Part shown: positions 1 through 11,956 of the stretch, piece after piece | How the letters are laid out: each line of letters opens with the position of its first letter | Numbering within the stretch: the first letter of the stretch is position 1 | Origin: Candidatus Mediterraneibacter gallistercoris | GTDB taxonomy: Bacteria; Bacillota_A; Clostridia; Lachnospirales; Lachnospiraceae | Assembly (NCBI GenBank): GCA_019119745.1 | Contig: DWWI01000065.1 | Location: 1 to 11,956 of the forward strand | Length of the DNA stretch: 11,956 bases | Reading direction: 5' to 3' | Position numbers and translations under genes: made by a program | The notes under the pieces: generated by a model | Database searches by the model: none | What the model was told of the DNA's origin: nothing | What the model saw: the letters and a program-made list of their open reading frames with translations, nothing else

Positions 1-1
1 G

Positions 2-667
2 ATCGAAGCTCTGATCGAGGGAAAGACGATCACAAAGCCAATCCACGAGGACATCACCTACGACGACGTGGATTCCACCCAGGACAATCTCTGGAACTTC
101 CTGTTCTTTACCGGCTATCTGAAAAAGATCAGCGAACATCAGGACGGCGAGGATATTCTGGTAGAGATGGCGATCCCCAACAGTGAGGTCCGCTATATCT
201 ACAAAAATATGGTGCTGCGGTGGTTTGAGGAAAAGACCAAGACAAAAGAACTCTCGCCCCTTTATGAAAGTCTCCTGAACGGAGACCGGGAGAAAATGGC
301 TGAAATCCTCTCGGAAAACCTGATGGAGACGATCAGCTTCTATGATTATCAGGAGAGTTACTATCATGGATTCCTTACGGGAATGCTGAAAAATATCGGG
401 AACTACATCGTCCAGTCCAATCGGGAGTCGGGGAACGGCAGACCGGACATCCTGCTGAAATATCCCAGTGTGCGTGGAAAAGCAGTGATCATTGAGATTA
501 AGGTATCGAAGACTTATCAGGGACTGGAAGAGAAATGTGATGAGGCGCTGAAGCAGATCGAAGAGCGGCATTATGAAGAAATGCTTCGTCAGGAAGGGTA
601 TCGGGATATCCTGAAGTACGGGGTGGCGTTTTACCGGAAGGAGTGTATGGTAAAAAGTCCGGAATAA
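2..667 (+). CDS. AAA-ATPase-like / PD-(D/E)XK nuclease superfamily protein, C-terminal part (5' end outside window)
   Basis: The open frame runs in from the left edge. The GTG at 68 is internal, because codons 2-67 continue the conserved family stretch (LIEGK, then ITYDD, then DNLWNFLFFTGYLKK). About 221 residues are visible. The C-terminal part contains GRPDILL followed by IIEIKVS, which fits the Asp and Glu-x-Lys of a PD-(D/E)XK nuclease fold (PDDEXK_9/DUF1703 type). In this family the missing N-terminus is an AAA-ATPase-like domain. These proteins are multicopy in Lachnospiraceae and Bacteroidales; their cellular role is poorly known and is often guessed to be mobile-element or defence related. 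The gene ends with TAA at 665-667 and no canonical terminator follows directly. It is probably unrelated to the peptide locus. The family call is firm; the function is not. Confidence 0.85.
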   Translation: MEALIEGKTITKPIHEDITYDDVDSTQDNLWNFLFFTGYLKKISEHQDGEDILVEMAIPNSEVRYIYKNMVLRWFEEKTKTKELSPLYESLLNGDREKMAEILSENLMETISFYDYQESYYHGFLTGMLKNIGNYIVQSNRESGNGRPDILLKYPSVRGKAVIIEIKVSKTYQGLEEKCDEALKQIEERHYEEMLRQEGYRDILKYGVAFYRKECMVKSPE

Positions 668-698
668 CTTGAGCTGTCTTTCATATACATCACCCATC

Positions 699-770
699 TA
701 TGCGGAGCTGGCGATCCTGAACAGCGAGGTGCGTATAATACTCAGAAAAAAGGGCATATTAAGCTTATAG
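699..770 (+). pseudogene. Relic of a second AAA-ATPase-like/PD-(D/E)XK gene copy
   Basis: In the frame ending at the TAG at 768-770 the codons read YAELAILNSEVRIILRKKG. This matches VEMAIPNSEVRYIYKN encoded at about 164-211 in the gene just upstream. Only about 20 residues remain recognisable, without the rest of the domain, so this looks like a decayed duplicate. It may have been left by recombination between multicopy family members. The match is short, and the original extent of the relic is unknown. Confidence 0.55.
712..739 (+). promoter_or_regulatory. Possible promoter of the LuxR-type regulator gene
   Basis: A perfect -10 hexamer TATAAT lies at 734-739. No good -35 hexamer is present at 16-18 nt; the best candidate is around 712-717 and is poor. 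If active, it would give a 5' UTR of about 90 nt carrying the 772-815 hairpin before the regulator. The assignment rests on the -10 box only. Confidence 0.3.
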
Positions 771-771
771 A

Positions 772-815
772 AGGAAAGCGGGCCGGATGAGACGGATCAT
801 CCGGCCCGCTTTCCT
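772..815 (+). terminator. 19-bp perfect hairpin between the nuclease-family gene and the regulator
   Basis: The arms at 772-790 and 797-815 are exact reverse complements with a 6-nt loop (GACGGA). The stem is GC-rich around GCGGGCCGG. No T-tract follows on the + strand and none directly on the - strand, so it is not a textbook terminator. The element ends 5 nt before the ribosome binding site of the regulator (821-826). It could end upstream transcripts, act as an attenuator or control translation in the 5' UTR. The hairpin is certain; its role is open. Confidence 0.6.
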
Positions 816-834
816 GACAGAAGGGGCGAATGAA

Positions 835-3201
835 ATGCATCTGCGAGAGGTAAGGATCGACAAGACGGACGTTATAGAGGAGGCGCTGAAGGATCATCTG
901 GCGGTAGTTTTGAGCGGACTTCCGGGAACGGGAAGGAAGACGGCCGTTGTCACGCTTGTGGATAAGCATCCCGAGGTCAACGCGCTGTACTGTGACGCGG
1001 AGGAGATCGAGAACGCTTCTGCGCTTTCCAGACGGACGCCGGGAGGACCCAACTGGTATCTGGTGAGAAAGCCGGAGGAAAACAGGTATCCGGATTCCCC
1101 GGACGGCTTCCGGCGTTTTACACAGAAGATGCCGAGGGAGGATCGGATCATCTGTGCTGTGGACGGGAGGATCCCGGACGTATTCCTTGAGTTTGTGTGG
1201 AGTGGGATCATGGCGGTGATCCTGCCGGAATCTCTGCAGTTTACCGAGGAAGAGACGTGCCGTTATCTCAGAACCTGCGGCAGCAGGCTCAAAGGCAGGG
1301 AAGTGTACCATATGACAGGTGGCTGGCCGGGATGTGTGGCGATGCTGGTGCGGCTGTCCGCCCAGCTTGATGACAGGTGGACGGTATGGGAACTGTGCAG
1401 TCGTTATGAGATCCGGCAGTATATCGGGACGCAGATACTGTCCGCGCTGCCCGCAGAAGAAGTGGCGCTGTTGAAAGAACGAGCGCCTTTCCCTCGGCTG
1501 GAGGAGGAACTGGAGATGCTGCTGTGGAACGACAGCCACAGAGACGAGGAGGACAGACTGTGCGCCAGAGGCGCGATGGTATTTGTACCGGAGAAGAAAT
1601 GCTGGTATGTACATCCTGCCCTGCGGATTGCCATTGATGACCGCGCGCCGGAAGATCTATGCCGCAGGGCGGTGGAATGGTACGAGACAAAGGGCTATAT
1701 TCAGGACGCCCTTACCTGCAGCAGACAGTCGGGAAACCGTATGTTGTACCGTGACTGCCTGCTGCGGAATTATGATAAAGTTTCTTTTCTTAATTATGAG
1801 AAAGTCTGGAGCGAAGACGACCTGCAGGTTCCCGGATTCCTCTATCTGGAGTGGATGGAGAACTTCCTGCGGCAGAATCAGGGCAGGCTCAGAATGCTCA
1901 GGATATATGCTGAACCGCTGCGGAAAGAGGCCCAGGCAGGAAGGCAGAAAGAAATCAGGGAAATCCTTCTCAATATGGCGTATGCGGATCCGGATATTTC
2001 GACAGAAGAGTGGATGGAGATGCTCGAAAAATATACCGGGGACGGGCAGAAGATACGGCTTTATCATATTCTGGGGGAATCGGTCTCGTTCCTGTCCGGC
2101 CTGCGTGATCTGTCTGCGCTGTTTGCCTGCGGGGGCGAGAAGGAAGAACATTACCGGCGGCTCTGGACGGCCCGGCTTGTGCCGGAGAATCAGATGGCAT
2201 ACCGGCTGGCGCGGTTGGAGTACAGCATTGTGACAGATACGCTTCCGGGGTGGAATAAGCTCCGCTCGGAAGCGTTACTTCCATATGAAGAGGACGCTCC
2301 GTGGCAGATGCGTCTCGGCAGTATGTACATTGCGTGGCTCCTCCTTGATGACAGCGACATGCGCGGTCCGGCGCAGAGATATATCGACGGACTGGTCTGT
2401 ACGCTCAGAGCGGAGGAGGTCCCTGCCTGCCGGTGGAATGCCCGGGCTCTCTATTATCTTGCCAGAGCCAAATGCAGCGAAAAAGAAAAGCTCATGGAAT
2501 GGCTCAGGGATACCGGCGGGGATATCGGATATGATACAGGGAGAACGAGATTTCACATTGCCGCGGAAGTAAAGATCAGTCTTTATCTGGGAAATTACGG
2601 AAGAGCGGAAGAGCTTCTGCCGGAGCTGATTGATTATTTCAGAAACGGAAACAGCCGGAGGTGGCTGGCGGAGAGCCTTTTTCAGCAGGCGCTTGTGGAG
2701 CAGGAAAAGGGAATGAGCGGACAGGCTCTTCAATTGGCTGCGGAATCTGTTCAGGTGGCGGCGCCTTACCGGTATGTCAGGATCTATACCGGTTACGGGC
2801 TTGGCGGTGCAAAACTGCTGGAGCAGTATGTCGCCCTGAACGGCTCGACGGAGTCAGTACAGAGCCGCAGATATAATGAAAAAGAAGAGGAAATAAGTGT
2901 TTTCGAGATGAGTGGGGAGCAGTGGATCAGATATCTTGCCAGGGAGGCGTCAGGACGCAGCGCGTACAGTCCGGTTCCCGCAGACGAAAGCGCAGGAATC
3001 CGACGCGCCGAACGCCTCACTCCCACGGAGGTTCTGGTGCTGAAGTATCTGGAAAAGGGATACAGCAATTCGCGTATCAGTGAAGAGATGAACATCAGGC
3101 TCTCAACCGTGAAGAGCCATACCTACAATATATACAGAAAACTGGAGGTGTCCAACCGAACTCAGGCGGTACAGCGGGCAAGAGACCTCGGACTGCTGTA
3201 G
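835..3201 (+). CDS. LuxR family transcriptional regulator, MalT/LAL-like with N-terminal P-loop ATPase
   Basis: The product has 788 residues. A Walker A motif GLPGTGRKT lies at residues 28-36, near the N-terminus as in MalT-like STAND ATPases. A long middle region, probably helical-repeat and TPR-like, follows. The last 61 residues form a LuxR-type helix-turn-helix: LTPTEVLVLKYLEKGYSN, then STVKSH in the recognition helix, ending in AVQRARDLGLL. I chose the ATG at 835 because AAGGGG at 821-826 is well placed. The frame stays open to an ATG at 787, but that start would lie inside the 772-815 hairpin and has no ribosome binding site. LAL regulators typically bind an inducer and nucleotide and then activate promoters. 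The position next to a RiPP locus suggests pathway control (inference). Its terminator indicates a separate transcript. Confidence 0.9.
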   Translation: MHLREVRIDKTDVIEEALKDHLAVVLSGLPGTGRKTAVVTLVDKHPEVNALYCDAEEIENASALSRRTPGGPNWYLVRKPEENRYPDSPDGFRRFTQKMPREDRIICAVDGRIPDVFLEFVWSGIMAVILPESLQFTEEETCRYLRTCGSRLKGREVYHMTGGWPGCVAMLVRLSAQLDDRWTVWELCSRYEIRQYIGTQILSALPAEEVALLKERAPFPRLEEELEMLLWNDSHRDEEDRLCARGAMVFVPEKKCWYVHPALRIAIDDRAPEDLCRRAVEWYETKGYIQDALTCSRQSGNRMLYRDCLLRNYDKVSFLNYEKVWSEDDLQVPGFLYLEWMENFLRQNQGRLRMLRIYAEPLRKEAQAGRQKEIREILLNMAYADPDISTEEWMEMLEKYTGDGQKIRLYHILGESVSFLSGLRDLSALFACGGEKEEHYRRLWTARLVPENQMAYRLARLEYSIVTDTLPGWNKLRSEALLPYEEDAPWQMRLGSMYIAWLLLDDSDMRGPAQRYIDGLVCTLRAEEVPACRWNARALYYLARAKCSEKEKLMEWLRDTGGDIGYDTGRTRFHIAAEVKISLYLGNYGRAEELLPELIDYFRNGNSRRWLAESLFQQALVEQEKGMSGQALQLAAESVQVAAPYRYVRIYTGYGLGGAKLLEQYVALNGSTESVQSRRYNEKEEEISVFEMSGEQWIRYLAREASGRSAYSPVPADESAGIRRAERLTPTEVLVLKYLEKGYSNSRISEEMNIRLSTVKSHTYNIYRKLEVSNRTQAVQRARDLGLL

Positions 3202-3206
3202 AAGAG

Positions 3207-3246
3207 CGGATTTCTCATACCATGGTATGATGAGATCCGTTTTTTT
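3207..3246 (+). terminator. Rho-independent terminator after the LuxR regulator
   Basis: An imperfect hairpin lies directly after the TAG stop. CGGAT at 3207-3211 pairs with ATCCG at 3235-3239, and CATACCA pairs with TGGTATG in the centre. It is followed by seven T residues at 3240-3246. This separates the regulator from the biosynthetic genes. Confidence 0.85.
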
Positions 3247-3441
3247 GCGTGCTAAGATAAAAATACTTCGAAGAACGGCGGCTTTAAAAAAGAAAGAACA
3301 GATACCGCAGGAAATTTTTGGCATAAAACACTGGAAATAAATACCAATACTAGTATAAAATACCATTGAGGGCAGCAATGCTCGAACTCATGCATGAAAA
3401 ATATTACCGGAAAAAGATTTTTGAAGTAAAGAAGGGTACAT

Positions 3442-4695
3442 ATGAAATTGAATGCGATAAGTGAGAAGATGCTGGAGGCGCTGCGCTGCTTCCTGAATGG
3501 TGAGAAAGTAATGTGGGAGGATGGTCTTAGTGCAGAAGACTGGGCGGAACTGTTCCGGCTCTGTCAGCATCATCAGATCCTTCCTATGATATATGACACG
3601 GTATATGCCTGCCCGGCATTTGCATCGTGCCCGCCTGATCTGGTACAGATGATCAAAGGGCAGGTAATACGGCAGGTCATGACCCAGAGCAGGAAGACGG
3701 AAGAGTTCCTGCAGCTTTACGGAAAACTGACGGAGCAGGGACTTACGCCTGTGGTAGTAAAAGGCATTATCTGCCGAAGCCTGTACCGCGAACCGGATTA
3801 CCGGTGCTCCGGGGATGAGGATGTATTGATTCCGGCAGAACAGTTTCATAAGTGCGCAGATGTATTCGCGCAGAATCAGATGGATATACTGGAACCCGAT
3901 ATGAATCCGGATGAAGAGGGGGAAGTGCCCTACTATCATGTGGGCGGTATGTTACATATAGAGCTTCATAAAGAACTGTTCTCCTCCGAGTCAGAGGCGT
4001 ACGGCGGGCTGAACCGGCTGTTTGACGACGTGTTCGACCGGAAGATACAGGCAGAGGTAAACGGAGTGAAGGTGTATACCATGTGCCACACGGATCATCT
4101 GCTCTATCTGATCCTTCATGCGTTCAAACATTTCCTGCACAGCGGCTTCGGCATCCGTCAGGTGTGCGATATCATGATTTATGCAGAAGCATACGGGGCG
4201 GAGATTGACTGGGATTACCTGCTGGAAAAATGCAGAGGAATCCATGCGGATGTGTTTGCGGCGACTCTGTTTGACATCGGTAAGAAAGAGTTGAACTTCG
4301 ATCCGGAGAAAGCCTGCTATCCTCAGAACTGGGCAGAGATCGAGGCGGACGGCGGCGATATGCTGGAAGACCTGATCGACGGCGGCGTATTCGGGGATTC
4401 CAGTATGAGCAGAAAGCACAGCAGCAACATCACACTTCAGGCTGTGAGCGAGGACAAGAAAGGGAAGAAAGCGGGCGCGTCCCTGATCCGGTCGCTCTTT
4501 CCCGACAGAGCATATATGGAGAGGACTTATACATATCTGAAGAAATATCCGTTCCTCCTTCCGGCTGCATGGGCGTCCAGAATCAGAAAATATCTGAAAG
4601 AATCAAAGAACATGCAGGAAAATGATGCTATGGCAAGTATTGAGATCGGGAACCACAGGGTGGATCTGATGAAGAAGTATAAGATCATACAGTAA
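3442..4695 (+). CDS. Nucleotidyltransferase family protein (NTP_transf_5-like)
   Basis: The product has 417 residues. The family core is visible at about residues 104-131: VVVKGIICRSLY, then YRCSGDEDVLIP. The lysine-glycine of the KG motif is at 107-108 and the acidic pair is at Asp125 and Asp127, matching the usual pattern of KG, then LY, then R-x-x-x-D-x-D. A histidine-containing HIELHKELF segment at about 172-180 corresponds to the conserved downstream motif. Family members recur in lasso-peptide and other RiPP clusters, where transfer of a nucleotidyl group is suspected but often unproven. The ribosome binding site AAGAAGGG (3428-3435) fits the ATG at 3442. The preceding 195-nt gap contains only AT-rich sequence; a TATAAA at about 3355 is a weak promoter candidate. 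Membership in the peptide pathway is inferred from position and strand. Confidence 0.85.
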   Translation: MKLNAISEKMLEALRCFLNGEKVMWEDGLSAEDWAELFRLCQHHQILPMIYDTVYACPAFASCPPDLVQMIKGQVIRQVMTQSRKTEEFLQLYGKLTEQGLTPVVVKGIICRSLYREPDYRCSGDEDVLIPAEQFHKCADVFAQNQMDILEPDMNPDEEGEVPYYHVGGMLHIELHKELFSSESEAYGGLNRLFDDVFDRKIQAEVNGVKVYTMCHTDHLLYLILHAFKHFLHSGFGIRQVCDIMIYAEAYGAEIDWDYLLEKCRGIHADVFAATLFDIGKKELNFDPEKACYPQNWAEIEADGGDMLEDLIDGGVFGDSSMSRKHSSNITLQAVSEDKKGKKAGASLIRSLFPDRAYMERTYTYLKKYPFLLPAAWASRIRKYLKESKNMQENDAMASIEIGNHRVDLMKKYKIIQ

Positions 4696-4718
4696 AGGTT
4701 CCGATTAAAATCGGGAAA

Positions 4719-4813
4719 AGAATAAGTGGTATGGTTGATTTGCTCACGGCAGTGTAATTGTATGTATATTATCTGAAAATGTGAAAATTGAGTTAAATAT
4801 ACCACTTTATTCT
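4719..4813. repeat. Long-spaced inverted repeat upstream of precursor A
   Basis: AGAATAAGTGGTAT at 4719-4732 is matched in reverse complement by ATACCACTTTATTCT at 4799-4813 with a single extra base. The 66-nt spacer is AT-rich. The right arm overlaps the upstream promoter element and touches the -35 box at 4813-4818, so it could be a paired operator. The alternative is a long stem at the end of the nucleotidyltransferase transcript. This is the main structure in the gene-free stretch 4696-5005, apart from the promoter. Confidence 0.6.
4773..4785 (+). repeat. Direct repeat copy 1, upstream of the precursor A promoter
   Basis: The 13-mer CTGAAAATGTGAA occurs here and again at 6925-6937, upstream of the precursor B promoter. 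In both places it is followed by GTTAAATAT (4792-4800 and 6968-6976) and then the -35 box. The gap from the 13-mer to GTTAAATAT differs, at 6 and 30 nt. Confidence 0.55.
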
Positions 4814-4842
4814 TGACTTTTTGTAAAAATAAGATGTATTAT
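4792..4842 (+). promoter_or_regulatory. Promoter of precursor A with upstream GTTAAATAT element
   Basis: TTGACT at 4813-4818 and TATTAT at 4837-4842 are separated by 18 nt, a good sigma-A promoter. GTTAAATAT at 4792-4800 ends 12 nt before the -35 box, exactly as at the precursor B promoter. The resulting 5' UTR would be about 155 nt. The rest of this UTR (4849-5005) holds no gene I can support. A second, weaker start could lie near TATAGGAATA at 4931-4940, a 10-mer that also occurs at 7004-7013. Confidence 0.75.
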
Positions 4843-5005
4843 TACAGAATAAAAATGTTTGTAATGCCTTATGATCCCCGTGCATAAGCGGATGTTGTTA
4901 TTGATATTTTTACTTGCATAACATTTAGCTTATAGGAATAAACGATGTACACGCTTTGTCAGAGAGTCATTTAAGAAGGCAGATGGAATGGAGGTATATT
5001 GTATT

Positions 5006-5425
5006 ATGAAGAAAAGATGGGGAACACCAAAAGCAATTGTAGAAGAATTTGAGCCAAACGAGTATGTAGCGGTGTGTTGGGGCGTGCAATGTGATGTTGA
5101 TTGGGCGAATCGATATGAATGGCTGCAAGGAGATTACAATGAAGGAGTAACCCACGCATGGGATCACTGTGGCACTTCGTCAAATCAGGTGATTCGTATA
5201 GATAAAGATGGTAATCCGACAGAAATGGTTGAAACAGGAACAGATGGTTTAGGAGATTTAAGTTGTATCATTTACTGGAATGATAATTATACAAAGCGAA
5301 GAGATGTTAAAACGGTGGGAATAGGAGATACTATTTATTGGACTACAAGCGCCGCCGACGGCAGAACATGGAATCATAAGGGGACAGTCTTCGGAACAGC
5401 TGAAGGCCATCCGAATCGTTCCTGA
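5006..5425 (+). CDS. Putative RiPP precursor peptide A
   Basis: The product has 139 residues. I do not recognise a named family. The first 24 residues align without gaps to those of the protein encoded at 7137. The shared positions are Met1, Lys3, Thr7-Pro8, Glu13, Phe15, Asn18, Tyr20, Ala22 and Cys24, with conservative Trp/Tyr at 5 and Val/Ile at 21. Beyond Cys24 the two diverge completely, which suggests leader plus core. The C-terminal part is rich in Trp (33, 39, 52, 91, 112, 122), Gly, Asp and Asn, with Cys at 24, 29, 55 and 87. There is no signal peptide, membrane segment or double-glycine site. The frame is open back to an ATG at 4988, but GGAGG at 4990-4994 and the leader alignment choose 5006. 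The gene is more AT-rich than its flanks. The precursor role is inferred from context; it is long for a RiPP precursor. Confidence 0.75.
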   Translation: MKKRWGTPKAIVEEFEPNEYVAVCWGVQCDVDWANRYEWLQGDYNEGVTHAWDHCGTSSNQVIRIDKDGNPTEMVETGTDGLGDLSCIIYWNDNYTKRRDVKTVGIGDTIYWTTSAADGRTWNHKGTVFGTAEGHPNRS

Positions 5426-5470
5426 TCAGAAGCGATACATATTAATGATATAACAGGTTAAGACAATCAG

Positions 5471-5501
5471 AGAGAATCGGAGCGATCCGGTTCTCTTTTT
5501 T
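5471..5501 (+). terminator. Terminator or attenuator between precursor A and its radical SAM gene
   Basis: An 11-bp stem (5471-5481 with 5486-5496, including one G-U pair) closes a GCGA loop and is followed by a T run at 5496-5501. The ribosome binding site of the next gene begins right after it. Partial read-through would give much precursor and little enzyme, a common arrangement in RiPP operons. Confidence 0.8.
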
Positions 5502-5517
5502 AAAGGAGCAGCCGTAT

Positions 5518-6630
5518 ATGGAAACTATGGCAATGGAAAGCAATACGATGGAGAAGATGATGCTGCGCCGCGCCTCATCTGCGCAGCGGCCGGTCAATGG
5601 CAGTCTGGAGCTTCTGCCCCTCTGCAACATGAACTGTGATATGTGTTATGTACGTTTAAGTCATGCGGAGACAGAGAAGAAAGGCGGACTCCATACAGCA
5701 GATGAATGGATTAATCTCGGGTGGGAGATGCAGAAGGCGGGCGTCCTTTTTCTCCTTCTGACCGGTGGCGAGCCATTGCTGTTCCCGGATTTTAAGAGAC
5801 TGTATTTAGAACTGAAGCAGATGGGAATGGTGCTGACAATCAATACCAACGGGACACTTCTTGATGAAGAGTGGGCGGATTTTTTTGCTGAGAATAGACC
5901 GAGGCGTATTAATATTACGCTTTACGGTGCAGATGATAAGGCCTATGAGACGCTCTGCCATTACCCCGGAGGATTTGAAAAGACACTTCGGGGAATCCGA
6001 CTGTTGAAAGATCGGGATGTAGATGTGAAGATTAACGGAAGCGTTACAAAGAGCAACTATAAAGATATGCAGAAGATTTATACTTTTGGGAGGGAATTAG
6101 GGGTTCCCGTTCATATGGATACCTATATGCTTCCGGGGATACATGAGAGAGGACTTCCTTTTGAGCAGCAGGCAAGGCTTCTGCCGGAAGAGGCGGCGAC
6201 AGCAGAAATGGAAGCAATTAAAGCCGAGATGGATCCGGAAGTATTTCCGATATATGTCCGGCAGAAAATTGCACAGACAGAAAATAACGCTGTGGACAAT
6301 CCGAAGGGAATTGCCTGTCTGGCAGGAAATTGTTCATTTACAGTAAACTGGCAGGGGCAGATGCGTCCCTGTGTGACTTTGGAAGAGCCCTCTGTCTCTG
6401 TATTTGAGATTGGATTTGAGGCTGCATGGGAAAAGGTGTCAAAAGAGTCGAAGGTATTTCGAATTAATGAGAAATGTGTAAAATGCCGTCTGCGTCCGGT
6501 CTGCAAGACCTGTGTTGCAAGTGCGTGGCTGGAGACAGGCGCCTATGACGGTTTGCCGGAGTACCTGTGCAGGTATGCAGAAGAGTATCAGAGGCTTTTA
6601 TATGAGGAGGAAGAGCATGAAGACAAATAA
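5518..6630 (+). CDS. Radical SAM/SPASM peptide maturase A
   Basis: The product has 370 residues. The radical SAM cluster motif CNMNCDMC has Cys36, Cys40 and Cys43, and LLTGGEP follows as the GGE SAM-binding motif. The C-terminal third is a SPASM-type auxiliary-cluster domain with Cys at about 267, 272, 285, 320, 323, 329, 332 and 351, including KCVKCRLRPVCKTC. Such enzymes bind extra [4Fe-4S] clusters and make radical-based crosslinks or other changes in peptides; the specific reaction here cannot be read. It is clearly homologous to the enzyme at 9318-10436 over its whole length. The start at 5518 has AAAGGAG at 5502-5508. The stop overlaps the following PqqD gene by 14 nt, indicating translational coupling. 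The likely substrate is precursor A, immediately upstream. Confidence 0.92.
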   Translation: METMAMESNTMEKMMLRRASSAQRPVNGSLELLPLCNMNCDMCYVRLSHAETEKKGGLHTADEWINLGWEMQKAGVLFLLLTGGEPLLFPDFKRLYLELKQMGMVLTINTNGTLLDEEWADFFAENRPRRINITLYGADDKAYETLCHYPGGFEKTLRGIRLLKDRDVDVKINGSVTKSNYKDMQKIYTFGRELGVPVHMDTYMLPGIHERGLPFEQQARLLPEEAATAEMEAIKAEMDPEVFPIYVRQKIAQTENNAVDNPKGIACLAGNCSFTVNWQGQMRPCVTLEEPSVSVFEIGFEAAWEKVSKESKVFRINEKCVKCRLRPVCKTCVASAWLETGAYDGLPEYLCRYAEEYQRLLYEEEEHEDK

Positions 6631-6928
6631 GGAATATATGCTGCGTGAAATTGCAGGAGAAACGGTGCTGGTTCCTACGGGATCGGCATCCCAGAAGTTG
6701 AATGGCATGATCCAGCTTACTGAATCGGCTGCATATATATGGAAACAGGTGGATACTGCTGCTGACTTGGAAGAAATCGTCGCGAGAGTTCAGGACGAGT
6801 ATGAGGTGGATGAGGATACAGCAAGGCGTGATATTTATGGTTTTCTGCGAGAACTGTATGTTAGGGGGATTGTGCAGGACATACCGGAACTGGAGCTGGA
6901 AATGAGCGGTGAACAACAAGAAAACTGA
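6617..6928 (+). CDS. PqqD-like peptide-recognition protein A
   Basis: The product has 103 residues. It matches the small PqqD fold (RiPP recognition element): REIAGETVLVPTGSA near the N-terminus, then LTESAAYIWKQV, and a winged-helix-like acidic C-terminal half. PqqD-type proteins bind the precursor leader and present it to the radical SAM partner. The ATG at 6617 is chosen because AGGAGG lies at 6605-6610 and because the alignment with the second PqqD begins here; the frame upstream is open to 6512 only inside the radical SAM gene. The gene overlaps its enzyme by 14 nt, the same overlap as in cassette B. Compared with the 88-residue paralogue it carries extra Glu-rich residues at the C-terminus. 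Confidence 0.88.
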   Translation: MKTNKEYMLREIAGETVLVPTGSASQKLNGMIQLTESAAYIWKQVDTAADLEEIVARVQDEYEVDEDTARRDIYGFLRELYVRGIVQDIPELELEMSGEQQEN

Positions 6929-6937
6929 AAATGTGAA
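6925..6937 (+). repeat. Direct repeat copy 2, upstream of the precursor B promoter
   Basis: This is the second copy of the 13-mer CTGAAAATGTGAA (first at 4773-4785). Here it overlaps the TGA stop of PqqD A (6926-6928). Its recurrence upstream of both precursor promoters suggests a duplicated control region or a binding site. Confidence 0.5.
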
Positions 6938-6967
6938 CTTTTTCCAAAAAAAGTATGTTTTTCCATT

Positions 6968-7017
6968 GTTAAATATGTGAATAAGCTATTGACAATATAC
7001 TGCTATAGGAATAGAAT
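6968..7017 (+). promoter_or_regulatory. Promoter of precursor B with upstream GTTAAATAT element
   Basis: A consensus -35 TTGACA at 6989-6994 and TAGAAT at 7012-7017 are 17 nt apart. GTTAAATAT at 6968-6976 ends 12 nt before the -35 box, the same spacing as in the precursor A promoter. This starts a second transcription unit for precursor B and the genes after it. The 5' UTR is about 110 nt. Confidence 0.8.
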
Positions 7018-7052
7018 GTCTTTGTGAAAATAGAGTGGAAAATAGTGAACCG

Positions 7053-7127
7053 ATGCCAAAGCACTTATCAGTTGGACTGGAAATGACGACTAAGGGGAGA
7101 GCTGTTTTACCAAATAATAAAAAGTGA
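7053..7127 (+). CDS. Possible 24-codon leader ORF before precursor B (tentative)
   Basis: An ATG at 7053 opens a 24-codon frame (MPKHLSVGLEMTTKG, then RAVLPNNKK) that stops with TGA at 7125-7127, inside the GTGAGGG ribosome binding site of precursor B. The arrangement would suit translational coupling. However, no convincing ribosome binding site precedes it and nothing similar lies before precursor A. It may be chance. Confidence 0.2.
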   Translation: MPKHLSVGLEMTTKGRAVLPNNKK

Positions 7128-7136
7128 GGGATATCT

Positions 7137-7571
7137 ATGAGAAAGAGTTATGCAACACCACAGATGTATGCTGAGAGTTTTGTGGCAAATCAGTATATAG
7201 CAGCTTGCCAGGAGCCGATTTATAATGTAACACCTACGGACGTTCGTTGTATGAGTCCGGGACATGATCAAACACAGGTTAATGTGATGTTTCTTGATAG
7301 TCAGGATGCTTGTATCGCAAAATTTAATCCTGGAGTAGGCGAAGGACACGGGGATAGATTTTATACGCAGTTTGAGGCTTGTGCTTATGTGCAGGGATGT
7401 AACAGACAGAAATGGATGGCGGCCCATCCTGGGGACACGGATTTAAGCCAGCATGGGAGTGAACATGGCAGTAGAGGCGTGTTTATGATCGGGTGTAGAG
7501 CGCCAGGCGAATTTATTATGCATGATACTGTGATTGATTTGAGCCTTGCAGAAAAGTATCAGTTGTCATAA
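7137..7571 (+). CDS. Putative RiPP precursor peptide B
   Basis: The product has 144 residues and is unrecognised outside this locus. Its first 24 residues match the leader of precursor A without gaps: Thr7-Pro8, Glu13, Phe15, Asn18, Tyr20, Ala22, Cys24. The remaining 120 residues are unrelated to precursor A. They contain Cys at 38, 59, 82, 88 and 120, repeated Gly-His pairs (42-43, 70-71) and a Gly/His/Ser patch near 105-112. No signal peptide, transmembrane helix or double-glycine site is present. The start is supported by GTGAGGG at 7124-7130. It sits at the head of cassette B under its own promoter. By inference it is the substrate of the radical SAM and kinase-like enzymes downstream. 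A structural protein with a shared targeting segment is an alternative. Confidence 0.72.
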   Translation: MRKSYATPQMYAESFVANQYIAACQEPIYNVTPTDVRCMSPGHDQTQVNVMFLDSQDACIAKFNPGVGEGHGDRFYTQFEACAYVQGCNRQKWMAAHPGDTDLSQHGSEHGSRGVFMIGCRAPGEFIMHDTVIDLSLAEKYQLS

Positions 7572-7604
7572 TTGAGAAATGAATAATAAAACAGGCAGTG
7601 CAAG

Positions 7605-7634
7605 TAGAGTCCAGAGTATATGCTCTGGACTCTA
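7605..7634 (+). terminator. 12-bp perfect hairpin after precursor B (attenuator or mRNA stabiliser)
   Basis: The arms at 7605-7616 and 7623-7634 are exact reverse complements with a 6-nt loop. A run of five T residues appears only about 15 nt later (7649-7653), so termination is doubtful. The position between precursor and first enzyme mirrors the attenuator at 5471-5501 in cassette A. It may stabilise the precursor mRNA or mark a processing site. Confidence 0.55.
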
Positions 7635-7678
7635 GTCAGTATAGGACATTTTTGTCAATATTTGTTAGGCGGGGTTGT

Positions 7679-7856
7679 ATGGAATACTATTTTAAAATTG
7701 CAGGGATTAAGATTAGGGTTGATACGGATACTGTGTTTGACTGGAATCCGCATATAAAGACGTTTGAGACGGCTGCTTTTGAACAGGCGAATGAGGTATA
7801 TAGCATCAGAATGACAGACGACCTGCATAAACCGGACGGCGAGATTGTATATCAGG
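7679..7856 (+). CDS. HPr-kinase-like P-loop protein 1, exon 1 (gene split by group II intron)
   Basis: This is the N-terminal 59 codons plus the first base of codon 60. MEYYFKIAGIKIRV aligns with MDSIFQIGDFTFRL of the paralogue at 10733, and YSIRMTDDL with YNIIVSDDL. The frame is open upstream to 7598, but the ATG at 7679 fits the paralogue start and follows GGCGGGG at about 7668-7674. Without splicing, translation runs into the intron and stops at 7871-7873, giving a 64-residue fragment without the P-loop. Joined to 8631-9316 it gives one 287-residue protein. Confidence 0.75.
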
Positions 7857-8630
7857 GTGCGACCTGTTCCTGACTGAAAAGGTCAGGCACCTTATATCTG
7901 AGCATTTTCGGAAAAGATGACAGAGAGGAATATTCAGATATACGGTGAAGCGGCAGCTCGAAGAGCGGAATGAAGGGGTAACGCCCGGAAACGCTCTCTT
8001 TGATACTCCGACTGGCATGCGTAAGTGAAAACTGGTATGTCAGAAGCTCGGTAAAGTCGGCAGAAGTGATCCTGAGGCAGAAAATGCCGGAAGGTAGGGC
8101 TATGGATGATGATATGCCGGAAGTCTATAAAACTCCTATGGTCAGTATGCCGTAAGGCGGACGAACCTGTGGTCTAAAGGGTCTTAAATACAGCTGTATG
8201 GAAACATACAGATCAGAAAAACGGTTTCGGCGGTGGATGAGTAAGAAGCCTGGTTATGAAAGTCCATGGTATGTTACAGGCATACCCTTGCCGGAAGGCC
8301 CATAGCAGGGACCTAAGGGAGTATATGTACAGATAGAGCTGCTGAAACAGGGAAAAGTATCGGGTCTTTGTGAAACATTTGCAGTTCATGAAGATAATCT
8401 GACGAAAGATGATAAGCAGATGAACCGGTGCCGAAAAGCAGTGGTCGAACCGGTGAAGCCCCTGCAATGGGGGCGGAGGGATGGCCACAAGTCGGATGAT
8501 GGTGTTTCCCATGGAGAATTTAATGGATAATGCCGGCATTCGATGGAACGCGGTATGCGGGGAAACCCGCACGTACCGTGTGGAGTGGGGGAAAAGCCGG
8601 AGATGAGATCAAAGGTTTACCTATCACTAT
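7857..8630 (+). mobile_element. Group II intron without an encoded reverse transcriptase, inserted in the HPr-kinase-like gene
   Basis: The 774-nt element begins with GTGCGAC (group II consensus GUGYG) and ends in CTATCACTAT, with the expected AY terminal dinucleotide. A domain V of exactly 34 nt lies at 8548-8581, followed by a domain VI-like segment with a candidate branch-point A at 8623, seven nt before the end. A domain I hairpin (CCTGAC with GTCAGG) starts 12 nt in. Possible exon-binding pairs are CCTGA (8071-8075) with exon TCAGG (7852-7856), and TATAC (7939-7943) with GTATA (7847-7851); these are tentative. No reverse-transcriptase ORF is present, so splicing and mobility probably need a maturase from elsewhere. 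Excision joins G at 7856 to AT at 8631 and restores the frame. The subclass was not determined. Confidence 0.88.
8548..8581 (+). ncRNA. Group II intron domain V catalytic hairpin
   Basis: The lower stem pairs ACGCGGTA (8548-8555) with TACCGTGT (8574-8581), eight pairs with one G-U. The upper stem pairs TGCGGG (8556-8561) with CCCGCA (8566-8571) around a GAAA tetraloop, with a two-nt CG bulge at 8572-8573. The CGC of the lower 5' strand (8549-8551) sits where the catalytic triad belongs. Size, bulge and tetraloop all match canonical domain V. Confidence 0.92.
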
Positions 8631-9316
8631 ATCATTTTGTTCAGGTTTATTGGGACAGAAGTCAGAATAAAGAGATGAGGTTTCATTATTTTCTGGGGTT
8701 TGAGGAACCTTGTATGCTGTATGAAGAGTCAGAAACGGGGATGAAGACTGTTTATCTGAACAGAAAATATGAATCCGCTCTTTTGAATACAGGAAATTAT
8801 AAGATATTTAACGCACTGGCGCTGGAAAAGGTGCTGATCGCACACGAAAGCATCATATTGCATGCTTCCTATGTGAATTATAACGGAAAGGCTATTCTGT
8901 TTACTGCTCCTTCGGGTACGGGCAAGTCTACTCAGGCCGCACTGTGGGAAGAGTACAAGGGCGCAGAGATTGTAAACGGCGACAGAGTGATCATCCGGGA
9001 AGGAGCGGAAGGTTTTGAGGCATACGGCATACCGGTATGCGGTTCTTCCGATATCTGTCTTAACCGGACGCTGCCGATCGCGGCGATCGTCTATCTGCAG
9101 CAGGGAACGGAGAATCATATACAGCTGATGCGTTTTGCCGAGAGGGTAAAGAGTCTTATAAGTGAGACGACGATCAGTTTTTTCGACCAAGAGTTTGTGG
9201 AACAGGCACTCGAGGTCCTTCAGCGTCTCGGGGCACAGGTTCCGTGTTACTACTATTCGTGCACGAAGGACGAAGATGCTGTAATAAAATTATATGATAC
9301 ATTAGAGGAGAATTGA
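8631..9316 (+). CDS. HPr-kinase-like P-loop protein 1, exon 2
   Basis: This carries the rest of the 287-residue spliced product (residues 60-287). A P-loop APSGTGKST lies at residues 152-160, preceded by ILHASYVNYNGKAILFT as in HPr-kinase/phosphorylase-type folds, and VNGDR follows with a likely metal-binding Asp. It aligns throughout with the protein at 10733-11650. HPr-kinase homologues in lasso-peptide clusters phosphorylate the peptide, so a peptide-kinase role is plausible but unproven here. The frame is open to 8543, but those codons lie in intron domains V and VI; a start at 8603 would be an intron artefact. The gene ends one nt before the next ATG, so it is tightly coupled to the radical SAM gene. 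Function depends on splicing; without it this part lacks its N-terminus. Confidence 0.82.
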
Positions 9317-9317
9317 T

Positions 9318-10436
9318 ATGGATCCGATCAGTTATTTGAATCCCATCGAGCGGGGGATATGCAACCGCGCGGATTATCATCATATTCCAGTAGCAGGAAA
9401 TATTGAGTTGCTTCCGCTCTGTAATATGTCCTGTAAAATGTGTTTCGCCAGAATGAGCCGGGAAGAGATGGAAAAGCACGCCCCTATGAAAACATGGCAG
9501 GAATGGCTTGAGATAGCCAGACAGTTCAGCGCGGCGGGGACTTTGTTCCTGCTGCTGACAGGGGGAGAACCGTTTATGTATCCGGGGATTGAACAGCTGT
9601 ATCAGGAGATGAGAAAGCTTGGCCTGGTCATCTCTTTCAATTCCAATGGGACGCTGATAGACGAAAAAATCGCGGATTTCCTGGCAAAGGATCCGCCGCG
9701 GAGGATCAATATTACCCTGTACGGCGCATCTGATGAGACATATGCCGAATTATGCGGAAATCCACAGGGATTCACCCAGGTTATGCATGGAGTGAAACTG
9801 CTTCAGGAACGGGGGATCAGCATAAAGTTCAACTGCAGTCTGACGCCGTATAATATCCATGATTTTGACGCGATTTATGAGACGGCAGCCCGGCTGGATA
9901 TCCCGATCGAAGTGGGATATTATATGTTCCCGCCGGTCAGGGATAACAATCGGGGAAATGTGCAGTACCGACTCGCAGCTGAGGATGCTGCGAAAGCAAG
10001 ATTTCATTATGAACAGCTTAAGTATGGAAATCAGTTCGGAGATATGGTAAAATTTTCGCTGGAAAGTTACAGAAATTATTCACAGACCAGAGAATATGAA
10101 AAAGGATATTCCTGCCGCTCGGGAAACAGCGTGTTCTGGATCAACTATGACGGGCTTATGAGCGCTTGCAGTTTCACTACAGACTGCCAGGTTGATGTGT
10201 TTAAAGAAGGATTTGACCGCGCATGGGACAAAATTCATACGTTTGTAGAAGATTCCTGTATGTCTCCCAAATGTCATCAGTGCAAAATGAAGGTGCTCTG
10301 CGGCACGTGCGCGGCTGCAGCAATTACAGAGACAGGACAGGTAGACGGCACGCCGGAATATTACTGTGAACTTACCAGAACGTATATTAATCTGCTCGAA
10401 GAATACGAGAGGGGGATAAAAGATGAAACTGAATAA
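9318..10436 (+). CDS. Radical SAM/SPASM peptide maturase B
   Basis: The product has 372 residues. The motif CNMSCKMC gives Cys35, Cys39 and Cys42, and LLTGGEP follows. A SPASM-type C-terminus contains Cys at about 314, 319, 322, 328, 331 and 350, with CHQCKMKVLCGTC as the clearest block, plus earlier Cys in YSCRSGN and SACSF. It is closely related to the cassette A enzyme, sharing for example RRINITLYGA and LLPLCNM, but differs in the middle substrate-facing region (about 200-260), as expected if it acts on a different core. The ribosome binding site AGAGGAG (9304-9310) supports 9318. It overlaps the next PqqD gene by 14 nt. The likely substrate is precursor B. The reaction cannot be deduced from sequence alone. 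Confidence 0.92.
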   Translation: MDPISYLNPIERGICNRADYHHIPVAGNIELLPLCNMSCKMCFARMSREEMEKHAPMKTWQEWLEIARQFSAAGTLFLLLTGGEPFMYPGIEQLYQEMRKLGLVISFNSNGTLIDEKIADFLAKDPPRRINITLYGASDETYAELCGNPQGFTQVMHGVKLLQERGISIKFNCSLTPYNIHDFDAIYETAARLDIPIEVGYYMFPPVRDNNRGNVQYRLAAEDAAKARFHYEQLKYGNQFGDMVKFSLESYRNYSQTREYEKGYSCRSGNSVFWINYDGLMSACSFTTDCQVDVFKEGFDRAWDKIHTFVEDSCMSPKCHQCKMKVLCGTCAAAAITETGQVDGTPEYYCELTRTYINLLEEYERGIKDETE

Positions 10437-10689
10437 GCTCTATGTAGTAAAAGACATTGCAGGTGAGACAGTGATTGTCCCTACCGGAAATGCAATCGAG
10501 AATTTTAACGGACTGATTTCAACGAATGAAGTGGCCGGGTTTATCTGGAAACACGCGGAAGAATGTGAGACGCCCGATGACATGGTTAAAATGGTGGCGG
10601 ATGAATATGAGGGTGATCCGGAAGTGATCAAAAAGGAAGTTCTTGAATTTCTGGATACACTTAAGAAAGTCGGTATGATTGCATACTGA
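10423..10689 (+). CDS. PqqD-like peptide-recognition protein B
   Basis: The product has 88 residues, the usual PqqD size. DIAGETVIVPTGNAIENFNG at the N-terminus parallels the cassette A paralogue, followed by TNEVAGFIWKHAEE and an acidic helical C-terminus ending in KVGMIAY. The family binds leader peptides through a winged helix-turn-helix (RiPP recognition element) and works as a chaperone for a radical SAM enzyme. The start has GAGGGGG at 10409-10415 and lies inside the end of the radical SAM gene. Forty-three nt separate it from the next gene. It probably pairs with maturase B; whether the two PqqD proteins are interchangeable is unknown. Confidence 0.88.
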   Translation: MKLNKLYVVKDIAGETVIVPTGNAIENFNGLISTNEVAGFIWKHAEECETPDDMVKMVADEYEGDPEVIKKEVLEFLDTLKKVGMIAY

Positions 10690-10732
10690 CAGCTGCGTGG
10701 AACTGTAACTGCAGAGTATTGAGAGGTATATG

Positions 10733-11650
10733 ATGGACAGCATATTTCAGATCGGAGATTTTACATTTCGTCTCTGGTGCCCGCCGGAAGTGACACCTCC
10801 GGAAAATTTTATGAAATTTGAAAGCAGTATGGGAACTCATTTAGCGCGGACACAGGAAACACCGGAATATACATATAATATAATAGTGTCAGACGATCTC
10901 CCTCAGGTAGAGGGCAAGATCATCGCCCAGCGTCCGGATCTCACTGTATTCCGCCGTGAGACGGAACAGGGTGAGAACCTTGAGAGCCGCCTGATCGGAG
11001 TGAAGGGGAATCCTGAGTATTACGCCTGCTACCGGGAAATGTCCGGCAACCGCGCGGAGGTTACCCTTGTCCGTGACCGGATCGCGGAGCTGCATATCGA
11101 TCCGATGTTCACATCCCTTCTTGCCCTTGAACGCCGGCTGGTGAAGAAGGACAGCATGATCCTTCACTGCGCTTATGTGGAATATCAGGGAGAGGCAATC
11201 CTCTTCTCCGCTCCGTCGGAGACAGGCAAGACAACTCAGGCAAACCTGTGGGAGAAGTACCGTGGGAGCCGGACGGTCAACGGCGACCGTTCCCTTCTGG
11301 GGAAGATTGACGGCAGGTGGACAGCTCAGGGCTGGCCGGTGTGCGGTACGTCTGAGGTGTGCAATAATGAAGCAATCCCGATAAAGGCTGTCGTGATGCT
11401 CAGTCAGGCAAAGGAGAATGCAGTAGAGAGGCTGACTCCCGGCCATGCATTCCCGCTTTTATACAGCCAGATCACAGTGAACAAATGGAATACTCCGGAT
11501 CATATCCATATCATGGATCTGATCGAGGATTTCCTCGGAAGCGTGCCCGTACTCCATCTCGGATGCACGATCTCAGAGGAGGCTGTGGCCTGTCTGGAAG
11601 AAGCCCTGAGAGGGCTGGACAGGGAAACTTTGCCTGATCAGGACGCTTGA
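10733..11650 (+). CDS. HPr-kinase-like P-loop protein 2
   Basis: The product has 305 residues. It is the intact paralogue of the split gene at 7679-9316 and shares its N-terminal strand pattern, ILHCAYVEYQGEAILFS before the P-loop, VNGDR (182-186) after it, and WPVCGTSEVC. The P-loop reads APSETGKTT (160-168), with Glu where protein 1 and typical HPr-kinase relatives have Gly. This may alter nucleotide binding or be tolerated. The ATG at 10733 is preferred over the adjacent 10730 because GAGAGG (10721-10726) is then well spaced. In annotation such proteins are often labelled HPr kinase or PEP-carboxykinase-like. A peptide-phosphorylating role is inferred from lasso-peptide kinases. Two copies in one cassette suggest either different substrates or a heteromeric pair. 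Confidence 0.82.
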   Translation: MDSIFQIGDFTFRLWCPPEVTPPENFMKFESSMGTHLARTQETPEYTYNIIVSDDLPQVEGKIIAQRPDLTVFRRETEQGENLESRLIGVKGNPEYYACYREMSGNRAEVTLVRDRIAELHIDPMFTSLLALERRLVKKDSMILHCAYVEYQGEAILFSAPSETGKTTQANLWEKYRGSRTVNGDRSLLGKIDGRWTAQGWPVCGTSEVCNNEAIPIKAVVMLSQAKENAVERLTPGHAFPLLYSQITVNKWNTPDHIHIMDLIEDFLGSVPVLHLGCTISEEAVACLEEALRGLDRETLPDQDA

Positions 11651-11736
11651 CGCTTCCGAATGTTGAATGTATACTGTTTGAAGAGAAAAACGGTGAGAAT
11701 TCGGTACAGTGAGACAGTACATACGGGAGTGGTTAG

Positions 11737-11956
11737 ATGAACGAAGAAAATCAGAATGAAAATAAGAATCCCGCCTTTGAATCTCTGGATATCCTGATAG
11801 CCAGATGGAAAGACGGGACTTTTGGTGAGATCATAGATGACTGGAAGTGGATCTTCAGTTACAGCGCAAGATATAAAGGTGCTATTGTTTTTTATGTGAT
11901 CCTCGGTATCTTCAGTACATCCATGGGGCTGGTCAGCAGTGTGGCGAGCAAATACA
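11737..11956 (+). CDS. ABC transporter ATP-binding/permease protein, N-terminus (3' end outside window)
   Basis: Seventy-three codons are visible before the window ends. After a polar Asn/Glu-rich start comes DDWKWIFSYSARYKG, then a hydrophobic segment (AIVFYVILGIFSTSMGLV) that is the first transmembrane helix, a pattern typical of half-size exporters with fused membrane and ATPase domains. The nucleotide-binding domain is not visible, so the call rests on this N-terminal pattern. GGGAG at 11725-11729 fits the ATG. No peptidase C39 domain precedes the membrane part, consistent with precursors that lack double-glycine sites. It is probably the export pump of the pathway; leader removal must be done by something not seen here. 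Confidence 0.65.
   Translation, partial: MNEENQNENKNPAFESLDILIARWKDGTFGEIIDDWKWIFSYSARYKGAIVFYVILGIFSTSMGLVSSVASKY

Follow-up and report, generated by a model that had tools for sequence, protein, structure and literature searches.

This locus raises the question of how a kinase gene that is interrupted by 774 nt can still give a complete protein. We analyzed the window (the whole stretch of 11,956 nucleotides), on the forward strand of which the kinase exons, the intron with its parts, and the paralogue are located. Exon 1 of the HprK-like kinase gene occupies positions 7679 to 7856 (codons 1 to 59 and the first base of codon 60). Exon 2, assigned from its reading frame and dN/dS, occupies positions 8631 to 9316 and contains the P-loop SGTGKST. 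An uninterrupted paralogous kinase gene, recognized by alignment to the spliced product, is located at 10733 to 11650. The first-pass annotation had proposed that an ORF-less group II intron splits the gene, and the stretch between the exons (7857 to 8630) is, by the sequence tests described below, a complete ORF-less group II intron.

A covariance search of Rfam using cmscan, suggested as a check at first pass, gave two group II matches above their gathering scores. RF02004, which covers the conserved 5′ part of the intron, matched 7945 to 8131 with 130.2 bits (gathering score 34.5, E = 5.4e-29), and RF00029 matched 8546 to 8630 with 59.6 bits (gathering score 40, E = 6.4e-10). The intron begins with GTGCG at 7857, a GUGYG-type end, and finishes with CACTAT at 8630, where the AT at 8629 to 8630 fits the AY rule. 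Domain V (34 nt, 8548 to 8581) is identical in the window and in two related loci, L001 and L002. Both ends and domain V are exactly where the first-pass annotation had placed them. The bulged adenine of domain VI (A8623, base 8 counted from the intron 3′ end) is unpaired in the Rfam and RNAalifold structures and is the predicted branch point. No reverse transcriptase (RT) or maturase frame was found within the 774 nt; the longest stop-to-stop frame was 74 codons in the sense direction and 131 codons in the antisense direction. The two Rfam matches and the 74-codon maximum bear out the proposal of an ORF-less intron. Judged from these frames, the kinase intron is not a mobile retroelement.

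Removal of the 774 nt joins 178 and 686 nt into an 864-nt frame of 287 amino acids and a stop codon. The product aligned with the paralogue at 10733 to 11650 (34% over 248 aa, 1e-44) without a gap at the junction, in agreement with the earlier claim that exact excision restores a 287-residue frame collinear with that paralogue. The junction is CAG G|AT in phase 1. It had been described as Gln-Gly/Asp; the spliced message reads Gln-Asp, and Gln-Gly arises only in the unspliced reading. Mechanical ORF calling gives a frame of 257 aa (8543 to 9316), which runs from an ATG just 5′ of domain V into exon 2 and is of the kind listed for relatives. This ORF is probably an annotation artefact or an unspliced by-product.

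To locate the exon-binding sequences, we took 19 related introns whose boundaries were known, aligned their 5′ parts, and looked for columns complementary to each intron's own exon. The set comprised 20 introns, 19 of them aligned, with one of the two L102 introns missing; L101, which lacks a domain I match, was left out, as were L090, L097–L100, L106, L108–L110, and one L087 end, for which no 5′ end was obtained. In the window, IBS1 (ATCAGG, 7851 to 7856) pairs with EBS1 (CCTGGT, 8249 to 8254) at 6/6 positions including one G.U, and IBS2 (TGTAT, 7846 to 7850) pairs with EBS2 (ATACA, 8188 to 8192). Mean complementarity over the 19 introns was 5.63/6 for the EBS1 window (best of 20 permutations, 3.68) and 4.74/5 for the EBS2 window (permutation best, 3.16). 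Recognition of the 3′ exon by EBS3-IBS3 is described for IIB and IIC introns in the part of a review used here (PMC4424553). The candidate EBS3, T8303, is complementary to the first base of exon 2, A8631; its column complements that base in 17/19 introns (next best column, 74%), with the window and L001 fitting and L002 and L094 misfitting. The IBS2 of L002 carries a T-to-C change that is compensated by A-to-G in EBS2, so that the first pair is C-G. The same IBS2 change in L001 is uncompensated and leaves a C.A mismatch at the first EBS2/IBS2 pair. Only 1 of the last 12 positions of exon 1 varies, compared with 64/166 in the remainder, as expected for binding sites.

One scan of genome contigs using the exon-2 protein identified two relatives: L001, in a MAG titled Lachnoclostridium, and L002, in a MAG titled Fusicatenibacter. 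In both, the intron (9235 to 9998 in L001; 2401 to 3114 in L002) is inserted at the identical nucleotide and the splice junction is exactly that of the window. Thus, the junction match in relatives that the first-pass annotation had named as a comparison was obtained. A search of approximately 5.8 billion proteins using the exon-2 protein gave 2065 matches, of which the best 120 were examined. Among these, 14 were close homologues (77–98% identity), and 12 of the 14 start with the translated intron end (..MRGN..VPC.VGEK..YLSLY); P0013 and P0014 start within exon 2 and are thus silent on the intron. From P0015 onward, still within the best 120 of 2065, identity was at most 56% and length 265–363 aa; 16 of the proteins P0015 to P0120 were read, all 16 with an uninterrupted N-terminus, and the remainder were judged by length. 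An exon-1 query, in a length-limited search with intron-free full-length proteins outside its reach, gave 10 matches, including the window's own (P0121); all 10 read on into the intron from one shared codon (VYQGATCS). All 22 informative predicted proteins are halves of 64–91 or 253–277 aa, so such genes will be missed unless introns are sought, which is a warning for annotation.

A kinase tree of 122 tips, with the window's paralogue as root, placed the 15 tips that bear the intron in one clade with no intron-free member, at modest support (79.1/93, read after re-rooting). These tips are the 12 proteins, the window, L001, and L002, and they partly overlap: P0010 is possibly the same locus as L001, P0012 the same as L002, and P0001 and P0002 the same as the window. 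Intron DNA at the kinase site comes from three sequences, the other carriers being known by their predicted proteins alone. In overlapping family and genus draws of 397, 58, 7, 395, and 378 genomes, the only carriers found were G001 and G002 (in the 395-genome draw two candidate stretches were scored per genome; the 378-genome draw had a strict cut-off and gave only G002). The other kinase matches in the 397-, 58-, and 7-genome draws did not exceed 49% identity, and the highest-ranking ones fall within open frames of ~285–340 aa, uninterrupted as judged by length. No intron-free orthologue of high identity was found in these searches, the uninterrupted homologues read being at most 56% identical.

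It had been suggested that the intron could be a recent arrival. This reading is rejected, since the site is identical in both MAG loci and in every one of the 12 close exon-2 homologues that could be judged, and since synonymous divergence among the three loci is near saturation. The intron is apparently one insertion retained across several lineages, and the bacteria seem to have kept it for long instead of losing it. The same pattern could arise without vertical inheritance, if the operon moved horizontally or if an RT acting in trans promoted repeated homing. A close copy borne by a plasmid or phage was considered and rejected: blastn gave only partial matches, which covered no more than 49% of the intron for plasmids (294 records) and no more than 71% for phage-labelled records (10 records), and a scan of viral contigs gave no match. 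Exon 2 had three plasmid and two phage-record matches, at no more than 35% identity.

The introns of the three loci differ at 16.6% (window-L001), 19.7% (window-L002), and 18.2% (L001-L002) of aligned sites, with 12, 60, and 52 gap columns excluded, respectively; the L002 intron is 60 nt shorter than that of the window, and indels are outside these figures. Fourfold-degenerate sites of the kinase gene differ by 51.6%, 62.0%, and 60.8% for the same pairs, and those of the neighbouring genes by 51–72%. The dN/dS ratios (Nei-Gojobori; window, L001, and L002), which are rough as dS is partly near saturation, were 0.10–0.23 for exon 1 and 0.05–0.11 for exon 2. The consensus fold of the three introns contains 221 pairs, of which 27 (26 by one count) changed on both sides yet were kept; shuffles gave 11.9 ± 2.5, with 0/500 as high. 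In this fold 97.7% of cells pair, compared with 37–40% when the partners were slid; the fold was built from the same three sequences on which it was tested, which favours it. The low divergence of the intron relative to fourfold sites, together with the 27 kept double-change pairs, indicates that splicing has probably been under selection.

We looked for the origin of the intron among 395 relatives, 57 of which had an intron match. Apart from G002's own copy, the best matches were introns in G164 (L088, G164:C136; 2696 nt, RT frame broken) and G204 (L089, G204:C141; 3036 nt, RT frame intact). Both interrupt dnaE at Ile-Val-Tyr-Gln codons, being inserted after ATTGTGTATCAAG and ATTGTCTATCAGG, with exon 2 beginning AACAAGTTATG and AACAGGTTATG, respectively. 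The kinase site, ATTGTATATCAGG|ATCATTTTG, matches the dnaE sites in these four codons and in phase. We built an IQ-TREE phylogeny from the 5′ regions of 21 introns picked by similarity to the kinase intron (midpoint root; L085 used in this tree only). A split supported at 100/100 separates the kinase and dnaE introns from the 16 others; support was 99.8/100 for the three kinase introns and 99.7/100 for the two dnaE introns. Among the three kinase introns, those of the window and L001 group at 88.8/94, matching the exon distances. When the root lies among the other introns, the kinase and dnaE introns are sisters. The nearest kin of the kinase intron are thus maturase-encoding dnaE introns at the same motif, which suggests ectopic homing followed by ORF loss. 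The kinase site is a near copy of the dnaE site, so the intron would most simply have reached it by ectopic insertion via the same exon-binding sequences and then lost its ORF; the direction would have been from dnaE to the kinase gene. The dnaE genes of G001 and G002 themselves are uninterrupted, as judged by open-frame length (770 and 1168 aa).

Loss of the stop codon in domain V was considered as a further link to the dnaE introns and given little weight, as L087, L101, and one L102 intron also lack that stop, with different codons. Separately, two short introns, L086 1212 to 2008 (797 nt) and L104 (G121:C17; 757 nt), belong to the same family and are too small for an RT. Their insertion site is common to RT-sized introns in L093 and L096, from which ORF loss seems to have occurred more than once in this family. 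By eye, the host of the L086 and L104 introns looks like a conjugative element.

The protein encoded by the split gene was considered from the AlphaFold2 model of an intact homologue, P0021 (pLDDT 94.0), which shows an N-terminal beta domain followed by the kinase core. In a Foldseek search of this model against PDB, all of the best 50 matches were PEPCK or HPr kinase/phosphatase (E = 2e-6 to 1e-4, probability 1.00), and the superposition was loose (TM by target at most 0.58 in these 50). With an HprK/PEPCK-type core and a P-loop, the split gene product is predicted to be an HPr kinase/PEPCK-fold kinase. The junction codon 60 corresponds to P0021 residue 59, between strands 54–58 and 62–67. 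A 257-aa product of the unspliced frame would therefore begin without the opening strands of the beta domain. In the G002 genome, the split gene is the only kinase of its family found (E 1e-3); therefore, no paralogue of that kind can cover for it there.

The neighbourhood looks like a peptide-modification locus, as judged by its gene content. A nucleotidyltransferase (PF14907, NTP_transf_5), two radical SAM genes, and two PqqD genes exceed the Pfam cut-offs, and the locus also contains two kinases, two small ORFs of 144–145 aa, and the beginning of another gene, at 11737. No NCBIfam model for the locus enzymes reaches its cut-off. The small ORFs (4988 to 5425, 145 aa; 7137 to 7571, 144 aa) gave no family match in Pfam or NCBIfam. 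They are candidate precursor proteins, and by eye both have the leader-like start K-x-[WY]-x-T-P ... E-x-F-x-x-N-x-Y-[VI]-A-x-C. In all three loci, a strong hairpin with the core AGAGTCCAGAG / CTCTGGACTCT lies in the gap that separates the second small ORF from the split kinase gene (window 7605 to 7634; L001 8982 to 9011; L002 2142 to 2189). Its arms in L002 are a perfect 21 bp, and the window hairpin is not directly followed by a T-run; it may stabilise or process the upstream mRNA. L002 391 to 5409 holds an abridged form of the locus, in which the window's first radical SAM gene and second kinase have only 40–41% identity matches. These matches fall at the positions of the second radical SAM gene and the split kinase gene.

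A joint account of these results, which we consider likely to be correct, is that an ORF-less intron derived from dnaE splices itself from the operon mRNA to give the 287-aa HprK-like kinase. Its ancestor would be a maturase-encoding lineage homing into dnaE, whose exon-binding sequences allowed ectopic insertion at the look-alike kinase site; the inserted intron would then have lost its ORF. The intron RNA would fold, pair its EBS sequences with the exons, and excise itself in cis from the operon transcript. We infer that the intron splices in this way in the cell, needing either no dedicated maturase or help from a host factor. Self-splicing in cis, with the full kinase being made, is the most likely outcome.

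The best-surviving alternative, which we regard as possible and on the unlikely side, is that splicing requires a maturase provided by a different group II intron in that cell, which would make the kinase dependent on this element for its expression. According to a 2015 review (PMC4424553), nearly all known ORF-less introns of bacteria occur in genomes that also contain related IEP-bearing introns, and IEP-bearing relatives of the kinase intron do exist in G164 and G204. Of 195 relatives of G001, 50 exceeded the group II RT cut-off and 107 gave some match; these figures speak for available helpers and equally show that absence of the RT is common in the group. Against a helper, no related RT was found in either carrier MAG. 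TIGR04416 gave no match over the cut-off in the draft genomes G001 and G002, PF00078 gave no RT match in the G001 draft, and the RT of the G204 dnaE intron, used as the query, matched G204 and G164 and nothing in G001 or G002. PF00078 detected one distant 346-aa RT in G002, which reached 81 bits against the TIGR04416 cut-off of 300. The sole RF00029 match in each carrier MAG was the kinase intron itself (150 of 251 and 150 of 292 candidates scored). PF08388 was set aside as a poor RT test, since it misses the dnaE-intron RTs of G164 and G204. The absence of an RT is suggestive and not decisive, as both genomes are metagenome drafts and MAGs can lose repeats. The maturase in trans that the first-pass annotation had envisaged is so far unsupported in these two drafts, and self-splicing in cis remains our preferred reading.

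A further alternative is that intron retention works as a switch that gates the peptide pathway, with the spliced mRNA giving the full kinase and the unspliced mRNA giving an N-terminally shortened kinase or none. The chimeric frame is open in the carriers examined, and on this ground gating by splicing is possible; the intron also persists without an encoded mobility protein, and in Clostridium tetani several products arise from an ORF-less intron, as far as the portion of that report used here describes it (PMC3919590). However, the open frame may stem from conservation of domains V and VI and the GAT junction codon, and both dnaE introns keep this frame open through domain V and close it only at the exon junction. 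The same portion of the C. tetani report gives no clear regulation of the splice forms (PMC3919590). We therefore consider a switch improbable.

It is very improbable that the intron is inactive, with unspliced mRNA giving the functional protein as a 257-aa product from ATG 8543. In favour of this reading, the frame leading into exon 2 is open in the window, L001, and L002 from this ATG or its counterpart. The 12/12 informative protein clusters (best 120 of 2065) keep it open at least from the MRGN codons onward, whereas 17/18 other introns carry a stop in the counterpart frame (one L102 copy does not). Against it, exon 1 is constrained at the dN/dS given above and kept in all of its protein matches, its part corresponds to the first strands of the N-terminal beta domain in the homologue model, and the binding sites, domain V, and domain VI are intact. 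A pseudogene is likewise disfavoured by the dN/dS of both exons and the intact splice elements.

We compared the locus and its intron with known systems. SynChlorMet ScmC and HprK-related kinase A resemble the split kinase in weak exon-2 matches and in the neighbouring radical SAM and PqqD genes. The exon-2 part scored 30.3 bits with TIGR04249 (cut-off 125) and 26.4 bits with TIGR04352 (cut-off 200), and the paralogue scored 32.1 bits with TIGR04249 (cut-off 125). Membership in either kinase family was rejected, as these scores are far under the curated cut-offs. Among introns, the dnaE introns of G164 and G204 share the site motif, the phase, and EBS1 at the same alignment column with the kinase introns, and differ in their length, RT frame, and host gene. 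ORF-less introns served in trans by a related IEP were shown in a cyanobacterium, according to the part of the review cited (PMC4424553); these are ORF-less ribozymes like the kinase intron, for which no related IEP was found in the two carrier MAGs.

The closest bacterial parallel is C.te.I1 of C. tetani, the only case that the 2015 review gives of a bacterial ORF-less intron in a genome lacking an IEP (PMC4424553). Like the kinase intron, C.te.I1 is ORF-less, lies in a protein gene, and has the GUGCG boundary motif, as described in the part of the report used (PMC3919590). That part places no IEP elsewhere in the C. tetani genome, whereas for the kinase intron the absence of an RT concerns two draft MAGs only. 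In C.te.I1 the 5′ splice site is displaced 8 nt upstream and four 3′ exons serve as alternatives (PMC3919590), whereas the kinase intron fits the canonical site with one 3′ exon. The kinase intron, in contrast to C.te.I1 as described there, is common to 12 homologue clusters at one site. In the open-access literature searched, we found no description of an ORF-less intron that several bacterial lineages keep at a single site. What is unusual here is the combination: an ORF-less intron, with no related RT found, apparently from one insertion and kept across several lineages. Such a case offers natural replicates for loss of intron mobility, persistence, and splicing without an own protein, a step proposed toward organelle and spliceosomal introns.

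Plant organelle ORF-less group II introns, as far as the cited part of the review covers them (PMC4424553), are like the kinase intron splicing-only, fixed in their gene, and inherited with it. They differ in that the kinase intron is bacterial, with no known splicing factors and a host gene not known to be essential. A tentative, rather doubtful extension of this likeness is that the kinase intron is a lineage-wide, organelle-like, splicing-only intron, fixed in one gene of a peptide pathway in hosts that have no RT and selected since its removal, whether or not retention is regulated, sets the amount of kinase. If so, the pattern that bacterial ORF-less introns live beside a helper maturase would have a second exception, this one replicated in evolution.
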